Part shown: positions 1-64,000 of the stretch, piece after piece
Layout: every line of letters starts with the position of its first letter
Position numbering within the stretch: the stretch's first letter is position 1
Translations under genes and position numbers: made by a program
From: Pseudovibrio sp. Alg231-02
GTDB lineage: Bacteria; Pseudomonadota; Alphaproteobacteria; Rhizobiales; Stappiaceae
Direction of reading: 5' to 3'
Length of the DNA stretch: 64,000 bases
Assembly: GCF_900143565.1 (NCBI RefSeq)
Contig: NZ_FREX01000002.1
Location: 186,001-250,000 of the forward strand
The notes under the pieces: model-generated
Told to the model about the DNA's origin: nothing
What the model saw: the letters and a program-made list of their open reading frames with translations, nothing else
Databases searched by the model: none

Positions 1-108
1 GGGATCAGAAAGGCATATGCCCATATATTCAGCGAGGGTGATTGGACCATGGTCCGCGATGCGTTTTTTGATTTTTTCCTGAAGTGGCGTAGACGCAGAG
101 CTGGTCAT
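1..108 (-). CDS. MidA/NDUFAF7-family SAM-dependent methyltransferase, N-terminal fragment
   Basis: Only the first 36 codons lie in the window; the gene runs off the left edge. The translation begins MTSSASTPLQEKIKKRIADH and continues through GPITLAEYMGICLSDP, which resembles the start of class I SAM-dependent methyltransferases of the MidA/NDUFAF7 (DUF185) family, where an 'I..GPIS..DYM..CL.DP' block precedes the Rossmann fold. The ATG overlaps the lgt stop codon (ATGA, 105-108), so the two genes are probably translationally coupled. An lgt-methyltransferase order is common in Alphaproteobacteria. The methyl acceptor cannot be judged from this fragment. Confidence 0.8.
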   Translation of the reverse strand, partial: MTSSASTPLQEKIKKRIADHGPITLAEYMGICLSDP

Positions 109-938
109 TTTGCTTCTTTGATTTCCGTGTTTCTTTTGAGAGCCCAAATTACGACTGCGATGCCGATCAAAACCATTGGCAGGCTCAGCAGCATTCCCAT
201 GGTGAAGAAGCCTGCGAGGTAGCCGATGTGGGCATCCGGTACGCGGTAGAATTCTACGAAGGTGCGTGCCAGACCATAACCGATGGCGAAGCTGCCTGCG
301 AGAACGCCGGGTTTTTGCAGCAGTTTGAAGCGGTGGGACAACAGGCGCAGCACGAGGAACAGAAGTGCTCCTTCCAGCGCAGCTTCATAAAGCTGGCTTG
401 GGTGTCTTGGTTCTGGCCCGCCGGTTGGGAAGACAACGGCCCATGCCACATCTGTCGGGCGGCCCCATAGCTCTGAGTTGATGAAGTTGGCGATACGCCC
501 GAAAAAGAGACCGATTGGAGCGGCGATGGCGGCCAGATCAAACATGGTCCAACCAGACAGGCCACGTGCTCTGGAATAGATGATCAACACGACAATCATG
601 CCCAGCAGACCACCGTGGAAGGCCATGCCTCCCTCCCATACAGCCAGAATGTCTGCTGGATTGGCGAGGTAGTAGGGCAGATTGTAAAACAGGACGTAGC
701 CGAGGCGCCCACCCAGAACAATGCCGAGCGTTGCCCACATGACGAAGTCGTCGATGTCTGTTGCTGTTGGATGAGCTGTCTTGTTCCAGAGTGGCGAGTT
801 GCGGACGGTTACGATCATGTAGCGCCATGCAAGAAGAATTCCGGCGATATATGCCAGTGCATACCAACGGATGGCCAGTGGTCCGAATTCAATCAGAACC
901 GGATCAATCATCGGGAAAGGTATTGCTAAGAGCGGCAT
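105..938 (-). CDS. lgt: Prolipoprotein diacylglyceryl transferase
   Basis: Lgt transfers diacylglycerol from phosphatidylglycerol to the lipobox cysteine of prolipoproteins in the inner membrane, the first step of lipoprotein maturation. The 277-residue product has the usual length and about seven hydrophobic segments. Family landmarks are visible: AFHGG (106-110, conserved His), the Lgt signature GRIANFINSELWGRPTD (147-163), RHPSQLYEA (178-186) and GLARTFVEFYR near 221-231 with the conserved Arg. It starts with an ATG at 938 and its stop overlaps the start of the following methyltransferase gene by four bases. It is transcribed away from ubiK. Confidence 0.97.
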   Translation of the reverse strand: MPLLAIPFPMIDPVLIEFGPLAIRWYALAYIAGILLAWRYMIVTVRNSPLWNKTAHPTATDIDDFVMWATLGIVLGGRLGYVLFYNLPYYLANPADILAVWEGGMAFHGGLLGMIVVLIIYSRARGLSGWTMFDLAAIAAPIGLFFGRIANFINSELWGRPTDVAWAVVFPTGGPEPRHPSQLYEAALEGALLFLVLRLLSHRFKLLQKPGVLAGSFAIGYGLARTFVEFYRVPDAHIGYLAGFFTMGMLLSLPMVLIGIAVVIWALKRNTEIKEAK

Positions 939-1245
939 ATGAAACCCTTCTGTTATTAAAGTGCCCTGCGCTCAGAGACCTTCACGCACTTTACTCTAAT
1001 TCGGTTTGTTTGAGCGCATTGCAAGTGTTTGATCGGAGGTTATCGAACCTCATGCGCTTCAGTTCAGCGAGCATTCCGACAAGTGAAGGATTTGGTCAAG
1101 TGGTTTGTGGCAGGTGTTCAACACAAGCTTTCGACATCTTACTGACAGGTTCTTTAGGGTTCTGGGTGCAAATCAGCTCTCAGCGCTTGAAACTGACGGG
1201 CCGGACCAATACTTGTTTGTGAGAGAGAAATTTAAAGAGGACGCC
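939..1245. other. Divergent intergenic region between lgt and ubiK
   Basis: About 307 bp separating two divergently transcribed genes. It must carry promoters for both. I see no convincing -35/-10 pair, RNA gene or repeat. The only clear signal is the ubiK ribosome binding site (AAAGAGG at about 1234-1240). Confidence 0.5.
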
Positions 1246-1530
1246 ATGAGCCAGTCTCCAAATCGTATGTTTGACGAGTTTGCAAAGCTGATGACCGATG
1301 CCGCTGGTGTTGCGCAAGGTGCCAAGCGGGAAGTAGAAACCGCATTCCGAGCGCAGGCCGAGCGTTTCATGTCGGATATGGATCTGGTTTCGCGTGATGA
1401 GTTTGACACAGTCAAAGACATGGCGATCAAAGCGCTTGATGAAGTTGAAAAGCTTGAAGAGCGCCTTGCAGCAGTAGAAAAGCGCCTTGCCGATCTAGAT
1501 GAAAAAGCTACGCCAGAAGACAAAGCGTAG
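1246..1530 (+). CDS. ubiK: UbiK/YqiC-type ubiquinone biosynthesis accessory factor
   Basis: A 94-residue, highly charged helical protein (MSQSPNRMFDEFAKLMTDAA...). The N-terminal amphipathic half and the C-terminal coiled coil (VEKLEERLAAVEKRLADLDE, about residues 66-85) match the BMFP/YqiC family. In enterobacteria UbiK binds UbiJ and assists the soluble ubiquinone-synthesis complex; it also has membrane-fusogenic activity in vitro. The ATG at 1246 is preferred because AAAGAGG lies six bases upstream and the longer upstream frame has no family similarity. UbiK next to lgt is a usual alphaproteobacterial arrangement. Confidence 0.85.
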   Translation: MSQSPNRMFDEFAKLMTDAAGVAQGAKREVETAFRAQAERFMSDMDLVSRDEFDTVKDMAIKALDEVEKLEERLAAVEKRLADLDEKATPEDKA

Positions 1531-1560
1531 GTTTGGCTGAAAATTACATGTGAATATGCT

Positions 1561-1590
1561 GTGGGCGGCTTTGAGTCGTCCACAATTTTC
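1561..1590 (+). terminator. Possible weak terminator after ubiK
   Basis: An imperfect stem GTGGGCGGCT/AGTCGTCCAC (1561-1582) with a TTG loop, followed by AATTTTC. It sits 30 bp after the ubiK stop. The stem has mismatches and the T-run is short. Confidence 0.35.
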
Positions 1591-1811
1591 GCAATGATCT
1601 GTCTATTCCCCCTATAGGGGAAAGGCCAAATCTATCGGTATATTGGCAAAAAAGGGATTCGATGTCCTGCATCAACAGTTCCGGTCTGGAACTTCCTTTG
1701 TAGTACATGCTTCTATCCAAGAGCACGTAAGTGTCTGGTCCATGATCACTCGACCCGCGTCCGTCCGGAGCGGGTAGACAAACCATTCCTCAAACGGAAA
1801 GAGGACCGGAA

Positions 1812-2312
1812 ATGAGCCTTATTGAGTTCGGCACGGAACGCCCCCTGAATCCGGTTGATACCATTGAAAACCTGGCAACCGGTAATGACTGGTCCTTTGA
1901 ACGCCTTGGTGATGACGAGATTTCCATATCGGTTACAGGGACTTGGTGTGATTACCACGTAACCTTTTCATGGATGGAAGAGTTGGAAGCACTGCATATG
2001 GCAAGTGCGTTCGACCTCAAGGTTCCTGCTCCCAGAAAAGATGAGATTGTTCGTCTGCTTGCGCTCATTAACGAGCAGCAGTGGATGGGGCATTTTGATA
2101 TCTGGGGTCGTGAAGGTGTTGTTATCTTCCGTCAGTCGCTTTTGCTGGCTGGTGGTGCAGAAGCCAATTCATCTCAGATAGAAGTCCTTTTCTCTAATTC
2201 TCTTGATTCATGTGAGCGGTATTATCAATCGTTCCAGTTTGTCGTGTGGGCTGGCAAAACAGCACAGGAAGCGATGGAAACTGTGATGTTTGAAACTGCC
2301 GGTGATGCATGA
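1812..2312 (+). CDS. YbjN domain-containing protein
   Basis: A 166-residue cytoplasmic protein with the YbjN fold (type III secretion chaperone-like alpha/beta sandwich). The diagnostic pattern is visible: an N-terminal strand/helix, the central FSWMEELEALHMASAFDLKV, then VRLLALINEQQWMGHFDIW and a C-terminal segment CERYYQSFQFVVWAGKTAQE. YbjN proteins are implicated in stress and motility regulation, but no biochemical activity is established. The start is supported by AAGAGG about eight bases upstream. The stop overlaps the proC start by four bases (ATGA), so it is coupled to proC, as often seen in Hyphomicrobiales. Confidence 0.88.
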   Translation: MSLIEFGTERPLNPVDTIENLATGNDWSFERLGDDEISISVTGTWCDYHVTFSWMEELEALHMASAFDLKVPAPRKDEIVRLLALINEQQWMGHFDIWGREGVVIFRQSLLLAGGAEANSSQIEVLFSNSLDSCERYYQSFQFVVWAGKTAQEAMETVMFETAGDA

Positions 2313-3130
2313 AACTAACGAATGAACGCCCGCTTGTTCTGATTGGAGCAGGCAAAATGGGTGGTGCCATGCTTGCTGGCTGGATGAAGCAGGGTATGGC
2401 ACCTGAACATGTTGTGGTTGTTGACCCCAACCCACCTTCAGACACACTTGAAACCATCACTGCACACAGCATCCCCTGGCACAAGAGCGTGCCAGAAGGT
2501 GTTGTGGCGGGTGTGCTGTTGATGGCTATCAAGCCGCAAATGATGGAAGAGGTGCTGCCAACGCTTACTGATGTTGCCGATGAGGGCAGCATCATCCTTT
2601 CTGTTGCAGCGGGCACAACAATCAAGCGCTTTAAAGATACGTTCGGAGCAGCCCAGCCTGTTGTGCGCGTGATACCGAATACGCCTTCTCAGGTAGGGCG
2701 AGGTGTGACTGCAGGTTATGCTTCGGTTGAAGTTCTGGATGAGCAAAAGGCTTTGATGAGCTCCCTGCTTGAAACAATTGGCGCGTTTTACTGGGTGGAT
2801 GCTGAAGAGCAGATTGATCTGGCAACAGCTGTCAGCGGTTCCGGTCCTGCCTACGTGTTCCATCTGGTTGAAGCCATGAGTGAGGCTGGTCAACGATTAG
2901 GGCTGAATGCCGAGCTTGCAGAGGCTTTAGCCCGTGGAACAGTCGCAGGTTCTGGTGAGCTGCTCCATCAATCTCCCGAGAATGCAGATGTATTGCGCAG
3001 GAATGTGACCTCTCCCGGTGGGACGACGGCTGCTGCGCTTTCCGTGTTGATGGGAGACGACGCTTTGACAAACCTGATGAGTGAGGCTGTTGCAAAGGCA
3101 GCTCATCGCGCCACAGAACTTGCTGACTAA
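2309..3130 (+). CDS. proC: Pyrroline-5-carboxylate reductase
   Basis: ProC reduces 1-pyrroline-5-carboxylate to L-proline with NAD(P)H, the last step of proline synthesis. The 273-residue length is typical. The Rossmann motif LIGAGKMGGAMLAGW lies near residues 11-25, and the P5CR C-terminal signature DVLRRNVTSPGGTTAAAL lies near 232-249. VSGSGPAYVF in the middle is the conserved helix start of the dimerisation domain. It is translated from an ATG overlapping the stop of the YbjN gene. An intrinsic terminator follows at 3262-3292, after a dispersed repeat. Confidence 0.97.
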   Translation: MKLTNERPLVLIGAGKMGGAMLAGWMKQGMAPEHVVVVDPNPPSDTLETITAHSIPWHKSVPEGVVAGVLLMAIKPQMMEEVLPTLTDVADEGSIILSVAAGTTIKRFKDTFGAAQPVVRVIPNTPSQVGRGVTAGYASVEVLDEQKALMSSLLETIGAFYWVDAEEQIDLATAVSGSGPAYVFHLVEAMSEAGQRLGLNAELAEALARGTVAGSGELLHQSPENADVLRRNVTSPGGTTAAALSVLMGDDALTNLMSEAVAKAAHRATELAD

Positions 3131-3132
3131 AG

Positions 3133-3225
3133 CTGCACCTGTTTGTGCAGGTTCTGCCGCGCTGCTTTAGATTTTGTTGTCGCGTCTCTTTAGCCTAAAA
3201 CCGGTTTCCACTTCTTGGAGATACG
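3133..3225. repeat. Two-module dispersed palindromic repeat, copy 1
   Basis: A small hairpin (CTGCAC-N6-GTGCAG, 3133-3150), a linker containing CTGCTTTAG, and an imperfect palindromic core (3181-3225) built around AACCGGTTTCCACTTCTT. It is the same architecture as the copies at 4167, 35416 and 43220, more diverged here. It lies in the 3' region of proC. Confidence 0.8.
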
Positions 3226-3261
3226 TTTTCAGCAGGTTCCAAAATTGCTCGATATTGAAGT

Positions 3262-3292
3262 AAAGCCTCGGTTACTAGACTGAGGCTTTTTC
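3262..3292 (+). terminator. Intrinsic terminator downstream of proC
   Basis: Stem AAAGCCTC/GAGGCTTT (3262-3269 and 3282-3289) with flanking T tract TTTTTCTTT. It is positioned to end the YbjN-proC transcript. Confidence 0.85.
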
Positions 3293-3395
3293 TTTGTATC
3301 TGTGTTGCTCCTATGTGTATGATTAGGTGTTGATGCGTAGTTAGAGCAGGTCGCGTTCATTTACATTCACGCTCCGCACTCTAACTTCTTTAGTG

Positions 3396-3443
3396 GAGCG
3401 AATTCTTAGTGTTTGATTGAAGCCAATCAAACGGAATGCGCTC
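3396..3443. repeat. 48-bp palindrome upstream of the TetR gene
   Basis: The inner arms GTTTGATT (3411-3418) and AATCAAAC (3425-3432) pair perfectly; the outer arms GAGCGAATTC and GGAATGCGCTC pair with mismatches. It could be an operator for the adjacent TetR-type regulator 29 bp downstream. The outer GAGCG...CGCTC ends also look like a REP-type repeat, compare 32286-32327. Confidence 0.6.
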
Positions 3444-3471
3444 TGGAGTGTTGGCCATACAGGAGCGTGCC

Positions 3472-4164
3472 ATGCCCACCGAAAAGACCCATCAGAAAGT
3501 CATCGCAAGTTTTATTGAGTTGCTGGAAACACACCGGATTGAAGAGATCACTTATACAGCGATCGCGGATAATGCTGGTGTGAAGATTGAGGTGGTGCGG
3601 GCGTGTTGCAATGGAAAGCTGGATCTGCTGGCAGCGTTTATGCAGGACATTGACCAGAAAGTTCTGAAAGAGCGTGATCCTGACCTGATGGATGAGACAC
3701 GGCGTGATCGGCTGTTTGACGTCCTCATGTGCCGGCTTGATATCATGGAACCGCATAGAGAGGCGGTCCGGAACCTACGCAAAACAGTGGTGAAAGACCC
3801 GGCTTTGGCCATGCACATGCACAAGCTGGTGACACGCTCGATGAAGTGGATGCTGGTGGCAGCAGGCATTGAGGAATTTGGGTTGCGCAGTGTCGGTATG
3901 TCCAATGCTTTGGCTTTGGGTTTTGAGCGGTTGGTTCGGGTTTGGCTTGAGGATGACGCGCCGGGACACCCGAAGGTTATGGTTGCCGTTGACGACATGC
4001 TGGCGAACGGTGAAAAATGGATGGGCCGCGCTTGCCGCGTTGAGAAAGTGGCAGCTCCCTTTATTGAAGGGCTGGGACGTTTGTGCCAGAGATCTTCACG
4101 CCCAACAGGTAAAAGCACACCTCCACCTGAAGCTGCGAATGGTGGGGCTGAAGCCAGCCCTTAA
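3472..4164 (+). CDS. TetR-family transcriptional regulator
   Basis: A 230-residue protein with an N-terminal TetR helix-turn-helix (roughly residues 5-50: KVIASFIELLETHRIEEITY, then TAIADNAGVKIEVVRACCNG) and an alpha-helical ligand/dimer domain. The ATG at 3472 is chosen because CAGGAGCG lies just upstream; an ATG 36 bases earlier would add residues with no family similarity. The recognition helix is atypical (VKIEVVRACCNGK, with two cysteines where most members carry S..YYH). The C-terminus ends in a Pro/Ser/Ala-rich tail. The ligand and targets are unknown. A palindrome directly upstream may be its operator. Confidence 0.8.
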   Translation: MPTEKTHQKVIASFIELLETHRIEEITYTAIADNAGVKIEVVRACCNGKLDLLAAFMQDIDQKVLKERDPDLMDETRRDRLFDVLMCRLDIMEPHREAVRNLRKTVVKDPALAMHMHKLVTRSMKWMLVAAGIEEFGLRSVGMSNALALGFERLVRVWLEDDAPGHPKVMVAVDDMLANGEKWMGRACRVEKVAAPFIEGLGRLCQRSSRPTGKSTPPPEAANGGAEASP

Positions 4165-4166
4165 AC

Positions 4167-4260
4167 CAGTTTGCATTCAAGTGGAAACACATGAACTGCT
4201 TTAGCCTTTGTTTTTGCGTATCTTTCTCCGAGAACCGGTTTCCACTTTTCGGAGATACGC
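4167..4260. repeat. Two-module dispersed palindromic repeat, copy 2
   Basis: Module 1 is a hairpin bounded by CAGTT...AACTG (4167-4198). Module 2 is a 45-bp imperfect palindrome from GCGTATC to GATACGC (4216-4260) centred on AACCGGTTTCCACTTTTC. The whole ~95 bp aligns closely with 35416-35509. It begins right after the TetR stop codon and sits in the 5' region of the next gene. Confidence 0.9.
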
Positions 4261-4285
4261 TGTAATTTGAGTTATTGAGAAGAAT

Positions 4286-4642
4286 ATGGACCAAAAAGAA
4301 GATACGAAAACCATTGGTATTGATGATTTTTTGAATGTGGATGTGCGTGTTGGCACTGTTGTTGAAGCTGTTGATTTTCCCGAGGCGCGTAAACCTGCCT
4401 ACAAACTGAAGATTGATTTTGGTGATGATATTGGTGTGAAGAGAACGTCTGCTCAGATCACTGCTCACTATACGCCTGAGGCACTTGTTGGCCGTCAGGT
4501 GATTGCTGTCGTGAACTTTCCGCCGCGACAGATCGGGCCATTTATGTCTGAGGTTTTGACACTTGGGCTAGCGGATGAGAATGGAGATATCGTTTTGCTC
4601 CATCCCGACAACAAGGTGCCTAACGGTGGACGGATGCATTAG
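4286..4642 (+). CDS. csaA: CsaA-like tRNA-binding domain protein
   Basis: A 118-residue, single-domain OB-fold protein of the EMAP/tRNA-binding type. Family features: FLNVDVRVGTVVEAVDFPEA (about residues 15-34), KLKIDFGDDIGVKRTSAQIT (41-60) and the C-terminal GLADENGDIVLLHPDNKVPN. Free-standing proteins of this kind (CsaA, YgjH) form dimers, bind tRNA and were described in Bacillus as export-related chaperones; the role in Alphaproteobacteria is not settled. It stands alone between a dispersed repeat and an unexplained 570-bp region. Confidence 0.9.
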   Translation: MDQKEDTKTIGIDDFLNVDVRVGTVVEAVDFPEARKPAYKLKIDFGDDIGVKRTSAQITAHYTPEALVGRQVIAVVNFPPRQIGPFMSEVLTLGLADENGDIVLLHPDNKVPNGGRMH

Positions 4643-5211
4643 AGTTCGCTCCAGGTTTGCCGGACCTTTATGACGTGAGGGCAAAAAACTTATTCCCCTC
4701 CTGAATTCCTCCCATACTCTGTGTCTATGCCTACGTAACGGGCAGCTGGCGGAGCGACCGTCAGTTTGTCGTGGGCTGGGTTGGGCTGTTGGAAGACGTA
4801 ACGCACCTTTCAGTGGTCCGGTGAACCGAACTTCAAACGTGACCGCATGGTTTGAGGGGAAGGGCCCAGGACTATAGGGTATCACGTGGCGACGGATACA
4901 AGAGCACCGGCAGGGAAACTTGCTTTTGCGAAGGTATCAGTCAAAGACGGAGGAACTGTCTGGGCATGGAAACGTGTCTGGATAAGCCACTTTCTTTCCG
5001 GGAAACCGGCTATCGTGCCTTATAGGCAAAAGAGGCGACGTTGTTCATTCCAAGAAAGCCCGGGCAAGGCGTGTAGCTGATGCCGAAGACTCATTACTAA
5101 CAAATAGCGCAGGCATTGCCTGCCGCCTTGCTCATCCCGACTTCCGGGAATTCTGGTTCAACACTGCATGAGAGGTCATGTGGTGCTATTGGTGTTTGTG
5201 CACACTGTGAG
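4643..5211. other. Unassigned 569-bp region, possibly a structured RNA
   Basis: No recognisable protein. The longest plus-strand frame (GTG at 4886 to 5080) gives a 64-residue peptide with no ribosome binding site and no known motif. The DNA is G-rich and full of short self-complementary segments, for example CAAAC...GTTTG (around 4837-4857), GTATC...GATAC (around 4879-4900) and the tetraloop-like CCGGGAAACCGG (near 5000). I compared it by eye with RNase P RNA, tmRNA, SRP RNA and group I/II intron cores and could not match it. It could equally be a decayed gene. Confidence 0.35.
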
Positions 5212-6594
5212 CTAGATCGGAATGCGAATGCGAACGCGCAGGCCGCCCAGTGGAGACTGGCGCAAGAAGATTTCCCCCCCATGACTTCTCACAATATCCC
5301 TTGCAATCGCCAGGCCAAGGCCTGAGCCACCGCTGTCCTGATTGCGGGCCGTATCCAGCCTGTGGAAGGGACGGAAGACGTTCTCCCGCTCTTCACGAGG
5401 GATACCCGGACCGTCATCATCAACTGTGATGATTAGCCAGTCGGGTGTTCGATTGCCCTTGATGCGTAGCGTCTTGCCATAGCGCGCCGCATTGGAAATC
5501 ACGTTCAGCAGACAGCGCCGGAAGGCTCGGCCTTTGACGATGACAAGTGGATCTCCGTCGAAGGAAGATGCAACGTCAGCGCCAACAACCTCTGCCTCGA
5601 CCTCCAGATCCTCCAGCATGAGCGAGATATCAACCGGAGCAGGCGGCTCGTCACCATAGCCTTTGGAGAAGGAAAGGTAGTCCTCCAGCATGCGGTTCAT
5701 TTCGTCGACGTCTTTACGCAGAGCATCCGCCTCGGGAGATTGAGGAAGCAGGGCAAGCTCAAGCCGGAACCGCGTGAGGATGGTTCGCAAGTCATGGCTG
5801 ACGCCTGCAAGCATGGTCGTGCGCTGATCAACATGGCGCTCAATTCTGCGGCGCATGTCAACGAAGGCAAGAGCGGCACGGCGGACTTCACGAGCGCCAT
5901 GTGGACGGAAGTTGGAGACTTGTCGGCCCTTGCCGAATTCCTCAGCAGCATCTGCCAGTTGCTCGATTGGCCGGATCTGATTTCTGAGGAACAAGACTGC
6001 GATAATGATCAGAACCAACGAGGTGGCGACCATCCAGACGATGAAGATATGGGAGTTCGACGCATACGTCTGGCTGCGGCGGGCAATGATACGAAGCGTC
6101 TTGTCCTCAAGCTGGATACGGATTTCAACGAACCGGGCTGCGCCCACTGTATCAATCCAGAATGGCTTTCCAATACGAGCCGCGATCTCACGGGTCATGT
6201 ATCGGTCGACCAAATCGAAGAGCGGTTTAGGCTTTGCTGCTGGAAGTGGTTCTTTGGGAAGGACTGACACGGATAGACCTAATGCACCTGCACTAATCCT
6301 TTTAAGTGTGGCGTAGTTATCGTCATGAGCATAGGTCTCGGTCATATCGACGACAGCTGCGATTTCCCGCACCACTGCCTCAGACAGGCGGCGCGTTACC
6401 AGATCGTAGTGGCGCTCCATGAAAACGAAAGCGAGGACTGATTGCAGGATCAGGAAGGGGATAACGATGATCAGCAGAGCACGGACATAAAGGCCCTTTG
6501 GAAGCCGATAATGCAGCCAGCTGGTCACCGCGAAGTAGGGCTTTAAAAGCGTTCTGATCCATTGTGGAAGTGTGAACCGGTCTGATAAGCCCAT
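5212..6594 (-). CDS. Membrane sensor histidine kinase (EnvZ-like)
   Basis: A 460-residue inner-membrane kinase. TM1 is at about 37-59 and TM2 at 183-204, flanking a roughly 120-residue periplasmic sensor. A HAMP domain (about 205-255) precedes the DHp domain with phospho-acceptor His267 in AGVSHDLRTILTRF. The ATP-binding domain shows the N-box (LNVISNAARYG, 363-373), G1 (DDDGPGIP, 392-399), F-box (FRPFHRLD) and G2 (GGSGLGLAI, 422-430). It lies 44 bp downstream of the OmpR-type regulator in the same operon and is probably its partner. The signal sensed is unknown. The resemblance is to EnvZ/RegB-style proteobacterial kinases. Confidence 0.93.
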   Translation of the reverse strand: MGLSDRFTLPQWIRTLLKPYFAVTSWLHYRLPKGLYVRALLIIVIPFLILQSVLAFVFMERHYDLVTRRLSEAVVREIAAVVDMTETYAHDDNYATLKRISAGALGLSVSVLPKEPLPAAKPKPLFDLVDRYMTREIAARIGKPFWIDTVGAARFVEIRIQLEDKTLRIIARRSQTYASNSHIFIVWMVATSLVLIIIAVLFLRNQIRPIEQLADAAEEFGKGRQVSNFRPHGAREVRRAALAFVDMRRRIERHVDQRTTMLAGVSHDLRTILTRFRLELALLPQSPEADALRKDVDEMNRMLEDYLSFSKGYGDEPPAPVDISLMLEDLEVEAEVVGADVASSFDGDPLVIVKGRAFRRCLLNVISNAARYGKTLRIKGNRTPDWLIITVDDDGPGIPREERENVFRPFHRLDTARNQDSGGSGLGLAIARDIVRSHGGEIFLRQSPLGGLRVRIRIPI

Positions 6595-6638
6595 TGTCCT
6601 CTCGCTGCTCGCCTGTGCGCTGGCTGCTATAATGGCAG

Positions 6639-7340
6639 CTAGTTGGTAATAAGCCGATAACCTATCCCACGCACGGTCTGCAGGTACAGGGGATTGCCGG
6701 GGTCTTCCTCAATCTTTCTTCTCAAGCGGTTCACCTGAACGTCGATTGTGCGCTCACCAAGTGCAGCATCTGCTCCCACAAGGTCAGTTCGTGCTACAGT
6801 TTGACCAGGCTTTTCCGCGAAGGTGTTGAGGATTTGTTTTTCCCGATCAGTCAGACGTACATGTTCGTCATTGCGTTTTAGTTCACCGCGTTCTGCATTG
6901 TATTGAAACGGGCCGAACGCCAATACTTCGAGTTTCATTTTTGGCTTTGGGCCACCTCTGCGGAGGATGGCGGAAATTCTGAGGAGTAATTCGCGTGGTT
7001 CAAACGGCTTTGAAACATAATCGTCGACGCCAGCTTCCAGTCCTTCAATCCGATCTTCAATATCGGAGCGGGCTGTGAGCATGAGGATGGGGACAGCTTT
7101 GGAACGGCGCAGGTCTTTTGCGAGCTCAATTCCGCTTTCGCCTGGCATCATGACGTCCAAAATGAGTAGGTCGAACTCCAGGCCGGATAATCTGCGGCGG
7201 GCTTCTACTGCGTCTCTTGCGACGGTTACCCGAAAGCCGCTTTCTCCGAGAAACCTTTGGAGCAGGTCGCGGATACGGCTGTCATCATCAATCAGGAGAA
7301 TGTGAGGTGCATCATCTTCCAGAAGAGCAGAGCGGGCCAC
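6639..7340 (-). CDS. petR: OmpR-family response regulator, PetR-like
   Basis: A 233-residue two-domain regulator. The receiver domain has acidic residues D18-D20, the phospho-acceptor D62 in LLILDVMMPG, a conserved Thr at 89 and K111 in VSKPFEPREL. The C-terminal winged helix (about 135-230) ends in the typical TVRGIGYRL. It sits nine bases downstream of a MarR-type gene and upstream of a histidine kinase; the same MarR/OmpR pair is known as petP/petR in Rhodobacter and Bradyrhizobium, where it affects cytochrome bc1 operon expression. The symbol is assigned from this gene order and family, so the function here is inferred. Confidence 0.85.
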   Translation of the reverse strand: MARSALLEDDAPHILLIDDDSRIRDLLQRFLGESGFRVTVARDAVEARRRLSGLEFDLLILDVMMPGESGIELAKDLRRSKAVPILMLTARSDIEDRIEGLEAGVDDYVSKPFEPRELLLRISAILRRGGPKPKMKLEVLAFGPFQYNAERGELKRNDEHVRLTDREKQILNTFAEKPGQTVARTDLVGADAALGERTIDVQVNRLRRKIEEDPGNPLYLQTVRGIGYRLITN

Positions 7341-7349
7341 GGTAATTCC

Positions 7350-7826
7350 TCAATCTGTTTGTTTGGTGATGAGACGGGCAACTTCGCTGCGATCATTCTC
7401 ATCAATCATAAGATATAAAAACTGGCGGACAATCTCATCACTGCCATCTGGCATCATGGAGATCGCCTTATTAATACGTTGGGACTGGAGTTTGGATAGT
7501 CGGGCACAAAATTCTGTACCTTTTTCAGTGGTATATAGCAGGCGCTGACGGCGGTCCAACGCTCCTGGTTCCTGACAAATGAAGTCATCATCCACCAACT
7601 GTTTCAAAACACGTCCTAAACTTTGCTTCGTGATTTTTAAAATGTCGAGCAGGTCAGAGACTCTGATTCCGGGGTTTCTGTGCACAAAATGAAGAACACG
7701 GTGATGGGCACGACCAAAACCCAGCTCATCGAGAAGCACATCCGGATCACCCGTAAAATCGCGATAAGCGAAGAAAAACAGTTCAATAAGGTCAAACCGT
7801 GGTGAATCGCTGTCTTTTTTATTCAT
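7350..7826 (-). CDS. petP: MarR-family regulator, PetP-like
   Basis: A 158-residue winged-helix regulator. The DNA-binding core is GIRVSDLLDILKITKQSLGR (about residues 54-73) followed by VLKQLVDDDFICQEPGALDRRQRLL with the MarR wing motif DRRQR. It begins the three-gene operon petP-petR-kinase and is divergent from ilvE. Pairing of a MarR and an OmpR regulator in one operon is the PetP/PetR arrangement. A candidate operator (AGTCA-TGT-TGACT) lies about 50 bp upstream of its start, suggesting autoregulation. Confidence 0.82.
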   Translation of the reverse strand: MNKKDSDSPRFDLIELFFFAYRDFTGDPDVLLDELGFGRAHHRVLHFVHRNPGIRVSDLLDILKITKQSLGRVLKQLVDDDFICQEPGALDRRQRLLYTTEKGTEFCARLSKLQSQRINKAISMMPDGSDEIVRQFLYLMIDENDRSEVARLITKQTD

Positions 7827-8145
7827 TTCCTGTCCCGGATAACTGCCTATTTTTTAATCTCATAAAAAATACGTCAGTCATGTTGACTTATTTCAGAATG
7901 ATAGTTACAAGTTACTCATCGCTGAAGAAAGGAAAGAACTCAACACGTCGCATGTGCGCAATAGTTGAAAAATTAATTTCTTCATCGGTTTTACGTCGTG
8001 GGTAGGTATTGATCATCTGTAGTTGTAATACGGCTGCTCTGTATACCTATCCTTTATAAACTCATTGATTTAGCTAGAACACACCTTGACTGGCAAGTCC
8101 TTGCCTTGCCTGCACCGTGAATTGTTCGCCATATGGAGAAGAGAA
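7827..8145. promoter_or_regulatory. Divergent regulatory region petP/ilvE with candidate MarR site
   Basis: A 319-bp spacer between divergent genes, AT-rich near petP. A 13-bp inverted repeat AGTCA-TGT-TGACT lies at 7876-7888, within likely petP promoter distance. MarR proteins typically bind 13-20 bp inverted repeats overlapping their own promoters. No other gene or RNA is seen. Confidence 0.5.
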
Positions 8146-9045
8146 ATGGCGGGTATACCCTTTGATCAACTAGAAGGCTCAATCTGGTTGGATGGAAAAA
8201 TTGTTCCGTGGTCAGAGGCCAAGGTGCACGTGCTCACGCACGGTTTGCACTACGGAAGCAGTGTGTTCGAAGGTCAACGCGCCTATGGCGGCGAGATCTT
8301 CAAGCTGGAAGAACACACCAAGCGCTTGCATGCCTCTGCAGAGGTTCTGGGCTTCACTATTCCGTGGAGCGAAGAGCAGATTAACGGTGCGTGTAAACAG
8401 ATGCTAGCCGAGAACAACCTGACAGACGCTTACCTGCGTCCGGTTGCCTGGCGCGGCAGTGAGATGATGGGCATTTCAGCTCAGTCCAACACCATCCATC
8501 TGGCGATTGCTGCCTGGGAGTGGCCAAGCTACTTCTCTCCAGAAGAGCGCTTGAAGGGTATTCGTCTGGATCTGGCAGAATATCGTCGCCCTGATCCAAA
8601 GACTGCGCCGTTCAAGTCGAAGGCAGCTGGCCTGTACATGATCTGCACAATCTCCAAGCATGCAGCAGAAGCAAAAGGTTATTCTGATGCTTTGATGCTG
8701 GACTGGCAGGGCCGTGTTGCTGAAGCGACTGGCGCGAATGTTTTCTTCATCAAAGATGGGGCAATTCATACGCCGATTGCAGATTGCTTCCTTGATGGCA
8801 TTACGCGTCGCACTGTGATTGATCTGGCGCGTGCTCGCGGTATCGAGGTGATTGAGCGTCGTATCATGCCTGAAGAGATGGAAGGCTTTGAACAGTGCTT
8901 CCTGACTGGGTCTGCTGCTGAAGTGACACCGGTTTCTGAAATCGGGCCGCACAGTTTTGTTCCGGGCGATATTACGAAGCTGATGATCGAGGATTACATG
9001 GCTGCTGTACAGCCTGCGAAAGAAGAGTTGCTTGTTGCAAGCTGA
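8146..9045 (+). CDS. ilvE: Branched-chain amino acid aminotransferase
   Basis: IlvE transfers amino groups between glutamate and the 2-oxo acids of Val, Leu and Ile using PLP. The 299-residue product is a fold-type IV transaminase. THGLHYGSSVFEG (31-43) and RPVAWRGSEMMG (98-109) are family hallmarks. The likely PLP lysine is K159 in KSKAAGLYM, matching K159 in the E. coli numbering. The C-terminal CFLTGSAAEVTPV contributes to cofactor phosphate binding. The ATG at 8146 with GGAGAAGAG upstream is preferred over an upstream in-frame alternative start. A strong terminator follows at 9068. Confidence 0.95.
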   Translation: MAGIPFDQLEGSIWLDGKIVPWSEAKVHVLTHGLHYGSSVFEGQRAYGGEIFKLEEHTKRLHASAEVLGFTIPWSEEQINGACKQMLAENNLTDAYLRPVAWRGSEMMGISAQSNTIHLAIAAWEWPSYFSPEERLKGIRLDLAEYRRPDPKTAPFKSKAAGLYMICTISKHAAEAKGYSDALMLDWQGRVAEATGANVFFIKDGAIHTPIADCFLDGITRRTVIDLARARGIEVIERRIMPEEMEGFEQCFLTGSAAEVTPVSEIGPHSFVPGDITKLMIEDYMAAVQPAKEELLVAS

Positions 9046-9067
9046 TTTCTTCGCTGCATGAAAATTC

Positions 9068-9108
9068 AAAGCCCGCCGCTCTGACTGAGTGGCGGGCTTT
9101 CTCGTTTT
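9068..9108. terminator. Bidirectional terminator between ilvE and the MFS gene
   Basis: A perfect stem AAAGCCCGCC/GGCGGGCTTT (9068-9077, 9091-9100) with T-rich sequence to the right and A-rich sequence to the left. It can stop both convergent transcripts. Confidence 0.88.
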
Positions 9109-10363
9109 ATTCGGTTGCGAGCTGTTGTTCGTGCTGCGGTTTGAAGAGTTTGCCGTTTTCTGTGATCAGCACGCAGATCAAGCCAAGGATCGAGAACAAA
9201 GCGACACCATAGACGAGGGGAAGTTCGGTCCCATTGTACAACTTGCCAATGCCAGCACCAAGCAGGGCTCCGATCAATGTGGTGATGAAGCCTATCATTG
9301 CCGAGCCAGCGCCTGCAACGCGCCCCAATGGTTCCATTGCCATGGTGTTGAAGTTCGGGCCGATGAAGCCGAAGAAGAACATTGCCAGTGATTGAATTGC
9401 TATGAATGTCACGATGGTCAGATTACCACTATAGGCAATTGCTGCTGTCAAAACAGAAGTTGTGGTAAAGCCGAGCAATGCCATATGCGACATTCTTCTG
9501 AGGCCATACTTCTCCACCATTTGTGAATTCAGGTAGGAGGAAAGGGCCATTGCGATTGAGATTGCTGCAAACACGATTGGGAACAGGTCAGCGAGCGCAA
9601 AGCGTTCCATGAAGACTTGCTGTGCAGAATTGATGAATGCGAACAGGCAGGCAAAGATGAATGTCATGGCCATCATGTAGCCTACAGTCACACGAGTGGT
9701 GAGGGCTAACCGATATGCACTGAGGACAGAACGTAATTCCAGTGGGCGCTGGTTTATAGGGTCGAGGCTTTCAGGAAGGCGCATCGAACACCAGACAAAT
9801 AAGAGCACTCCAAACAGAGTTAGGGCAGCGAATACGCCTTGCCATGGAGCGACCCACAGGACGATCTGTCCGAGAAATGGAGCAATCACGGGGGCAATCT
9901 GGAAAGCTACCATGACCAGGGACATCACCTTGCCCATTTGACGACCGCTGTACCAATCCCGGATCATTGAAATGGATGCGACGCGCGGTGCTGCAGCTCC
10001 GATACCCTGAAGGGCTCGAGCTGCGAGCATGTGCTCATAGCTTACAGCGAATGTCGAATACACTCCGCCAATGATGTACAGACTGAGGCCGATCAGCAAC
10101 GTGGTTCGACGACCAATCGTATCCGAAAGCGGACCGAAAAAGAGAGAAGCAAAAGCGAGACCAAGCATGTAGGCTGTGATCACCAATTGGCGATCATTGT
10201 CGGCGACAGACAATGCAGCGCTCATAGCCGGAAGAGCCGGGAGCATCATTGATGTCGCAACCGCATTCAGCGCCATAAGCGCTGCAACAAGGCTGACAAT
10301 TTCCCATAAGGAAAGCCCAGGATGAGGTGCTCGCTCATGCTGCAGATCAGAAACTGCAGACAT
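9107..10363 (-). CDS. MFS drug efflux transporter, Bcr/CflA type
   Basis: A roughly 418-residue membrane protein with twelve predicted hydrophobic helices. The major-facilitator loop motif FGPLSDTIGRRTTLLIGL follows TM2, and a second, weaker motif (SQMVEKYGLRRM) starts the second half. ALQGIGAAAPRVASISMIRD is the Bcr/CflA (DHA1) motif C-like region of antiporters. Such proteins export drugs or small amphipaths against protons. The ATG at 10363 (MSAVSDLQHERAPHPG) is preferred because an upstream in-frame start would add a non-conserved 29-residue leader. The substrate cannot be predicted. Confidence 0.88.
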   Translation of the reverse strand: MSAVSDLQHERAPHPGLSLWEIVSLVAALMALNAVATSMMLPALPAMSAALSVADNDRQLVITAYMLGLAFASLFFGPLSDTIGRRTTLLIGLSLYIIGGVYSTFAVSYEHMLAARALQGIGAAAPRVASISMIRDWYSGRQMGKVMSLVMVAFQIAPVIAPFLGQIVLWVAPWQGVFAALTLFGVLLFVWCSMRLPESLDPINQRPLELRSVLSAYRLALTTRVTVGYMMAMTFIFACLFAFINSAQQVFMERFALADLFPIVFAAISIAMALSSYLNSQMVEKYGLRRMSHMALLGFTTTSVLTAAIAYSGNLTIVTFIAIQSLAMFFFGFIGPNFNTMAMEPLGRVAGAGSAMIGFITTLIGALLGAGIGKLYNGTELPLVYGVALFSILGLICVLITENGKLFKPQHEQQLATE

Positions 10364-10515
10364 CAGAGACCTGTTTGTTGGGTGCAAAAAAGGTAAGAGG
10401 TCGCGATTGCGACCTAATAAACTCAAATTAGCTTCTATTTGAACTGGCAAACATGGCTATGTCAAGGCAAGTGCCAGTTCATTGTTGCGTGCTGCATGTT
10501 TATGGAATGCTGGAA

Positions 10516-11004
10516 CTATTTGGTTTTCTGCTCGTCCCAGCGCGCTGCATCGGCATCATCAACTGCCTTGGCCTCGACCCAAGTTCCCTCGGATGCTTCT
10601 TTGAGATGCTCTTTCTTCCAAAATGGCGCCTGCGTTTTCAGGAAGTCCATTAGAAAGTCAGAAGCTTCGAAGGCGGCTCGACGATGAGAGCTGGTTGCTA
10701 TGACCAAAACAATGTTGTCGCCTGGAGGAATTTTGCCAAAACGATGAATGATCGTGAGGCCTGTCAGAGGCCAACGTTCAACGGCTTGCTGCGCAAACTT
10801 TGAGATCTGAGCTTCGGCCATGCCTGGATAATGTTCCAGTTCTAGCGCCTCAAGCGTACCGCCTTCATCCCGGCATAGGCCAGTGAAGGTAACGATAGCT
10901 CCGACATCTTTGCGGCCTTTGGCGAGGATTTCGGTTTCTGCTAAAACGTCAAAATCTTCAGCTTGAACGCGGACTGTAAATTCTGTGGTGGTGCTGTTTG
11001 ACAT
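10516..11004 (-). CDS. moaE: Molybdopterin synthase large subunit
   Basis: MoaE, with thiocarboxylated MoaD, inserts the dithiolene sulfurs into precursor Z to form molybdopterin. The 162-residue protein has the hallmark blocks GAIVTFTGLCRDEGG (about 31-45), LELEHYPGMAE, HRFGKIPPGDNIVLVIATSSHRRAAFEA and FLKTQAPFWKKEHL, with the active-site lysines. It lies 42 bp downstream of moaD on the same strand, so synthase subunits are co-transcribed. The adjacent pgsA-moaD-moaE order is typical of Hyphomicrobiales. The MsrP reductase at 48.6 kb is one molybdenum-cofactor client in this window. Confidence 0.95.
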   Translation of the reverse strand: MSNSTTTEFTVRVQAEDFDVLAETEILAKGRKDVGAIVTFTGLCRDEGGTLEALELEHYPGMAEAQISKFAQQAVERWPLTGLTIIHRFGKIPPGDNIVLVIATSSHRRAAFEASDFLMDFLKTQAPFWKKEHLKEASEGTWVEAKAVDDADAARWDEQKTK

Positions 11005-11046
11005 GGTACTCGCAGACTTTGAGATATGCTGGAGGGAAGGTGTTCC

Positions 11047-11298
11047 TCAACCGCCTGTCATTGGCGGGAAGAATGCAACTTCTTCAGTTCCAGACAAAAC
11101 GTGATCTTCTTCTACGTGTTCCTGATTGACTGCGATGCGAATGGTTTCTGGTTGTTCGAAGGCAAAGGCATAACCTTCATCACGAGCTGCGAGCCAAATC
11201 ATCAATTCGCCTGCGGTTTTAACAGTTTCAGGAAGCTCAATGGTTTCCTCAGAGGTTCCAGTGCGCTCACGCAGCCAAGCGAAGTAACGAATTTTCAT
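11047..11298 (-). CDS. moaD: Molybdopterin synthase sulfur carrier subunit
   Basis: An 83-residue ubiquitin-fold protein (MKIRYFAWLRERTGTSEETI...) ending in FFPPMTGG. The C-terminal Gly-Gly is adenylated by MoeB and thiocarboxylated before it donates sulfur to MoaE-bound precursor Z. Its size and ending are diagnostic. It lies between pgsA (61-bp gap) and moaE on the same strand. Confidence 0.95.
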   Translation of the reverse strand: MKIRYFAWLRERTGTSEETIELPETVKTAGELMIWLAARDEGYAFAFEQPETIRIAVNQEHVEEDHVLSGTEEVAFFPPMTGG

Positions 11299-11358
11299 GA
11301 GATTGAGCCCCGGTATTGTATGGCTTCCTTTTCGTGGAAGCCTTGTCTTTTACAGGAA

Positions 11359-11931
11359 TTAGTCTTCAATCAGATGGCCAATTCCGGCGCGGAAGTAGTC
11401 ATACCCCGTATATAGGGTCAAAATCGCTGCGACCCAAAGTAGCACTATACCAGTTGATGTGGTGTAGGGGAAAACAACATCGCCAGCATCACCTGCGAGC
11501 AAAAAGCCCAAGGCAACGAGTTGGACAGTGGTTTTCCATTTAGCCAGTTTGGTAACAGGGACTGATACACGAAGCTCAGCAAGGAACTCACGCAAGCCGG
11601 AAACAAGGATTTCCCGGCAAAGAATGATGATGGCAGCAAAGATGGACCAGTTTCCGATTGTCTGATCCCATGCCAATATTAGGAGACAAACAGAAACAAG
11701 AAGTTTGTCGGCAATTGGGTCCAGCATGCGACCGAGAGCAGACTGTTGCTGCCAAATTCTGGCGAGGTAGCCGTCAAAGAAATCTGTGATTGCAGCTATG
11801 AAGAAGATACTCAATGCAATCCAACGGGCGGTGTGGGTTGGGAAATAGAAACACACAGCCAGAGCTGGCACAGCAGCAATACGGCCGTAAGTAAGAATAT
11901 TTGGAAGCGAAAATATAAGCTTACGGGACAT
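11359..11931 (-). CDS. pgsA: CDP-diacylglycerol-glycerol-3-phosphate 3-phosphatidyltransferase
   Basis: PgsA makes phosphatidylglycerol phosphate from CDP-diacylglycerol and glycerol-3-phosphate in the inner membrane. About 190 residues with several TM helices. The CDP-alcohol phosphotransferase motif D-x2-DG-x2-AR-x8-G-x3-D-x3-D is complete, reading from DFFDGYLAR to GRMLDPIADK. MSRKLIFSLPNILTYGRIAA is the typical N-terminus, so the ATG at 11931 is chosen over one four codons upstream. In related genomes uvrC directly precedes pgsA; here HlyU, tdk and two hydrolase genes lie between them. Confidence 0.93.
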   Translation of the reverse strand: MSRKLIFSLPNILTYGRIAAVPALAVCFYFPTHTARWIALSIFFIAAITDFFDGYLARIWQQQSALGRMLDPIADKLLVSVCLLILAWDQTIGNWSIFAAIIILCREILVSGLREFLAELRVSVPVTKLAKWKTTVQLVALGFLLAGDAGDVVFPYTTSTGIVLLWVAAILTLYTGYDYFRAGIGHLIED

Positions 11932-12048
11932 ATGAACCTTCAAGTTTACGCGGCTAACAAGCGCTCATACGCAGGGTGTGCACATCCAAGTGCGTCCTGT
12001 CAATTGTAGCACGCTTATTTGTGCAGGACTTCGGGGGAGTATACGGGA

Positions 12049-12330
12049 TTATGTAAACATCCCGTCACCCATTTCCTTAATGATCTGCTTTGCCTTGCGT
12101 GAAGAGAAATCTTTTGCTTCATCCTCAGAGCCATGTGTGTCTGCGCGGATAAAGGTATGCTCTTTGGTCTCTTCACCAAATTGCTTGGTGATGCGACCCG
12201 CAGTTTGCCACTGTCCTCCACGGCGAGAAGGTTCAGAGTAAATCAGGTAGCCTTCAAATTCTTCTGCCTTTGCAGCTGGCGTTGATTTTTCATCTTTGTT
12301 GCCGCCAAACAGATTTGAGAAAAAGCCCAT
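12049..12330 (-). CDS. HlyU-family protein
   Basis: A 93-residue protein beginning MGFFSNLFGG, followed by a charged linker and the HlyU-type core FEGYLIYSEPSRRGGQWQTA (about 25-44), AGRITKQFGEETKEHTFIRA and a C-terminal helix with a QIIKEMGDGMF end. HlyU in Vibrio is a regulator of haemolysin genes, but this short family is widespread in Alphaproteobacteria, where no function is established and no helix-turn-helix is evident. It lies 27 bp after tdk on the same strand and may be co-transcribed. Confidence 0.82.
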   Translation of the reverse strand: MGFFSNLFGGNKDEKSTPAAKAEEFEGYLIYSEPSRRGGQWQTAGRITKQFGEETKEHTFIRADTHGSEDEAKDFSSRKAKQIIKEMGDGMFT

Positions 12331-12357
12331 GTTTATTCTCCCAGACTAAACGTAGTT

Positions 12358-12996
12358 TTATTGGTCTACAGGTTCGCACATCATGTCGGCGAGTGCATCC
12401 TTGTTTTCACCGTTAGGTTCTCCAAGTTTGCGCATGGACCAGTGTTTTCTGCAAAGTGAGATGTAGGATTCCTCACCGCCAATGACAACCTGATCGCCTT
12501 CTTCGACAATGTTTCCGCTTTCGTCCACGCGGGCCACCATTGTTGCTTTGGATCCGCACCAGCAGATGGTTCTCACTTCGCGGAGGATATCTGCAATGGC
12601 GAGGAGTGCGGCACTGCCTGGAAACATCTTGCCCTGAAAGTCAGTTCTCAAACCGTAAGCCATTACAGGAATACGAAGATGGTCCGCAACATGGGCCAGC
12701 TGCCAGACCTGTTCTTCTGTCAGGAATTGTGCTTCATCGATGAAGACCGCGTTGAACTGGTGCTCTTTGAGTTGTTCCTCAATACAAGCGAACAGATCAA
12801 GCTTTGTGTCGTAGATGAGGGCGTCTGATTTCAAACCTATACGCGATGAAATTTCTCCGATCTTAGTGCGATTGTCGAGAGCTGCTGTGAACAGCAAACT
12901 GCGCATGCCGCGCTCCTGATAGTTATAGGAGGCCTGCAGCAGCAGAGTGGATTTACCAGCATTCATTGCGGAGAAATTGAAATATAGTTTTGCCAT
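12358..12996 (-). CDS. tdk: Thymidine kinase (type II)
   Basis: Tdk phosphorylates thymidine to dTMP in pyrimidine salvage. The 212-residue protein starts MAKLYFNFSAMNAGKSTLLL with the P-loop (NAGKST) near residues 12-17. FIDEAQFL (about 90-97) is the Walker B/DEAQ motif of type II kinases. The C-terminal zinc lasso uses ICWCGSKA and LCRKHW, followed by a tail. Length and motifs match the E. coli-like tetrameric enzyme. It is preceded by a GC-rich spacer and followed closely by the HlyU gene. Confidence 0.96.
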   Translation of the reverse strand: MAKLYFNFSAMNAGKSTLLLQASYNYQERGMRSLLFTAALDNRTKIGEISSRIGLKSDALIYDTKLDLFACIEEQLKEHQFNAVFIDEAQFLTEEQVWQLAHVADHLRIPVMAYGLRTDFQGKMFPGSAALLAIADILREVRTICWCGSKATMVARVDESGNIVEEGDQVVIGGEESYISLCRKHWSMRKLGEPNGENKDALADMMCEPVDQ

Positions 12997-13113
12997 TGGC
13001 CCTTCGCGGCGCGGCGCGCCTCATCGCGTTCAATCTGATTAGGTCTTCATACATGGATTCGTGAGAGAGGCCAGAACCCTGGGAGGTTACTCACAAGGTT
13101 CCACGGCAAACTT

Positions 13114-13803
13114 TTAGCGTGAGGCGTATCCAGCGACCAAACTTGGTAATTCACGCATGCAGGCTATGGAATGATCCGGCAGAACAGGGGATCGATTGGC
13201 ATGCTGCAGAGGGTTAAACCAGACAGAAGTGGCACCGATATTGTTCGCGCCTGCAATGTCGTGCTCCAAAGAGTCGCCGACATGGATGAGTTTGTCGGGG
13301 CTCATACCAGCCATTGAAAGCATGGCATCAAAGAGACGGGGATCCGGTTTTTTGTATGGGTACTCTTCTGCCATCACCACGAAATCGAAGAGGTGGGCGA
13401 TACCAGCGCTTTTGGGGCAGGAGTTGCCGTTGGTGATGAGCGCTGTCTTGTAGTTTCGCTTCAGCGTCGCGAGCGTTTCTTTGACATGAGGGTAAAAGTA
13501 AGGATCTCCGAAGCGGACTTTTTTGAAAATCGCCAGCGCCTGCTCAGACAACTCCTTAGCATTACTCAGTGGATTAAGTGCTTGTTCAAATGAAGCTCTT
13601 CGAATTTCCAGATAGCGAATGTTGTTGGGGTCTGCGTCTTCAACGAGGGATTTATGTATTTTTTTGAGGCGTTTGGGCGTGATGGGTTTGTCGGAGTAAT
13701 GGCTTAAAAAACTTGCGGTGGTGATGAGGGCTTCGTCCAGAATTCGTTGAAAATCAAAGAGGGTTTGGTCTGCATCGAAGGATATAAGCAATTCTCGTGG
13801 CAT
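13114..13803 (-). CDS. HAD-superfamily hydrolase (subfamily IA, YjjG-like)
   Basis: A 229-residue soluble hydrolase. Motif I is SFDADQTLFD (nucleophile D9, acid/base D11), motif II LITNGNSC, motif III lysine in YPYKKPDPRLFD, motif IV HVGDSLEHDIAGA. A helical cap follows motif I. The closest recognisable type is the pyrimidine 5'-nucleotidase YjjG group, which would fit next to thymidine kinase, but the substrate is not fixed by sequence. It is encoded by a separate ATG at 13803 (MPRELLISFDADQT). Confidence 0.85.
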   Translation of the reverse strand: MPRELLISFDADQTLFDFQRILDEALITTASFLSHYSDKPITPKRLKKIHKSLVEDADPNNIRYLEIRRASFEQALNPLSNAKELSEQALAIFKKVRFGDPYFYPHVKETLATLKRNYKTALITNGNSCPKSAGIAHLFDFVVMAEEYPYKKPDPRLFDAMLSMAGMSPDKLIHVGDSLEHDIAGANNIGATSVWFNPLQHANRSPVLPDHSIACMRELPSLVAGYASR

Positions 13804-13852
13804 TCCAAATTTCCCTCCGGACCGATCCCTAGAAAGTTACTATATGCTTACT

Positions 13853-14893
13853 TTAGGGTAATATGTGAAGTGTCGCGAAGATTGGAAAATGGTCTGAGCC
13901 GACATCTTCGTCAATTATGAGGTCTTTGATTATTATTTCTTCAGAAGAGGTGATGTGATCGACTTTTGATCCCAACACTTTTCCAAGAAACGGATTGATA
14001 AAATATCGAGTTGTCTGCGGAATGAGGCTGGTGAACGTTGTTTTCAGCTTCAAATCTGAAAGCAGTTTCTGAAAGGTATCTGACCAGACAGGGGTGTTCC
14101 AGTCCCCTAAAACCATAATGGGTGAATCTGTCCGCTGTTCCCGGATGTAATTTGACACGTAATTCATGTAGGTCGTCCGTCCGTCCAGGCGACGTTGACT
14201 GCGTGGACTTGCCGGATGGATTGCATAGAGCTGGATCAGGGTGCCGTTGATGTCGACATTTGCGCTCAGGAACTCGCGCGGGATGTACCCGTTTTGCCCA
14301 AGGCCAGGTATATGAACTCGTTTTGAGTTCTCTAGCGGAAATTTGCTGAAGACTGTGAGATCAGTGTCGCGCTTTGCTGGTGGCAGGATAGCGTATTGAT
14401 AATTCTTTGTAAGGAACGTTTTCAGACGGGGAGTTGCGCTTGCGGTTTCCTGAAACACAATCAGGTCTGGTTGACGTTTTTCAATCAGCTCTTGCAAGGC
14501 CTCCTTCTCGAACTGCATATGCAGGAGATTGAGGCTCATGACGTTGAACGTCTTGCTCTTGGGGTGGTTATCCAGAATTGCGACAGGTTGAGTGACGAGA
14601 CGGATGCTGGTGACCATCCAGAAGCTGGAGATGATCAATCCTAAGAGGCAGAGTAAATGGAGCCAGTGCAGCTTTCTGGCCAGTACGAGCCAGAGAAGGA
14701 GACCGACAAAACCTACTGCGATAAGCTGAGGGATGAAGAAAGCTACCGCCTCGCTCAACAGGTTTCCGGGAGCGAATAAAGAGGCGAGGAGCAAGAAAGT
14801 GACCGCAAGTGTTCCTGCGCGCACCAGATGAAGCAAGATCGGGGTATTTGGTTTTTTCTTTGATAATACCCTGTCTGAACGCACTGCTCTCAC
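13853..14893 (-). CDS. Membrane-anchored endonuclease/exonuclease/phosphatase-family protein
   Basis: A 346-residue protein with three N-terminal membrane helices (about residues 18-105) and a C-terminal EEP (DNase I-like) domain. Catalytic landmarks: MSLNLLHMQ (Asn), LIVFQETASA (Glu), YAIHPASPRSQRR (His), MVLGDWNTPVW (Asp/Asn), SKVDHITSS and DVGSDHFPIFA (terminal Asp-His). The catalytic domain probably faces the periplasm. Homologues include phosphodiesterases and nucleases; the substrate is unknown. The start is GTG at 14893 with only a weak ribosome binding site. Confidence 0.85.
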   Translation of the reverse strand: MRAVRSDRVLSKKKPNTPILLHLVRAGTLAVTFLLLASLFAPGNLLSEAVAFFIPQLIAVGFVGLLLWLVLARKLHWLHLLCLLGLIISSFWMVTSIRLVTQPVAILDNHPKSKTFNVMSLNLLHMQFEKEALQELIEKRQPDLIVFQETASATPRLKTFLTKNYQYAILPPAKRDTDLTVFSKFPLENSKRVHIPGLGQNGYIPREFLSANVDINGTLIQLYAIHPASPRSQRRLDGRTTYMNYVSNYIREQRTDSPIMVLGDWNTPVWSDTFQKLLSDLKLKTTFTSLIPQTTRYFINPFLGKVLGSKVDHITSSEEIIIKDLIIDEDVGSDHFPIFATLHILP

Positions 14894-14967
14894 CTTTGGT
14901 TGTTAAGTTTTGATGAGAATAGCGTATAGTCGTTTTCTATTTGTGAAAACAATGCGTTATCCCGTGA

Positions 14968-17001
14968 TTATTCGTGGAAGTGGTTGTAGATCAGTTTTGC
15001 AATGCTTTCGGAGATTCCTGAAACAGCTCGCAAGTCTTCGATGCCAGCTTTTGAAACTGCTTTTGCAGTGCCGAAGTGACGAAGCAGAACGCGCTTTCTT
15101 GTCGGACCAATACCTGCAATTTCATCCAGCGGATTTGCGACGATTGCCTTCTTGCGGCGGGCTCTGTGAGAGCCGATCGCGAACCGGTGTGCCTCATCTC
15201 GCATGCGTTGCACAAAGTACAGGACCGGATCACGTTCAGGTAACATGAAACTTTGTTTGCCCGTGACGAAGAACTTCTCGCGTCCTGCATCGCGGTCTGG
15301 GCCTTTTGCAATGCCGACCAATGGGATGTCCGTGATGCCCATCTCTTCGAGTGTTTCGCGGACGGCGCTGAGCTGGCCTTTACCGCCATCGATCAGCACC
15401 AAATCAGGCCATGGAGGGATGTCAGCATTGGATGGCGCGACATCCTGCTCTTCTTCACCGGCTTTTTGCTCAGTTTTTGATTGTGCGGTGAAACGGGCAG
15501 CTTGCTCGTAACCTTCCGGGTTTTCTTTGATAAGGCGAGCAAAACGGCGTGAGAGCACTTCTCGCATCATTCCGTAGTCGTCGCCCGGGATCAGGTCTTC
15601 CGACTTGATGTTGAACTTTCTGTACTGACCTTTCGCAAAGCCATCTGAGCCTGCAACGATCATTCCACCAACAGCATTGGTGCCTGAGATGTGGGAGTTG
15701 TCGAAAACATCGATACGACGTGGTGTACGGTCCAGGTCAAAGGCTTCTGCAACGCCCTTCAGGAGCTTCAGCTGGCTGGATGTCTCAGCAAGTCTACGGC
15801 CAAGAGCGCCCTTGGCATTGGTGAGCGCATGTTCCACCAATTCGCGTTTTTCGCCGCGCTTTGGTATTGCGACTTCGACCTTGCGATTGGCCCTTGCAGA
15901 GAGGGCTTCTGCCAGTAGTTCTTGCTCTTCCAGTTCATGTGAGAGCAAGACCATACGTGGTGGCGGTTTATCCTCGTAGAACTGGGAGAGGAAGCTCTCC
16001 AGAATTTCTGAGGGTTCGTAGCTTTTATCCGCTTTAGGAAAGTATGCGCGGTTGCCCCAGTTTTGTCCTGTGCGAAAGAAGAAGACTTGTACGCATGTCT
16101 GGCCGCCTTCCTGATAGGTGGCGAAAACATCTGCTTCTTCAATGCTCTGCGGATTGATGCCCTGATGGCTCTGGACATGTGACAATGCAGAAATGCGGTC
16201 GCGATAGACAGCTGCCTGTTCAAAGTCGAGGTTCTCTGAGGCTTTTTCCATAGCGACCGCCAGGTCTTGCTTGATGAGCTGGCTTTTGCCTGAGAGGAAG
16301 GATTTTGCTTCAGCGACAAGTCCTTTGTAGTCCTCAATGGAGACCTCGCCGGTGCAGGGCGCTGCACAACGCTTGATTTGGTAAAGCAGGCAAGGACGCG
16401 AGCGATTGGAATAGTAGCTGTCGGAGCAGTTGCGGATGAGAAACGCTTTTTGCATGGCATTGATGGTGTCATTGACAGCGCCAGCGGATGCAAATGGTCC
16501 GAAGTAATCGCCTTTGCGGGCCCGAGCGCCGCGGTGTTTGATCAGGGCAGGGGCTTCATGGTCGGCACTGATCAGGATGTATGGAAAGGACTTGTCGTCA
16601 CGCAGGAGAACATTGAAGCGAGGGCGTAAACGCTTGATGAGGTTTGCTTCCAGCAGCAAGGCTTCTGGTTCTGTGCGGGTTTCAACGAACTCCATGGCAG
16701 CAGTTGCCATGATCATCCGCATAATGCGGTTGGACTGGCCCTGAAGCCGAGTGTAACTTGTGACGCGCTTCTTCAGTGACCGAGCTTTGCCCACATAGAG
16801 GACTTCGCCGTCCTCATCAAACATGCGGTAGACGCCGGGGCCAAGGGGCAAGCGTTTTACGAAATCTGCAATGACTTCAACACCCTTTACGCCAGGTTTG
16901 CGCGGCGCTGCATTGCTTTCAAACTGGATGTCTGGATTGCTTTGGGGCACATCGACATTGTCTTCTGCTTGAGCAGGCATGTCGGATGTGTCTTTAGCCA
17001 T
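14968..17001 (-). CDS. uvrC: Excinuclease ABC subunit C
   Basis: UvrC makes the dual incisions of nucleotide excision repair when bound to the UvrB-DNA complex. The 677-residue protein has an extended N-terminus (about 45 residues rich in acidic and polar residues), then the GIY-YIG nuclease ([20 protein letters not shown], about 54-73), a Cys-containing segment around [20 protein letters not shown], a UVR helix pair, the RNase H-like 5'-nuclease domain ([13 protein letters not shown]) and two C-terminal helix-hairpin-helix motifs ([17 protein letters not shown]). The partner uvrB is at 32.5 kb. No alphaproteobacterial LexA box (GTTC-N7-GTTC) is visible upstream. Confidence 0.97.
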
Positions 17002-17102
17002 GATCCAATTACTCTCGGTGTATGCTGAAATAAAATATGGAAACGCACCTTATCCGATTCAACGGCAGGTGCGGTCTCTCAGAAGTGTTTTAGTTGTGTG
17101 TC

Positions 17103-18104
17103 CTAGATGAAATCCAGAGCAAATACGCCGTAGATGTAAGCGACATAGGCAACGCTAAGGAATATGCCCCATGCTTTGCCCAGGCACAGACGCTTGGCGG
17201 CAAAGATATACAGCAGTACAGCACAGGCTAGCATGACCCAGATGTCGAAGACGAGGATCTGTTCTGGGATCGGGATTGGGATGATTGTAACCGTGATGCC
17301 CATGATCGCCAGCAGGTTAAAGACATTGGAGCCAATGACATTGCCGAGCGCGACTGCAGAGTGCTGACGGATGGCTGCCATAACGGTTGTTGCAAGCTCT
17401 GGCAGTGATGTGCCAAGTGCAACGACAGTCAGGCCGATGACAGCATCGGACACGCCCCAGGATGATGCCACATCAGTTGCGCCAGAGATGGTCAGTTGTG
17501 CCCCAAGTGGCAGGCCGATCAGGCCGAGAACGAGAAAGACTGCAGCAATTGCTTTGTTTTCTGGAACGGAATCGACGTCAAGATCGTCTTCTTCGTCTCC
17601 ATCAGGAGCCGTTACACAGCAGGAGCCGTTCTCTTTCTTATGCTTCTTGGTTGCGCGTACTGAATCTCCAAGAAAGATTGCGAGCAGAACAAGAAGCCCG
17701 ATACCTGCATAATGGGTTAGCGTGCCCATGAAGCAGAGGGCTGCGAAGATGACGGAGACCACCAGCATGAATAGAGCGTTTCTGTGAGCTCCATTCTCAT
17801 CGCATGGTGTTGTTGCGATCAGGGCAGGTACGCCAAGAACCAGCAGCACGTTTGCGATGTTGGAGCCGACAACGTTACCAATTGCAACGCCGCTCACACC
17901 GTCGAGAGCAGCTTTCAGAGAGATAAAGAGTTCTGGTGCTGAGGTACCAAAGGCGACGATGGTCAAACCGATGATGAGAGTTGGAATTCCCAGAGCCTGA
18001 GCAATTGACACCGCGCCGCGTACAAGCAGGTCACCGGCAAAAATCAATAGTGCGAGACCTCCGAGGAGGGCAGCATATGAGAAAAGCATAGGCTGAAATT
18101 CCAA
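17103..18104 (-). CDS. Calcium/sodium antiporter, CaCA family
   Basis: A 333-residue inner-membrane exchanger with about ten TM segments and two inverted alpha repeats. Repeat 1 is GLTIVAFGTSAPELFISL ... GNVVGSNIANVLLVLG; repeat 2 is GLTVVALGTSLPELATTV ... GNVIGSNVFNLLAIMG. These contain the ion-binding GTS-PE and GSN-N motifs. An acidic cytoplasmic loop (DGDEEDDLDVDSVPENK) separates the halves. The closest family type is YrbG-like K+-independent Na+/Ca2+ exchangers. The gene is on its own, about 100 bp upstream of uvrC on the same strand. Confidence 0.93.
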   Translation of the reverse strand: MEFQPMLFSYAALLGGLALLIFAGDLLVRGAVSIAQALGIPTLIIGLTIVAFGTSAPELFISLKAALDGVSGVAIGNVVGSNIANVLLVLGVPALIATTPCDENGAHRNALFMLVVSVIFAALCFMGTLTHYAGIGLLVLLAIFLGDSVRATKKHKKENGSCCVTAPDGDEEDDLDVDSVPENKAIAAVFLVLGLIGLPLGAQLTISGATDVASSWGVSDAVIGLTVVALGTSLPELATTVMAAIRQHSAVALGNVIGSNVFNLLAIMGITVTIIPIPIPEQILVFDIWVMLACAVLLYIFAAKRLCLGKAWGIFLSVAYVAYIYGVFALDFI

Positions 18105-18483
18105 TTATGTAAGGTTATTTGCTACACCAAAGGGGGCATACAGGAGTCTGACCGGGTATATAGACAGGTTTGCCGCGTTCTTGAAGTGTCTCAGATCACT
18201 TTTGACACCAGATCTCTGCAAAAATTTCAGTCGGTAGAATTGATCACAGCTTGTGTATAGTAAAAAGGCCACTCAAATAGTATGCATTACCTAGCGTAAA
18301 CAATAGGTTGTCAAAGGTGCCATATTCTTTCTGTAGTTTGCCTTGAATTAACCAGAATTCGTGTCAGATCCAGCCACAAAGTCAAATCATACCTTTCTCC
18401 ATCCCGGGGCGGTCTCATTTGGTCGCCTTCCCCCAGCGGATGCGTTTCATGCGCTCCGTTTATAATTTGTTGGAGAATGATAC
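18105..18483. other. Divergent intergenic region upstream of the porin gene
   Basis: 379 bp with divergent promoters for the exchanger and the outer membrane protein. A ribosome binding site (TTGGAGAATGAT) precedes the porin ATG. A TTGTCA at about 18309 could be a -35 box but lacks a good -10. No RNA or repeat is evident. Confidence 0.45.
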
Positions 18484-19149
18484 ATGCTGCGTATTGCGTC
18501 TTGTACCGCTATTGCTTTCGGTCTGATGGCCGGCACTTCCCTTGCTGCTGACCTCCCTCAGCCAGTACAGCCAAGTCAGCCAGAAATTTCTTATGAAACA
18601 CCAGCGACCTTTTCTGCGTATGACTGGTCCGGTGCTTACATTGGTGCCAACGCTGGTTGGGGATTCCTCGGCGCTGATGGCAAAAGCGGTGCATCCGGTG
18701 CATTGGATGACGACCAGAATGGTGTAACTGCGGGCGTTCATGCCGGTTACAACTTCATGGTTGCTCCAAGTGTTGTCCTGGGTGCTGAAGCTGACATTCA
18801 GTACAACGACCTTGAAGAGAAAAGCGCTGGCGTAGAGCTGCAGTCCGACTGGAATGCAACCGTTCGCGCTCGTGCAGGTTACGCTCTCGACCGTACGCTT
18901 GTATACGGTACAGGTGGTGCTGCATTCAAAGACCTGACTGCAAAATCCGCTTCTGGCAAAGATGAGAAAACCGCTATTGGTTACGTTGTAGGTGCTGGTG
19001 TTGAACACGCAGTAACCGACACTCTGACTGCTCGTCTTGAATACCTTTATCAGGATTTCGGCGATCAGAAGTTTGACTTCGGTGGCAACACTGAGAAAAC
19101 TAAGATTGATGAAAATCTGGTACGCGCAGGCGTTTCCATGAAGTTCTAA
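18484..19149 (+). CDS. Outer-membrane beta-barrel protein, Omp25/Omp31-like
   Basis: A 221-residue protein with a signal peptide (MLRIASCTAIAFGLMAGTSL, cleavage near AA-D) and an eight-stranded barrel typical of Omp25/31 proteins of Hyphomicrobiales. Characteristic parts are YDWSGAYIGANAGWGF after the signal, alternating aromatic/hydrophobic strands (VRARAGYALDRTLVYGTGGA), LTARLEYLYQDFGDQ and a C-terminal strand ending in Phe (RAGVSMKF), the BAM recognition signal. These proteins are abundant structural porin-like proteins. It is monocistronic with a strong terminator at 19171-19203. Confidence 0.92.
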   Translation: MLRIASCTAIAFGLMAGTSLAADLPQPVQPSQPEISYETPATFSAYDWSGAYIGANAGWGFLGADGKSGASGALDDDQNGVTAGVHAGYNFMVAPSVVLGAEADIQYNDLEEKSAGVELQSDWNATVRARAGYALDRTLVYGTGGAAFKDLTAKSASGKDEKTAIGYVVGAGVEHAVTDTLTARLEYLYQDFGDQKFDFGGNTEKTKIDENLVRAGVSMKF

Positions 19150-19170
19150 TTGAACTAATTTTCTGCTTTA

Positions 19171-19203
19171 AAGGCGCATGCTTCCGGCATGCGCCTTTTT
19201 CGT
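19171..19203. terminator. Terminator after the Omp25/31-like gene
   Basis: A perfect 11-bp stem AAGGCGCATGC/GCATGCGCCTT (19171-19181, 19187-19197), loop TTCCG, followed by a T-run. It may also act on the convergent GST transcript. Confidence 0.93.
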
Positions 19204-19205
19204 TT

Positions 19206-19838
19206 TTAGCTTCTCTCAAGCATTTCTGGTGCCTGCGTTTCGTTGTAGGCGGGAACCTGCGCAACAAAAGCATCATGCCAGTGAACCAGTTTCGGGTTGT
19301 TCTGTCGCCACTTCCCATTTGCGCGTAAGTCGAGATAACCTAATGAGCAAGCAAGTGCGATCTGGGCACAGTCCGGAATGCCATTGGTTTCCGTTGGAGT
19401 TGGCAAAGGATGGTCATTGAAGGCTTTCAATGTGCGATCAACTTTTCCTTGCTGACGGTCGATCCAGGTCCGGTTCCAGTGCTCTTCCGGGTGGTTCCTT
19501 GTTTCAATCTGAGCTTGAATGGCGGCATCAGTGATGCCATCTGCCATTGCTTGTTTTGTCAGGACTGAGATGCGGGTGTCGTCTGCCGGGATGATTTTAC
19601 CCCCGCCAGCCAGAGTGTCGAGCAGCTCCAATGCGACGCGGCTGTCATAGACGATATCGCCGTTTTCCAGCAGAAGTGTTGGGACTTTTGCAAGTGGGTT
19701 TTGCTCGTACAAAGAGCCTTCGGATGCTCTTGTGTCAGCCCAGTCGACTTTCACCTGTTCCTGAAGTCCCAGAACGGCAGCAGCGATACGCGCTTTGCGT
19801 CCATAAGGGGAGGTTGGCGACGTGCGGAGTATGACCAT
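19206..19838 (-). CDS. Glutathione S-transferase family protein (downstream copy)
   Basis: A 210-residue GST. The thioredoxin-like N-terminal domain starts VILRTSPTSPYGRKARIAAA with the candidate catalytic Ser in TSPYGRK and the cis-Pro in AKVPTLLLENG; YDSRVALELLD is the glutathione-contact loop. The alpha-helical C-terminal domain contains CAQIALACSLGYLDLR. It begins five bases after the stop of the upstream GST gene and is clearly its paralogue. Substrates are unknown; such GSTs often detoxify electrophiles. Confidence 0.9.
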   Translation of the reverse strand: MVILRTSPTSPYGRKARIAAAVLGLQEQVKVDWADTRASEGSLYEQNPLAKVPTLLLENGDIVYDSRVALELLDTLAGGGKIIPADDTRISVLTKQAMADGITDAAIQAQIETRNHPEEHWNRTWIDRQQGKVDRTLKAFNDHPLPTPTETNGIPDCAQIALACSLGYLDLRANGKWRQNNPKLVHWHDAFVAQVPAYNETQAPEMLERS

Positions 19839-19843
19839 TCTGC

Positions 19844-20461
19844 CTAAGCTCCCGGCTCAGCTTTGGTTTTGTCGAATGAAGGTACGCTAGAAGCGAAGTC
19901 ATCCAGCCATGCAACGAGTGTTGGATAGGATTTACGCCATTCACCTGCGAAACGAAGATCAAGGTATCCAAGAGCACAGGCCAGGGCTATCTGAGCTGCA
20001 TCCGGAGAATTATGCTGGACCTTTGGCAGTGGGTTGTTTTCGAAGGCTGTCAGCGCGCGATCAACCTTGGCCTGCTGGTAGTCCACCCAGTCCTGATGTT
20101 TCTTTTCTTCCGGACGCATACGGCTTTCATAAACGATCTGGATTGCCGCATCGCAGATACCATCTGCAAGGGCTTGTTTGGTCAGAATTTCAAAACGTTC
20201 AGCCCCTGCTGGAAACAGCTTTTCGCCGCCAGCTGTATAGTCCAGATATTCAGTGATGACGCGGCTGTCGTAGAGTACGTTGCCGTCTTCAAGGACAAGA
20301 CACGGGATTTTGCCGAGTGGGTTTTGCTGGCGGAGAGTGTCACTGGGATCGAGTGTCTGTGCGGCTTCAACATTTACTCTGTCTGCGAAGCCTAGCACGT
20401 ACAGTGCGAGCTTGATTTTGCGACCAAATGGAGAAGCGCTGGAGGAACGGAGAGTTTGCAT
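19844..20461 (-). CDS. Glutathione S-transferase family protein (upstream copy)
   Basis: A 205-residue GST starting MQTLRSSSASPFGRKIKLAL; the ATG at 20461 is chosen because the preceding in-frame 44 residues are not family-like. The N-terminal domain shows SPFGRK (catalytic Ser region), GKIPCLVLEDG (cis-Pro) and YDSRVITEYLD; the C-terminal domain shows AAQIALACALGYLDLR. It is the first gene of a tandem pair with the copy at 19206-19838 and shares several motifs with it, so a local duplication is likely. A diverged dispersed repeat lies just upstream. Confidence 0.9.
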   Translation of the reverse strand: MQTLRSSSASPFGRKIKLALYVLGFADRVNVEAAQTLDPSDTLRQQNPLGKIPCLVLEDGNVLYDSRVITEYLDYTAGGEKLFPAGAERFEILTKQALADGICDAAIQIVYESRMRPEEKKHQDWVDYQQAKVDRALTAFENNPLPKVQHNSPDAAQIALACALGYLDLRFAGEWRKSYPTLVAWLDDFASSVPSFDKTKAEPGA

Positions 20462-20497
20462 GGCAGCCACCTGTAAAACACTAAATCTTGTTGCAAC

Positions 20498-20540
20498 GCG
20501 CATCCTTATCCGAAACCCGGAGGTGCATTCGGTGATACGC
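20498..20540. repeat. Dispersed palindromic repeat core, diverged copy
   Basis: GCGCATCCTTATCCGAAACC...GGTGATACGC keeps the left arm and the terminal GATACGC of the 45-bp core, but the central TTTCCACTTTTC has decayed. It lies about 37 bp upstream of the GST start. Confidence 0.6.
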
Positions 20541-20626
20541 TCTAGGAGAATTGAGTGGTCTGCACGATATCCGTGTTTCTTCCAATAATGCAAGGGACTT
20601 CGATTTGATTGTGTCAGAGCTTACGG

Positions 20627-21154
20627 TTACTGGCTGAGCTCCTTCGCAAAATGCTCGACAGCAATCCAATCTGTAAATTCGACAGTGAGTTTAGGGTCTG
20701 TCGGGCCATTGGTCATCTTCATGATGAGCTGGATCATCACACGATCCCACGGCTTGTAGTCAGGGTAGTTGAGAGCACCTGCGAAGACGGCGGCCTTCTT
20801 TGGCTCAAACTTCGATTTCTCTAAGTATTTCCGGAGGTATGCGTTGGTTTGCGGGGTGCTCTTCTCTGGCTTTCTGGCCGTAAGGTTGACTGAAAAGAAA
20901 GCTGTATGTGCCTGATTCAACTCGGCCAAATTGCGGCTGATAAACTGGCGAACCGGGCGTAAGTGGAAGCCATAGCGGATAGGGGCTCCAATGAGAATTC
21001 GATTGTTCTTCAGATCAGTTGGGAGCTGTTCCATCCCTGTTACAAGAGGGAGGAAGACGATCTTTTCTCCATTCTTTTCAAGAAACTCTGAGATCTTGCC
21101 AATTATTTTTTTAGTCTGGCCATCATGACTGGCGTAGGCGAGATAGTATTTCAT
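20627..21154 (-). CDS. hemG: Flavodoxin-type protoporphyrinogen IX dehydrogenase
   Basis: HemG oxidises protoporphyrinogen IX to protoporphyrin IX and passes electrons to the quinone pool. The 175-residue protein begins MKYYLAYASHDGQTKKIIGK with the flavodoxin FMN loop, and has IRYGFHLRPVRQFISRNLAE and the strongly conserved AFFSVNLTARKPEKSTPQTN, then AGALNYPDYKPWDRVMIQLI. These blocks align by eye with E. coli HemG over the whole length. The ATG at 21154 replaces an upstream in-frame start. Many Alphaproteobacteria use HemJ instead, so this could be an acquired gene. Confidence 0.93.
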   Translation of the reverse strand: MKYYLAYASHDGQTKKIIGKISEFLEKNGEKIVFLPLVTGMEQLPTDLKNNRILIGAPIRYGFHLRPVRQFISRNLAELNQAHTAFFSVNLTARKPEKSTPQTNAYLRKYLEKSKFEPKKAAVFAGALNYPDYKPWDRVMIQLIMKMTNGPTDPKLTVEFTDWIAVEHFAKELSQ

Positions 21155-21243
21155 CAGTTGTGAACCCGTAGGACTGTGCTGAGATCTAATATAAGTCTCA
21201 AGCGCTATCAGTCCTACGAGGCATGATGTAGCAAGGTGCTGCG

Positions 21244-21768
21244 TTAGCGAGGGATGATTTCCTGCTCTGGTCGAACCGTCCGGCATTCACCGTCATAGAC
21301 CCTGAATTTGTCAAGACCATCAAGGCAAGCTCTAACACCCCATGAAAGGCCGAGGAAGCCATCATACTGCACCAGTGCATAATAGATGCGGTGGCGGGTG
21401 TCGTCGGTCAGCGTTGCGACGCCATTACAATAGCGGCGACCCACTGGGCTTGGGCGCCTGATTGTGAAATCAGACTCGCGAATTTCTTCGATCAGCTTGA
21501 TCTCTAATCCGTCATAATAACTTGGAACAGCACGTGCGATTTGCCGTGCGACGGCTCTTTGCGCCTTGCCGGAGTCACAGGCTGGCAGATAGTCGCCGGA
21601 CCAACCGAAATAGACTTTCTCATTTGGATCTATGAAATCCTCTTCGTCTATCTGGGGGATGGTTGTGTCATAGCTCCCCGGAGGAACCAGATCAGCAGCA
21701 AATGTCGTTCCAGTGGCAACACTCAGTACAGTTGCAGTCAATAGGGTTAGGATTGATCTCGCGCGCAT
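21244..21768 (-). CDS. Secreted hypothetical protein
   Basis: A 174-residue protein with an N-terminal signal peptide (MRARSILTLLTATVLSVATG...TTFAAD). The mature part has four cysteines (LPACDSG, RRYCNG, VRACLDG, DGECRT), suggesting two disulfides in the periplasm. The ATG at 21768 is preferred over a GTG two codons earlier because TGGAGAG lies directly upstream. I do not recognise the family. The C-terminal part (IYYALVQYDGFLGLSWGVRA, then CLDGLDKFRVYDGECR) resembles small periplasmic proteins of Hyphomicrobiales without known function. It lies upstream of hemG on the same strand. Confidence 0.75.
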   Translation of the reverse strand: MRARSILTLLTATVLSVATGTTFAADLVPPGSYDTTIPQIDEEDFIDPNEKVYFGWSGDYLPACDSGKAQRAVARQIARAVPSYYDGLEIKLIEEIRESDFTIRRPSPVGRRYCNGVATLTDDTRHRIYYALVQYDGFLGLSWGVRACLDGLDKFRVYDGECRTVRPEQEIIPR

Positions 21769-21946
21769 TAACACTCTCCACGGAAAGGCTGGCTGGTCTG
21801 AAGCAGCGGACAGCTGCCTGCAGGAAGCGTTTATGCACCAGCCTCTTTGTGAGGCGCGACGAGATACTAGAAGCGCATGAGCTTTGGCCCTGCGCTTCTA
21901 GCAATCAGTGATTTGCTGTTTTGGGTCAATCAAAGGTTCTGAGGGG

Positions 21947-22801
21947 TTACTCAGGAATAACCTGTTCCACGTTCCATGACGGGTTGATGCCTTGCGTCAG
22001 CGTTTTGCAGAGCCATGGCAGAGCGGTGTTCATGTCTTTTGTGAGTGTCCAAGGAGGATTGATGACCATCATCCCGCTGGCCTTCATTGGCGCGTCCTTG
22101 CTGACTTTACCTGCCGACAATTCGATCTTCACAGTGTTGCGGATGCCAGCTTCGTCAAGCGTAGCAATGAGTTGTCGAACTGCACTGAAGTTTTTGACCG
22201 GATACCAAATGGCAAATGTTCCGGTTGGCCATCTCTTCCAACCGCGGATAACACCATCTGCAACGCGTGCGAATTCATCTTCCACTTCGAACGCCGGATC
22301 GATCAGGACGACACCGCGTCTTTCTTTTGGGGGGAGGAAGCTACCCAATGCGAGCCAGGCATCCAGTGCAATCACCTTGACCTTTTTGTCCCCGCCGTAA
22401 TTGTTCTTCAGCTCTTCAAAATCTTCTGGATGAAGTTCTGTGAGTGTCAGACGGTCCTGTTTTCTGGCGAGCATACAGGCAATTTCAGGGGAGCCGGGGT
22501 AAAATTTTACGCCGCCACCCGGGTTGAGAGTCTCGACTGTCTCCAACCAGGGAGCGAGAACTTCCTTCACAGGACCTGGCGCATCGCCAAGATTTTCCAG
22601 CACTTTGCCGACGCCTTGCTGCCACTCTCCGGTTTTCTGGGCCTCTTCAGAGGTCAGATCATACAGGCCAACTCCGGCATGCGTGTCCAGTACTCTGTAG
22701 GCTCCATCTTTTTTCTGGAGGTACTTCAAGATGTTGGCGAGGACGATATGTTTGAGTACATCGCCAATGTTGCCTGCGTGGTAAATGTGCCGATAGTTCA
22801 T
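21947..22801 (-). CDS. rlmJ: 23S rRNA (adenine(2030)-N6)-methyltransferase
   Basis: RlmJ methylates N6 of A2030 in 23S rRNA. The 284-residue enzyme starts MNYRHIYHAGNIGDVLKHIV, a signature N-terminus of this family, so the ATG at 22801 is chosen. The SAM site is YRVLDTHAGVGLYDL, the catalytic N6-MTase motif is DPAFEVE (a DPPY variant), and KFYPGSPEIACMLARKQDRL and FAIWYPVKN are conserved. It is monocistronic on the minus strand, downstream of the cold-shock gene terminator. Confidence 0.95.
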   Translation of the reverse strand: MNYRHIYHAGNIGDVLKHIVLANILKYLQKKDGAYRVLDTHAGVGLYDLTSEEAQKTGEWQQGVGKVLENLGDAPGPVKEVLAPWLETVETLNPGGGVKFYPGSPEIACMLARKQDRLTLTELHPEDFEELKNNYGGDKKVKVIALDAWLALGSFLPPKERRGVVLIDPAFEVEDEFARVADGVIRGWKRWPTGTFAIWYPVKNFSAVRQLIATLDEAGIRNTVKIELSAGKVSKDAPMKASGMMVINPPWTLTKDMNTALPWLCKTLTQGINPSWNVEQVIPE

Positions 22802-22944
22802 GGTGGGCGCCTGTTGGCCTTTATCGCGCGCTGCTGCCAGGGTGGAGTTCTCTAGAGGCGCTCTTGTTAATAGGTTTGTTGTCGGCCTTATAGTCTGATG
22901 GTGGGCAGGGACACAAGGCGCAAAGCATTCTCGTGAGCGCAAAA

Positions 22945-22975
22945 CTAAAGGCAGCAAAGTGCTGCCTTTAGTAAA
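22945..22975 (-). terminator. Terminator of the cold-shock gene
   Basis: A perfect 12-bp stem CTAAAGGCAGCA/TGCTGCCTTTAG (22945-22956, 22960-22971) with a 3-base loop. On the minus strand it is followed by TTTTGCGC. It lies 28 bp past the cold-shock stop. Confidence 0.9.
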
Positions 22976-22998
22976 TCAACAGTGCAAGTCCAGAATGG

Positions 22999-23649
22999 TT
23001 AGTCCTGGCCCATGCTGTCAAAGTCGTCGCGCATCTCTGGCTGAGCTTCAGCTGGTTCAGATGAAGCTGCAGTCCCGTCTTCCAGTCGCAGTTCAACTGC
23101 CTTTGGACCTTTGCCCCGGCGATCAGGTTCAGTCTCAAAGGAAATCCGCTGCCCGCTATCAAGCGTCGTCAGACCGGAGCGCTCAACAGCTGAGATATGG
23201 ACGAATACATCGCTTTCGCCATCATCTGGTGTGATGAAGCCGAAGCCCTTATCCAGCTTGAAGAACTTGACAGTGCCAGACTGGCGAGGTCCCCGTTCAA
23301 CTGGTGGGTAGCTGCGTCTTCCGCCTCCACCACCGTTTGGTCCGTCCCGGAAGCCACCGCCTCCGGCGCCGCCACCACGGTTGCCGTACCCGCCGCCACG
23401 GTCATTGTCGCCATGCCCGCTCGCGCGATAGTCGTTGTTCCGGTCTCCGCCGTATCCTCCCGGACTGCGGTTACCGTAGGGACCTCTGCGTTCATTTTCC
23501 ACCACAGGAGGCGCGTAGGCGCCGCGCTCGGAATCTCCTGGAAAATATGCTGGTGCCCCAAACTCCGGGCCGAAATTCTGCGAATCCCCAAATTCGCGCT
23601 TGCCGCCTCGCTTGCTGCGTGGACGACGACCCGAATTCCCATTATGCAT
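22999..23649 (-). CDS. Cold-shock domain protein with Gly/Arg-rich N-terminal tail
   Basis: A 216-residue RNA/DNA-binding protein of unusual layout. Residues 1-122 are a low-complexity tail rich in Gly, Arg, Asn, Tyr and Pro (SGRRPRSKRGGKREFG, RGGGYGNRGGGAGGGG). The cold-shock domain is at about 124-190 (GTVKFFKLDKGFGFITPDDG, RNP1 KGFGFI, RNP2 VFVHI). A short acidic tail follows (PEMRDDFDSMGQD). Bacterial Csps are usually about 70 residues; here the tail comes before the CSD. RG/RGG tails typically strengthen RNA binding and promote self-association. A terminator follows. Confidence 0.92.
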   Translation of the reverse strand: MHNGNSGRRPRSKRGGKREFGDSQNFGPEFGAPAYFPGDSERGAYAPPVVENERRGPYGNRSPGGYGGDRNNDYRASGHGDNDRGGGYGNRGGGAGGGGFRDGPNGGGGGRRSYPPVERGPRQSGTVKFFKLDKGFGFITPDDGESDVFVHISAVERSGLTTLDSGQRISFETEPDRRGKGPKAVELRLEDGTAASSEPAEAQPEMRDDFDSMGQD

Positions 23650-24196
23650 TACAATATCGCCTTTCCTGCGGATTTAAACCTGCCAGTATCCGCATGTACT
23701 CGCTTTCTCAAAGCCAATTGCCCGTCCGAAAACACACAAAGTAATAATCAAATGTCTTAGTGGGGCTTTGGTTAAGAGCTCCTACCTGCCTTGCATCGCA
23801 AACACTTCCTAATTGCTTGGCCGGGTAATAATAGTGGCCAGTTCAACATAGGCAGTCTTTACGTATGCGCGGCATATAATAGGGTTCAGTTTGGTAATAG
23901 GGCAAGCTTTTCCTAGGGAAGGCGGAGGTAAAACCCTATGAAATTGGGGGTGTATCCAGAAATGGGAGGATAAAACCCTATTGTTTACATCTAAAAGATC
24001 GAATATTTTTGCGAAGACAAATGATATTTGCATGTTTGACTGTGACTGCAATTTTAAATGGTATTCGTTTGGGCTTGGTTTTGAGGTTGTATTTGAAAAC
24101 CGTAATATTAGCTGGTTTCAAAAGAGGCTGAGAGTAGCCCGGCATATCTGATTACTGTATGGTGCGAAGAATTCGGAATTTGGAGATGAAGCACTT
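23650..24196. other. Intergenic region upstream of the cold-shock and MBL genes
   Basis: 547 bp between divergent genes. The half nearest the cold-shock gene may encode a long 5' UTR. A direct repeat of GGAGG(T/A)-AAAACCCTAT occurs twice about 40 bp apart (near 23925-23941 and 23965-23981), with another 'ATAGGG' pair at about 23878-23902. I see no ORF with a ribosome binding site and no known RNA. Confidence 0.45.
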
Positions 24197-24862
24197 ATGA
24201 GTGATGCCAGCAATAAAGCAGATCTGACGGGAATTCAGATAACTGTTGTTCCGGTCACTGCCTTCCAGCAGAACTGTAGCATCGTGTGGAACAAGAATAC
24301 GCGCAAAGCTGTTGTTGTTGATCCGGGCGGGGATGTGGATCACATTCTTGCTGCGCTTAAAGAGCTGGATGTGACTGTAGAGCATATCCTCATCACTCAT
24401 GGGCATATCGACCATATCGGCGGTGCTGCTGAACTGGCAGAGACGTTGGATGTTAAAGTGATTGGCCCTCATGAAGATGATCGCCCACTGATTGATCGTG
24501 TTGAAGATCAGGCCAAGCAATTTGGTTTGGACACGGTCAGAAAAGTAGAGCCAGATCAATGGCTTGTTGAAGGTGATGTGGTCACTGCTGCGGGTGCTGA
24601 ATTTCAGGTTCTACACTGCCCGGGCCATGCGCCGGGGCATGTTGTGTTTTACAACAAAGACCTGAAACTGGCGATTTCGGGTGATGTGTTGTTTGCAGGG
24701 TCGATTGGGCGAACTGATCTTCCGGGTGGTGATCATGATACGCTTATCGCCTCAATCAAGGAAAAGCTTTTGCCGCTGGGAGATGACATTACGTTCCTGC
24801 CGGGGCATGGACCGGCTTCTTCGCTTGGCCACGAAAGGCTGAACAATCCGTATCTGAAATAA
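24197..24862 (+). CDS. MBL-fold metallo-hydrolase (glyoxalase II/YcbL-like)
   Basis: A 221-residue metallo-beta-lactamase-fold hydrolase. The metal-binding motif is ILITHGHIDHIGGAAELAET (HxHxDH), followed by HCPGHAPGHVVFY (third His), SGDVLFAGSIGRTDLPGG (bridging Asp and GRTD loop) and FLPGHGPASSLGHER (last His). This is the pattern of YcbL-type glyoxalase II-like proteins, which may hydrolyse thioesters such as S-D-lactoylglutathione. The ATG at 24197 has GGAGATG upstream. It is a single gene with an intrinsic terminator at 24885. Confidence 0.92.
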   Translation: MSDASNKADLTGIQITVVPVTAFQQNCSIVWNKNTRKAVVVDPGGDVDHILAALKELDVTVEHILITHGHIDHIGGAAELAETLDVKVIGPHEDDRPLIDRVEDQAKQFGLDTVRKVEPDQWLVEGDVVTAAGAEFQVLHCPGHAPGHVVFYNKDLKLAISGDVLFAGSIGRTDLPGGDHDTLIASIKEKLLPLGDDITFLPGHGPASSLGHERLNNPYLK

Positions 24863-24884
24863 CCGATGGCTATCTGAGAGCGTG

Positions 24885-24910
24885 AAGGGGAGTTTGAGCT
24901 CCCCTTTTTT
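24885..24910. terminator. Terminator between the MBL and DUF1402 genes
   Basis: Stem AAGGGGAG/CTCCCCTT with loop TTTGAG, then TTTT. It lies between convergent genes and could serve the plus-strand MBL gene mainly. Confidence 0.88.
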
Positions 24911-25886
24911 ATCGAAGGATTGCCTGGAGTTCGTCGATGCGCTCGTTGATGAGCCAGCCGTAGTAATTTTCTCGCGGCAAATGTGCTGGTGTTATTCTGC
25001 GCTTGTTCCGATAGGAAATGGCGCGTTCCCAAGGATTTCCGAGATTATACAGGGTCGACGTGATACCAGGGTTTTCGGAAATATCGACGTTAGCGACCTT
25101 CTTGTAGGCGTTGATGGCGTCTCTTAGCACTGCTGCGGTGTAGTGAATTGATTTGTTTGGGTCCATCACCGTTTTATAAAGGCCAGAGGCATCTTTTGAG
25201 CTGAGTTTTGGCAGGCCGCTGATGCTGCTGACCATGTCATTCATCTTTAGGGCTGTGAGCGGTGTTATCTGGCCTAAACCGAAGCTTTGGCCTGCGAACA
25301 TTGGCCTGAAAAAGGCTCTGTGAAAGGGCTCTCGCGGGTAGCGGACCGCGCCGATTGTTTTGCCCATAAACCTTGTGTTCCAAATGAGTTCGTAGCACCG
25401 CCAGCGGCTGTTGCTGGTTTCCTGGCGGCGGCATGTGTTGAATTGCGGGCGCTTTACAAAACTCCAGACTTTCTCGCCATCATGTTGGAAAGAAATAGGA
25501 ATTCGCGCGTATTGCAGAGCCTTCATGTAATAGCCCTGAGCGCTGTCGAGGCTATCATAATTGTAGGTATGCTCTCCAACGATCGCACCCAGGATGTGGA
25601 CCGGGTCTATGTTGTACAGGCTGGCGACCTTCTTGATGTTCTTGATCAGGCGGCCTTCTCGTTTAAGCACTTTGAGAATGCGCTGGAACTTTTTTTCATA
25701 GGTTCGATTAAAGGCTTTGGTGCGTGTTGCGGATGCGCTGGGGATGGTTGGCTGGCTTTGAAGGCGATTGCCAGCGGGAACCTTAAGCGGAACATTCGCC
25801 TGTGCTGAACTTAGCAATAAGTCAGGAGAAGATAATATTAGGGCTGTTGCTAGAATTAATGCACTTGCTTTTTGATGTAATGTCAT
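24909..25886 (-). CDS. DUF1402 family protein (lysozyme-like, periplasmic)
   Basis: A roughly 325-residue exported protein characteristic of Hyphomicrobiales. A signal peptide (MTLHQKASALILATALILSS) precedes a Pro/Ser-rich linker and a lysozyme-like helical domain: HILGAIVGEHTYNYDSLDSA with a candidate catalytic Glu, SFGLGQITPLTALKMNDMVS and ILDAINAYKK-like helices near the end. The family is predicted to act as a soluble lytic transglycosylase, but activity is not demonstrated. The ATG at 25886 is chosen over a GTG at 25904; neither has a clear ribosome binding site. The next gene on the same strand is an RlpA-like protein. Confidence 0.85.
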   Translation of the reverse strand: MTLHQKASALILATALILSSPDLLLSSAQANVPLKVPAGNRLQSQPTIPSASATRTKAFNRTYEKKFQRILKVLKREGRLIKNIKKVASLYNIDPVHILGAIVGEHTYNYDSLDSAQGYYMKALQYARIPISFQHDGEKVWSFVKRPQFNTCRRQETSNSRWRCYELIWNTRFMGKTIGAVRYPREPFHRAFFRPMFAGQSFGLGQITPLTALKMNDMVSSISGLPKLSSKDASGLYKTVMDPNKSIHYTAAVLRDAINAYKKVANVDISENPGITSTLYNLGNPWERAISYRNKRRITPAHLPRENYYGWLINERIDELQAILR

Positions 25887-26001
25887 AGCAATCGAACTCT
25901 GCACTATTAATTGCTGTTGGTTTTGATTGCTTTATGTCTAGATGAATTATCCTAAAAATCTATTCAGATATTGATTTTTGCTTTCTACAATAAGTATGGT
26001 G

Positions 26002-26451
26002 CTATTTTTTACAATTATGCCCATTCAGGTATTTCTTAAATTCATTGGCAACTGAAATGCGTACATGTGTGACGCCGCTTTGAATAAAGCCCAGTTCCGA
26101 GGCTGCTGCTTTGGAAAGATCAATCAAGCGGTTTTGAGCATATGGGCCGCGATCATTTATCCGTACTGTCAGAGATTTGCCGTTTGATAAGTTGGTTACA
26201 AGAACTCTTGTGCCCATTGGCAGCGTTAGGTGAGCTGCCGTGAGCTTGGCCGGATCCATCATTTCCCCGCTCGCCGTTTGGGACGTGAGGGCATACCAGG
26301 AGGCTTCTCCGCATTGAGATGTTCTTTTAATTTCCACCTGATGAGGGCGCAGGATGAAGGCGACAGACACAATCAAAATGGCGATGATGAACAAGAGGAG
26401 ATCGTAAATGCGACCATCGCGATGAGCCAAGCTTTTGTTGTTACAAGACAT
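26002..26451 (-). CDS. RlpA-like septal ring lytic transglycosylase domain protein
   Basis: A 149-residue protein with one N-terminal membrane anchor (about 17-35, LLLFIIAILIVSVAFILRP) and a double-psi beta-barrel domain. The RlpA motifs are visible: GEASWY (48-53), LTAAHLTLPMGTRVLVTNLS, and VRINDRGPYAQNRLIDLSKA with the catalytic-type Asp. RlpA cleaves naked glycan strands at the septum. Unlike classical RlpA it has no lipobox and no SPOR domain. It is positioned upstream of the DUF1402 gene on the same strand, so both may act on peptidoglycan. Confidence 0.9.
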   Translation of the reverse strand: MSCNNKSLAHRDGRIYDLLLFIIAILIVSVAFILRPHQVEIKRTSQCGEASWYALTSQTASGEMMDPAKLTAAHLTLPMGTRVLVTNLSNGKSLTVRINDRGPYAQNRLIDLSKAAASELGFIQSGVTHVRISVANEFKKYLNGHNCKK

Positions 26452-26617
26452 TCTGGAGCCTATTGGCTATTTTACTCCGCTAATTATACAGGGTTTCCCT
26501 CGTTTTAGGGACCAGAGAGATTTTCTGTGTTGGTGAGTTGGTTTATGTAGATTGAAAAAATTGATCGCGTTTGTAGCGGTGTGAACCGTGCGAACATGTT
26601 CCGGATAGGGGAATAAA

Positions 26618-27571
26618 GTGCAGCAAAACCCATTGACTGGAAGACTTATCCTCGCGGATGTCGCCCGCGGCCTCGCACTCCTGACAATGGCAATCTATCA
26701 CTTCTCCTGGGATCTTTCATGGTTTGGAGTTGTTGACTGGGATGTGTCCGGCTCTGCGGGGTGGCGGTTGTTTGCGCAATTGATAGCGGGCAGTTTTCTG
26801 TTTCTGGTTGGGTTCAGTTTGGTGCTGGCGCATAAAAGCGGTATCCGCTGGGAGAGTTTCTGGCGCAGGGAGGTCAAGGTCGCAATTGCTGCAATTGCGG
26901 TTTCTGTTGCGACTTATTTTATCTTTCAGGATCAATGGGTTCGGTTTGGAATTTTACATTCCATCGTGGTGTCGAGCCTACTTGCCCTGCCGTTTTTGCG
27001 TGTTCATTACGTGTTTGCGTTGCTATGTGGGGCAGGGGTGATCCTTCTCTACCATTGGCTGGGGGATTATGTGCTGCCATACCGGCAGTTTTTCTGGCTT
27101 GGGCTCAACTCCTTGCCTGAAGTTTCCGTTGATTATGTGCCACTTATTCCTTGGTTTGGGCCAGTGCTTTTAGGTGTCGGGTGCGGGGATATCCTGCATC
27201 GCTATAATCTTTTACGGTTTTTGCGCGGTTCTGCGTTTCCGAGCGTTATTTCGCGTTGTTTTGCGTGGTTCGGTCGACATTCCCTTGCGACCTACCTTCT
27301 GCACCAGCCAGTCCTGTTCGGGATCGTTTGGGCTGGCGTGACTGCTGGGGTGATTGGTACCAGTGGCGATGTTCAGGTCAGAAGCTTTCAGCAATCTTGC
27401 GTGATGGCGTGCAGTCAGACCGTGGATGCCAGGCAGTGTGAGCAGGCGTGTCGGTGTACCTCCTCTGAAATAAAAGATCGAGGCATGTGGGAGGACTTGC
27501 TGACCAGACCGAATGATGCGGATGTGCGTGAAATCGCGCAACAGGTCTTTCAGGTGTGTCTGCGCCGGTAA
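26618..27571 (+). CDS. DUF1624 heparan-alpha-glucosaminide N-acetyltransferase-like membrane protein
   Basis: A 317-residue integral membrane protein. The first ~250 residues hold seven or eight TM helices of the DUF1624/YeiB-like acyltransferase fold: GRLILADVARGLALLTMAIY HF (conserved H in the first helix) and WFGRHSLATYLLHQPVLFG near residue 220-238. The C-terminal 65 residues are soluble and cysteine-rich (CVMACSQ...CEQACRC). Start is GTG at 26618 with AGGGGAAT upstream. It probably transfers an acyl group across the membrane; the acceptor is unknown. Confidence 0.87.
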   Translation: MQQNPLTGRLILADVARGLALLTMAIYHFSWDLSWFGVVDWDVSGSAGWRLFAQLIAGSFLFLVGFSLVLAHKSGIRWESFWRREVKVAIAAIAVSVATYFIFQDQWVRFGILHSIVVSSLLALPFLRVHYVFALLCGAGVILLYHWLGDYVLPYRQFFWLGLNSLPEVSVDYVPLIPWFGPVLLGVGCGDILHRYNLLRFLRGSAFPSVISRCFAWFGRHSLATYLLHQPVLFGIVWAGVTAGVIGTSGDVQVRSFQQSCVMACSQTVDARQCEQACRCTSSEIKDRGMWEDLLTRPNDADVREIAQQVFQVCLRR

Positions 27572-27819
27572 GTTCGGCATCCCTTTTCGATATGATTTTA
27601 TCTCCCTGATTCAAGGAAGATATGCCCGCGTTAAGCTGATTTAGTCGATCTGCCTGTGAATCAGTCAGGCAGAGCTCTCTGAAATTTCGGAGAGTTGGGG
27701 ATCAACTATTCTGGTGCGCAGCTATTCCTCTGAAAAAATATACATTTTCTGGTCGCTGAAATCTCAAGGGGGCATTCATGAGCTCTTCCTTTCCCAAAAG
27801 GTCGCGCTTTTGCGCTGTT

Positions 27820-27831
27820 ACCTATACGTAA
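27820..27831. promoter_or_regulatory. Shared 12-mer site upstream of FadL gene 1
   Basis: ACCTATACGTAA, about 380 bp upstream of the FadL start at 28210. Its exact reverse complement lies about 400 bp upstream of the second FadL gene. A common regulator site is an inference. Confidence 0.4.
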
Positions 27832-28085
27832 GCTTCGGAATTGAATGAGATTTTTACAATCTGACCCGAGATGTTGTCTCCATGAGTAAGTCATAGTTTG
27901 CTCAATTGTGCAGATGACATAAAGTTAGTTTCAGAAGAAAAATACTCAAAACTACAGATAGATGGTATTGACCACGCTAAATGTACGGATAATATATCAC
28001 TTGGTAAATATACGCAGTTATTATGAAGTGATGTTGGGATTTTCGTGCTTGTGGGGGAAGTATAGTCGTAATCTATGCTCAAATA

Positions 28086-28098
28086 ATGTTTTAAACAT
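28086..28098. promoter_or_regulatory. Palindrome ATGTTT-T-AAACAT upstream of FadL gene 1
   Basis: A 13-bp inverted repeat 112 bp before the start codon. It shares its TGTTTTAAACA core with the 17-bp palindrome before the second FadL gene, so both may bind the same factor. Confidence 0.45.
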
Positions 28099-28209
28099 AG
28101 CGTCACCTCCATGAGGTGAGCTCTTCTTTCACGACATATCTTCGCATCCCTTCAGGAGTGGGCCCGGTTTTGGGGAATTACCGGAAGCTCACGAGTATGG
28201 GGGAAGAGA

Positions 28210-29376
28210 ATGCGGGTTTTGAAGAATGCAGGCCGAGGCCTTGCAGCAGGCTGCTTTGTGCTGGCCGGATCAAGTGCCGCCTTTGCAGGTGCGTGGGATA
28301 CGCTTGGTATAGGCTCGTCTGAGCTGCTTTTTGCTCCAGAGGAGTTTGTGGTTGAAGGTTCTGTGACCTATGTTGACCGTAATGTTGATTACGTGAGTAC
28401 GAACGCGACTGCTACGGATGGTCCGCTCAAAACACGTGCGACGCCGAATATCTGGAATTATCAAGGTGCAATGAAGTTTGCCATCACCGATAGTGCTGAC
28501 TGTTTAGCGCGCTTTAATAACCCACTTTCGATTGAGGAGGATATGGACCCTAATTGGAGGGGGCGTTTTTCTGGTTATGAAACGCAGGCAAAGGCGTTCG
28601 CCATTGATGCCACATGTTCCTACAAGTTCCAAGTCGGCGAGGGGCGTTTCATTCGCGCAATCGCAGGGGCAAAAGCTCAGCATCTGAGCTACTATTCTAA
28701 GGGTGCTCATTCATCCGGTGCGGCGGCTGAAGTGGATCTGCGTGCTGATGGGTTGGATTATGGCTGGCGTGTTGGTGTTGCCTACGAGGTTCCTGCTTAT
28801 GCGATGCGGGCCAGCTTGATCTACGATTCACAGATTGAATCGAAGCTTGATGGGGATACTTCTGTTGGTGGGAGCAAGGTCTATGATAGTGTCGCATCTC
28901 TGACACTGCCACAATCTGTCGAGCTAAATGTGCAGTCAGGTATAGCTCCAGGGTGGTTGGTTAGCGCCGGAGTAAAGTGGGTTGATTGGTCTGTGATTGA
29001 TGTACTTTCTGTAGACAGTGCTGATCCTGCTACAGGTACGTCTGCCGGAGAAACAGTGCATCGTAAACTCAATTTTAAAGATGGTTGGACTGTGAAAGCT
29101 GGCATTGGACATGCTTTGACCGAGCAGCTGAGTGTTGGTAGTTCCTTGCAATGGGACCGTGGTGTCGGAGGTAGTTATTCTGATACCTATACGCTTGGTC
29201 TGGGCGGGTCGTATGCGGCCAACAAGAATGTGAAGTTTACTTTGGGTACGGCAGCAATCTATAAGACGAGTGGATCTGGAGATGCGAACAACATAGCTTC
29301 TGGTACTGTTAGTGAATACGATTATGACAGTTCTTGGGCCTTCGCTGTAAATACTAAGGTACGTTTGTCGTTCTGA
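28210..29376 (+). CDS. OmpP1/FadL-family outer-membrane transporter (copy 1)
   Basis: A 388-residue outer-membrane protein. A signal peptide (MRVLKNAGRGLAAGCFVLAG...AFA) precedes a long beta-barrel ending in Phe (AVNTKVRLSF). FadL-type features include the N-terminal segment GIGSSELLFAPEEFVVEGSV, LPQSVELNVQSGIAPGWLVS, GVKWVDWSVIDVLSVDS and GWTVKAGIGHALTEQLSVGS. The family imports long-chain fatty acids or other hydrophobic compounds. It has two cysteines in the barrel (DCLARF, TCSYKF) that are Asp/Met-type positions in the neighbour copy. It is a paralogue of 29990-31192, with its own promoter region and terminator. Confidence 0.88.
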   Translation: MRVLKNAGRGLAAGCFVLAGSSAAFAGAWDTLGIGSSELLFAPEEFVVEGSVTYVDRNVDYVSTNATATDGPLKTRATPNIWNYQGAMKFAITDSADCLARFNNPLSIEEDMDPNWRGRFSGYETQAKAFAIDATCSYKFQVGEGRFIRAIAGAKAQHLSYYSKGAHSSGAAAEVDLRADGLDYGWRVGVAYEVPAYAMRASLIYDSQIESKLDGDTSVGGSKVYDSVASLTLPQSVELNVQSGIAPGWLVSAGVKWVDWSVIDVLSVDSADPATGTSAGETVHRKLNFKDGWTVKAGIGHALTEQLSVGSSLQWDRGVGGSYSDTYTLGLGGSYAANKNVKFTLGTAAIYKTSGSGDANNIASGTVSEYDYDSSWAFAVNTKVRLSF

Positions 29377-29401
29377 CGTACTTGCGAAGAACACAAATAC
29401 G

Positions 29402-29432
29402 AAGCCGGGGGCATTGTCTCCGGCTTTTTTGT
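29402..29432 (+). terminator. Terminator of FadL gene 1
   Basis: AAGCCGG (29402-29408) pairs with CCGGCTT (29420-29426) and is followed by TTTTGTTTT, 25 bp past the stop. Confidence 0.85.
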
Positions 29433-29583
29433 TTTAGGTGCTCATACTGCGATTTGAGGGGAATCCCTCATTGTGCGTGATTTGTGCAAGATGCAGCTCA
29501 ATTTGTGCTGTTTGTGCAACAGTTTTGTGGAGAAATGAGCATGTTGGATTGTTGGAAAACCTATCCCAAAACTCTTAAGTAAT

Positions 29584-29595
29584 TTACGTATAGGT
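29584..29595. promoter_or_regulatory. Shared 12-mer site upstream of FadL gene 2
   Basis: TTACGTATAGGT, the exact reverse complement of the 12-mer at 27820-27831, about 400 bp before the second FadL gene. Confidence 0.4.
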
Positions 29596-29943
29596 AAGTT
29601 TGACTATCGTCTAATGCTTGGTCTCTCTTTACGATTAACTGGCCTGTGTTTGAGACTAGTAAATATAACATCCTAATTTACCTTAGGTTATATTAAAGTC
29701 TAGAAAAGCTTACCCAAGCGAAATGGCGTAGTATTTATACTATGGGAGGGGTGATTATTTCTCCCGATGCGTTATGCATGCAGTCAGAACTATATCAGTT
29801 TGCTCTGCAAATTGGTGGGATTGCACTGGCGCGAGGCACGTTGATGCTCGTTAAGTGCGGATAGCATGTGTGTCGCATTGGGGTGAAACGCGTTGCAATT
29901 TCCGTATCTTAAGCAAGTGCTCCTAACTGAATGAACCTAAAAT

Positions 29944-29960
29944 CAGTGTTTTAAACACTG
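29944..29960. promoter_or_regulatory. 17-bp palindrome just upstream of FadL gene 2
   Basis: CAGTGTTTTAAACACTG is symmetric around a central T and lies 30 bp before the start codon, within the likely 5' UTR or core promoter. The core TGTTTTAAACA is shared with 28086-28098. It could be a repressor operator. Confidence 0.5.
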
Positions 29961-29989
29961 TGTATGGGGAAACATAAGGGGGAGAGGGC

Positions 29990-31192
29990 ATGCGTGTTCT
30001 CAAGACATTGGCTCAGACAACCGTTCTGGGCTGCGCGGTATCCATGATTCCGGCTGCTGCATTTGCAGGCGGCTGGTCGACCGAAGGTATCGCAGACTAC
30101 GATCTTCTGTTTGCAAAAGAGCGGTTCGCGTTTGAGGCTCAGTCAACAGTAGCGCTTCGCAATGTTGACTTTAAAAATGCAAAAACCACAGTAAATAGCG
30201 TGATTGATCTCAGCGCATTGGGTTCTGCAAAAGCTGATGATATTGCACCAAATTTGTGGCTGAACTCTGGTTCTGTAAAGCTTGGTCTAACTGATAACTT
30301 GGATCTTTTCGCAAGAGTTAGTCAGCCATATGCGATTAGCGAGCAGCCTGGTTTTGACTGGAATGGACGCTTTGCGATTGCAGAAACCAACGCTGATGCA
30401 CTCGGCATTGATGCGATGTTAAGCTATAAGCACGAAGTTTCTGATGGCAAGTTCATACGGGTATTTGGTGGTGTTCGGTCTGTAACCGTAGACTATGAGC
30501 AACTTTCAAGATCACTGGATACGAACACCTTCGAAGAATCGGATGTTGCTATCAATGTAGAGACTGATCGAGAGTATGGTTTCCGTTTGGGTGCTGCATT
30601 TGAGGTGCCTGAAATTGCTTTGCGGGCTCTTGTTGCATATGAATCCGAGATTGACCTTGATCTTGAGGGTGACTTGGCAGGTTTGGTCGCTGTTCCGCTC
30701 GCCGCATCTGCAAATGCGACACTTCCACAGTCTCTTGAAGCTAAGATTCAGACCGGGGTTGCTCCAGGTTGGCTTGTTTCTTTGGGTGTTAAGTGGACTG
30801 ATTGGAGTGTCCTGAACGAGCTAAGTGTCGATCTTCCAGCTGCAAGTGCTACTGTTGTACGTGATCTAAGTTATAGCGATGGTTGGATTGTTGAAGCTGG
30901 TGTTGGACATCAGTTAACCGAGAAACTCAGCGTCGGAAGTACTCTTACCTGGGATAAAGGTATTGGTGGGCCTTACTCTGACTACTATGCACTTGGTCTT
31001 GGCGGCTCTTATGACTTAACCGAAAATGTGAAGTTTTCGTTGGGTGGCCGCGCCATCTATAAAACTGCGGGCGAAGGTGCTTACAATATTCAGAGGACGG
31101 TTGGAGCTACGACTACTGAAGTCAACACCGACTACGAATACGACTCCTCCTGGAACTTCGCGGTTTCTTCTAAACTCCGCGTTGCGTTCTAA
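29990..31192 (+). CDS. OmpP1/FadL-family outer-membrane transporter (copy 2)
   Basis: A 400-residue outer-membrane beta-barrel with signal peptide (MRVLKTLAQTTVLGCAVSMI...AFAGG). It aligns by eye with the copy at 28210 along its length: GIADYDLLFAKERFAFEAQS, ATLPQSLEAKIQTGVAPGWL, GVKWTDWSVLNELSVDLPAA, GWIVEAGVGHQLTEKLSVGS and the terminal strand SSKLRVAF. Likely substrates are fatty acids or other hydrophobic compounds. It contains no cysteine in the mature barrel. It has its own upstream palindrome and a terminator at 31216. Confidence 0.9.
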   Translation: MRVLKTLAQTTVLGCAVSMIPAAAFAGGWSTEGIADYDLLFAKERFAFEAQSTVALRNVDFKNAKTTVNSVIDLSALGSAKADDIAPNLWLNSGSVKLGLTDNLDLFARVSQPYAISEQPGFDWNGRFAIAETNADALGIDAMLSYKHEVSDGKFIRVFGGVRSVTVDYEQLSRSLDTNTFEESDVAINVETDREYGFRLGAAFEVPEIALRALVAYESEIDLDLEGDLAGLVAVPLAASANATLPQSLEAKIQTGVAPGWLVSLGVKWTDWSVLNELSVDLPAASATVVRDLSYSDGWIVEAGVGHQLTEKLSVGSTLTWDKGIGGPYSDYYALGLGGSYDLTENVKFSLGGRAIYKTAGEGAYNIQRTVGATTTEVNTDYEYDSSWNFAVSSKLRVAF

Positions 31193-31215
31193 GCTTTTGT
31201 GTCTTTGGGAATTAT

Positions 31216-31248
31216 GGGGCCGGGGATGGTGATCTCTGGCCCTTTTTT
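31216..31248. terminator. Terminator of FadL gene 2
   Basis: An imperfect stem GGGCC...GGCCC enclosing GGGAT...ATCTC, followed by TTTTTT. It overlaps the stop codon region of the convergent gene at 31247. Confidence 0.85.
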
Positions 31249-31747
31249 ATTTTGGGGCTGAGGCGATGAGGTGGCATTCGTAGCGGTTGTTGTTGCTGAA
31301 GCGGATTTCGACGGATGGCTGTTTGAACTTGTTGTTGATCCGAAAGATCACGGCTTGAGCGCCGAGGCTTGAGAGATGGTCGGGTAGTTTGTTGCTGAAG
31401 AATTTGTAGTGCGCTTTGATCGGGTGGGCTGTCATTTTGATGACTTCCCCTGCAACCGCTATTTCAGCAAAGGCGTAGGTTGAGCTGGTGTCGATTTCAT
31501 AATCGACGAACACTGCCGTTCCACGAAACTCGTCATAAATTTCCTGACAATGGTCGGTCATGTCTGAGGAAGCCGAACCGGCACTCACTGCTGTTCCAAA
31601 GTGAGCGATGGGTAGCATGAGTTCTTCTGTGACCAGTCGCGCATTTGCCATGCCAGCTGAGCCCAAATGGACTGCAGCAGCAATGCACAGCACTGCCGCT
31701 TTTTCGCGAAATGGTCTGTTCTGACGGGCGATTGCTGGGAAAGGCAT
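31247..31747 (-). CDS. Small secreted protein, paralogue of the adjacent gene (second in pair)
   Basis: A 166-residue protein with an N-terminal signal-like segment (residues about 14-36, KAAVLCIAAAVHLGSAGMAN). I do not recognise the family. The mature part aligns with the neighbour at 31753-32238: SDMTDHCQEIYDEF / SDPAVTEACEKKYEF, VFVDYEI / IFVEYQI, YKFFSNKLPDHLSSLG / YSFTSDKMPDVLKSKG. Both have a single Cys pair, so one disulfide is likely in the periplasm. AAGG lies just before the ATG and the gap to the upstream gene is five bases, so they form an operon. Confidence 0.78.
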   Translation of the reverse strand: MPFPAIARQNRPFREKAAVLCIAAAVHLGSAGMANARLVTEELMLPIAHFGTAVSAGSASSDMTDHCQEIYDEFRGTAVFVDYEIDTSSTYAFAEIAVAGEVIKMTAHPIKAHYKFFSNKLPDHLSSLGAQAVIFRINNKFKQPSVEIRFSNNNRYECHLIASAPK

Positions 31748-31752
31748 TTGCC

Positions 31753-32238
31753 TTACTGTCTCAGCTTGAAAGCTTCAGTGCTTAAAAAGCATTTGTCTGT
31801 TGGTTGGTCTCCTGCCGCGATGATGTGCACCACTTCATCGTCGAAGTCGTCTTCCATCGTATAGATGACCCTCAGAAAGCCTTTGCTTTTGAGAACATCG
31901 GGCATCTTGTCTGAAGTGAAGGAGTAAGTCTCGGGTATACCCAGAGGAGTGAGGCGGACTTCGGTGTCTTCCACCAGAGCGATTGCGCGGTTTTGGGTTG
32001 GGCTGATCTGGTATTCAACGAAGATCTCCTTGCCCATGCCGAATTCGTACTTTTTCTCGCAGGCCTCTGTCACAGCCGGGTCTGATGAACCGTCTTCCTT
32101 TAAGCCAATGATGTAGTTGAGCGGAACGAGCACTTCGCCCTTTACGTTTTTTGGGGGAGCGGCCTGGGAAGCTGTGGTCAGGAAAAGAGCTGTGGCAATG
32201 AAGGTGACTGTACCAAGTCCGAAATGTACGTTTTTCAT
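31753..32238 (-). CDS. Small secreted protein, first of a paralogous pair
   Basis: A 161-residue exported protein (MKNVHFGLGTVTFIATALFL, signal cleavage near SQA-A). The family is unknown to me. The mature domain contains two cysteines (TEACEKKYEF and DKCFLSTEAF) and a block shared with the downstream paralogue. The predicted secondary structure is mostly beta. The gene begins with its own promoter region and is followed after five bases by the paralogue. The neighbours (FadL-type transporters) suggest an envelope context but do not define a function. Confidence 0.78.
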   Translation of the reverse strand: MKNVHFGLGTVTFIATALFLTTASQAAPPKNVKGEVLVPLNYIIGLKEDGSSDPAVTEACEKKYEFGMGKEIFVEYQISPTQNRAIALVEDTEVRLTPLGIPETYSFTSDKMPDVLKSKGFLRVIYTMEDDFDDEVVHIIAAGDQPTDKCFLSTEAFKLRQ

Positions 32239-32285
32239 TCTTGTTATTCCTGCTCGGTATGAGAGATGAGCGTCAAGCTGATGTC

Positions 32286-32327
32286 AGAGTGATTTCCTCA
32301 CTAGTTTTATTGAGTGGAACACGCTCT
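32286..32327. repeat. Imperfect palindrome upstream of the secreted-protein pair
   Basis: AGAGTGATTTCC...GGAACACGCTCT forms an imperfect stem (about 9 of 12 outer positions) with an inner CACT/AGTG. The outer ends resemble those of the palindrome at 3396-3443. Confidence 0.4.
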
Positions 32328-32515
32328 GGCTGTTATGGCGCAGTCTGCGGCAACCTCAGGCATCACTCAATTCAATGCGGTCAGTCTGGTTAAGAGAAGG
32401 CAACGGGTTCTTTTAAAACTAAAGCTGTTTGTTTATCACGTGTCGTAGGGAGCGGGTTCCTGCTTTTCGATGGAACGCTTTGCTGAGAAATTAAGAGGAT
32501 GAATAGGCGAGAGTG

Positions 32516-35413
32516 ATGGAACGAACTAAGAACATACTTTCTTTTCCAAATGACTCACGGCATAGTGCACCCATGACTAAGCGCCCTACAAAATCTTTCA
32601 GTTCTTCTTCATTGCCTGAAGCTGAGGGGTCCTCCTCTGGCTTTGGGGAAGCTCCGCAGCCTGTACTTTCCGGCAGTCCATTGTCAGGTTCCGTTTCTGA
32701 CTGGGCGGACCAGATTGCTGATGAAGATCTTTCCGGTCTGAAGGCACGCAAGGAAGCAGAGCAGCCGAGTGAAGAAAAGGTTGCCCCGAAGAAGAAAGCT
32801 GCAGCGAAGCCAGCTGCGAAAAAGCCTGCTGCCAAGGCGAAGAAGGCACCTGCCAAGTCTGCGCGGGGCACTTCCATGGGGGCCACGAGTGATCCGCGTG
32901 AGCGGGCCAAGGGTGGTTTGAACCCGGTCGCGGGGTTAGATATTTCGCTGGAAGATGCTGAGAAGCTTCTTGATAGTCATGTCAAAGAGACGAAGAAAAA
33001 GAAGAAGAAGGCCAAGGAAGACACGATTACCGGAGCGACAGCGACTGTTCAGGCGCTGGCACGGCTGATTGAGCAGGGGCGTTCGGATGAATCTGGAGAG
33101 GATGCCTGGGTTCCGCACCGACCGGAGCGTCCGTCAAAGTCCGAGGGTGGGGTTCCGATTGTTCTGGAATCCGAATTTGAGCCCAAAGGGGACCAACCGA
33201 CAGCGATTGCGGATTTGAAAGCCGGTCTTGAGGATGGCGATAATACGCAGGTTCTGCTGGGTGTTACGGGTTCCGGTAAGACCTTCACCATGGCGCAGCT
33301 GATCGCGCAGACACAGCGCCCGGCGCTGATCCTTGCACCCAACAAAACGCTGGCGGCGCAGCTGTATGGGGAGTTCAAAAGCTTCTTCCCGAACAATGCG
33401 GTCGAGTATTTTGTTTCCTACTATGATTACTATCAGCCCGAAGCCTATGTGGCGCGGACGGATACGTTCATTGAGAAAGAAAGCTCCGTCAACGAGCAGA
33501 TTGACCGGATGCGCCACTCCGCAACCCGCTCTCTGCTGGAACGTGATGATGTGATCATCGTGGCGTCGGTCTCCTGTATCTACGGTATTGGATCGGTTGA
33601 GACTTATACAGCCATGACCTTTCAGCTGGAGGTTGGTGAGAAGGTTGAGCAACGCCAGCTGCTCGCCGATCTGGTGGCGCTGCAATATAAGCGCAATGAT
33701 GCAGCTTTCCAGCGTGGGACGTTCCGCGTGCGGGGGGATACGATTGAAGTGTTCCCGGCGCACTATGAAGACCGGGCATGGCGTATTTCCCTTTGGGGCG
33801 ATGAGATTGAAAGCATCACCGAGTTTGATCCGCTGACGGGTAAGAAGTCCGGTGAGCTTCAACTGGTGAAGATCTACGCGAATTCACACTATGTGACGCC
33901 GAAGCCGACGCTGAACCAAGCCACCAAGTCTATCAAGGCAGAACTCAAGCAACGCCTTCAGGAGCTGAATGACCATGGCCGTTTGCTGGAAGCGCAGCGG
34001 CTGGATCAGCGCTGTACGTTTGATCTGGAGATGATGGAAGCAACAGGTGCCTGTGCGGGCATTGAGAACTACTCCCGATATCTGACTGGCCGTGCACCAG
34101 GTGAGCCGCCGCCAACGCTGTTTGAATACCTGCCTGACAATGCGCTTGTGTTTATTGATGAGAGCCATGTGACTGTGCCGCAGATTGGCGCGATGTACCG
34201 AGGTGACTTTAGGCGTAAGGCGACGCTGGCGGAGTATGGCTTCCGCTTGCCGTCCTGTATGGACAACCGGCCACTTCGGTTTGAAGAGTGGGACGCGATG
34301 CGGCCACAGACGGTTGCGGTTTCAGCCACGCCTGGCAACTGGGAGATGGATGAAAGCGGCGGTGTGTTTGCGGAGCAGGTTATCCGCCCGACCGGTCTGA
34401 CCGATCCTGATATTGAAATCCGGCCTGCCAAGACGCAGGTGGATGATCTGCTGGGCGAAGTGCGCGAGAAGGCGGCCAAGGGCTTCCGTACGCTGGTGAC
34501 AACGCTGACCAAGCGCATGGCGGAGGATCTGACCGAGTATCTGCACGAAAATGGTGTGCGGGTGCGATACATGCACTCTGATATTGATACGCTGGAGCGG
34601 ATTGAAATCCTGCGTGATTTGCGCCTTGGAGCGTTTGATGTCCTGATCGGGATCAACCTGTTGCGTGAGGGGCTGGACATTCCTGAATGTGCTTTGGTGG
34701 CTATTCTGGATGCTGATAAAGAAGGGTTCCTGCGTTCTGAAACCTCGCTGATCCAGACCATCGGTCGTGCTGCGCGTAACGTAGATGGTAAGGTCATTCT
34801 TTACGCTGACAGAATGACTGGCTCTATGGAGCGGGCTATTGCAGAGACCAACCGCCGCCGGGCGAAGCAGGAAGAATACAACGAAGAGCATGGCATTACG
34901 CCTGAGAGTGTGAAGCGCTCTATCGGCGATATCATGGAGAGCGTTTACGAGCAGGATCATGTTTCTGTCGATGCTGGCTTTGCCGAGGAAGGGGCCACCA
35001 TTGGTCACAACCTCAAAGGCCATATTGAGGACCTTGAGAAGAAAATGCGCGAAGCTGCAGCTGATCTTGATTTTGAGATCGCGGCGCGGTTGCGTGATGA
35101 GATCAAACGCCTGCAAGAGACCGAGCTTGCAATTGCCGATGACCCCATGGCACGACAAACTTCTGTCGCGCAGCAAACCGGTGGGTTTGGCGGGAAGAAG
35201 AAATATGGTGCCGCTGGCAACCTGCCCAAGGCAGAGGCGGATAAGGCCGATGCTGGTAGCAAAGTGCATAAGCCACGGCTGGGTGAGATGGGGCCGGGAA
35301 CAGACCTGCCGACACCAGCTGGTGCAACCGGCGAGAAGAAACCACGCCGGACGTCTTCAGGGCGCAGTTCAGGCGGGCGACCAGGCACGCGGACCCATCG
35401 AAAGAAGAACTAA
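32516..35413 (+). CDS. uvrB: Excinuclease ABC subunit B with long basic N-terminal extension
   Basis: UvrB is the damage-verification helicase of nucleotide excision repair, loaded by UvrA and cut-competent with UvrC. About 965 residues; the conserved protein begins only at [20 protein letters not shown] (about 222-241), so there is a ~210-residue extension. It includes a Lys/Ala/Pro-rich stretch at 91-118 and a KKKKKK run at 161-166. Walker A GVTGSGKT is near 249-256, the beta-hairpin [11 protein letters not shown] is intact, and the UVR helix pair and a basic tail close the protein. Start: ATG at 32516; a GTG one codon earlier and an ATG at 32573 are alternatives. Confidence 0.95.
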
Positions 35414-35415
35414 AA

Positions 35416-35509
35416 CAGTTCGCATTTAAGTTGAAACACCTGAACTGCTTTAGTCTTTGTTTTTGCGTATCTTTATCCGAAACCCGGTTTCCACTTTTCA
35501 GAGATACGC
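35416..35509. repeat. Two-module dispersed palindromic repeat, copy 3
   Basis: Hairpin CAGTTC...GAACTG (35416-35447), linker with CTGCTTTAG, then the 45-bp core GCGTATC...GATACGC (35465-35509). It matches the copy at 4167-4260 nearly base for base. It lies just after uvrB. Confidence 0.92.
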
Positions 35510-35614
35510 TGTAGGACAGGCTTTGCTATATGAGGCAGCGTTGACAGAGGCGTGTGTTTGCACCACATGTGTGATGAATGTTCTCTCTGCATGTTGGCTA
35601 ACTGGTTGGGCTTA

Positions 35615-36256
35615 ATGACAAAGCACATTGTTTGGGACTGGAACGGTACCCTACTGGATGATTTCGAAATCACTGCGCAATATGGCATCGACTATTTTGC
35701 AAAGGCTGGATTGAGCGGTGTGACGTTTGAGGATGTTCGCCAGCATCATACCCGTCCTTTTGCGGATTATATCAAGTCGCTGATGGGACGTGCTGCTACT
35801 GAAAGCGAGCTTGCCAGCTTCTACAGTGATTTCAGCAAAGTCTACGAGCCTGCGATGTATGATTTGCCACTGGCACCTGATGCGTTTCATGCTCTGGAGA
35901 CCATAAGCGGGGCTGGTAAGAGCCAGTCAATCTTGTCCATGGCTCCCCATGAGGAGTTGGTCTCACTTGTTCGGCACAATGGTATCTACGAGCATTTTAC
36001 CCGCGTTGATGGCGCGCGGGATTTGAAGAAGCATTTCAAAATCGACGCACTCAAAGCGCATTTTGATGAGCTGGGAGTGGAACCTGCCAGCGTCTGCGTG
36101 ATTGGTGACAGCATTGATGATTTTGATGCGGCCAACGGTCTTGGAGCTTCTGCTGTTCTGGTTTCAACCGGCATGTACTCCCACGACCGCCTCGTCACCA
36201 CAGGCGCCCCAGTCGCCACCAGCCTTACCGGTGCTGTCGCTGAGGCGCTGAAGTAG
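35615..36256 (+). CDS. HAD-superfamily phosphatase (phosphoglycolate phosphatase-like)
   Basis: A 213-residue subfamily IA HAD hydrolase. Motif I is VWDWNGTLLDD (nucleophile D8; the usual second Asp is replaced by Asn, giving DxN), motif II is LSMAPHEEL (Ser), the motif III lysine is in RDLKKHFK, and motif IV is VIGDSIDDFDAANG. A DWNGT nucleophile loop occurs in a known branch of phosphoglycolate phosphatase-like proteins, so activity is still plausible though the general acid is altered. The ATG at 35615 (MTKHIVWDWNG) is preferred; the ribosome binding site is poor. Confidence 0.83.
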   Translation: MTKHIVWDWNGTLLDDFEITAQYGIDYFAKAGLSGVTFEDVRQHHTRPFADYIKSLMGRAATESELASFYSDFSKVYEPAMYDLPLAPDAFHALETISGAGKSQSILSMAPHEELVSLVRHNGIYEHFTRVDGARDLKKHFKIDALKAHFDELGVEPASVCVIGDSIDDFDAANGLGASAVLVSTGMYSHDRLVTTGAPVATSLTGAVAEALK

Positions 36257-36273
36257 CGGATTATGAGCGACGG

Positions 36274-38190
36274 TTACAGGCCGTTGATGAGATCACGACC
36301 TGCGAGGATCTGGAGGGATGAGCCTTCCAGGTCGGTCCCGACTGCCTCCTGCTGGCCGCCCAGATGTTTGGCGAGAAACAGTTCTACCATGGCATGATAG
36401 GCCCGACGGTTGTGCATTTTCTGAATGCCGTGGCCTTCGTCCGGGAAAAGGCCGTAGGTGACTGGGATGCCGTGGTCTTGCATGGCGGAGACAATTTGCT
36501 CTGACTCTGGTGGCTTGACGCGTACGTCTTTGCCACCCTGAACGATCAGCAACGGTTTTTCGATATTCCCGACATGGGTCAGAGGTGAGCGTTCTTTCAG
36601 GAAAGCGCGGCCTTCTTCAGTTGTGTAGTCGCCAAGCCTTACTTTGTGGACGGATCTCCAAGGCTTCCAATACTCAGGGACTGCATCGAGAAAGCTGATC
36701 AGGTTGGAAATCCCGACCAGATCAATCCCACATGCGAACTTCTTCGGGGTTTGGGTCACGCCAGTGAGCGCTGCGAAGCCGCCATAGCTGCCGCCCATGA
36801 TAGCGATGCGGTCCGGGTCGGCGATGCCTTCTTCAATGGCCCAATCCACTGCGTCCAGAAGGTCGGTTTGCATTTTGCCGCCCCATTCTTTGTTTGAGGC
36901 GTTTACGAATGCCTTGCCAAAGCCGGTAGAGCCTCTGAAGTTGACGGATAGAACTGCATAGCCTCGGTTTGCCAACCATTGGTGTGTCGGGCTCAACCCC
37001 CAAAAATCTCTCCACCATGGCCCACCATGCACGAGTAGCACCATAGGGCAGGGCTTTTCTGCATTAGGTGGCTGTGACAGATAGCAGACCAGATTGAGGC
37101 CATCCCTTGCTTTTATCTCTATGGGAGACATGCTGGTCAATGGTCGTTTTGCGAGCTCCGGTTGGCAGGAAAACAGGAAGGTGCTTTTTTCAGCTGATCT
37201 GTCGTAGCAGTAGAACTCTAAAGGCACGCTGTCCTGCACATGCGTAAGAATGAGCTTCTCAGCATCTTCTGAGAGGCTGTTGACCTCTATATCCCCCGAG
37301 AACTGCTTCTTGAATGATGCGAGAACTGACTCAAATTGTGGATCTATGGCAGTCCAATTGCTGCGAGCAAATGTTGCTGTGGCTGCTATGGGATGATGGG
37401 TGTGCGGGTGGAGTAACAGGTCGCTGATGTCTGCCTGTGGGTCCTCTGCGAGAACCGTGGAGGTTCGTGTCTGGAAATCTTCTGCTACGGCGGCGGCCTT
37501 GTCTCGTTCACGACTATCGATCCAGAACAAAGTTTGTCCATCCTCACTGAATTCAATGGGTTTGGTGGTCAAACTGTCTTCAAAGGGGATGAGGGTGTAA
37601 CGCTGCCATTCTTTGCCGTCAGGTCGATAGAGAAATTCAACCTCGCCGTCGTCGGTGTAGCGGCGGACAAGGCGGACGTTAAAATCGCTGTCGGTCACGA
37701 AACCTGAGAACTGGTCATTTTGCTCAATGAGCTGGCTGTGCCCGGTAGTGAGGGAAACTTTGTACAGGTCGAAGTACTTTGCTGACCTTTCATTGTGAGC
37801 AATCAGGATTTCGTCCGGGTGTTTTCTCGATACCTCTTGCAGGTAGGCTCTTACACCGTGTGTTGGTGTTAGATATTTGAGATCTGTGCCATCAATGGGG
37901 ACGCTCAGGATACAGAAGGTTTCGTCACCAACTTTGTCTCGCGAAATCAGGATGTGACGGCTGTCGTAAGTCCAGCGGATTGTGAAACCGATATGGCGGT
38001 CTTCAAAGTTTGTGAGGGGGCGGGCAGATTGTGGGTCTTCAGTACTGGCGAGCCACAGGTTGTATACGCCGTTGACTGGTGCCAGGAAGGCGATCCAATG
38101 ACCACAGGGACTGATTGCGACCAGCGCTCGTTCAACAGGATCGAAGAATGTCTTGCGGGGGATGAGGCGAGTTCGTTCCTTAAGCTGCAT
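36274..38190 (-). CDS. S9-family peptidase (prolyl oligopeptidase/acylaminoacyl peptidase type)
   Basis: A roughly 638-residue serine peptidase. The first ~370 residues form a beta-propeller with WD-like strands (HIGFTIRWTYDSRHILISRD). The alpha/beta-hydrolase domain follows: MVLLVHGGPWWRDFWGLSPT (oxyanion region), nucleophile Ser in IMGGSYGGFAAL, Asp in VQGGKDVRVKPPES and His in FPDEGHGIQ. It cleaves oligopeptides or N-acyl residues. No signal peptide from the preferred ATG at 38190 (MQLKERTRLIPRK), so it is cytoplasmic; the in-frame upstream extension lacks conservation. Confidence 0.9.
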   Translation of the reverse strand: MQLKERTRLIPRKTFFDPVERALVAISPCGHWIAFLAPVNGVYNLWLASTEDPQSARPLTNFEDRHIGFTIRWTYDSRHILISRDKVGDETFCILSVPIDGTDLKYLTPTHGVRAYLQEVSRKHPDEILIAHNERSAKYFDLYKVSLTTGHSQLIEQNDQFSGFVTDSDFNVRLVRRYTDDGEVEFLYRPDGKEWQRYTLIPFEDSLTTKPIEFSEDGQTLFWIDSRERDKAAAVAEDFQTRTSTVLAEDPQADISDLLLHPHTHHPIAATATFARSNWTAIDPQFESVLASFKKQFSGDIEVNSLSEDAEKLILTHVQDSVPLEFYCYDRSAEKSTFLFSCQPELAKRPLTSMSPIEIKARDGLNLVCYLSQPPNAEKPCPMVLLVHGGPWWRDFWGLSPTHQWLANRGYAVLSVNFRGSTGFGKAFVNASNKEWGGKMQTDLLDAVDWAIEEGIADPDRIAIMGGSYGGFAALTGVTQTPKKFACGIDLVGISNLISFLDAVPEYWKPWRSVHKVRLGDYTTEEGRAFLKERSPLTHVGNIEKPLLIVQGGKDVRVKPPESEQIVSAMQDHGIPVTYGLFPDEGHGIQKMHNRRAYHAMVELFLAKHLGGQQEAVGTDLEGSSLQILAGRDLINGL

Positions 38191-38480
38191 GGTCAGAAGC
38201 CTTAAATTTATTACAGAAAAAAGCAGATCAGGCCTTGGAATAGGTGGCCTCGAAAAACGGTAGAAGAGAGCTAAGCGAAAGTATTGCAGGTGCTTCTGAC
38301 CCTGTCCAATCTCTGAATGGTGCACAAACCACAACCGGATGTCGATTGCTGAAGGCTGCTTAAGGAAAGAGCATAAGCCATAGATAGTTTTTGCTTAGGA
38401 GGCTGCGTTAGATCAATGCAGACTGCCATTTACGGACGCATTGTTGATAATAATTCCGAATTGCAGGTGGACGTTTCTCG

Positions 38481-38945
38481 ATGAAAAGAATTCTCTCAAC
38501 CCTTCTTGTGAGTGTATTGATGGCGGGTGGTGCTCTTGCTGGGGAGGGCAAGACGTATTCCGTTAATCAGGTGACTGATGCCAGTGCGAACACACCTTCT
38601 CATATGTTCCGCTTTGAGCCTGATCTGCTTGAGGTGCCGTTGGGCGCTACTGTGAAGTTTGATAATTTTGATGGAAACCACACGGTTATTTCGATCAAGA
38701 AGATGACGCCGGATGGCGGGCCGAAATTCAAGTTCAGCAAGATGTCTCCTGATCGGAATGTTACCTTTGATACACCGGGAATTTATGGTGTGACCTGCGG
38801 TATTCATGGCCGTTTTGGAATGGCGATGATCATCAAAGTTGGTGAAGACAGTGCCGAGGACTTGGAGGGGGCTCGTTCTGTGGTGCCGGGTGGCCGGATG
38901 GGCACCAAGATCTCCCAGATTTTGGATCGACTTGAAGGCAAGTGA
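38481..38945 (+). CDS. Pseudoazurin/plastocyanin-type blue copper protein
   Basis: A 154-residue periplasmic cupredoxin with a signal peptide (MKRILSTLLVSVLMAGGALA). The type-1 copper ligand set is complete: His67 in DGNHTVI, Cys106, His109 and Met114 in GVTCGIHGRFGMAM. The fold and length match pseudoazurins, which carry electrons to nitrite or nitrous oxide reductases. No denitrification gene is in this window, so the partner is unknown. The C-terminal 30 residues (EDSAEDLEGARSVVPGGRMG...) extend beyond the cupredoxin core. It is monocistronic with a terminator. Confidence 0.9.
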   Translation: MKRILSTLLVSVLMAGGALAGEGKTYSVNQVTDASANTPSHMFRFEPDLLEVPLGATVKFDNFDGNHTVISIKKMTPDGGPKFKFSKMSPDRNVTFDTPGIYGVTCGIHGRFGMAMIIKVGEDSAEDLEGARSVVPGGRMGTKISQILDRLEGK

Positions 38946-38978
38946 GCGTGTAGAGCTTGCGTGGAAGTTAGATAAAAT

Positions 38979-39003
38979 AAAGGCAGCCGGTTGGCTGCCT
39001 TTT
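38979..39003 (+). terminator. Terminator of the blue copper gene
   Basis: AAAGGCAGCC/GGCTGCCTTT stem with loop GGTT at 38979-39002, followed by TTTGTG. Confidence 0.87.
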
Positions 39004-39031
39004 GTGTTTTGTGCTGATGCTTTTTTAAGCT

Positions 39032-39931
39032 CTATTCGGCCTGCGCCATGCTTCGTCGGGATTTGAGGTAGTGAGGTCCGACTTCAACAAGCAGGATACC
39101 GCTGAAGATGAGGGCGCAGCCGACCAGTCCGATTGGTGCGATGCGTTCGCCTAGAATGACGGCTGCAGCCAGAGCGGCGAAGAGGGCTTCTGATGACAGC
39201 ATGATGGCTGCATCGGACGGTGTGGTCCACTGCTGACCAAATGCCTGGAAGGTGAAGGCCACGCCTCCGGACAATGCGCCTGCGAAGAAGATCTCGAACC
39301 ACGCATCCTGAAGGGCTTGCACGGAGTAGGTCTCGAAGAAGAGTGAGGCTACCACACACACCACACCGAGGAAGGCGAACTGGATGACGGCAACCGTGAT
39401 CGGGCGGCCAGAGGAAGTTGCAAGGCGTCCAACGAAGATCACTTGCAAGGCCCAGAAAACTGCGCACAAGAGCATGAGCAAGTCGCCGCCGTTCAAAGCT
39501 GTCAAACCACCGCCGAGCAGGTAAATGCCGAGCAGGGTGAACAGGCTTGCAGGCCACACGAGGAAGTTTGGCCTTCCTTTAAAGAACAGTGTGACAAGGA
39601 TTGGCGTCAGCACAACATAGATCGCGGTTAGAAAACCGGCGTTGGTGACGGATGTTATCACGATGCCATACTGTTGCAGGACAGTGCCCAGAGTGAAGGC
39701 AACACAAACCATCAACATCGCAGGAAGGTGGGCCTTGCCAAGTTTTTTGGTGCTGTGAATGCGGCGTTCGCGTAGCGCGAACGGCAAAATCACCAAGGTG
39801 GCGAGGAGAAATCGCAGGCCAGAAAACTGCAGGGGTCCAAGACTTTCCATTGCAGTTGATTGCGCGACAAAGGCCATGCCCCAGATGAGGCCGGCCATGA
39901 GAAGAAGTATGTTTGCAGATGCCCTAGTCAT
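39032..39931 (-). CDS. EamA/DMT-superfamily transporter
   Basis: A 299-residue inner-membrane protein with ten TM helices and two EamA repeats. The first repeat begins LLLMAGLIWGMAFVAQSTAM and the second around GGDLLMLLCAVFWALQVIFV; the GVAFTFQAFGQQWTTPSDAA segment and LSSEALFAALAAAVILGERI are typical C-terminal motifs. Members export metabolites such as amino acids, but substrate specificity is not readable. The ATG at 39931 is preferred over one six codons earlier. It is convergent with the blue copper gene. Confidence 0.9.
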   Translation of the reverse strand: MTRASANILLLMAGLIWGMAFVAQSTAMESLGPLQFSGLRFLLATLVILPFALRERRIHSTKKLGKAHLPAMLMVCVAFTLGTVLQQYGIVITSVTNAGFLTAIYVVLTPILVTLFFKGRPNFLVWPASLFTLLGIYLLGGGLTALNGGDLLMLLCAVFWALQVIFVGRLATSSGRPITVAVIQFAFLGVVCVVASLFFETYSVQALQDAWFEIFFAGALSGGVAFTFQAFGQQWTTPSDAAIMLSSEALFAALAAAVILGERIAPIGLVGCALIFSGILLVEVGPHYLKSRRSMAQAE

Positions 39932-40092
39932 CCCGCAGCTGTACTGCAAGCGAATAGGTGCTGCAAGCGGTCTGTCAGCGCTTCCGTTGAATTTCTCTCA
40001 AGGCGATTTTGAGCTTCTTGACGGTGTCAGAAACGTAGCGTTTGTTTTCACTCGTGCTGCGTGTGCTGGCATTTGTCTTTTAGGTTTACGCT

Positions 40093-40221
40093 CTAAAAGA
40101 CAAACAAGACCATGATCATTATGCCAACGAAAGCGGCGATGACTGTTGCCGCAACAGGCCATGGTGATTGGGCGTGGCTGACGTGCTCTTTACGATGGTA
40201 GTCAACTGGCGAGGTTCTCAT
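40093..40221 (-). CDS. Small single-span membrane protein (42 aa)
   Basis: A 42-codon ORF below usual size cut-offs. The product starts MRTSPVDYHRKEHVSHAQSP and ends in one membrane helix (PVAATVIAAFVGIMIMVLFV). The ribosome binding site GGGGAGC lies four bases before the ATG at 40221, which is strong for this region. Family unknown to me; the layout (basic N-terminus, C-terminal helix) recalls small subunits of respiratory oxidases such as aa3-type subunit IV, but I cannot assign it. Flanked by the DMT gene and a DUF3775 gene on the same strand. Confidence 0.6.
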   Translation of the reverse strand: MRTSPVDYHRKEHVSHAQSPWPVAATVIAAFVGIMIMVLFVF

Positions 40222-40389
40222 TGTGCTCCCCTGCGGCCCTGGTCAGTTGTTTTCCTGAGTAGGGGCCAATAGACGCGGATTACATCGAATACAGAAAGTA
40301 TATATTACTGGATTTTGGTGTGTTCGAGATACCACAGGTTGAGCTTAAGCAGATCGCTCAATTGCAAAACTGCTATTGCCCATATTTTC

Positions 40390-40800
40390 TTATAGATTCA
40401 GAGCTTCGAGACCAGCCTCGAGATAATCAGGCAAGAGGGGGAGGCCCAAAAGGTATGTTGAGACCGGAGACGTGGATCGTTCGCGTGCTTCAGAGAAGGC
40501 AATGTCCAGGTCGTTCTGGTCATAATCACCGCGACCAATCCATGCGATGGCGACCAGTTCTGTCGCTTCGTCGATGTTGAGGTCGTCGATAATTTCTCTC
40601 AGTTCAGACTCAGAAAAGTCGTCATGCTCTTCTTCTGCAAGTCCGTCGTGATGGTGAACGTTTTCCAACTTTTCCGTATCGAAGGAGAGGTCACCTTCGT
40701 GCCCGTCCTCGTAAGTGTCTGGCAGACTTTCGGAAACAGCGCGCGCTTTTTGTACGATCAAGCGAACAGTTTCTGCAGATAGTGCTAGTTCTACGGCCAT
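40390..40800 (-). CDS. DUF3775 domain-containing protein
   Basis: A 136-residue acidic cytoplasmic protein (LALSAETVRLIVQKARAVSE at the N-terminus; ELREIIDDLNIDEATELVAI and AIAWIGRGDYDQNDLDIAFS in the second half; YLLGLPLLPDYLEAGLEAL at the end). This pattern matches the DUF3775 family of Alphaproteobacteria, with no known function. A central acidic/His-rich linker (ENVHHHDGLAEEEHDD) separates two helical blocks. It appears monocistronic, with the small membrane protein gene further downstream. Confidence 0.8.
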   Translation of the reverse strand: MAVELALSAETVRLIVQKARAVSESLPDTYEDGHEGDLSFDTEKLENVHHHDGLAEEEHDDFSESELREIIDDLNIDEATELVAIAWIGRGDYDQNDLDIAFSEARERSTSPVSTYLLGLPLLPDYLEAGLEALNL

Positions 40801-41243
40801 CGTTCGTCCCCGCTTATTGCTGTAACAGAACGTTACTCCTGTTCGGAATTATTCTGCAAGTGGAACTTATGGAACAGCTGCCTGCAGTCCAATCGCGCTG
40901 AGTGACAGTATGGCGCCGCTGAGAGTAATAGGCGATTTAAGCGGTAGAAAAGAAAAGGGAATTGGTTAAATGGAGGTTAGTGCGCGCCCGCAACTTATCC
41001 TATGTAATTCTACTGAGCGGAATACTTGATATCGTTATGGTTAAAAAAAACAGTACATACCGCAGGGGTAGGGGTTGTTTGTGCGCTGCACCTACGAGTA
41101 GCATTTGATGTAGGGGCGAAAATACAATCAAATCTCCCAGAATTTCTAGGTGCTGGCGGACCTGAGTGCTTTGTGCTGGCAGGGGTGTTTCTTACCCTGT
41201 CGGCACATCCAAAAAGAGCCGATTTTTCCTGAAATACCTGCGC
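40801..41243. other. 443-bp intergenic region, no gene recognised
   Basis: A TTG-initiated 68-codon frame at 41026-41232 (plus strand) is hydrophobic but has no ribosome binding site and no recognisable motif. The region must hold the promoter for the DUF3775 gene. No repeat or RNA is clear. Confidence 0.4.
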
Positions 41244-41642
41244 TTAGTTTTTGAATGCGTAGATTTTTGAAAGCACGAAGTTGAAGGTCATGGACACCAG
41301 TGTGGCGAGGATAACAGCCAGATAGGTGGAGAAGCCGTCGATCAGGGTGATCAGTGCGCCATAGGTGCTGTAGTTGATGACGGCCCCCACGCTGTTGACC
41401 AAAACGAATCTCACATACTCCCCAAAAGGGCTGCCTTCAGAGCGGAAGGTGAAGATGCGATTCCAGAACCAGTTGTTGGTCATTGCAATCCAGATGGAAA
41501 GGATTCGCGCAATGAGGGGATCAAGGCCGACCACTTGCCAGAAAAAGGCGAGGGCGACCAGATCGACCACAAGACCGGAGCCGCCGACAATTCCGAAGCG
41601 AATGAACTGATTTTCGAGTAGTTTTCGCAGCAGGCTTTTCAC
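41244..41642 (-). CDS. GtrA-family membrane protein
   Basis: A 132-residue protein with four TM helices of the GtrA type: RFGIVGGSGLVVDLVALAFF (TM1 with conserved GG), IARILSIWIAMTNNWFWNRI with the family NxxWNR block, YVRFVLVNSVGAVINYSTYG and LATLVSMTFNFVLSKIYAF. GtrA proteins take part in polyprenyl-linked sugar translocation across the inner membrane; here no glycosyltransferase is adjacent, so the pathway is unknown. It is a single gene divergent from the aminotransferase. Confidence 0.9.
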   Translation of the reverse strand: MKSLLRKLLENQFIRFGIVGGSGLVVDLVALAFFWQVVGLDPLIARILSIWIAMTNNWFWNRIFTFRSEGSPFGEYVRFVLVNSVGAVINYSTYGALITLIDGFSTYLAVILATLVSMTFNFVLSKIYAFKN

Positions 41643-41862
41643 GGAATTCGGGCTCTCATTTCTGATGGGACCAGCTAAATCTCCAAGTCTTTAGCTTCAG
41701 AGGCTGCTTAGCTTTGTTCCTTTGGAAATACAAGAGACGCAGCGTCACAGAACCTCTGATTATATCTGGGGAGTAATATTTGAAAAAATCTGCAGTCTTT
41801 GGCGAAATTTGAGCGGAAAAACTGGCGTGTTTGCGCTTGCCAAGCTTTGGTCTGCACCTTAG

Positions 41863-43116
<1,254 letters not shown>

Positions 43117-43170
43117 GCTTATTTGGAAAGAGAACGCCGGAGACCTCTTTGGCGTTCAGCTTTCAATACA

Positions 43171-43203
43171 AAAAAGGCGCCGCATCATGCAGCGCCTTTT
43201 TTG
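43171..43203 (+). terminator. Terminator of aatA
   Basis: AAAAAGGCGC pairs with GCGCCTTTTT around CGCATCATGCA, followed by TTGTTTT. Confidence 0.9.
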
Positions 43204-43219
43204 TTTTAGGTGTTTCGCG

Positions 43220-43295
43220 GCACCAAAGAAAACTTTGGTGCTTTGTTTGTGCGTATCCTTATCCGAAAACCGGAATCCACTTTTCGGGGATACGC
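43220..43295. repeat. Two-module dispersed palindromic repeat, copy 4
   Basis: Module 1 is a different hairpin, GCACCAAAG/CTTTGGTGC (43220-43241). Module 2 is the 45-bp core GCGTATCC...GGATACGC (43251-43295) with AACCGGAATCCACTTTTC. It shows that the first hairpin varies while the core is kept. Confidence 0.9.
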
Positions 43296-43305
43296 TTTTG
43301 GATGC

Positions 43306-44019
43306 TTAGTCCGGGAGGAGAGCATCCAGAATGTAGCTGTTGTTGACGAATGTGCCGCGGCTTTCCTCAACCAATGTCTGTGCATCGGCGAAGGAGAAGC
43401 GGACGCCTGCCATGATAGAAGCGTTTTCGAGCTTCTCAGAGCGCAGGTCTGCAAACATTGTCATGCCGTTTGCGGTTTCAGTCCCTGGCTTGAACTCCAT
43501 ACCCATTGCGTAGATATGGCTGTCGCGCAGATAGCGGTAACCCGCGTAAAAGCGTGCGTTTTCGCTGGCATAGTAAGATGCGGTTGCGCCACCCATGACA
43601 GAGCCTGTATCGTCGATCATCTGAACGCCGATGAGGCCGTCAACAGACAGGTTTTCAAAGTGAACCTGTGCTTCTGCACCTACGTAGCCGAAGGAACCGG
43701 CTCCACCGTTGATTTGCGCTGCAGAGCCAACAACACCGAAGTAGTTGTAGTCCTGCGTGCGGAAGCCCATGCGGCCTGTGCCAGCATAAAAGCCATAATC
43801 CTTGGTCCCGCCTGCGGTCGCATCAAATTGTGATGCAAAGCCTGGACCCTGCCCGAAAGCAGCTGTTCCTGACAACAGGCCCAGCATCTTGCCTTCGAGA
43901 GCCCCGAAAGCAGTTGTAATGCGGGCATTGATGGGATTTGCCTGCGCGATCGCTGGAAGAGTTGCAATGGCTATTGCACCGGTTACGCCAAACAAAAGTG
44001 TCTTCAAATTTGAGCGCAT
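43306..44019 (-). CDS. Exported beta-rich protein, probable outer-membrane barrel
   Basis: A 237-residue protein with a signal peptide (MRSNLKTLLFGVTGAIAIAT...IAQA-N). The mature part is rich in Gly and aromatic residues in alternating patterns (YGFYAGTGRMGFRTQDYNYF, ASYYASENARFYAGYRYLRD, ASIMAGVRFSF), suggesting beta strands. It does not end in the canonical Phe; a 25-residue tail (DAQTLVEESRGTFVNNSYIL...) follows the last strand. I do not recognise a named family. It faces away from the DUF992 gene with a 447-bp spacer. Confidence 0.75.
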   Translation of the reverse strand: MRSNLKTLLFGVTGAIAIATLPAIAQANPINARITTAFGALEGKMLGLLSGTAAFGQGPGFASQFDATAGGTKDYGFYAGTGRMGFRTQDYNYFGVVGSAAQINGGAGSFGYVGAEAQVHFENLSVDGLIGVQMIDDTGSVMGGATASYYASENARFYAGYRYLRDSHIYAMGMEFKPGTETANGMTMFADLRSEKLENASIMAGVRFSFADAQTLVEESRGTFVNNSYILDALLPD

Positions 44020-44466
44020 TGCTGATTCTCCGTACTCAATTTCTGAGTGGAGACTCTCGTGTTTTATTTAAAACATTGTTCTAAAGTGTCCCAAAATGGG
44101 TCAAATCGTTAGGCTTAATATCTATGGTTAATAATTGGTATACAGCTTTATGAAACCTTCTGAGAATGTAGGGCTTATCGATAATTTTTCCGTAAGTCCT
44201 TCTGCATGCAGGGCTTCTCTTAGATGACTTTGAGCGGCTTAAGGGATGCTTAGGGTTAACCCGGTGAGGTGACGGACAGGGCAGGTCGGTCTGTGATGCG
44301 TTTATGGTGAAAATCCTAATCACAATTTCTAACGCATATCACTAGGTAAAAATAACGCTGGAACTAAGCGGAGCATTCACTGTGATCGTAGCAAGGCTTT
44401 GACAGTCCGTACGCTTTGGTTTCCCATTGTGAAAAGGTCGTAGAGCCTGAGCACTGGAGAACAATA
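44020..44466. other. Divergent intergenic region between the barrel protein and DUF992 genes
   Basis: 447 bp carrying promoters for both genes. Near the barrel gene there is GTTTTATTTAAAAC, a palindrome reminiscent of the TGTTTTAAACA core before the FadL genes, and CCCAAAATGGG. The DUF992 ribosome binding site CTGGAG is at its right end. No ORF or RNA is recognised. Confidence 0.4.
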
Positions 44467-44976
44467 ATGAAGAAATGCCTTGCTTTTGCTGCTGTTGCCG
44501 CTCTTGGTCTCAGCACTTCCGCCTATTCTGCAGACACGCCTGCACCTCCTCCTGCAGAACCCCAAAAGGATCGCCCTGGTGTTGAAGTTGGATCTTTGAC
44601 CTGTGATCTGGTTGCCGGGACCAACTTCATTGTTGGCTCCTCTCATGAACTGTCCTGTGTTTTCAAATCGCCGAGCGGAAAGCGTATCGAAGGATATACC
44701 GGCACCATCAACAGCTATGGTATCGACATCGGACCCGTCACATCCGGAACGTTGGTTTGGGGTGTTGTTGCGCCGAAGGCTAACTTGAAGCCGGGTTCTC
44801 TTGCCGGGAATTACGGCGGTGTGTCTGCCGGTGTCACGCTGGGTGCTGGCGTGCAGGCGAATGTCCTGCTGGGTGGTCTGAATCGCTCTATCGCTTTGCA
44901 GCCTTTAAGCTTGCAAGGACAGACCGGAGCGAACATCACAGCTGGTGTCACAGGGCTGCGGCTGACCAAGCAGTGA
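44467..44976 (+). CDS. DUF992 family exported protein
   Basis: A 169-residue protein with a signal peptide (MKKCLAFAAVAALGLSTSAYSA). The mature region has the DUF992 pattern: VEVGSLTCDLVAGTNFIVGS, HELSCVFKSPSGKRIEGYTG, GIDIGPVTSGTLVWGVVAP and a Gly-rich end. Two cysteines in SLTCD and ELSCVF probably pair in the periplasm. The family is common in Hyphomicrobiales with no known function. The ATG at 44467 is supported by TGGAG upstream. It is followed by 246 bp and then the EF-G-like gene. Confidence 0.9.
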   Translation: MKKCLAFAAVAALGLSTSAYSADTPAPPPAEPQKDRPGVEVGSLTCDLVAGTNFIVGSSHELSCVFKSPSGKRIEGYTGTINSYGIDIGPVTSGTLVWGVVAPKANLKPGSLAGNYGGVSAGVTLGAGVQANVLLGGLNRSIALQPLSLQGQTGANITAGVTGLRLTKQ

Positions 44977-45222
44977 TCCTTTAATTCTTAGGGGGAATGT
45001 GAATCCTAACCCTTTGATCTTTATAAATAGCGCCGGTTCATATTGTGCGGCGGACTGTCACGCTTCAGTCCGCTGTTGTTTTGGCGCTTGCATATCACTG
45101 TGTTTCCGAGTGACGATACTTATCCAGAGTCTTATAATACTCTGGAAGGCGCGTGTGATTTTGCGCCGCCATGGCGCAAACGCCCGTGTCTGCTTCCCAA
45201 ACCCAAACAGGGAGTATGGATC

Positions 45223-47283
45223 ATGGGAGACAAGCATGTCGGAGTTGCCGGAGGCAGGGTTCGCAGCCCTCGTTCGGTTGCCATAATTGGACCTTTCGCA
45301 AGTGGCAAGACCACACTGCTGGAAGCTCTTCTCGCACGAACGGGGGCTATTGGGCGACAGGGAAGTGTTGACGCGAAAAGCTCACTGGGTGACAGCAGTG
45401 ACGAAGCGCGTGATCACAGCATGAGCGTTGAGGCGAACATTGCCACCTGCACCTATAAGGGCGATCACTTCACATTTATCGACTGCCCCGGATCCGTAGA
45501 ATTTCTTCACGAAGGCAACAGTGTCTTAAACGGCGTAGATATTGCCGTTGTGGTTGCTGAGCCAGATGAAAAGAAGACAGCAGCTCTTCAACTCATTCTC
45601 AAATCACTTGAACAGCGGAACATCCCGCATGTTCTCTTCCTGAACAAAATAGACAAGGCAACAGGTAGTGTGCGCGCGATGCTTCAGGCATTGCAGCCAG
45701 CTTCGAGCCTTCCAATGGTGTTGCGCCAGATCCCGATCTGGGAGGACGGCACTGCGACAGGCTTTATTGATCTGGCGCTGGAGCGGGCCTTTGTCTACCA
45801 GGAAGGCAAGCCAAGCAAGACCATCGAGATTCCAGATGATGAGCGTGCCCGTGAGGTGGAAGCGCGCTATGCCATGATGGAAATGTTGGCAGATCACGAT
45901 GACGTTCTCATGGAGCAGCTTTTAGAAGACGAAGCGCCTGAGAGTGAGGTCATTTTTGATGATCTTGTGCAGGAAATGCAGCGCGGCGAAATCTGCCCTG
46001 TGTTTATTGGCAGCGCGATCAAAGGCAATGGCATCCGCCGTTTGCTGAAGGCTTTGCGCCATGATGCTCCAGGTATTGTTGAAACCCGCAAGCGTCTGGG
46101 GCTCAAGGAAGATGATGCCATTCTTCAGGTGCTGAAAACCTACCACACTTCACATGGCGGCAAGCTCTCTGTTGCTCGCCTGTTTGGTGGGTCTGTGAAG
46201 GAAGGTGCGCTTCTTTACGACAGACATGGGGAAGAGTATCGCCCATCTGGTCTGTTCCAGATGCAGGGTTTGCAGCCGAAGAAGATTACAGAGGCTGTTG
46301 CTGGTGATCTGGTGGCTCTTGGCAAGCTGGATAACATTGAAACCGGCATGACCCTTGGTGTTGGTGCCAAGCCTTCGCAAAGTCTGTTTGTCGTTGATAC
46401 TCCGGATGCAGTTCTTTCCAAGGGGATTACGGCGACAGAACGGAAGGATGAAGTCAGACTCTCTACTGCGCTTTCCAAGTTGGTGGATGAAGATCCATCC
46501 CTGAGCATTACCCAGGTCCAGAGCACGGGTGAGACCGTACTGGAGGGGCAGGGCGAAATGCATCTGCGTGTTGCTCTTGAAAAACTGACCGGACGCTATG
46601 GGTTGTCTGTGAAGAGCTTTGAACCTCGTATTCCATATAAGGAAACCATTCGCGGCACGACTGAGCTGCGCGGACGCCATAAGAAGCAAAGTGGTGGCCA
46701 CGGTCAGTTTGGCGATGTGGTGCTGGCTATCCAGCCTATGCCACGCGGTGAAGGGCACAGCTTCAACGACACGATTACTGGTGGCGTGGTGCCTAAGCAG
46801 TACATTCCATCTGTCGGGGATGGTGTGAAAGAAGCTCTTGAGAAAGGGCCTTTGGGCTTCCCGGTCGTGGATGTGGCTGTGACGCTGAAGGATGGCTCCT
46901 ATCACTCCGTTGACAGCTCCGATCAGGCTTTCCGCATGGCAGGTATTCTGGCCATGAAAGATGGCTTGAAGGAATGTAAGCCGGTTCTTCTTGAGCCCGT
47001 TGATAAGGTTGTTGTGGCCTGTCCGTCAGATACCACAGCTCGTATCAATGCGATTGTTTCCGGTCGCCGTGGACAAATCCTTGGGTTTGATGCCCGCGAT
47101 AACTGGGATGGCTGGGATGAAGTGGAAGCCATGATCCCTGAGAGCGAACTCAGCGACCTTATTGTAGAGCTGCGCTCTGCAACAGCTGGTGTGGCGACGT
47201 TCTCTCGTAACTTTGACCACCTTGCCGAACTTTCCGGCAAGGCTGCGGACAAAGTGATTGAGGGTGCAACAGCACCAGCCTGA
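45223..47283 (+). CDS. EF-G-like translational GTPase (elongation factor G-related)
   Basis: A 686-residue GTPase with EF-G domain order. G1 is GPFASGKTTLLEA (about 23-35) instead of the canonical GHVDHGKT/AHIDAGKT, G3 is DCPGSVEF and G4 NKID. Domains II-V follow (LRVALEKLTGRYGLSVKSFE; FGDVVLAIQPMPRGEGHSFN for domain IV; ARINAIVSGRRGQILGFD for domain V). The altered G1 and the gene's isolation from rps/tuf genes indicate a paralogue rather than the housekeeping EF-G. Such proteins are widespread in Alphaproteobacteria and of unclear role. The ATG at 45223 has GGGAG nine bases upstream. Confidence 0.9.
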   Translation: MGDKHVGVAGGRVRSPRSVAIIGPFASGKTTLLEALLARTGAIGRQGSVDAKSSLGDSSDEARDHSMSVEANIATCTYKGDHFTFIDCPGSVEFLHEGNSVLNGVDIAVVVAEPDEKKTAALQLILKSLEQRNIPHVLFLNKIDKATGSVRAMLQALQPASSLPMVLRQIPIWEDGTATGFIDLALERAFVYQEGKPSKTIEIPDDERAREVEARYAMMEMLADHDDVLMEQLLEDEAPESEVIFDDLVQEMQRGEICPVFIGSAIKGNGIRRLLKALRHDAPGIVETRKRLGLKEDDAILQVLKTYHTSHGGKLSVARLFGGSVKEGALLYDRHGEEYRPSGLFQMQGLQPKKITEAVAGDLVALGKLDNIETGMTLGVGAKPSQSLFVVDTPDAVLSKGITATERKDEVRLSTALSKLVDEDPSLSITQVQSTGETVLEGQGEMHLRVALEKLTGRYGLSVKSFEPRIPYKETIRGTTELRGRHKKQSGGHGQFGDVVLAIQPMPRGEGHSFNDTITGGVVPKQYIPSVGDGVKEALEKGPLGFPVVDVAVTLKDGSYHSVDSSDQAFRMAGILAMKDGLKECKPVLLEPVDKVVVACPSDTTARINAIVSGRRGQILGFDARDNWDGWDEVEAMIPESELSDLIVELRSATAGVATFSRNFDHLAELSGKAADKVIEGATAPA

Positions 47284-47300
47284 TACTCCAAAGCTTGCGC

Positions 47301-47344
47301 GCGTATTCTTGTCCAAAAACCGGAACCACTTCTAGGGAATACGC
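47301..47344. repeat. Dispersed palindromic repeat core, copy 5
   Basis: GCGTATTCTTGTCC...GGGAATACGC with central AACCGGAACCACTT. The upstream hairpin module is absent or unrecognisable. It lies directly 3' of the EF-G-like gene. Confidence 0.8.
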
Positions 47345-47365
47345 TCTAAAGTGAGACAGAAAAAG

Positions 47366-47391
47366 AACCCGGGGCAATGCTCCGGGTTTTT
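47366..47391. terminator. Terminator between the EF-G-like and dehydrogenase genes
   Basis: AACCCGG (47366-47372) pairs with CCGGGTT (47382-47388) and is followed by TTT; A-rich sequence on the left permits action on the convergent transcript too. Confidence 0.88.
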
Positions 47392-47413
47392 CTGTGCTCC
47401 TGCGATATTGTCA

Positions 47414-48301
47414 TCAAGGCTTAATAGGTGGCAGGGATGCTGTTTGGGCCATGAGGCGGGCGAGGATGGACCAGTCTTCGTCTGCATATCCAGCTGCGAT
47501 TGCGGTGCGGAGTTGGTTGGCGACGACATCTGCTGTGGGAAGCGGTACTTTGAGATCCTGAGCTGTTTGTTGCGCCAGGTTGACGTCCTTCAGGCCCAAC
47601 GAGGTTTTGAAGCCGGGAGAGGGGTTTTGCTCGCGGGCGATGAGTGGAGCGTACGCTTGATAGACGGGAGCGCTGAACAGTGTTTCTGTTATGAGTGTGA
47701 GGAAGGTTTCCGGATCTATGCCCGCCTTTCTTGTCAGGGTGAAGCTTTCGGCCAATGCTTCCACCGCCGCCGCTATCATGAAGTTCATGCCCAGTTTGGT
47801 GACTGCAGCTTGGCGCGGTGTTGGGCCCATCCAGAATTGCCGCATGGATATGGCTTCCAGAACAGAGCGGGCTTCATCCATTGTGCTGCGTTCGCCTGCT
47901 GCGACGGCGACCAGTTGCCCTTCCGCGGCTTTGTCTGGCCGACCGAGGACTGGCACACACAGAAATCTGACATTAGCGCGCTCATGGGCGGCTGTGAGGC
48001 GGTCTACCATTGGTGGGCTGATGGTGCTGTGGGAGATGGAGATGCTGTTTTCTCTCAGTGGCAGTGCCAGAGTGTCTCCGGCGAGATAGACGGCCTCAAC
48101 AGCTGCATCATTTGACAGCATTGAGCAAACGATATCGCAGTTTGCAAAGTCTTGCAGGGATGTGGCTTGTTGCGCTCCCTCTGCGACAAGGCTGGCGGCT
48201 TTTTCCGGAGAACGGTTGTAGACCTTCAGAGCGTGTTCTTTGTTGATGCGCTGGGCCATTCCAAGGCCCATGGTGCCCAGGCCGATAAATCCGATTGTCA
48301 T
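47414..48301 (-). CDS. NAD(P)-dependent beta-hydroxyacid dehydrogenase
   Basis: A 295-residue enzyme of the 3-hydroxyisobutyrate dehydrogenase family. The N-terminal Rossmann motif is TIGFIGLGTMGLGMAQRI; the substrate-binding loop SHSTISPPMVDR and the catalytic Lys region TKLGMNFMIAAAVEALAESF are present; the C-terminal helix bundle ends LKDVNLAQQTAQDLKVPLPT. The usual 'DAPVSGG' loop reads CVPVLGRPDKAAEGQLVAVA, which points to the glyoxylate/succinic semialdehyde reductase-like side of the family. It is a single gene divergent from msrP. Confidence 0.87.
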   Translation of the reverse strand: MTIGFIGLGTMGLGMAQRINKEHALKVYNRSPEKAASLVAEGAQQATSLQDFANCDIVCSMLSNDAAVEAVYLAGDTLALPLRENSISISHSTISPPMVDRLTAAHERANVRFLCVPVLGRPDKAAEGQLVAVAAGERSTMDEARSVLEAISMRQFWMGPTPRQAAVTKLGMNFMIAAAVEALAESFTLTRKAGIDPETFLTLITETLFSAPVYQAYAPLIAREQNPSPGFKTSLGLKDVNLAQQTAQDLKVPLPTADVVANQLRTAIAAGYADEDWSILARLMAQTASLPPIKP

Positions 48302-48587
48302 GGTGCCGTTCCTTTGCCCTGTCTGACATACGCTGCGCGTTTCAGAATAAGCTGGAGGCGTGTTTGAAAGGGTGTCTTGAACCCGCTGAATTTAAAGAAA
48401 TCTAATCTGATTGGATGTTGATGGCGGCTTTGAACCGAGTGGTCTGACAGTTCTTCCTGTGCCCGCCTCGCGTGATCACGAAAAGGATCACGGGGGGTTT
48501 ACTTGAAGTTTAAGGGGTTTCGCCGCTAAGTCATAGGCCAATATTGGTAGACATTACCGTAACCCTTACCTGCTTGGAGATGGCAGC

Positions 48588-49562
48588 ATGAACATTATTC
48601 ATAGGCCTGAATGGATTATTCCGGAAAGAGAAGCGACACCTGAGGATGTGTTCTTCAACCGGCGCAGGTTTATGAAGGGCTTGGGCGCTGTTGGCCTTGG
48701 TCTGGCAGCTGGTGGTACTGGTCTGGTGAGCAGTGTGTTTGCACAGGATGGCAAGGACCCAACCCTTGATCTCTACCCAGCTGAGCGGAACCCTGATTTC
48801 ACCCTGAAACGGGCAATTACGCCTGAGAGCGTGACATCCGTTTACAATAACTTCTATGAGTTTGGCTCACATAAACGGATTTCCGGTGCTGCGCAGGCGT
48901 TGAAGACACGTCCGTGGGCGATCACCATTGATGGTATGGTTGATAATCCGCAGACCATCGATTTTGATGATCTGGTGCGCAAGATGCCTTTGCAGGAGCG
49001 CCTTTATCGCCACCGCTGTGTTGAAGCGTGGGCGATGGCTGTGCCGTGGACTGGTTTCCAGCTATCCGAGCTGGTGAAGTACGCTGGTCCGCAGAATGGT
49101 GCCAAGTATATCCGTTTTGAGACCTTTGAAGATTCCGACGTGGCCAGCGGCCAGCGTCAGTTCTGGTATCCGTGGCCTTACGTTGAAGGCTTGACCATGG
49201 ATGAGGCTATGAACGAACTGGCGTTTGTTGCGACGGGCATCTATGGCAAGCCGTTGCAGAAGCAGTATGGCGCGCCGATCCGCTTGGTGATGCCATGGAA
49301 GTACGGCTTCAAGTCCATCAAATCCATCGTGAAGATCACCTTTACTGATCAACGTCCGGTCAGCTTCTGGGAGAAGATTGGCCCGAGCGAGTACGGTTTC
49401 TGGGCGAATGTGAACCCTGAAGTGCCGCATGCTCGCTGGTCGCAGGCTTCTGAGCGTTTGCTGGGTACGGATGAGCGCGTGCCAACACAGCTTTACAATG
49501 GCTATGCGGAGCAGGTGGCGCACCTTTATAAGGATCTGGAAGGGCAGAACCTTTATCGGTAA
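48588..49562 (+). CDS. msrP: Protein-methionine-sulfoxide reductase catalytic subunit
   Basis: MsrP (YedY) is a periplasmic molybdoenzyme that repairs oxidised methionines in envelope proteins. The 324-residue protein has a Tat signal (NRRRFMKGLGAVGLGLAAGG, 24-43) and the sulfite-oxidase fold. The molybdenum ligand is Cys144 in RHRCVEAWAM; YGAPIRLVMPWKYGFKSIKS and the C-terminal LGTDERVPTQLYNGY are conserved. The heme-b partner MsrQ normally follows msrP, but no msrQ is seen here; a terminator comes instead, so the electron donor is encoded elsewhere. Confidence 0.95.
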   Translation: MNIIHRPEWIIPEREATPEDVFFNRRRFMKGLGAVGLGLAAGGTGLVSSVFAQDGKDPTLDLYPAERNPDFTLKRAITPESVTSVYNNFYEFGSHKRISGAAQALKTRPWAITIDGMVDNPQTIDFDDLVRKMPLQERLYRHRCVEAWAMAVPWTGFQLSELVKYAGPQNGAKYIRFETFEDSDVASGQRQFWYPWPYVEGLTMDEAMNELAFVATGIYGKPLQKQYGAPIRLVMPWKYGFKSIKSIVKITFTDQRPVSFWEKIGPSEYGFWANVNPEVPHARWSQASERLLGTDERVPTQLYNGYAEQVAHLYKDLEGQNLYR

Positions 49563-49583
49563 ACGTTTGCTGATAAGCTTTTA

Positions 49584-49637
49584 AAAGGCCTGAGTGGTTT
49601 GGTTGCGAATGAGCGACAAAGCCACTCGGGCTTTTTT
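49584..49637 (+). terminator. Terminator of msrP
   Basis: A long imperfect stem from AAGGCCTGAGTGGTTT to AAAGCCACTCGGGCTT, followed by TTTTTTG. Confidence 0.85.
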
Positions 49638-49806
49638 GTGCGCGTTGTGATGTGGCGTTGGGTTTGGCGAATTAGCTTATTCACTCAATGAGTTTTTAGA
49701 GCTGTAGGATTAGGCAGGATTGAACTGGAAGGATAACCTGCCGGTTGTTGTGGATAACTAAAAAGCGGCTTGTCCTCGTTAAAAGAGGAATCGAAGTGTG
49801 CCGCTG

Positions 49807-49956
49807 TTATTCTGCCGGAATGTGCAAAGTGATTTGACTGCCGAGCCGTTCCGCTCTGTCAGCTTCGCTTATGGCGTGGGAGATTTCGCCATAGATTGCG
49901 AAAAGTGCGCAGGCAACCAGAGTGTAAAATGCTTTTCTCAGGTCATTCACATCCAT
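49807..49956 (-). CDS. Small protein with N-terminal hydrophobic helix (49 aa)
   Basis: A 49-codon ORF on the minus strand: MDVNDLRKAFYTLVACALFA, then IYGEISHAISEADRAERLGS and QITLHIPAE. GAGG lies five bases before the ATG at 49956. The first part can form a short membrane helix (FYTLVACALFAIYG), the second a charged amphipathic helix. No family is recognised. It stands alone in the 1.3-kb gap between msrP and the LsrB/AbcR locus, which otherwise lacks ORFs with ribosome binding sites. Confidence 0.5.
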   Translation of the reverse strand: MDVNDLRKAFYTLVACALFAIYGEISHAISEADRAERLGSQITLHIPAE

Positions 49957-50440
49957 TACCTCGGATATTTGCCAATAGGTATGATTCGATAAGTAAAGGA
50001 TGCAAGCTGATTTGTAATTTCGCTGATTAGGGGTGGTGAAATTTGACTGTTTGAAGATTTACCTAGGAAAAATATAGTTAATTTGAGTAAGAGTTGCAGA
50101 AATTACTAGTTTATGTGAGTTGGGAATACCTTGAATCTGATGGGTTTTCCCAAGGTGGTGCTGCGCAATAGCCTGATGAATCCGCATGTCTCTGCGTGTA
50201 TCTGGGATAGTTGATTTTTTAGTGTGCTCAAGAAGTAAGCGACCCTAGGTCTGTTTTTAGGCAGGGCGATTTTGAGCATGTCATGCGTGTTTGTCAGCGG
50301 CTGTAACTGCTCAGCAAAAGACCTTTCAAAACAGCTTTATAGCGCGTCAGATGAGCTGCTGGCCTTGTGTGCTGCGAGGTGCTTGGAGAGGTTTGCTGAC
50401 TAAAAGACTTAGGGAGACCCTTGGTCATCTTTGGCATTTG
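49957..50440. other. Non-coding stretch between the 49-aa ORF and the sRNA gene
   Basis: About 480 bp without a supported ORF. One inverted repeat TTGGGAA...TTCCCAA (near 50119-50153) could form a hairpin with a long loop. I looked here for a second AbcR copy, since tandem copies occur in rhizobia, and saw no second poly-T terminator with an anti-SD loop. Confidence 0.5.
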
Positions 50441-50585
50441 GCAAAAAAAAACCGGACCATGCGGTCCGGTTTCGAAGTGATGAATGATAAAGCACCTAAT
50501 GGGTGCAATCACCTTCCAGAGGGGAACAGTTGATCGGATGTTGATGTCACTGGGAGGAGAGGTGTGACAACAACTGATCAACAGC
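50441..50585 (-). ncRNA. abcR: AbcR-like (alpha-r15 type) trans-acting small RNA
   Basis: A roughly 140-nt transcript is predicted from about 50584 to the T-run at 50450-50443. Hairpin 1 (50581-50530) pairs TTGATC/GATCAA, GTTG/CAAC and TGTCAC/GTGACA around a 13-nt loop ACCTCTCCTCCCA, an anti-Shine-Dalgarno sequence. A second C/U-rich segment (GTTCCCCTCTGG) is single-stranded. Hairpin 2 contains GCACC/GGTGC. Hairpin 3 is the terminator AAACCGGACC/GGTCCGGTTT plus eight T. This three-hairpin layout and the position next to an LsrB/VtlR regulator match AbcR RNAs, which repress ABC-transporter mRNAs in Hyphomicrobiales. Primary sequence identity to known AbcR was not checked. Confidence 0.78.
50443..50472 (-). 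terminator. Intrinsic terminator of the AbcR-like RNA
   Basis: A perfect 10-bp stem (50449-50458 with 50463-50472), tetraloop, and an uninterrupted run of T on the minus strand. There is no minus-strand ORF immediately upstream that it could serve. Confidence 0.95.
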
Positions 50586-50590
50586 AGGTG

Positions 50591-50620
50591 TATATATGCA
50601 GTGCAGCGCCGAAACAGCAA
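50591..50620 (-). promoter_or_regulatory. Sigma-70-type promoter of the AbcR-like RNA
   Basis: On the minus strand TTGCTG (50620-50615), an 18-bp spacer and TATATA (50596-50591). Transcription would start near 50584, at the base of hairpin 1. Confidence 0.7.
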
Positions 50621-50631
50621 TCCTTAATTTT

Positions 50632-50648
50632 TGCATTGCAGCTATGCA
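50632..50648. promoter_or_regulatory. Candidate LysR-type (LsrB/VtlR) binding site
   Basis: Inverted repeat TGCAT-N7-ATGCA centred near position -56 relative to the predicted sRNA start. This is where LysR-type activators bind. The adjacent LysR gene makes it the likely regulator; inference only. Confidence 0.5.
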
Positions 50649-50752
50649 TTTTTAAGGGGGCTCAAAACCCTCGGAACTTCATTGCAGGATTTGACAACTA
50701 TCAGAAAGATAACTCTGCGTAAGATATTGTCATTTCGGGATGAGATGGCGTG

Positions 50753-50784
50753 AAAAAGGCCTCACAGACGGTCTGAGAGGCCTC
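50753..50784 (-). terminator. Terminator of the LsrB/VtlR-like gene
   Basis: AGGCCTC (50757-50763) pairs with GAGGCCT (50777-50783), extended by CAGAC/GTCTG, followed on the minus strand by TTTTT. It separates the regulator transcript from the sRNA gene. Confidence 0.88.
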
Positions 50785-50886
50785 AAAAGAGATCTGGAAT
50801 ATTATTTATTTTGCAGTGCAAAACTTAGGGTTGAAACTCCTGAGCTGGCTCATCAAGCCAAATCAGTTCTTTTGCAGAGTTCCAGC

Positions 50887-51798
50887 CTAGTGTGTCCAAC
50901 GTTCTGCATAGGAGACGAGGAAGTCTCTGAATGCGGTAACACGAGCGGTGTTTTTCAGCTCGGATGGATACACGAAGTAGGTATCAAAGCTTGGCAGCTC
51001 TTCCTGTGTGACGGACATAACGCGTTTGATGCCTGCGCCCGGCTCAACCATGTAGTCCGGCAGAATAGCGATACCGACGCCGGTCTGTACGGCTTTTTTG
51101 ATGCCAGACAGGTTGTTCACGCGCAGGGAAACATCGCGGCGCTCGCCGTTTGGCAATCCGGCTGTTGCAAGCCAGTTCATCGCGCGCAGGTAGGAGGCCA
51201 TATTGTCACCGATGGTGATCAGGCGGTGGTGGTCCAGATCATCGATGGTGCTTGGGCTGCCAAAGCGCTCAATATAGGTCGGTGAGGCGTAGACGTGGAA
51301 GTGCACCGTAAACAGCTTGCGCTGGATGAGGTCTGGCTGTGTTGGCTGGCGCAGGCGGATGGCGACATCTGCCTCACGCATGCCCAGATCCAGCTCATCA
51401 TCCATGCAGATGAGTTCCAAACGCATATCCGGGTAAAGATCCACGAACTCGTTGACACGGGCGGTGAGCCAAGTGGAGCCGAGCCCCACTGTGGTGGTGA
51501 CACGGAGCGTGCCGCTTGGCTTTTCCTTGGTGTCGGTCAGGCGGGACTGAACGGTTTCCAGTTTCAGCAGAACTTCACGGGCGGTTCTGTAAAGAAGCTC
51601 GCCTTGTTCTGTTGGAATCAGCCCGCGTGCATGACGGTGGAAGAGGGGGACACCCAGCTCTGCCTCAAGTGCACTGACCTGACGGCTGACAGCCGACTGA
51701 CTCATGTTGAGAGCTTCGCCTGCGTGGGTAAAGCTTCCTGCCTGTGCTGCTGCGTGGAAAATTCGCAGCTTGTCCCAATCCAAAGAACGGCCTGGCAT
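50887..51798 (-). CDS. lsrB: LysR-family regulator, LsrB/VtlR type
   Basis: A 303-residue LysR-type regulator. The winged helix-turn-helix is at 1-60 (LDWDKLRIFHAAAQAGSFTH, then AGEALNMSQSAVSRQVSALE) and the two-lobed effector domain begins near 95 (SGTLRVTTTVGLGSTWLTAR). ATG at 51798 is chosen over one five codons upstream because GGGGGGAAAGC precedes it. The N-terminus and location (trxB 27 bp upstream, sRNA gene downstream) match LsrB of Sinorhizobium and VtlR of Brucella/Agrobacterium, which activate AbcR sRNAs and affect redox and envelope genes. It has a single cysteine (LELICMDDE). Confidence 0.85.
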   Translation of the reverse strand: MPGRSLDWDKLRIFHAAAQAGSFTHAGEALNMSQSAVSRQVSALEAELGVPLFHRHARGLIPTEQGELLYRTAREVLLKLETVQSRLTDTKEKPSGTLRVTTTVGLGSTWLTARVNEFVDLYPDMRLELICMDDELDLGMREADVAIRLRQPTQPDLIQRKLFTVHFHVYASPTYIERFGSPSTIDDLDHHRLITIGDNMASYLRAMNWLATAGLPNGERRDVSLRVNNLSGIKKAVQTGVGIAILPDYMVEPGAGIKRVMSVTQEELPSFDTYFVYPSELKNTARVTAFRDFLVSYAERWTH

Positions 51799-51825
51799 TT
51801 GCTTTCCCCCCATCTTCCCGGTTTC

Positions 51826-52788
51826 TTATTCTGCTGCTTCGGTTTCAGATTCCAAAGCTGCCAGGTAGCGTTCTGCTTCCAGTGCAGCCATGCAGCCCAT
51901 TCCTGCAGCGGTCACAGCCTGACGGTACTGCTCATCAGTCACGTCGCCAGCTGCGTACACACCCGGAATGGATGTCTGAGTTGAATCAGCTTCGGTCCAA
52001 ATGTAACCGGCTTCCTTCATCTTTACCTGATCTTTGACAAGGTCAACCGCTGGAGCGTGTCCAATAGCGATGAATACGCCGTGTGTGGACATTTCTGTGG
52101 TTTCACCGGTCTTACGGTTTTTCAGGCGGATGCCAGTCACAACAGCTGGGTTTTCAGTGCCGAGGATTTCATCCACTTCACTGTCCCAGACCACGTTGAT
52201 CTTTTCGTTTTTGAAGAGGCGTTCCTGAAGGATCTTTTCGGAGCGCAGGGCATCACGACGGTGAACCAGCGTGACTTTTTCTGCCAGGTTCGCGAGGTAG
52301 AGCGCTTCTTCAACGGCGGTGTTGCCGCCACCAACCACAACAACTTCCTTGCCACGGTAGAAGAAACCGTCACAAGTTGCACATGCGGAGACGCCGCCAG
52401 CCTGATACTTTTCCTCTGAAGGCAGACCGAGCCATTTTGCCTGTGCACCGGTTGCGATGACGAGGGCATCTGCGGTGTAAAGGGTGCCGCTGTCGCCTTT
52501 CAGCTCAAACGGGCGCTTGGAGAGGTCTGCTTCCAAAATGGTGTCGTAATCGATCTTGGTGCCGACGTTTTCTGCCTGCTTGCGCATTTCTTCAACCAGC
52601 CAAGGACCCTGAATTGGATCGGCAAAGCCCGGGTAGTTTTCAACGTCGGTGGTGATGGTCAGCTGACCGCCAGTCTGCACACCTGTGACCAGAAGCGGTT
52701 CCAGCATAGCGCGTGCGCCGTAGATTGCGGCGGTGTAGCCAGCAGGGCCGGAGCCTACGATCAGGAGTTTGGTGTGCTTAACAGTCAT
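51826..52788 (-). CDS. trxB: Thioredoxin-disulfide reductase
   Basis: TrxB reduces thioredoxin with NADPH through FAD and a CxxC. The 320-residue low-molecular-weight enzyme has the FAD motif LIVGSGPAGYTAAIYG (9-24), the redox pair Cys136-Ala-Thr-Cys139 in GVSACATCDGFF, the NADPH motif VVVGGGNTAVEEALYLA and the C-terminal GVYAAGDVTDEQYRQAVTAA FAD loop. It is upstream of the LsrB-type gene with a 27-bp gap, so the two are probably co-transcribed, which links thiol redox with this regulator. Confidence 0.97.
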   Translation of the reverse strand: MTVKHTKLLIVGSGPAGYTAAIYGARAMLEPLLVTGVQTGGQLTITTDVENYPGFADPIQGPWLVEEMRKQAENVGTKIDYDTILEADLSKRPFELKGDSGTLYTADALVIATGAQAKWLGLPSEEKYQAGGVSACATCDGFFYRGKEVVVVGGGNTAVEEALYLANLAEKVTLVHRRDALRSEKILQERLFKNEKINVVWDSEVDEILGTENPAVVTGIRLKNRKTGETTEMSTHGVFIAIGHAPAVDLVKDQVKMKEAGYIWTEADSTQTSIPGVYAAGDVTDEQYRQAVTAAGMGCMAALEAERYLAALESETEAAE

Positions 52789-52851
52789 TTCCTCAGAACC
52801 TCAAATTTCGTGCGCGCTTGGATAGTACCAGTGCCGTGTTAGGGAGGGGTT

Positions 52852-53811
52852 CTATCCGCTCGTTTGCTTTTGTTCAATCGCTTTGGATATGGCATCCGCA
52901 ATATCCGGTGTTGCGTCTATCGGTTCATAAGTAGGTGCTAATATGTCTCCGGGGAAGGGATGAAGTACTCCCAAATCCTCCATTCTTGATAAAAACCTAT
53001 CAAACTTTTTGTGAGTGCCTGTTGGGCGGAAGCCGTAGATAGGCTTTCCAGTGGCTGCAGCTTCGCCCACCATATTGGTGGAATCTGTTGTAACCACTGT
53101 GATTTCTGCGTTGGCCAGGTACTGGGCGATGGGGTTTTCACCTTCCCCATTCCAGAAGAGATGACCCTCTGATCTGCCCAGATCATGCAACTGCATTGCC
53201 AGCTCTCTTGGGGTGCGGCGGGAGCAGGTGATCATGAGCGAATGGGTGTGCGACAGGTTTTTAAGTGCGGCGAGAAGCGTGTTGATATTGTCGGGCGTAA
53301 AGGTGTGATGCTGGGAATTGCCGCCAATCAGGACAGCTGCTTTGGGCTTTGGCAGCGCTGCGATTGCCTCAAGTGGGTTGTCGCGCGCGTCCTGCAGCTT
53401 TTGCGCTGAGAAACGGTGAGGTGACGTAAGTGTTGTTACTATGTTTTTCCCAGAAATTCCGTCATGTTCCGGCGCCCAGACAAAATCAGCAAATTTGCTG
53501 TTGATCTTTGGGTCCTTGAGGAAAACAGTAAAGGTCTGGCCCTTGGAAAGCCGCTTTAGTGCGCGTAAGTAGGGCACCGCTCTGCGCCCGGATGCAATCG
53601 CGACCGCGGGATATGGGGGTGCAAGCGGGCTTTCTGGTTTGTGTGGTGCGTCTTTGGGATCGATTGGTCCCCAAGGCATTGCGTAGGTAAAAAGCTTGCG
53701 GGGGGCAACTAATCGAATTTCGTAGGGCAGTCCCAAAGCGTCGGCTACACCGATGCATTGCGCTACGTCTCCGATCTTGCCATCTGTTAAAACCCACAGG
53801 TTTTGCGACAT
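52852..53811 (-). CDS. ELM1/GtrOC1-family protein (mitochondrial fission ELM1-like)
   Basis: A 319-residue soluble protein with a GT-B-like fold. MSQNLWVLTDGKIGDVAQCI is the typical start, so the ATG at 53811 is chosen. Conserved blocks: AIASGRRAVPYLRALKRLSK, VWAPEHDGISGKNIVTTLTS, AVLIGGNSQHHTF and the donor-binding-like TTDSTNMVGEAAATGKPIYG. The family includes plant ELM1, a mitochondrial fission factor, and bacterial proteins suspected to be glycosyltransferases. It lies between trxB and lrp, 63 bp upstream of trxB. Confidence 0.88.
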   Translation of the reverse strand: MSQNLWVLTDGKIGDVAQCIGVADALGLPYEIRLVAPRKLFTYAMPWGPIDPKDAPHKPESPLAPPYPAVAIASGRRAVPYLRALKRLSKGQTFTVFLKDPKINSKFADFVWAPEHDGISGKNIVTTLTSPHRFSAQKLQDARDNPLEAIAALPKPKAAVLIGGNSQHHTFTPDNINTLLAALKNLSHTHSLMITCSRRTPRELAMQLHDLGRSEGHLFWNGEGENPIAQYLANAEITVVTTDSTNMVGEAAATGKPIYGFRPTGTHKKFDRFLSRMEDLGVLHPFPGDILAPTYEPIDATPDIADAISKAIEQKQTSG

Positions 53812-53972
53812 TTTGTTCCCCCAGCTTTCGGGAAGTGTCTGCAAAATGCTATTTGTTGATATAGTCTGTCGCAAATAAGCAATAAACTAGCATTTCGCCT
53901 AACTTCGTGTTTTAGGCAGTGTTGTAAAACAGGTTAACTGTTAATCCAATAGGACAAGCAAAGGAGACGAGC

Positions 53973-54455
53973 TTGAAAGCGCGTCTGGATTCGATCGACT
54001 GGCAAATTTTGAAGGAGCTGCAGGGAGACGGCCGCATTACCAATGTGGAGCTGGCTCGTCGTGTAGGAATTTCTGCGCCCCCATGTTTGCGCAGGGTTCG
54101 AGCCCTGGAAGAAGCAGGACTCATTCGCGGCTACCGTACGCTACTTGATGAGAAACAACTGGGATATGAAGTCACCGCCTTTGTCATGGTTGGATTGCAT
54201 AACCAAACAGAGAATGACCTCGTCTCATTTGAAGCGCAAGTCAAGGAATGGCCGTTGGTTCGGGAGAGCTACATGGTGTCAGGTGAAGTTGATTTCATCA
54301 TGCGCTGTACGGCTAAAGATCTGGAAACCTTCCAGAACTTCATTATTCGCGATGTGACTTCCACAAAGAATGTGGATCACGTTCGCACTGCACTGACCAT
54401 CCGCCGTATCAAGGATGAGCCGAACGTGCCGATTGATAAGCCTGAGTATTTCTAA
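53973..54455 (+). CDS. lrp: Lrp/AsnC-family transcriptional regulator
   Basis: A 160-residue regulator. The N-terminal helix-turn-helix (LDSIDWQILKELQGDGRITN, then VELARRVGISAPPCLRRVRA) is followed by a RAM ligand domain (GYEVTAFVMVGLHN...; VRESYMVSGEVDFIMRCTAK). It starts with TTG at 53973, supported by AAGGAG nine bases upstream. Orientation is divergent from the ELM1/trxB/lsrB genes, the arrangement seen in rhizobia. Members sense amino acids such as leucine and control transport or metabolism. The specific targets here are unknown. A terminator follows. Confidence 0.93.
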   Translation: MKARLDSIDWQILKELQGDGRITNVELARRVGISAPPCLRRVRALEEAGLIRGYRTLLDEKQLGYEVTAFVMVGLHNQTENDLVSFEAQVKEWPLVRESYMVSGEVDFIMRCTAKDLETFQNFIIRDVTSTKNVDHVRTALTIRRIKDEPNVPIDKPEYF

Positions 54456-54481
54456 CGGGGCTTATCCGGGAGAAACTTTTT

Positions 54482-54513
54482 AAACGGCCTTCGCGTAGGA
54501 AGGCCGTTTTTTT
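54482..54513. terminator. Terminator of lrp
   Basis: AAACGGCCTTC/GAAGGCCGTTT stem (from 54482) with loop GCGTAG, then TTTT. Confidence 0.93.
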
Positions 54514-54521
54514 ATGCGTGG

Positions 54522-55856
54522 TTACATCCACTTACCGACTGTGATTGTAACTGTGCCTGACTTTATGTTTTCGTTCGTTTTCGAGGGAACTTCAGGGCCG
54601 TCATAGGGGCCGACCGGATTTTCATCCATGCTGAAGCCATAGGCTGCCTGATTGAGCATGAGGGATGGTTTGCCGGAAAGGCGTGAGTCGTTTCCATCAC
54701 TGTCGCTGTAGTGCAAGAACTTTGAGTAATAGTGGCATGTCTTGCCTGCCTCGTACCACTTGCTCCAATCGTTCCATTTTGAGGTGCTAAAGGCTGCCTG
54801 CGCGCTTTCTGTCGTTTCGGTGGTCAATACGCCGTCTAGTGCTACACCGCGGCACAGCGCTTCCCAGATGCTGTCCTGGAGCAGGCCTGCATCTCCTGCA
54901 GCTCCCGCCGGAGTTAAACCAACGCCAAAGGATTGCTGGAAGACATATTGGCTGCTCGTCAGACCGCTTTCCGGCTTGTAGAAGTGGAAAGTGCCAGCTG
55001 GGCCTGTCAGCGTATAGACTTGGGTTTGCTCGGTTGAACCAGATTGTGTCTGTGTGGTGCAGCCTCCTTCATACAAACGAGGAACCGCTTTTGAACCGAG
55101 ATTGATGCTCAAGACGTTTCCCGGCGAAAAGAAGCGGCTGAGGGTGTCATCCCAATAGGTCGCCAGGGGATCATCTGTTGTTTTCTGGTAGTTGCCGGAT
55201 TTTGAGGCGAGCCAGTCGTTGGGATCACATATGGCGAAGAACTGATTGTCCACGAGGGGCGGTTGGAACCCGCCTTTTGTGAGCGGTGTGGAGTAGAGCA
55301 GGGGGAGGAAGTGAGCGGCGGCTGGATCAGCCTTTGCTTCGTTCCTCATGAACTTTGTGAAGGCCTCGGCAATCTGAGCCCGTGTCACATCTTTGCGCAT
55401 GCCATATTGCGGGCCGTCCGAGCCTTCAACATCAAAACGTAGGTTGAGACCAAAACCGCTCACCGCGGACAGGTTCAGCTGAGCATCCAGACCAAACTCG
55501 AAAACGTCAAACGGGCCGGGAGCCTCTACGCCCGGTGTGTTGGCATAAGGGTACTGAGTGTATTGAATCGGATTGTTGTTTGTGACTGTGAGGTCCTGCG
55601 GCTTGTCTTTGGAGACAACAAACAGGAAGCGGTCATCACCGTTGGTTTTGTCCTCTAACACTACATCACCGATATCGGAGAGCTTTTGAAATGAAACGCT
55701 GGTTGGTGCGTTTGTCGTGCTCGGTCTTGTGAAATTGTTTCCTTCCAAGACCTTGAAGTGTTTCTGTGACCCTCCGTTGATCCAGCCTGCGACCCAGACA
55801 TGTGCTGTGGTGTCGGGCAGGCCGCTTTCATCAACCAGTTTGAATTTGATGGACAT
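54522..55856 (-). CDS. GH64-like beta-1,3-glucanase (thaumatin-like fold)
   Basis: A 444-residue protein. The region EAPGPFDVFEFGLDAQLNLS and SAVSGFGLNLRFDVEGSDGP resembles the glycoside hydrolase 64/thaumatin-like domain, where an acidic 'FEFGLD' face lines the glucan cleft. The N-terminal ~100 residues (HVWVAGWINGGSQKHFKVLE) look like a separate small beta domain. No signal peptide is seen at the preferred ATG (55856, GGGAACGTC upstream). The catalytic Glu/Asp pair of GH64 was not placed with certainty. A GH64 would cleave laminarin-type glucans; cytosolic location would be unusual. Confidence 0.65.
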   Translation of the reverse strand: MSIKFKLVDESGLPDTTAHVWVAGWINGGSQKHFKVLEGNNFTRPSTTNAPTSVSFQKLSDIGDVVLEDKTNGDDRFLFVVSKDKPQDLTVTNNNPIQYTQYPYANTPGVEAPGPFDVFEFGLDAQLNLSAVSGFGLNLRFDVEGSDGPQYGMRKDVTRAQIAEAFTKFMRNEAKADPAAAHFLPLLYSTPLTKGGFQPPLVDNQFFAICDPNDWLASKSGNYQKTTDDPLATYWDDTLSRFFSPGNVLSINLGSKAVPRLYEGGCTTQTQSGSTEQTQVYTLTGPAGTFHFYKPESGLTSSQYVFQQSFGVGLTPAGAAGDAGLLQDSIWEALCRGVALDGVLTTETTESAQAAFSTSKWNDWSKWYEAGKTCHYYSKFLHYSDSDGNDSRLSGKPSLMLNQAAYGFSMDENPVGPYDGPEVPSKTNENIKSGTVTITVGKWM

Positions 55857-55943
55857 GACGTTCCCTTTTTTTGTTTTTCTTCTTGGTGTTAGAGGGACGT
55901 GTCTTGGTTGACTTTGTGAGCTGCTGCTCTGGACTGCAAATAC

Positions 55944-55971
55944 AAAAACGGCCCTCACGTGGAAGGCCGTT
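55944..55971 (-). terminator. Terminator of the globin-coupled chemoreceptor gene
   Basis: AACGGCC (55947-55953) pairs with GGCCGTT (55965-55971); on the minus strand it runs into TTTTTGT. It lies 30 bp after the receptor stop. Confidence 0.85.
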
Positions 55972-56000
55972 CTGGTGTTCTTGAATTGTCGCCGTGACGA

Positions 56001-57341
56001 TTAAAGGCAGCGGATGCTTGAGAAGAAATGAGAGATTTCTTCTGAAATTGCTTCGCTCTGCTGGCTGAGCTCTGTCGCAGCGGATGTTGCTGTGGCAACA
56101 GCGCGTTTGGATTCGTCTGCAGTTGCAAGGATATTGCTCAACTCGCTTGTCACGCCCTTCGCATTTTGAGAAGCGGACTGAATGCTTGAAGAGATTTCGT
56201 TGGTTGCGATGGCCTGTTGGTCCACTGCATCAGCAATTGCTGTCGCTGTCGAACTCACCTCTTCAATCTTCTGGGAGATTGCAGAGATTTCTTCTACGCA
56301 GCGGCGTGTCTCGCTTTGGATCGCGCTGATCTTGGAGGCAATCTCGTCGGTTGCCTGACCTGTCTGGCTTGCAAGGTCTTTCACTTCGCTTGCCACCACT
56401 GCAAAGCCGCGACCTGCATCACCTGCACGGGCTGCTTCAATGGTTGCGTTGAGCGCCAGAAGGTTGGTCTGCTCTGCGATTGCACTGATGAGCTCAGTCA
56501 CAGCGCCGATCTCGTTGGTTGCTGTCTGCAAACCGAGGACAGTATCGTTGGTGCGTTCTGCATCTTTGGAAACAGTCTGTGCTGTTTCTGCAGAGCGGGT
56601 CACTTGCGAACCGATTTCGGCAACGTTTGCGGACATCTCTTCAACAGCTGCCGCACCGGAGTGAACATCAGAGGCTGTGTAGTCTGCAGACTGGCTCGCA
56701 GCTTCTGCAGCCATTTTGCTTTGCTCGGATGTTTCGCGAAGAGTGAGTGCAGAGTTTTCGACGCGATTGCCTGCTTCTGCTGTCTGCTCTATCCGCTTGG
56801 TGATTGTCCGCTCAAACGCATTGATAGCATCTTCAAGCTGGTGGGTGCGCTCATCGCGCTCCTCTGTGTAGTGACGATGGTAGGCGGAGACCGCTTGTCC
56901 CATGTCGAACATCACTGCTTTTTGAAGAGCGATCAGGCTGCGCGACAAGCGCCCTGGTGAAAAGCGCATCTTGCTGGAGAGCACTTTGGTCAGCTCTTCG
57001 AGAATAAACGTATAACCACCAATATACCAATCCGGCTCAAGGTCGGTGTACACGTGGGCGCGGCCAATCTTGTCAACGCGCTCCATATAGGTGGAATCAA
57101 AACCGCCAGTGAACAAGATCTTCCAATGGCTTGCTTGAGCTGATTTCAAGCCATCAACCTTGCCGGATACTTTTTTCTTCAGTTCCGGATCACGCTGAAC
57201 GTGGTTGTAAAAATCGCTCAAAATCTGTGTTAAGTGGCCCTCAACACTGGGCCAGAGATCTGAAAGTGTTTGTATGGTCTGACTATCGATTTTGAAAAAA
57301 CCGAGCTGGCTTTTCAGACCTGAAAATGAATTGGTGGTCAT
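56001..57341 (-). CDS. Globin-coupled sensor methyl-accepting chemotaxis protein
   Basis: A 446-residue soluble receptor without TM helices. Residues 1-155 form a protoglobin domain; the proximal heme ligand is His96 in [20 protein letters not shown], which matches the HemAT pattern, and a distal-side Tyr/Gln region precedes it. A coiled linker leads to the MCP signalling domain, with the hairpin-tip motif [20 protein letters not shown] and [20 protein letters not shown]. It probably detects O2 and controls CheA for aerotaxis. The gene is alone; no che genes are nearby. Terminator at 55944. Confidence 0.93.
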
Positions 57342-57730
57342 GGCAGCAAATTTCCCGTCAATTTGTCGAGATCATTTGCATTTACAAGGGTTAACAGTAG
57401 GTAGATTTATCCATGCAAAATGTCGAATATATACCTATAATTGTGTTGGCAAGCGCAGATTGTGATTGGATATGAGCTTTTTAGGCAGGGATACGTGCCA
57501 GATTGTCGCAGGGTATTGTTGCTTTTTCAGATTTTTGAAGTAAATCCGTTAACTTATCGAAGAACCGATTATTTGCTCTGTAATTAGTGGATAACTCGTG
57601 TGGATTGCATAAAAAATGCCGCTCAGAGCGGCACTTTCATTTCTTGAAATCATAAGATTCTGAAAATTCAGCAAGGATTATCTCAGTTCATGAGAGGTCC
57701 TGAAATGCTGAATTCAGCTCTACAATTTAC
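57342..57730. other. Region between the chemoreceptor and greA with greA terminator
   Basis: 389 bp. The greA 3' side carries a stem ATTCAGCA/TGCTGAAT (57666-57673, 57706-57713) enclosing a smaller TCTCA/TGAGA pairing, then an intrinsic terminator TGCCGCT-CAG-AGCGGCA (57617-57633) followed on the minus strand by TTTTTT. The remainder is the chemoreceptor promoter region. No ORF is evident. Confidence 0.7.
57611..57633 (-). terminator. Terminator of greA
   Basis: TGCCGCT/AGCGGCA stem with CAG loop and six T on the minus strand, about 100 bp past the greA stop. Confidence 0.85.
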
Positions 57731-58204
57731 TTAACCGAATTGGACTTCAGTAATCTCGTAACCGCGTGCGCCACCTGGAGCAGTCACTTCGACGCTGTCA
57801 CCAACAGACTTGCCGATGAGTGCGCGTGCAATAGGAGAGGAGATAGAAATACGTCCACGTTTTACGTCAGCTTCAACATCGCCAACGATCATGTATTTCT
57901 TTTCTTCCTCGGTATCTTCGTCAATGAGAGATACGGTTGCACCGAATTTGACAGTATCGCCGCTGAGTTTGGTCAGATCGATGATTTCTGCAAGTCCCAG
58001 AAGGGCTTCCAGTTCGTTGATCCGGCCTTCGTTCAGGCTCTGCTGTTCCTTCGCTGCGTGGTATTCCGCATTCTCTGAAAGATCACCGTGAGCACGTGCT
58101 TCGGAAATGGCTGCGATAATGCGCGGGCGTTCTCCGGTCGTGCGATGCTTAAGCTCTTCTGTGAGCATCACATAACCTTCCGGCGTCATAGGTACCTTTT
58201 CCAT
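57731..58204 (-). CDS. greA: Transcription elongation factor GreA
   Basis: GreA rescues backtracked RNA polymerase by stimulating transcript cleavage. The 157-residue protein has the N-terminal coiled coil ([20 protein letters not shown]) with acidic tip residues in [20 protein letters not shown] (D/E of the catalytic loop), and the C-terminal FKBP-like domain ([40 protein letters not shown]). It lies 95 bp downstream of carB on the same strand; carB-greA is a usual alphaproteobacterial order. Confidence 0.97.
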
Positions 58205-58299
58205 GGCTCGTACACCTTTCTTACGTTGTGGTGGTGTGGCCCATCACACTAAAAAACTGACCGGGCTGAGAAGCCTCAACCCGGACCTGTTAAACTATA

Positions 58300-61200
58300 C
58301 TAGCAGAAGTAAGATTGTAGGGACCTTACTTCAAGCGTTTTCGCTCGGAAAGCTTCGATGCCTTGAGCTGCTGCTACGGCTCCTGCCACAGTTGTGTAGT
58401 AAGGAACCTTGTTCATCAGCGCAGCTTGACGAAGTGACCGACTGTCGGAAAGTGCTTGTGCGCCTTCGGTTGTATTGAAGACGAGCTGAACTTCTCCGTT
58501 CTTGATAGCATCAACGATATGAGGACGCCCTTCAAGCACCTTATTGACCTTTGCGCACGGGATGCCTTGGTTTTCCAAGTATCTTTGCGTGCCTTCGGTG
58601 GATATAATGGAAAACCCTGATGCTACAAGTTTTTTAGCTGCTTCAAGAATTTTCGGCTTATCTGCATCCTTCAATGAGATGAAGACTGTTCCACCTGCCG
58701 GAATAACGGTGCCTCCGCCGAGCTGTGACTTGGCGAATGCGAAGGAGAAGTCTGTGTCCAGACCCATGACTTCACCGGTAGAGCGCATCTCAGGACCGAG
58801 AACCGTATCAACGCCCGGGAAGCGAGCAAACGGGAAGACCGCTTCCTTCACTGCGACATGATCCAGCTTTTTCGGCTTGAGGTCGAAGTTTGACAGTTTC
58901 TCGCCTGCCATGACGCGGGCTGCGATTTTCGCAATCGGCACGCCAATGGTTTTTGCTACGAACGGTACTGTTCTTGATGCACGCGGGTTCACTTCCAGAA
59001 CGTAGATCTCTCCGTCCTTGATTGCGAACTGAACGTTCATGAGGCCAACAACGTTGAGTTCCAGAGCGAGTTTGCGGCCTTGCTCTTCCAGTCTGGCAAG
59101 TGTTTCATCATCCAGCGTGTAGGCTGGCAAGGAACATGCGCTGTCGCCGGAATGGATGCCGGCTTCTTCGATGTGTTCCATGATGCCACAGATGAAGACG
59201 TCTTCGCCATCACACAGAGCGTCCACATCCACTTCGATTGCGCCGTCGAGATAACGGTCAAACAGAAGCGGGTTGGTGCCGAGCAGGGTGTTGATCTGGC
59301 CGGTTTTATCGTTCGGGTACTTGGCGCGCACATCATGTGGAACCAGCTCTGGCAGTGTGCCAAGCAGGTAGTTGTTGAGCGCTTCCTCGTCGCGAATGAT
59401 CTGCATTGCGCGGCCACCCAGCACGTAGGATGGGCGAACAACAAGCGGCAGGCCAAGCTGGTTGGCAATGAGGCGGCCCTGTTCAACAGAATAGGCGATG
59501 CCGTTTTCTGGCTGTTTCAGATCAATTCTGTGCAGCAGACGCTGGAACCGGTCACGATCTTCTGCAAGGTCAATCATGTCTGGTGACGTGCCGAGGATTG
59601 GAATGCCAGCTTCTACGAGCGCTTGTGCCAGTTTCAAAGGTGTCTGGCCGCCGAACTGAACGATAACACCCTTGAGTGTGCCCTTGGAGTTTTCAAGGCG
59701 GAGGATTTCCAGCACGTCTTCAGAGGTGAGAGATTCGAAGTAGAGGCGATCGGAGGTGTCGTAGTCTGTTGAGACTGTTTCCGGGTTACAGTTGATCATG
59801 ATGGCCTCGAAGCCAGCATCTTTCAACGCAAACGCAGCATGACAGCAGCAGTAATCGAACTCGATGCCCTGACCAATCCGGTTTGGACCACCACCCAGAA
59901 TGACAACCTTTTGCTTCTCACTTGGGTTTGCTTCGCAGGAAGGCAGACCCGGTGTTGGTGTCTCGTAGGTGGAGTACATGTAAGGCGTTGGAGACGCGAA
60001 TTCTGCGGCGCAGGTATCAATGCGCTTATAAACTGGCTTCACGTCGAGCTCAGCCCGCAGAGCTGCAACTTTGTCAGCAGTCGTCTGGGTGAGAACCGCA
60101 AGACGGCTGTCTGAGAAGCCCATGGCTTTGACCATGCGCATGGCGGCTGCGTTGTCTGGCAGGCCGTGCTCGATGATCTTTGCTTCCATGTCCACGATTT
60201 CCTGCATCTGCTCCAGGAACCATGGATCAATTTTACAGATGTCGTGGATTTCTTTTGCAGAGGTGCCCAGACGCATGGCCTGAGCCACATTGAGCAGGCG
60301 ATCTGGTGTTGGGACAGCCAGAGCTTTGCGGATCGCGGTGTAGTCTTCGCCGTGGCCAAGGCCTTCGACTTCGATTGGGTCGAGGCCTGTCAGACCTGTT
60401 TCCAGACCACGCAGAGCTTTCTGGAGGCTTTCCTTGAAGGTACGGCCAATGGCCATCACTTCGCCAACTGACTTCATTGCTGTTGTCAGGGTTGGTTCGG
60501 AGCCTGGGAACTTTTCAAACGCGAAACGCGGGATCTTGGTGACGACGTAGTCAATTGTCGGCTCAAAAGAGGCTGGTGTTGCACCACCGGTGATGTCGTT
60601 TTCCAACTCATCAAGGGTGTAACCAACAGCGAGCTTTGCCGCGATCTTGGCAATCGGGAAGCCCGTTGCTTTAGATGCCAGCGCGGAAGAGCGGGAAACG
60701 CGTGGGTTCATCTCGATCACAACGAGACGGCCATCCGCCGGGTTGACTGCGAACTGAACGTTCGACCCGCCTGTTTCAACGCCAATCTCACGCAGAACCG
60801 CAATCGAGGCGTTCCGCATGATTTGGTATTCTTTGTCGGTGAGGGTCAGGGCAGGGGCAACCGTGATGGAATCGCCTGTGTGGACGCCCATCGGGTCGAT
60901 GTTTTCAATGGAGCAGATGATGATGCAGTTGTCCGCTGTGTCGCGAACCACTTCCATCTCGTATTCTTTCCAGCCGAGCAAGCTTTCGTCGATGAGCACT
61001 TGACCGTTTGGAGACGCATCGATACCGGAGCGAACAATCTGTTCGTACTCTTCACGGTTATACGCTACGCCGCCGCCTGTGCCGCCGAGCGTAAACGCAG
61101 GGCGAATGATAGCTGGCAGGCCGATGGTGTCGATCTGGCGCATGGCTTCAGCATAGCCTGCTCCGCGGTCATATCCGGTGATGGTGCCTTCATCATCAAG

Positions 61201-61662
61201 GATTGGCGGAGAGGATGCGATTGCGGCGCGTGGATTCTCCAGCTCGATCTTGTCCATGGCAGCGCGGAATTTTTCACGGTCTTCAGCCTTGTCGATGACG
61301 TCGGCTTTTGCACCGATCATCTCAACACCGTATTTCTTCAGCACGCCTTTGCGGTCCAGTTCCAGCGCACAGTTGAGTGCGGTCTGTCCGCCCATGGTTG
61401 GCAGGAGCGCGTCCGGCTTTTCCTTGGCGATGATCTTTTCAACGGCGTCCGTGGTGATTGGCTCGATGTAGGTTGCATCAGCCAGATCCGGATCTGTCAT
61501 GATGGTCGCCGGATTTGAGTTCACCAAGATAATTCGGTAGCCCTCATCTCGCAGTGCCTTACAAGCCTGAGTTCCAGAATAATCGAACTCACAGGCTTGA
61601 CCAATCACGATGGGGCCAGCCCCGATGATCATGATAGATTGGATGTCATTGCGTTTAGGCAT
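58300..61662 (-). CDS. carB: Carbamoyl-phosphate synthase large subunit
   Basis: CarB makes carbamoyl phosphate from bicarbonate, ammonia (from CarA) and two ATP, for arginine and pyrimidines. The 1120-residue protein has two ATP-grasp halves. The first starts [20 protein letters not shown] and the second [20 protein letters not shown]. Metal and phosphate loops [20 protein letters not shown] and [20 protein letters not shown] are intact. The C-terminal allosteric MGS domain runs from about 975 ([20 protein letters not shown]). carA is not in the window, so the pair is not adjacent here. Confidence 0.97.
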
Positions 61663-61841
61663 GGTGACTCACATATGCTCGCGTTTAAGCACCAGTGCAC
61701 CCGATCGGTGCTCTGGTGGTGCCCTCTTTAGGAGTATGTCGGCTGAGCGCGCGTTATAAGAAATATTCGAGTAATGATAAACCCCGACGAACGCCTATTT
61801 CCGAAATAATCCGGTTTTTTTTCTCAAGACTTAAGGGGAGT

Positions 61842-62075
61842 TTATTCAGCTAAAGTCGTGTTCTCTGTGGTTTTCTCACCATCAAAGTCAGCAATACCAG
61901 TGCTTAAGGCATAGCAGGCCAGCCGAACAGACTTCGGAATTTCTACCGGTTTACCGTCACGATTGCCGTTTTCATAATACTGAATCATTCGTTTTTTTAA
62001 GCCGAGGCGTTCCGCTGCCTCTTTTTGCTTATAGCCCATCGACTTGCGCCAAGCCCGAAACTGAGATGGTTTCAT
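61842..62075 (-). CDS. XRE-type helix-turn-helix regulator
   Basis: A 77-residue DNA-binding protein. MKPSQFRAWRKSMGYKQKEA followed by AERLGLKKRMIQYYENGNRD is a Cro/C1 helix-turn-helix (about 5-60): helix 2-3 QKEAAERLGLKKRMIQYYENG. The C-terminus is short and acidic. It may form a small repressor like those of phage or toxin-antitoxin loci, but no toxin is adjacent. Two palindromes about 100-140 bp upstream are candidate operators. The next gene on the same strand is carB, 179 bp on. Confidence 0.85.
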   Translation of the reverse strand: MKPSQFRAWRKSMGYKQKEAAERLGLKKRMIQYYENGNRDGKPVEIPKSVRLACYALSTGIADFDGEKTTENTTLAE

Positions 62076-62171
62076 GATACTAACCTAATGATTCCCAGAC
62101 TGAAAATTCATTGTACAGACTGATGCATAATAATCTGCATTCGTACTATTGCATATAACAGAATGTAAAAA

Positions 62172-62217
62172 GCGCAAAAATTGCGCCATTTACCTTGATG
62201 AGGCGCAATTAGTGCGC
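62172..62217. promoter_or_regulatory. Paired 15-bp palindromes, candidate XRE operator
   Basis: GCGCAA-AAA-TTGCGC (62172-62186) and GCGCAA-TTA-GTGCGC (62203-62217), centres 31 bp apart, i.e. on the same face of the helix. On the minus strand a possible promoter (TTTTTG, 17 bp, TATATG) overlaps the first site, upstream of the XRE gene at 61842-62075. Confidence 0.55.
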
Positions 62218-62548
62218 TTATAATTGTGGCGTTTCAGGGAAACTCCCGTAAGCCTGTGTGATTTCTTTGCATAGAACTGAGGTGGCTTTCCATTCACGCG
62301 GCTCATCAAGGAGATAATCATGTTAAACGAACTCATCCTGTATCGTGCTAATCTGAAGGGCAAAAAGATGGATGTGCATCGTCATGCGACTTTCAGATTT
62401 CAAATCAGACGGATCGTCAATGGCCTGTTGAAGGGCTAAGCGCAAGTACGTGTTTGATGGTAAATTGAGTTTACCTGCTGAAGAGGGTGTCTTTCTTCTG
62501 GCTTGCACATGCTGAAGATGATTCAATTAATGAAATTGGGTGGCCAAA

Positions 62549-62567
62549 ATTGTGCAATGCGCACAAT
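62549..62567. promoter_or_regulatory. Isolated 19-bp inverted repeat
   Basis: ATTGTGC-AATGC-GCACAAT is a perfect 7-bp inverted repeat in otherwise gene-free DNA. It could be a regulator site. No adjacent promoter is recognised. Confidence 0.35.
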
Positions 62568-63353
62568 CTGATACTTTTGACCTAGTGAATCTTTGGGTAG
62601 TCTTGCCTTTTAATGTGTCAGATTCCACATTATCCCCTCTGTACGCGACGGCAGTTCAAAGTTTTGCAGCGCGAAAAATGAACATCCTGTTTAAAAAGTG
62701 TGCAGAGTGATCATTTGGTCAGCCAATTTTCGTTTTACTGAGAAAGAATAAAGTCAGAGCAGATCTAAAGAAGGAGAGTAGTTAGAAGTTATATTGCTCA
62801 CTCTGGCTATCTCTTCGTCATGTTCACATATTATAGACAATATGTAATTGACGCTTCTATAGTATATTAACTCGGATAACGCAGGAACATCTTTGGGTAT
62901 TTGCCGGAAAATGTAGAATAAATCAGCGGACTTGCAAAAGTAGGTGCCGCTATTTTTTTATAATACTTATCTAGTATAACTACTTATGATGTTAATTCTC
63001 GGATGTCCTAGTGTATACGTTGAATTTACGAAGTAAAAAATGCGATATCGGGCTATATTTTATCAGTTTCCTTGTGTAGATTATCAATTGTCCAATATGA
63101 ATTATCATAGATTTCATTGAGGACTTTGAAAGTGGGGGTACTCATTCCTCACTGGGGATGCATTGAAGATTGTTCAAATGAACATCGAAAAGCTTCCGCA
63201 GTGTGAGTGGGTATCAAATGCTACTGCATAAGCTAGTACAGAAGTGGGGGAGTACAAAAGTTATTAGGGGAATTCATGGAGGCACCGGGTGGGGAGCTGA
63301 AATGATGAGCTTTTGTAACTCTTCTAAGGTTTAACATACAAACCACCGGGCAA

Positions 63354-63809
63354 ATGGAAATGAACAGTATTCCTAGTAAGCTAGATGTCGCTGCGGATAT
63401 CGCTGGACCTATTCGTGAGGACGATGGGGACGGTCAACTGCTCGCAATCTCTGAAATGTCAGAATTGTTTAGCGTCACTCTGCGTACACTACGATTCTAT
63501 GAGGAGAAGGGGCTTCTTAACCCAGTACGTCGTGGAGCACGCCGCTTCTACAGAGGTCGTGATGTGAGCCGCATGCGGGTCATTTTGCAGGCCAAGAAGA
63601 TCGGTCTGACGCTGGCAGAAGTTCGTCGTATTATCAAGCTCGTTGAGGGTTCCAGCCCTCGTCCTGAGCAACTTAAAGAACTTCAGGAAATTTGTGGTGC
63701 GCAGGAGCAGCTGCTTCATGAGCAGGAGCAAGCGCTTCAAGAACAGATTGCAGAAGTTCGCGGTGTGTCTCATGCACTGAGCAGCATGCTGGAAACAGAA
63801 GCAGCTTAA
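63354..63809 (+). CDS. MerR-family transcriptional regulator
   Basis: A 151-residue regulator. After a ~28-residue polar leader comes the MerR winged helix (LLAISEMSELFSVTLRTLRF, then YEEKGLLNPVRRGARRFYRG), with the DVSRMRVILQAKKIGLTLAE helix and a C-terminal coiled coil (LHEQEQALQEQIAEVRGVSH). There is no cysteine cluster for metals, apart from one Cys in QEICGAQ, so a metal sensor is unlikely. Such MerR proteins in Alphaproteobacteria often control acyl-CoA degradation genes, but no target is in view. Two close ATGs (63354, 63360) are possible starts. A terminator follows. Confidence 0.88.
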   Translation: MEMNSIPSKLDVAADIAGPIREDDGDGQLLAISEMSELFSVTLRTLRFYEEKGLLNPVRRGARRFYRGRDVSRMRVILQAKKIGLTLAEVRRIIKLVEGSSPRPEQLKELQEICGAQEQLLHEQEQALQEQIAEVRGVSHALSSMLETEAA

Positions 63810-63831
63810 TCGCTTCTGATAAGAGTTACGG

Positions 63832-63860
63832 AACCCGGCTCCCTTGGTGCCGGGTTTTTT
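63832..63860 (+). terminator. Terminator of the MerR gene
   Basis: AACCCGGC (63832-63839) pairs with GCCGGGTT (63849-63856) and is followed by TTTTG. Confidence 0.9.
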
Positions 63861-63921
63861 GTTGCCTTGATGTTGCTGAGGCGGTGTTTCCTGTCACGAT
63901 CTGCTTAGGGTTGGGCAAAAG

Positions 63922-63950
63922 AAAAGCGGGGCACTGGACCCCGCTTTTAT
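63922..63950. terminator. Terminator near the right edge, probably for a minus-strand gene
   Basis: AAAAGCGGGG pairs with CCCCGCTTTT (63922-63948). It is symmetrical and could end a minus-strand gene entering from beyond the window. Confidence 0.8.
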
Positions 63951-64000
63951 TCATTCTGCTGTGCCGTTTTGATGAACGAACGCGCTCTAAGCGGCTGCAG

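Follow-up and report, generated by a model that had tools for sequence, protein, structure and literature searches.

An AbcR-type small RNA gene beside lsrB in Pseudovibrio, with one copy and two anti-Shine–Dalgarno motifs

The closest described counterparts of the RNA gene analyzed here are AbcR1 and AbcR2 of S. meliloti, Agrobacterium and Brucella (alpha-r15, or ar15). In S. meliloti, AbcR1/2 carry one anti-Shine–Dalgarno (anti-SD) motif, aSD1 CUCCUCCC, in the 5' loop and another, aSD2 UUCCCCUC, between stem-loops SL1 and SL2, and the promoter PabcR1 has an LsrB box at -61 to -49 (PMC8844928). The gene order in A. tumefaciens is trxB-vtlR-abcR1-abcR2, (PMC7486931), and the consensus bound by VtlR/LsrB has been given as GCAT-N3-TG-N3-T (PMC7486931, PMC8844928). 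Another group of anti-SD RNAs, alpha-r14 (ar14), has three or four similar CCUCCUCCC hairpins (PMC3927594), and its S. meliloti member NfeR1 is activated by LsrB via a similar box (PMC10746234). As for the regulator itself, C144/C273 and C236/C244 are the proposed redox pairs of A. tumefaciens LsrB, where replacement of C273 raised peroxide sensitivity and replacement of C144, C236 or C244 left function unaffected (PMC11975290).

We analyzed a window of 64,000 nucleotides of Pseudovibrio sp. Alg231-02, the whole stretch of DNA under study, in which positions 50443..50586 (minus strand) very probably hold the single abcR (alpha-r15) gene of Pseudovibrio, with an LsrB-activated sigma70 promoter and an RNA of ~140 nt that would block translation via two anti-SD segments. 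The hairpin order, the terminator and an upstream LsrB box are those of AbcR1/AbcR2, the S. meliloti anti-SD motifs recur exactly, and the position downstream of trxB-lsrB/vtlR is shared with AbcR of both A. tumefaciens and S. meliloti. Unlike AbcR1/AbcR2, the Pseudovibrio RNA has one copy rather than two, scores below the Rfam cut-off and adjoins an LsrB without Cys144 and Cys273. The analysis supplies the predicted structure with its covariation, both motifs, the box, the orthologous location, the homology to AbcR, the single copy and an hfq gene in the genome; transcription, activation by LsrB, use of Hfq and repression of transporter mRNAs are carried over by analogy with rhizobia. By this analogy, LsrB would bind the box at 50647-50635 and, once bound, would activate the sigma70 promoter, giving an RNA of ~140 nt, whose loop motif CUCCUCCC and linker motif UUCCCCUC would pair with mRNA ribosome-binding sites. 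Hfq would probably take part in this pairing, which would block translation of nutrient-uptake genes. In literature searches on AbcR1 with genus names and on Pseudovibrio sRNA, this RNA appeared in none of the matches listed.

The 5' end of the RNA is predicted near 50584-50586. Its 5' hairpin, SL1 (50526..50585, minus), is backed by the fold and by covarying pairs, and presents a loop of exactly 13 nt, ACCUCUCCUCCCA (50563-50551), when the minus strand is folded. Inside this loop lies aSD1 (50552..50559, minus), and aSD2 follows in the linker (50519..50526, minus) within UGUUCCCCUCUGGAAGG; each is an exact match to its S. meliloti counterpart. The fold then gives a small middle hairpin, SL2, GCACC-CATTA-GGTGC (50492..50506, minus), and, together with a terminator reading, an 11-pair intrinsic terminator (50448..50473, minus) that leads into a run of T. 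The RNA thus has three hairpins, the last of them an intrinsic terminator, as expected of an AbcR. Reading and folding placed the loop, the second C/U-rich segment and the terminator on the minus strand just where the original prediction had put them. The predicted energy was -51 kcal/mol, compared with -30.3 (sd 3.4) for shuffled sequences (z -6.1), and none of 200 shuffles was as low.

We then examined how widely the gene is conserved. BLAST matches to the abcR RNA were found in 63 of 101 genomes, corresponding to 16/16 of the genus (own genome included), 42/45 of the rest of the family and 5/40 of the remainder. The genus alignment comprised 14 of the 16 genomes, leaving out G003, which does not differ from the window across the query, and G012, where BLAST yielded no locus. 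The SL1 loop, whose loss in relatives had been named as grounds for rejecting the prediction, is kept in the aligned genus sequences. The aSD2 motif sits in a highly conserved stretch between SL1 and SL2, and UUCCCCUC occurs in 34 of the 36 sequences of a wider alignment (A3).

For covariation we used alignment A5, 39 rows chosen by hand among loci of the family to which the window belongs (f1), which is Stappiaceae as judged partly from organism labels in the LsrB alignment. Left out of A5 were four genus loci (L002, L003, L006, L010), L023 (same place as L053), four non-family loci (L031, L034, L037, L049) and L059, as well as loci of an ar15 search that repeated BLAST places; BLAST places without a locus entered only via an ar15-search locus. 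In SL1 and the terminator, 12 of 22 pairs were changed on both sides across these 39 relatives (95 cells), a result as high as which was seen in 0/500 shuffles that do not preserve the relatedness of the sequences. Base pairing was kept in 97.4% of the cells of this 39-row alignment, and all six slid controls were far lower. The count of further pair types among the 39 relatives was no higher than chance (192/500 shuffles reach it). Two loci call for separate mention. L059, a covariance-model match, was rejected because it fails to align like an AbcR gene. In the genus member G010 (L018), the abcR copy has no lsrB ORF within ~1.5 kb per side and there is a transposase-like ORF upstream.

The neighborhood is that of an AbcR gene, with abcR downstream of trxB-lsrB/vtlR. 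The LysR-type regulator lsrB/vtlR (50887..51813, minus) was identified by protein comparison, its best solved match being 9HH1, A. tumefaciens LsrB (E 1.5e-119), and it is preceded by the conserved upstream neighbor trxB, a thioredoxin reductase gene (51826..52788, minus; TIGR01292, 409 bits, over the NCBIfam cut-off). This structural match and the trxB-lsrB order, as in A. tumefaciens, bear out the earlier assignment of the neighbor as an LsrB/VtlR orthologue. On the other side lies the convergent downstream neighbor msrP (48588..49562, plus; NF003767, 422 bits). Among 80 named lsrB loci, trxB is present in 78 and an msrP-like gene (alignment over 150 aa) in 22, being convergent downstream in 21.

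Upstream of the RNA, the promoter-like pair TTGCTG-N18-TATATA is present as predicted, with a -35-like TTGCTG at 50615..50620 and a -10-like TATATA at 50591..50596 (minus strand; spacing 18 nt); the family alignment permits CATATA too (50598-50593). The TTG of the -35 is invariant in the 14 aligned genus sequences, in which the -10 region is also conserved. The pair was absent from the two sites given by a 9-of-12 promoter scan. Further upstream, GCATAGCTGCAAT (50635..50647, minus) is a perfect match to the published LsrB/VtlR consensus, GCAT-N3-TG-N3-T, and, if transcription starts at 50586, this predicted box would occupy -61 to -49. Both targeting motifs, the AbcR architecture and an LsrB box at the AbcR1 position uphold the proposed AbcR identity.

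The box is conserved along with the RNA. GCAT-N3-[TA]G-N3-T was found in 14/14 aligned genus sequences (strict TG in 12/14) and in 34 of 36 sequences of the wider alignment, the misses being L059 and L037, the latter with no lsrB ORF of at least 200 aa in its stretch. To look beyond the alignments, we used a 14-mer from the aSD2 stretch. With up to one mismatch (background: 1 match in 942,689 bases), 62 of the 80 named lsrB loci carry it at most 1 kb downstream, 45 of them once and 17 more than once, and 55 of these 62 have the box 40-200 nt before the first copy, compared with 549 of 16,000 random 160-nt windows (3.4%). Exact copies of the 14-mer number 74; 58 of them have a box in the searched stretch, always at a distance of 101-122 nt within an observable range of 53-200, and the other 16 have none there.

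In Pseudovibrio LsrB, the positions of both C144 and C273 hold valine, C236 and C244 are missing as well, and the sole cysteine is residue 136. With valine in place of both Cys144 and Cys273 and the one cysteine left lying elsewhere, it is unlikely, as far as the protein sequence tells, that induction here works through the thiol switch described for Agrobacterium LsrB. Across the LsrB alignment, a cysteine at 273 is found in 50 of 81 rows and absent in 31, and this label needs 4 changes on the LsrB tree, compared with a shuffled mean of 25; the tree is midpoint-rooted and does not set cysteine gain apart from loss. Species with abcR beside lsrB occur in both the Cys273-bearing and the Cys273-free groups. 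One row of the tree, L126, comes from a contig titled Bacillus subtilis that groups with Pseudochrobactrum/Brucellaceae and is probably a mislabelled or contaminated record.

The missing Cys144 and Cys273 lend some weight to a reading in which the RNA is a true AbcR homologue under rewired control, the box being a relic or the site of a different LysR protein, with LsrB answering a metabolite. An extra near-palindrome, TGCACTGCA (50597..50605, minus), which abuts the -10 and is largely conserved (exact in 11/14 genus and 26/36 wider sequences), would fit such rewiring and is possibly a second regulator contact. However, the sequence and spacing of the box are conserved in cysteine-free and cysteine-bearing lineages alike, and seven aligned LsrB proteins show strong conservation of the HTH region, so we regard rewired control as unlikely beside an LsrB-activated abcR. 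The near-palindrome was not seen in L031, a copy recognized by Rfam.

To which family the RNA belongs was less obvious from Rfam. At the gathering threshold, the whole window gave no match, and we therefore used permissive thresholds and a model of our own. The original prediction had called for a covariance search, and the ar15 model (RF02345) does match the RNA (31.6 bits, E 1.3e-4 in a 601-base search), though under its 40-bit cut-off, which is a database criterion and not a biological definition. Among the 101 relatives, an ar15 search with stricter filters than BLAST gave a match at E<=0.01 in 32 and none in 5 of the 16 genus genomes, and G083 was the only relative over the cut-off. In 17 named loci scanned, nine passed the ar15 cut-off (L086, L088, L089, L095, L101, L104, L133, L141, L146) and eight failed it (L070, L072, L073, L075, L077, L082, L092, L109), the latter belonging to Pseudovibrio, Stappia, Roseibium, Pleomorphomonas, Kaistia, Cohaesibacter and Xanthobacter.

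Our covariance model, R1, was built from the 39 A5 sequences. It gave a plus-strand match (E<=1e-3) downstream of lsrB in 71 of the 80 named loci; the informative count is 63/72, once eight of the matched loci (L069-L076), from Stappiaceae closely related to the sequences behind the model, are set aside. One match, in L130, lies ~1.8 kb from lsrB. No plus-strand match at E<=1e-3 was obtained in the other nine of the 80, namely L080, L081, L090 (locus truncated), L091, L094, L100, L105, L124 (E 0.019) and L132; L091 and L105 have matches at this threshold on the minus strand instead. R1 matches all nine named loci whose copies Rfam ar15 accepts and also the eight it misses. Since R1 thus links the accepted and the missed lsrB-side copies in one chain, the window RNA is, by sequence comparison, an orthologue of AbcR. 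In its own genome, R1 gave one strong match and eight weak ones, in agreement with the predicted single copy. Four of the weak matches that we read as candidate second copies (L150-L153) were rejected, being terminator-like hairpins with no anti-SD motif.

The window scores slightly higher in bits with ar14 (RF02344; 33.4 bits, E 1.7e-4) than with ar15, as it might if the RNA were an alpha-r14 RNA of the NfeR1/SmelA075 kind, with a set of CCUCCUCCC hairpins, and not AbcR; CCUCCC-type loops are indeed common to it and to NfeR1/alpha-r14, SmelA075/SmelA099. Yet this score is under the ar14 cut-off of 58.8, and three other RNAs in the genome with several CCUCCC segments score higher for ar14, also below the cut-off (C3:114603, 54.3 bits; C22:26636, 45.7; C14:374316, 39.1). 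In contrast to the several hairpins of alpha-r14, the window RNA has one CCUCCUCCC-type hairpin with a single CCUCCC loop and a different linker motif, the AbcR-type UUCCCCUC, and its position beside lsrB is that of AbcR. The discriminating features, both aSD motifs being exact, point to ar15 over ar14, and an alpha-r14 identity seems very improbable. The predicted ORF-free setting does not hold literally, as a mechanical 108-aa TTG ORF (50620-50294, minus) and an 80-aa plus-strand ORF overlap the RNA. Stop codons interrupt the 108-aa frame in 11 of 14 aligned genus sequences, which makes it an improbable coding sequence. With a structure that covaries and conserved promoter-like and box elements of its own, the locus is scarcely credible as a translated small ORF or, although it follows lsrB in the same orientation, as an lsrB 3' region without RNA function of its own.

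For the presumed AbcR targets, we compared 38 starts of substrate-binding-protein genes (those passing the Pfam cut-off in any of three families, with start codons chosen by a custom score) with 114 control genes. These starts paired better with both aSD1 and aSD2 (AUC 0.65, p 0.003 each). Reversed seeds came close to this, however (0.61, 0.64), so the comparison does not show specific pairing with substrate-binding-protein starts. The better pairing of these starts is ascribed to their stronger SD sequences. Repression of transporter mRNAs in Pseudovibrio is proposed by analogy, its mechanism taken over from S. meliloti.

We also searched the 5.96 Mb genome for other LsrB-type boxes. The pattern TGCATANCNGNNNTGC has five sites, one of them at abcR, and zero when read backwards. 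One further site, at C3:114494-114509 (L162), lies ahead of a putative RNA (L158:2540-2720), which is located 3' of a uvrA-like gene and whose four CCUCCC segments seem to form hairpins. Of 15 genus genomes examined, the own one among them, 13 have a relaxed box 60-180 nt ahead of the initial TCCTCCC of this second RNA, the exceptions being L175 and L180. At two other sites, C3:144732 and C8:1143315, no target was recognized. The remaining site, C7:282919-282934 (minus; L164), is 11 bases before TTGACA-N16-TATAGT, followed by a small membrane-protein-like ORF, with TTCCTCCC near the 3' end of the stretch. Elsewhere in the genome, on C14 (L160:1840-2080, minus), five CCTCCC motifs are followed by a terminator-like end, and 39.1 bits are scored for ar14 over part of the length.

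In the sister genera, an alpha-r14-like RNA follows a Pfam-confirmed DUF1127 ORF in five of six loci (L181, L182, L183, L185, L186), each with a relaxed box 289-319 nt upstream of the first TCCTCCC; at L184 the alpha-r14-like RNA has no box. CcsR1-4/CcaF1 of Rhodobacter are DUF1127-RNA operons. They resemble the RNAs with several anti-SD segments after DUF1127 genes in the Pseudovibrio sister genera, a likeness that concerns the kind of the second RNA and not abcR. Because LsrB activation of NfeR1 is already shown in S. meliloti, the box before the second anti-SD RNA is, as read from the sequence, conservation of the known LsrB-NfeR1 link and not a new link.

Together, these results make abcR here an ordinary, well-supported member of the known AbcR type, and in keeping with the predicted less-studied lineage, they place AbcR in Pseudovibrio, where the Rfam ar15 cut-off misses the RNA. 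More tentatively, LsrB in Pseudovibrio and its family may command an anti-SD RNA regulon, made up of the single AbcR and the four-CCUCCC alpha-r14-like RNA (on a DUF1127 tail in the sister genera), without the redox cysteines; such a circuit would be independent of the thiol switch, perhaps older, and would answer another signal. The gene described here extends AbcR from rhizobia and close kin to marine Stappiaceae and to other families of Hyphomicrobiales missed by the Rfam cut-off. Pseudovibrio offers a one-copy AbcR system, free of AbcR1/AbcR2 redundancy, and its adjoining LsrB, which has no redox pair, makes it possible to test if the RNA circuit depends on the redox switch of Agrobacterium.
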